5,909 nt of DNA from an uncultured Methylococcaceae bacterium (GTDB taxonomy: Bacteria; Pseudomonadota; Gammaproteobacteria; Methylococcales; Methylomonadaceae), in contig CAJAHC010000399.1 in the NCBI GenBank assembly GCA_903939355.1, positions 1-5,909 of the forward strand, given 5' to 3'. Shown here piece by piece: positions 1-5,909 of this stretch. How positions within the stretch are numbered: the stretch's first letter is position 1; each line of letters opens with the position of its first letter. A program made the position numbers and the translations under genes. The notes beneath the pieces were generated by a model, which searched no databases, was not told the origin of the DNA, and saw only the letters and a list, made by a program, of their open reading frames with translations.

Positions 1-149
1 GTCCTACTAGACAAATAGAAAAAGTAGTTGTTAATTTCATCTTTAGAAAGGAGTAAACTGCAAAAATAGTTACCTTAGAAGACACTTAGCAATAAACGAT
101 TACAAAGAGTGACACGGTTAAATAGTGCTATCTAGATGAGATTATAAAA

Positions 150-2723
150 ATGTATAACGTAATAACTAGAGTCTTTGTCCTCGTAGTATTAATAACAAGT
201 GTATTTTTCGCTTCTGTTACCTATGGGTTAGGTACTCCTCCGACTGTTTATGGGATTAATCCACCCAATACTACAAACAATGTAACTATTACTAACTCAG
301 ATACGGTAAGCGTTACAGGTACTAGCCATGAAACTGTAGCTGGAATTAGTTCTGTAGCAAATTATACTACTATAAGTAACACTTCAACAGGGACGATTAA
401 CTCCACAATTGGAGGAGTTGGGTGGGCTTATGGCATCTACTCTATGGGTGACTACAACATCATAACCAACTTTGGCATAATTAATGCGAAAACAGAGGAT
501 AGTCCTGTTACTATAGGCGTTAATATTGGGGATGTATGGGATGGAGCAAGTAACGATAACATTCTAACTAACTCCGGAAATATTTATGCCACAACAGGAG
601 TTTATGGTTCGGCTTATGGCATCAGATCCATTGGCTCCAGAAACACCATATCCAACTCCGGAAATATTTATGCCACAACAGGAGTTAATGGTACAGCTTA
701 TGGCATCAGATCCATTGGCTCCAGAAACACCATATCCAACTCCGGAAATATTTATGCCACAACAGGAGTTAATGGTTCGGCTTATGGCATCTATTCCTCA
801 GGTAACGGAAACACAACCAACTCCGGCACCATTAATGCCACAGCGGGCGATAATGGGCGGGCTTATGGCATCGTTTCCGATGGTGACAGCAATATAATAA
901 CCAACAGCGGCACTATCACAGCCAGTGGTGGTGCCGGCTCAACCGCTGTAGCCATTCAAAATTACGGCATCCAAACTAGCCTAACCAATAGTGGCACTAT
1001 TTCAGGCTCTGTTGCTATTGATTCAACTTCCGCAGGGGCTTCTATAGGCAGCATCACTAACTCGGGAACTATCGATGGTGATATCAATATCTCAGGGCAA
1101 GATGTCACCTTTCTGGGTGGCTCAGGCACTACGGTGGGTTCTTTAACCGGAGGAACTATTACCTTAACATCGGGTAAAAACTTGACCTTCGGCTCAGGAA
1201 ATCAGTTGTTAGCCGATAATATCGATGTTGGAACGGGGACAGTCATTAATGAAGGTAGTCTGTATCTTAATTCCACACAGTCTATTACTGGTAATTATCA
1301 ACAATCAGATGCTGGCATTGTAGATGCCAGCGTTGATGGTCAACTCAATGTCTCAGATACCGCTACTCTAGCGGGGACTTTCAATGCCACCGGCGGTAAC
1401 GGCATCAACGGCAACACACGTTGGACTGTCATGACAGCAGGGAATGGAATAAACGGGACGTATGCCAATGTCACCAGTGATTTAGACTTAGTTAACTTCG
1501 CCTTGGCTTATGATGCCAATGATGTGTATATGACCGCACAAGCCAATTACACGTCAGCAGCGACTAATCAAAACCAACAAGCTGTGGCGACTGGCCTTCA
1601 AACCGCTTTCTATAGTACGCCTTCAACAGCTGGGCAATCGGTGTTGGATCAGATTAATCCCATGAGTGCTTCACAAGCACAAACTGCTTTTAATTCATTA
1701 TCCGGTGAAGGTATCTCAGCACAACAAACCGCTAACTTTAGCGCCACTAATTTAATTGTCGATGCCTCACGCCGGCAAGCGAACTACTGGTTAATGGATG
1801 AATGTCAAACCAAAGCATCTGCTAACCAGCCTAACAAATCGCGTCATAACGTCTTACCAGCAAGTTGTGCATCTAGAGACAATAAACGCTTTAGAAGTTG
1901 GCTAACAGGTGTCGGTGCTTCTAACTCATTAGATGGTTCCTCTTCAATGGGTTCTGCATCAGTATCAACAAGAACCGGTGGTGGGGTTGTGGGTTTTGAC
2001 TATGAAGTTAGCTCTCACTTACTGGTCGGCGGTATGGTGGGTGGTACAGCCTCTAACTATAACGTTTCTGCCCGTTCCTCAACGGGTACAGACTCTTCAG
2101 GTCAAGTGGGTCTATACAGTGTTGCCAAGTGGGAGAACTTTTACGTCAATAGCATCTTTAACTACGGTTACTTCAGTGGTGAATCTACTCGTTACGTGAC
2201 GGGTGTCGGCAATACCGCGGAACAAACTGGCACAACCAGTAGCAATGCCTTTACGGGACGTATGGAAGTCGGCTATCGCATGGATCATCCACTGGTTAAT
2301 GTCATGCCGTTTGTGGCCATGCAAGCCACCTCTCTGCAAATGAACAGCTTTACAGAGAGCAATACCGATAACCTAGGGCTATCGGTAGCCGGTAACACCA
2401 CTATGTCAGAACCCGGCTCCTTAGGTATTCAGTTGGATCGCTCTTTTGATGTCAGTGATAAGTGGACTATGTATCCTTTACTGCGCATGGCATGGGTGCA
2501 TGAATTCCAAACCGATCGCTCTATCAATGCCTCGTTGCAAGCACTACCTACCACTAATTGGACGGTCAATGGTGCCAGTGCTGCTTACAATGCCGCTAAC
2601 GTGGGCATTAGTTTCCAAGCCATGAACAAACAAGGTATTGCCATCTTTGCTTCTGGTAATGCAGAGGCCTCATCAACCACTCAAAGTTATATGGGTGAGT
2701 TAGGTGTTAAGTGGCTTTTTTAA
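150..2723 (+). CDS. Type Va autotransporter, repeat-rich passenger with C-terminal outer-membrane beta-barrel
   Basis: An 857-residue surface protein. Residues 1 to about 26 form a Sec signal peptide with a hydrophobic core (VFVLVVLITSVFFASV). The passenger is rich in N, S, T and G. Around residues 107-304 it carries about 28-residue repeats on the theme AYGI...GxxNTIxNSGxI, as expected for a beta-helical adhesin stalk. Residues about 305-480 (for example NYQQSDAGIVD, LAGTF, NGINGTY) resemble the end of pertactin-like passengers. A linker around 525-582 contains SRRQANYW and two cysteines, C552 and C573. From about W584 to the end lies a roughly 275-residue autotransporter barrel domain, the usual family length, ending in GVKWLF with the terminal aromatic typical of outer-membrane barrels. 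The start at 150 is favoured by the signal peptide; the ribosome site is weak (GATGAG, 9 nt upstream). No protease triad was recognised, so adhesion or aggregation is the likely but inferred role. The gene appears monocistronic. Confidence 0.93.
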   Translation: MYNVITRVFVLVVLITSVFFASVTYGLGTPPTVYGINPPNTTNNVTITNSDTVSVTGTSHETVAGISSVANYTTISNTSTGTINSTIGGVGWAYGIYSMGDYNIITNFGIINAKTEDSPVTIGVNIGDVWDGASNDNILTNSGNIYATTGVYGSAYGIRSIGSRNTISNSGNIYATTGVNGTAYGIRSIGSRNTISNSGNIYATTGVNGSAYGIYSSGNGNTTNSGTINATAGDNGRAYGIVSDGDSNIITNSGTITASGGAGSTAVAIQNYGIQTSLTNSGTISGSVAIDSTSAGASIGSITNSGTIDGDINISGQDVTFLGGSGTTVGSLTGGTITLTSGKNLTFGSGNQLLADNIDVGTGTVINEGSLYLNSTQSITGNYQQSDAGIVDASVDGQLNVSDTATLAGTFNATGGNGINGNTRWTVMTAGNGINGTYANVTSDLDLVNFALAYDANDVYMTAQANYTSAATNQNQQAVATGLQTAFYSTPSTAGQSVLDQINPMSASQAQTAFNSLSGEGISAQQTANFSATNLIVDASRRQANYWLMDECQTKASANQPNKSRHNVLPASCASRDNKRFRSWLTGVGASNSLDGSSSMGSASVSTRTGGGVVGFDYEVSSHLLVGGMVGGTASNYNVSARSSTGTDSSGQVGLYSVAKWENFYVNSIFNYGYFSGESTRYVTGVGNTAEQTGTTSSNAFTGRMEVGYRMDHPLVNVMPFVAMQATSLQMNSFTESNTDNLGLSVAGNTTMSEPGSLGIQLDRSFDVSDKWTMYPLLRMAWVHEFQTDRSINASLQALPTTNWTVNGASAAYNAANVGISFQAMNKQGIAIFASGNAEASSTTQSYMGELGVKWLF
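468..1058 (+). repeat. Degenerate repeat array in the autotransporter passenger, mostly 84-bp period
   Basis: Units begin at an Asn-Ser/Phe-Gly codon set at 468, 570, 654, 738, 819, 903 and 987, with the next unit start at 1059. Spacings are 102, 84, 84, 81, 84, 84 and 72 bp, all multiples of three, so the reading frame is kept. Each unit encodes about 28 residues of the form NSGxI...AYGI...GxxNxI, consistent with turns of a beta-helix. Outer units are diverged at the DNA level; the centre is nearly identical. Confidence 0.85.
570..791 (+). repeat. Near-identical 84-bp tandem repeats (2.6 copies)
   Basis: Units 570-653 and 654-737 differ at only three positions, all within a 9-bp stretch (TTATGGTTCG versus TAATGGTACA). 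The third copy matches from 738 to about 791. At these three sites it carries the base of unit 2 at the first and the bases of unit 1 at the other two. It then diverges at TATTCCTCAGG. Such identity between neighbours points to recent duplication or gene conversion inside the passenger. Confidence 0.92.
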
Positions 2724-3172
2724 CCCATTAAAAAAATTGCTCTGATTTTATAAATGCCGATTATGTGTTTCTAGAAAAATATAAAATATTTTTTAGGCAT
2801 GAAGATTTATTTCAAGGTGGGGGGTATGTTTCCGCAGTGGTATTTGCACAAGTGAATTAGTAGTTTGAAAATTTACAGAAATGTTTGAGCCTACTCGACT
2901 CTTATAGAGACTAGAGGAGGTAAAGCTCTGAGCGGGGGTGGGGCGGTGAGGCAGGGGTGGGGTCAAGGCTGTGCCAGTATATGCTGGGAAAAGTCAGAAG
3001 GAATAAAGATTATCCATTACCTTATATAAAGACCCTCATTGTATTTTAGTTCAATATGACCCTAGTCAACTAGACACTTACTTATTGCGCTAGCAAGATT
3101 ACTCACCAACTGGTCTAATATTGAGAGTAGTTAAAACCTTCTAAATGGCTCGGATTTTTTTGACACCTGTAA
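2724..3172. other. Intergenic region without a convincing gene
   Basis: This stretch separates the convergent ends of the autotransporter and the RTX gene. I see no ORF with a good ribosome site; the longest candidates are under about 20 codons. It is AT-rich at 2740-2815 and then carries several G runs: a G6 at 2819-2824 and the G-rich motif at 2934-2962, listed separately. A small hairpin CCAG-TATATG-CTGG follows the G motif, and a palindrome CTAGT-CA-ACTAG lies at 3062-3073. No canonical intrinsic terminator was found for either convergent gene, so termination may depend on Rho or on structures I cannot evaluate by eye. Confidence 0.6.
2934..2962 (+). repeat. Paired GGGGTGGGG blocks, potential G-quadruplex
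   Basis: The + strand has G5-T-G4, a 10-nt spacer (CGGTGAGGCA), then G4-T-G4. That gives four G tracts of at least four bases with loops of 1, 10 and 1 nt, fitting a G-quadruplex pattern with one long loop. The block GGGGTGGGG occurs twice, 19 bp apart start to start. It stands out sharply from the AT-rich surroundings. Whether it folds or acts in any way cannot be told from sequence. Confidence 0.75.
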
Positions 3173-4168
3173 TTAATAAACATGAATATTATTAACATAA
3201 AGTGTTGTTACGCCTGATAAAATCACAAAAGGTACAGCTTTACCTACTCCAATACCATCAGCATCATAAGAAAGGGTTTGTGTCTTAGGGTTGAAAATTA
3301 AATAGTCATTCTCATCTAATGCTTTGGTGCCTATGACAAAATTATCTGCTCCAAATGCGGTTGAGGAAAGACTTGTAAAAATTGCAGAGTCTAACATTAA
3401 AAAATCCCCTGCTAACCCAGATACAAAATCTAATATCGTGGTTTTATTAGAACCACCTATTTTTGTATTAAAGTCATAATAATCTACCCCAACCCCACCA
3501 GTTAGAGTATTTTTACCTAACCCTCCGTTAATCCAATCATCTCCGATTCCACCACTTATTTTGTCGTTACCATTTTCGCCATAAGTCCAATCAGTTCCAT
3601 TACCACCATAAATTATGTCATCACCGTTACGACCAAAAATGGTATTTTCACCATTAACTCCATATACAGTGTCATTACCAATACCAGCATCAACATAATC
3701 AATACCATTACTACAATATATAGTGTCGTTACCATTATAACCGTTTAATACATTATCGTAGCCAGAGCCAAGATTTGGTGTTACCGCTGTAGCGCTTATA
3801 ATATCATTGCCACTTAAAGCCCAGCTTAACAATGCTCCAGTATTACCAGAATTAACGTAAAGCTCTACTTTTTTAGCATTAAGTTTTAAGCTAGTCATAG
3901 AATATTGACGAATACCACCTTCAAAATAATCGAATCGATTAACTGTTCCGCTCGAAATATCACCATTCTTATATTTAAAAGTACCGTAGTAATCGGCTTC
4001 ACTATATCCATCATAAACCTCAATCAGGTAGGGCGTAGAATAAACTGCCCCAAAAAACCAAGGCATATTATTCATATTAATTGGCTGATAAACCGTAAGG
4101 TTCGCCGTAAAAGCCTTATAAGGTAATAATATGGTTAATAGAGCCAACAGGGATTTAATTATTTTCAT
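3173..4168 (-). CDS. RTX (haemolysin-type) calcium-binding repeat protein with N-terminal signal peptide
   Basis: 331 residues. Residues 1-22 (KSLLALLTILLP core, ending near FTA) look like a Sec signal peptide. Residues about 50-120 form a module often seen before RTX repeats (YYGTFKYKNGDISSGTV, then ALSGNDII). Residues about 134-232 hold roughly ten consecutive nonapeptides of the GGxGxDxUx type, for example GRNGDDIIY, GGNGTDWTY, GGIGDDWIN and GGVGVDYYD. These bind calcium in a parallel beta-roll in this family. The C-terminal region, with TKALDENDYLIFNPKTQTL and YDADGIGVGKAVPFVIL, matches the tail common to type I secreted RTX proteins. No catalytic domain is visible, so it may be a structural, adhesive or surface-layer-like protein (inference). 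The start is well supported: GAGGAG at 4177-4182 lies 8 nt upstream of the ATG. No type I secretion genes lie in the window. A signal peptide together with an RTX tail is unusual. Confidence 0.92.
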   Translation of the reverse strand: MKIIKSLLALLTILLPYKAFTANLTVYQPINMNNMPWFFGAVYSTPYLIEVYDGYSEADYYGTFKYKNGDISSGTVNRFDYFEGGIRQYSMTSLKLNAKKVELYVNSGNTGALLSWALSGNDIISATAVTPNLGSGYDNVLNGYNGNDTIYCSNGIDYVDAGIGNDTVYGVNGENTIFGRNGDDIIYGGNGTDWTYGENGNDKISGGIGDDWINGGLGKNTLTGGVGVDYYDFNTKIGGSNKTTILDFVSGLAGDFLMLDSAIFTSLSSTAFGADNFVIGTKALDENDYLIFNPKTQTLSYDADGIGVGKAVPFVILSGVTTLYVNNIHVY

Positions 4169-4176
4169 GCTTTTTA

Positions 4177-4182
4177 CTCCTC
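4177..4182 (-). promoter_or_regulatory. Ribosome binding site of the RTX gene
   Basis: On the - strand GAGGAG lies 8 nt before the ATG. It fixes the start so that the N-terminal signal peptide is part of the protein, which matters because RTX proteins normally lack one. Confidence 0.8.
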
Positions 4183-4324
4183 GTATGGATTTGTATGTTA
4201 GTCATAATCTAATGAAGCCTTTGCCTGAACAAGGAATGAGAATAAGTGTACTTAATCAACAAAAGTTTTTGTTATTACTCGGCATGAAAATAGTTGCAGT
4301 AAAAATGCAAAAAAAGGCATCCAA

Positions 4325-4369
4325 TTAAGTACCATCATGTATTTTTATATTATGCACTCATGGTATTAA
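4325..4369. repeat. Imperfect inverted repeat downstream of the 91-residue gene
   Basis: Arms TTAA-g-TACCAT (4325-4335) and ATGGTA-TTAA (4360-4369) can pair as 10 bp with one bulged G around a 24-nt AT-rich loop. It lies about 33 bp past the stop codon of the small secreted protein on the - strand. No T tract follows on either strand, so it is not a standard intrinsic terminator. It may be a 3' stabilising structure, a protein site or chance. Confidence 0.35.
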
Positions 4370-4402
4370 GTTATCTATAGCATCAACATAGAGTAGTAGT
4401 TC

Positions 4403-4678
4403 TTATTCCGCAGGTTGTTCTAATATCAAGAGCTTCTCAGCGCCATCAGTTAAATAGTTCTGTGGTTCACCTAGTCCGTTCTCAGGCACTACTGTAGTTA
4501 AGTTGCCTGACCGCATATAGATCGTTGATTCATTAGTTGTTGCGTTGACATCGGTGTAGCCACCTGCACTAGGTGTAATGTAATGGGTTTCCCCTGATGG
4601 TGTGATTATGGATTCAGCATTAGCTTCAGTTGTTAATACTGTGGATAGCAGTAAACCTGCAATTAATAAGTTCTTCAT
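4403..4678 (-). CDS. Small secreted or periplasmic protein of unknown family (91 aa)
   Basis: I do not recognise the family. The protein starts with a clear Sec signal peptide, MKNLLIAGLLLSTVLTTEANA, with an ANA|E signal peptidase I site. The mature part of about 70 residues is polar and acidic, has no cysteine and no further hydrophobic segment, and so is likely soluble in the periplasm or outside. It opens with two related phrases, IITPSGETH and YITPSAGGY, and later has STIYMRSGNLTTVVPENG. Start choice is supported by AGGGG at 4684-4688, 5 nt before the ATG; an overlapping upstream ATG hits a stop after two codons. A possible -10 (TATATT, - strand, 4714 to 4709) lies upstream without a good -35. 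It is on the same strand as the RTX gene, with a gap of about 230 bp, so co-transcription is possible but not shown. Confidence 0.8.
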   Translation of the reverse strand: MKNLLIAGLLLSTVLTTEANAESIITPSGETHYITPSAGGYTDVNATTNESTIYMRSGNLTTVVPENGLGEPQNYLTDGAEKLLILEQPAE

Positions 4679-4788
4679 ATCATCCCCTCGAAATACACAT
4701 AGAGAATAAATATACCTAACAAATGTAAAAACTGCTAGAAATGAAAGAATGGAAGGTGCTGGCAGGAATATCTGTTAAAAACCAATCT

Positions 4789-4809
4789 GGCAATGACCCG
4801 GCAATGACC
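4789..4809. repeat. 11-bp tandem direct repeat GGCAATGACC(C)
   Basis: GGCAATGACC occurs at 4789-4798 and 4800-4809, separated by one C. The 11-bp period is about one helical turn, so a protein could bind both copies on the same face of the DNA. It lies about 20 bp beyond the terminator of the tRNA fragment. Its function is unknown. Confidence 0.7.
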
Positions 4810-4826
4810 TGAGAAATTTAAGGTAT

Positions 4827-4858
4827 AAAAAAAGCCTCACACTTTAATGCAAGGCTTT
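4827..4858 (-). terminator. Intrinsic terminator just downstream of the tRNA-Asn fragment
   Basis: Reading on the - strand, a 7-bp stem AAAGCCT (4858-4852) and AGGCTTT (4837-4831) encloses a 14-nt loop and runs directly into a T tract (4833-4827). It begins 8 nt after the CCA end of the tRNA fragment, the position expected for the original terminator of that tRNA transcript. Confidence 0.8.
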
Positions 4859-4866
4859 CATTTATT

Positions 4867-4912
4867 TGGCTCCCCCGGACGGGCTCGAACCGCCGACCTA
4901 ATGATTAACAGT
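4867..4912 (-). tRNA. 3' fragment of tRNA-Asn(GUU), probable attachment site (att) scar
   Basis: On the - strand the fragment reads the anticodon loop CTGTTAA (anticodon GTT), the 3' anticodon-stem strand TCATT, a variable region, a T arm with stem GGCGG/CCGTC (one G-T pair) around TTCGAGC, then CGGGGGA-G-CCA. That matches the 3' acceptor strand, discriminator base and encoded CCA of bacterial tRNA-Asn. The 5' side is missing: the bases right of 4912 do not pair with the anticodon stem, and neither a D arm nor the partner acceptor strand TCCCCCG occurs to the right. The break at the edge of the anticodon loop is a usual crossover point for tRNA-targeting tyrosine recombinases. It cannot make a working tRNA. 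By orientation the inserted DNA lies to its right and older chromosome to its left. Confidence 0.85.
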
Positions 4913-4990
4913 AGCACTAACGGCTGAGTTTATTCTTTTTAAGTGGAAGATTACTAAGCGCCTTTCTGATTGATATATCACCGTTGCCTT

Positions 4991-5095
4991 AAAACCGAAC
5001 CAATAACGAACCTTTTGTTCTGAAAACCGCCAACATTTGTTTAAAAATTAAATTGAATCAATTGGTTAACAGCATTTTCCGCCGACCGAAAACCG
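4991..5095. repeat. Scattered AAAACCG repeats next to the tRNA scar
   Basis: AAAACCG occurs at 4991-4997, 5023-5029 and 5089-5095, in two cases preceded by G. Related CGAACC words lie at 4996-5001 and 5007-5012. All fall in the gene-free gap between the tRNA fragment and the EF-hand gene. Repeated short words beside a crossover site could be recombinase arm-type sites, but spacing and orientation are not regular enough to be sure. Confidence 0.4.
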
Positions 5096-5111
5096 AAGAG
5101 GGCTCAGATAT

Positions 5112-5618
5112 TTATTTTTTAGTGAAATGTTTGTAAGCGCCCAGTGTTGCTCCAATAGTAGCACCTACTACTGGGCCGATTAGCGGAATGGGGATTGCGA
5201 TCGCGGCTCCAACAACCGCAGCGGTGGCTGTTTCTTTTGCCAAACTGGATGATGCTACCCCCCTTGATACATCTTTTAAAGCACTGACAAAAGCCTCTGT
5301 GGCAATCTTCACATCTTGCTGATCTAATTGACCGTCACCATTTTGATCAAAAACTGATGTTGCGATAGTCGATAAAGTACGACCTGCTAAATTTACAGTC
5401 TCGGTTAGAGCGGGACCAGCAACCGATGCTATATCACCTGTTGTCTGTTCAATACCTTTCGACAAACTTGTTCCTGCTTGTTTTACAGTATTTGCAGTTT
5501 TATCAGCTAAATCAACCGCTGAAGAAACAATAGGGCTGGCTGTCGATGCAATACTTGTGGTCAAGTCGGATACAGCAGACTTGGTTTTCTCTGCAATATC
5601 ACTGAATAAATTTTTCAT
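5112..5618 (-). CDS. EF-hand protein with amphipathic N-terminal region and C-terminal glycine-zipper hydrophobic segment
   Basis: 168 residues; I do not recognise a named family. Residues 1-90 are A/S/T/V-rich with regularly placed charges, suggesting amphipathic helices. They contain an internal duplication with a 40-residue offset: IASTASPIVSSAVDLADKT at 23 and IASVAGPALTETVNLAGRT at 63. Residues 91-102 (DQNGDGQLDQQD) form a canonical EF-hand loop with D, N, D, G and D at positions 1, 3, 5, 6 and 9; position 12 is D instead of the usual E. Residues about 131-162 are hydrophobic with glycines spaced like a zipper (VVGAAIAIPIPLIGPVVGA, then TIGATLGAY), and the end is basic (KHFTKK). There is no Sec signal. 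The pattern suggests a calcium-responsive, membrane-associating protein; pore-forming or colicin-like action is only one possibility. The start is supported by AAGGTGAG 8 nt upstream. The gene lies on the presumed inserted side of the tRNA scar. Confidence 0.85.
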   Translation of the reverse strand: MKNLFSDIAEKTKSAVSDLTTSIASTASPIVSSAVDLADKTANTVKQAGTSLSKGIEQTTGDIASVAGPALTETVNLAGRTLSTIATSVFDQNGDGQLDQQDVKIATEAFVSALKDVSRGVASSSLAKETATAAVVGAAIAIPIPLIGPVVGATIGATLGAYKHFTKK

Positions 5619-5626
5619 AAGATTTT

Positions 5627-5634
5627 CTCACCTT
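5627..5634 (-). promoter_or_regulatory. Ribosome binding site of the EF-hand gene
   Basis: AAGGTGAG on the - strand lies 8 nt before the ATG at 5618 and supports that start over any internal methionine; none occurs in the protein after residue 1. Confidence 0.7.
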
Positions 5635-5658
5635 AATTCAATTAGTAACCAAATAAGT

Positions 5659-5664
5659 TTTATA
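5659..5664 (-). promoter_or_regulatory. Possible -10 box of the EF-hand gene
   Basis: TATAAA on the - strand matches five of six bases of the sigma-70 -10 consensus and would start a leader of about 35 nt. No good -35 lies at the right distance (the site falls in an A run), so this is a weak call. Confidence 0.3.
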
Positions 5665-5844
5665 AAGCCTTTACGGACGCCCTTTTTTTGCTTCTCAAAA
5701 TTGCAATTCCATTCTATCTATAATTCAAAAGTGTTAAGCGACCGATAAGATGCCAACTAATCCGTCAATACTTTAATTTCTAAATTATCAATCTTGAACT
5801 ATGATCTAAACTTATAGGCTCAATTGATACCCATTGCAATCCTT

Positions 5845-5909
5845 TTAATCCCCCTTCCCAAGATACTCATTTAAGCTTTTATCAACTTCCACCTGTAACT
5901 CTTCAGGAC
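5845..5909 (-). CDS. Possible C-terminal end of a gene running off the right edge
   Basis: One - strand frame is open from the window edge to a TAA at 5847-5845 and encodes about 20 residues, PEELQVEVDKSLNEYLGKGD. The mixture of charged and aliphatic residues looks like a natural helical C-terminus. A second frame is open for 12 residues, and so short a piece can arise by chance. If real, the gene is on the same strand as the EF-hand gene, with a gap of about 225 bp. The family cannot be told. Confidence 0.35.
   Translation of the reverse strand, partial: PEELQVEVDKSLNEYLGKGD

What the first reader, a model, noticed from the sequence alone, without database searches (positions are those of the whole stretch)
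4827..4912. Scar of integration in a tRNA-Asn gene: 3' half plus native terminator, cut at the anticodon loop
The tRNA-Asn(GUU) sequence is intact from the CCA back to the 5' edge of the anticodon loop and then stops abruptly, while a strong terminator remains just downstream. Tyrosine recombinases of genomic islands and phages often cross over at the anticodon loop and leave exactly such a 3' duplicate at the far end of the element. The layout predicts an element extending right from about 4913, with an intact tRNA-Asn at its other end.
Basis: partly seen in the sequence, partly recalled or inferred. Interest (0 to 1): 0.7.

Follow-up and report, generated by a model that had tools for sequence, protein, structure and literature searches.

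The report
tRNA-Asn scar between stacked elements
In a bacterium of a methane-oxidising family, a 46-base copy of the back half of an asparagine tRNA gene, followed by a terminator, lies where two mobile DNA elements likely inserted one behind the other; each side carries different short repeats that are predicted to be the binding sites of that element's own integrase.

Summary
Window 4867-4912 (minus strand) is residues 31-76 of tRNA-Asn(GUU), 46/46 identical to an intact gene in a relative, starting one base before the anticodon loop and followed by a strong terminator. It is an integration scar: in 23 of 29 matching genus genomes the best match begins exactly at 4912. The flanks show more. 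On the right, 4913-5100 is an arm that recurs beside tRNA-Asn halves in four genomes, with an IHF-like site and TTCRGTWTT repeats, next to differing cargo (TOTE primase-helicase, Leo-like GTPases, a 168-aa protein). On the left, past the terminator, is a pair of direct repeats; such pairs stand there in 12 of 35 tRNA-Asn flanks against 4 of 435 control windows. An element in closed genome G011, bounded by intact tRNA-Asn and half, has near-identical pairs at both ends and an integrase; after its half comes a different pair, the window's layout. So the scar most likely separates two tandem elements, not an element from native DNA. No intact tRNA-Asn was found in this 671-contig MAG, and the right-hand element's recombinase is unknown. 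A known kind of event; the repeat barcode and the right ends without a visible integrase are of interest.

The parts
4867..4912 (-). 3' half of tRNA-Asn(GUU), residues A31-A76 (anticodon loop at 4905-4911); attachment-site scar
   Evidence: 46/46 identity to intact tRNA-Asn of G026; a second exact copy of its 42-nt core in the own genome at C284, a diverged one at C42
4827..4860 (-). terminator hairpin and T-run behind the tRNA half
   Evidence: fold of 4824-4866: -17.1 kcal/mol, z -5.6; not listed by the pattern scan
4790..4809 (-). pair of direct repeats, period 11: predicted integrase arm-type sites at the left end of the next element (E2)
   Evidence: 9 of 9 repeat score; 18 of 20 positions equal to the pair beside the integrase of G033:C283
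4913..5100 (-). conserved right-end arm of element E1
   Evidence: arm plus half: 81-88% DNA identity to the full-length copies in G000, G026 and G033, 70% in G034; alignments
5056..5068 (+). IHF-like site in the E1 arm (consensus recalled from memory)
   Evidence: present in 7 of 8 arms tested; 142-143 nt from the junction in the 6 with an intact junction, 135 in G026:C95, absent in the partial arm of G032
4991..5011 (-). inner tandem pair of TTCRGTWTT-like repeats in the E1 arm (1 mismatch to the pattern)
   Evidence: pattern search of 35 genomes: 7 of 12 hits are E1 arms; the reversed control pattern gave 7 hits
5082..5097 (-). outer repeat at the far edge of the E1 arm
5112..5618 (-). 168-aa protein, terminal cargo of E1; 70% identical protein beside the same arm in G034
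   Evidence: 12 proteins found including itself, none with a Pfam domain
4403..4678 (-). 91-aa protein, first gene of the left-hand element E2 (assignment inferred from position)
   Evidence: relatives in 2 of 35 genus genomes including its own
3173..4168 (-). 331-aa RTX-repeat protein, in the left-hand element or its remnant (assignment inferred)
   Evidence: PF00353
150..2723 (+). 857-aa autotransporter left of the scar; membership of E2 uncertain
   Evidence: PF03797

Best explanation
The 46-bp block at 4867-4912 is the 3' half of a tRNA-Asn gene that was likely left as the shared attachment site between two mobile elements that integrated one after the other into the same tRNA gene by crossover in the anticodon loop. 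Element E1 (to the right) ends in the ~190-bp arm 4913-5100. Element E2 (to the left) begins with the tRNA half and terminator, followed by a pair of direct repeats. Shown by sequence: the tRNA half, the terminator hairpin, the arm shared with other tRNA-Asn halves, the repeat pair, and near-identical pairs at both ends of an integrase-bearing element in a related closed genome, whose half is again followed by a different pair. Inferred: that the repeats are integrase arm-type sites, that E2 used an Arm-DNA-bind_3 integrase like that of G033:C283, that E1 used a different recombinase, and that the intact tRNA-Asn lies beyond the right end of this contig.
For: Breakpoint exactly at 4912 in 23 of 29 matching genus genomes, with an intact tRNA-Asn in 22 of 28 loci scanned. 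E1 arm beside halves in G000 (3 places), G026, G033 and G034, with different DNA beyond the arm in the pairs compared, except window and G034, which share the 168-aa gene. Repeat pair after the terminator in 12 of 35 distinct flanks against 4 of 435 control windows; 10 of the 12 start 12-17 nt after the T-run with period 11; 0 of 5 flanks where a tRNA-Arg gene follows directly hold one (score 4-5 of 9). G011 element between intact tRNA-Asn and half: left and right pairs differ in 1 of 20 positions, with an integrase between; the flank behind that half holds a different pair (9 of 9), which is the window's layout in a closed genome. All 4 integrase-adjacent right ends examined carry a pair (G011, G026, G033, G002); G026's is identical (20 of 20) to the left-end pair next to its intact tRNA on another contig. 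Several tRNA 3' fragments lie on one contig in G026:C36, G026:C80 and G028:C13.
Against: No intact tRNA-Asn and no second end of either element was found in this MAG, so neither element is closed. The E2 pair occurs once in the own genome with up to 2 mismatches, so E2's right end is missing, decayed or different. No recombinase was found for E1. 23 of the 35 flanks do not hold a pair, among them 3 of the 5 flanks that follow an E1 arm (L007, L037, L038); only the window and G033:C321 do. The three E1 right ends with full upstream sequence (window, L007, L037) gave no pair at 8 of 9 or better in the test that found pairs in the integrase-type right ends; their repeats are weaker.
Confidence: 0.82

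Rival explanations
1. Single-element scar as first read: one element extends right from 4913 and everything left of the scar is native chromosome with the native terminator.
For: The half, terminator and breakpoint fit. No right end of an E2 element is seen in this genome, and flanks behind other E1-type halves (L007, L037, L038) hold no pair.
Against: The left side carries an element-type repeat pair, 18 of 20 positions equal to the one at the integrase-bearing right end of G033:C283. In several relatives tRNA-Arg(TCG) follows tRNA-Asn directly, and there the pair is absent, 0 of 5. The 91-aa gene next to the scar has relatives in only 2 of 35 genus genomes, its own included.
Confidence: 0.11
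2. The tRNA half and arm are a dispersed repeat (a SINE- or MITE-like unit) copied as a block, not an integration site.
For: The arm plus half stands at 3 places in the own genome. One arm in G026:C95 lacks the tRNA half, and a partial arm without a half is present in G032:C111.
Against: No common outer boundary on the terminator side: downstream sequences differ. Halves with quite other arms (the integrase type) join at the same tRNA position. The breakpoint falls in a known integrase crossover class (PMC4383910, passages read).
Confidence: 0.04
3. Assembly or binning artefact that joined unrelated contigs at a repeated tRNA half.
For: The MAG has 671 contigs and 5% contamination; contig ends fall in or near this repeat in several cases (C284, G033:C388, G034:C218).
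Against: The arm-half-terminator order recurs in independent assemblies. G000:C42 and G026:C156 align over 1,888 columns at 93% across the junction, and the G034 contig shares the 168-aa gene, the arm and the first 36 nt of the half with the window.
Confidence: 0.03

Closest known systems
tDNA-integrated genomic islands with anticodon-loop (type A) sites, as catalogued in Islander (PMC4383910; passages read)
   Same: 3' tDNA fragment in tRNA orientation at the distal end; crossover at the anticodon loop; tandem arrays
   Different: Islander needs an intact tDNA and an integrase in the interval; neither is present on this contig
P4-like satellite elements (label recalled) with an Arm-DNA-bind_3 integrase, as in G011 of this genus
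   Same: Left-end repeat pair of E2 is of the same kind and at the same place as in the G011, G026 and G033 elements
   Different: E2's integrase and right end not seen; the E1 arm has other repeats and no integrase beside it
Asn-tDNA island hotspot of Klebsiella pneumoniae with tandem accretion (PMC4891358; passages read)
   Same: Different islands at asn tDNA, direct repeats from the 3' tDNA, composite islands by tandem accretion
   Different: Different host and cargo; arm-type repeats were not among the passages I read
Tycheposons (tRNA-bordered cargo elements with tyrosine recombinase; PMC10872708, passages read)
   Same: tRNA border, variable cargo
   Different: No recombinase known for E1, so the defining enzyme could not be compared

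Membership tests
tDNA-integrated genomic island (type A site) | 3' tDNA fragment, correct orientation, ending at the anticodon loop | tested here: met
tDNA-integrated genomic island (type A site) | intact cognate tDNA at the other end of the element | tested here: inconclusive
   not found in the MAG; present in relatives
tDNA-integrated genomic island (type A site) | integrase gene inside the element | tested here: inconclusive
   none among the ORFs of this contig scanned, but the elements are not closed. Relatives G011, G026 (cut by the contig end), G033 and G002 have one beside the half
P4-like satellite (Arm-DNA-bind_3 integrase) for E2 | repeat pair after the terminator matching that at an integrase-bearing right end | tested here: met
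   18 of 20 positions equal to G033:C283
P4-like satellite (Arm-DNA-bind_3 integrase) for E2 | Arm-DNA-bind_3 integrase gene in E2 | tested here: inconclusive
   closest of 5 own-genome hits, C293, is 32% identical and lies at another site
P4-like satellite for E1 | integrase gene within ~300 bp of the right-end core | tested here: not met
   a 168-aa gene stands there instead; cargo genes also in C284, C388 and C218
Tycheposon | tycheposon-type tyrosine recombinase with the tRNA border | not tested
   no recombinase available for E1

The most novel reading that the evidence does not exclude
E1 is a family of integrase-less defence cassettes: a ~190-bp arm with an IHF site and up to three integrase repeats is the only conserved part, the cargo is swapped freely (TOTE, Leo-like GTPases, an unknown 168-aa operon), and a recombinase supplied in trans by other elements stacks them at tRNA-Asn, so the tRNA gene works like an integron platform whose cassettes are addressed by the arm repeats.
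Probability: 0.2. Interest if true: 0.65.

Novelty: new member of a known kind. Interest (0 to 1): 0.38.

Why it matters
tRNA-gene islands in metagenome assemblies are easily cut at the very repeat that marks them, so their ends are hard to pair. If the repeat pairs beside the tRNA half are integrase sites, they act as a barcode that pairs left and right ends across contigs and points to the integrase, as the G011 and G026 ends suggest. The E1 right ends would also be a test case for defence cargo that moves without its own integrase in methane-oxidising bacteria.

Tried and rejected
An intact tRNA-Asn in the own genome: a 42-nt 3' pattern, a 5' pattern (its 2 hits are other tRNAs, read by eye as Lys and Thr) and a Ser-Arg-Asn cluster query found none; the cluster query's best hit, on C357, is tRNA-Arg(TCG). 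A 5' half cut short at a contig end could escape these searches.

A recombinase for E1: the E1 pair pattern in 35 genomes gave 12 hits, 7 of them E1 arms; the reversed control pattern gave 7 hits, so the other 5 are what chance gives. None of the 5 loci holds a tRNA; 3 of the hits lie inside ORFs, the other 2 were only read by eye. Twelve own-genome integrase loci on 9 contigs carry no E1 pair, E2 pair, tRNA-Asn core or E1 core. One search listed only part of its hits (7 of 13 for G000), so this is not exhaustive.

The E2 pair pattern in 35 genomes gave 5 hits in 4 genomes and the reversed control 3. Three hits are the window, G033:C283 and G033:C321; those in G006 and G013 were not examined.

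Phage or virus relatives of the arm: 4 pattern scans of viral contigs gave 0 hits; plasmids gave none. Two phage records match only about 50 nt of the tRNA half, starting at or near the same breakpoint; not followed up.

E1 arm outside the genus: 10 of 237 family genomes matched, but 6 of the 10 (G030, G032, G066, G077, G147, G234) are short matches of 21-55 nt, judged chance or partial; G032 and G077 share the outer repeat without a tRNA half. A stricter arm pattern hit 4 of 237 genomes: G000, G026, G032, G033.

A ~160-bp repeat with inverted ends near several halves looks like a MITE and was set aside. The Rfam hit HIV-1_SD is below the gathering score and was rejected.

In one search, flanks with no T-run (L006, L043, cut by contig ends), flanks under 45 nt and duplicate flanks were dropped before the count of 35. 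The script's label 'intact' for L041 is wrong; ARAGORN finds no tRNA there. The G002 end match (same repeat unit, spacing 11 against 12) was seen by eye; the substitution-only scan did not report it. Control windows come from the same loci and the flanks are related by descent, so the count is not a probability. On rechecking, rival 1 was lowered from 0.13 to 0.11 only so that the four odds add to 1.

Full report
What is there. The window is the whole contig C399 of a 3.05-Mb, 671-contig MAG. A relative of the same genus, G026, is a MAG titled 'uncultured Methylococcaceae bacterium isolate Erken-D9_bin-0517': its contig C156 equals record CAIVQX010000156.1. On the minus strand, 4867-4912 equals residues 31-76 of an intact tRNA-Asn(GUU) of that relative over 46 of 46 bases, and a stable hairpin with a T-run follows, although a pattern scan did not list it. 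ARAGORN finds no complete tRNA in the window.

It is an integration scar. Of 35 genus genomes searched with window 4827-5100, 29 match. The best match begins exactly at query 189, that is window 4912, in 23 of the 29; it begins at 173 in G013, at 204 in G029, and runs through the arm in G000, G026, G033 and G034. ARAGORN finds an intact tRNA-Asn in 22 of the 28 loci given to it, mostly in the order Ser-Arg-Asn.

The right-hand side, E1. Window 4913-5100 recurs beside tRNA-Asn halves in the own genome (C284, C42), in G026 (C156, part at C109), in G033 (C388, part at C321) and in G034 (C218); an arm without the half stands in G026:C95. In an alignment of six arms 45% of the arm columns are invariant, among them the fixed positions of an IHF-like site. 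That site is 142-143 nt from the junction in the 6 arms with an intact junction and 135 in C95; it is absent from the partial arm of G032; shuffled arms contain it in 1.4-3.5% of trials. The IHF consensus is recalled. TTCRGTWTT-like repeats stand at about -185, -98 and -87 from the junction, not all three in every copy.

E1 cargo. Beyond the arm the DNA differs between the copies compared, except window and G034. C284 carries a TOTE primase-helicase (PF22548) and a PIN/RHH pair. G033:C388 carries two GTPases with weak Leo-type matches. The window and G034 carry a 168/169-aa protein, 70% identical; the window's copy has weak matches to LeoB (E 0.0002) and to tape-measure proteins, too weak to name it. 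In the assembled bodies of the window, C284, C42, C388 and C218 (0.8 to 4.1 kb each) no integrase was recognised among the ORFs scanned (a 96-aa and a 71-aa ORF were not scanned). In the four integrase-type right ends the integrase starts about 145-265 bp from the core (coordinates). E1's recombinase is unknown.

The left-hand side, E2. Just past the terminator, 4790-4809 is a pair of direct repeats with period 11. Reading the flanks of the tRNA-Asn copies fetched side by side showed such pairs, with different sequences, at the same place. Of 35 distinct flanks, 12 hold a pair of at least 8 of 9, against 4 of 435 control windows from the same loci; 10 of the 12 start 12-17 nt after the T-run with period 11; 0 of 5 flanks where tRNA-Arg follows directly hold one. 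The flanks are related by descent, so this is not a probability, but the repeat units differ (for example CGGGTCAACCC, CACGTTGCACT, CGGGGTAACTC). Of 5 flanks behind an E1 arm, the window and G033:C321 hold a pair; L007, L037 and L038 do not.

Pairs mark both ends of one element. In closed genome G011 an element runs from the intact tRNA-Asn (L050 8174-8249) to a half at 15911, with a primase and an integrase with an Arm-DNA-bind_3 domain. Its left and right pairs differ in 1 of 20 positions. Behind that half comes a different pair (9 of 9): the window's layout in a closed genome. G026 has an identical pair next to its intact tRNA (C108) and next to an integrase, cut by the contig end, on C36. 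G033:C283 has beside its integrase a pair equal to the window's in 18 of 20 positions and to that of its own C321 in 17 of 20. G002 has the same repeat unit at both ends with a one-base difference in spacing (by eye). All 4 integrase-adjacent right ends examined had a pair. I read these as integrase arm-type sites; that the N-terminal domain binds arm-type sequences is stated in PMC2951348 (passages). Binding was not tested.

Mechanism. Most likely an element carrying the tRNA 3' half recombined with tRNA-Asn at the 7-nt anticodon loop, restoring the gene and pushing the old half to its far end; a later element did the same. The window shows one such junction: E1's right end, the old half, its terminator, and E2's left end. 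Several tRNA 3' fragments on one contig are seen in relatives: two on G026:C36, two on G026:C80, and three Asn plus two Arg fragments behind the intact pair on G028:C13. The exact crossover base cannot be placed, because the half and the intact gene share the whole loop.

Limits. Neither element is closed in this MAG. The intact tRNA-Asn was not found, probably lost at the repeat. E2's right end was not found. Whether the autotransporter and the RTX gene belong to E2 is inferred from position only.

Known or new. Islander passages describe the principle, the anticodon-loop class and tandem arrays; PMC4891358 passages describe a tRNA-Asn hotspot with tandem accretion. Among the listings shown by seven paper searches (lists capped at 20) I saw no title on this locus; PMC12924245, on prophages in Methylococcus, was listed and not opened. 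I file the finding as a new member of a known kind.

Noticed in passing
window 558-890: The autotransporter passenger has four tandem repeats of about 84 nt.
   Followed up: no
L156 (G000:C293) 1438-4145: A second autotransporter end, 84% identical over 687 bp to the window's, lies next to an Arm-DNA-bind_3 integrase; between them is what looks by eye like a tRNA-Thr(TGT) 3' half with a terminator and, among several chance-like pairs, a repeat pair: perhaps the same arrangement at another tRNA.
   Followed up: partly
L052 (G028:C13) 7337-18878: Array of decayed tRNA-Asn and tRNA-Arg 3' fragments; a PIN-type gene lies between two Arg fragments and is 85% identical to one in the TOTE element of G000:C284.
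   Followed up: partly
L046 (G033:C231) 1424-5377: DISARM-like genes (DrmB, DrmMII) directly behind an intact tRNA-Asn, with a weaker repeat pair (7 of 9).
   Followed up: no
L040 2443-2599 and 3376-3534, L041 826-984, L007 4883-5032: About 150-bp MITE-like repeat with inverted ends; in L040 two copies flank an RHH/PIN region.
   Followed up: partly
L116 (G000:C357) 7383-7459: In the own genome tRNA-Arg(TCG), which follows tRNA-Asn directly in several relatives, is the only tRNA on its 11-kb contig.
   Followed up: partly
L093 (G032:C111) 1501-1554: Outer part of the E1 arm without any tRNA half; perhaps an element at another site.
   Followed up: no
Phage records ON453895.1 (81-133) and MZ188970.1 (34993-35042): About 50 nt matching the tRNA-Asn half, starting at or near the anticodon-loop breakpoint and close to the record ends; possible phage attachment sites.
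   Followed up: no
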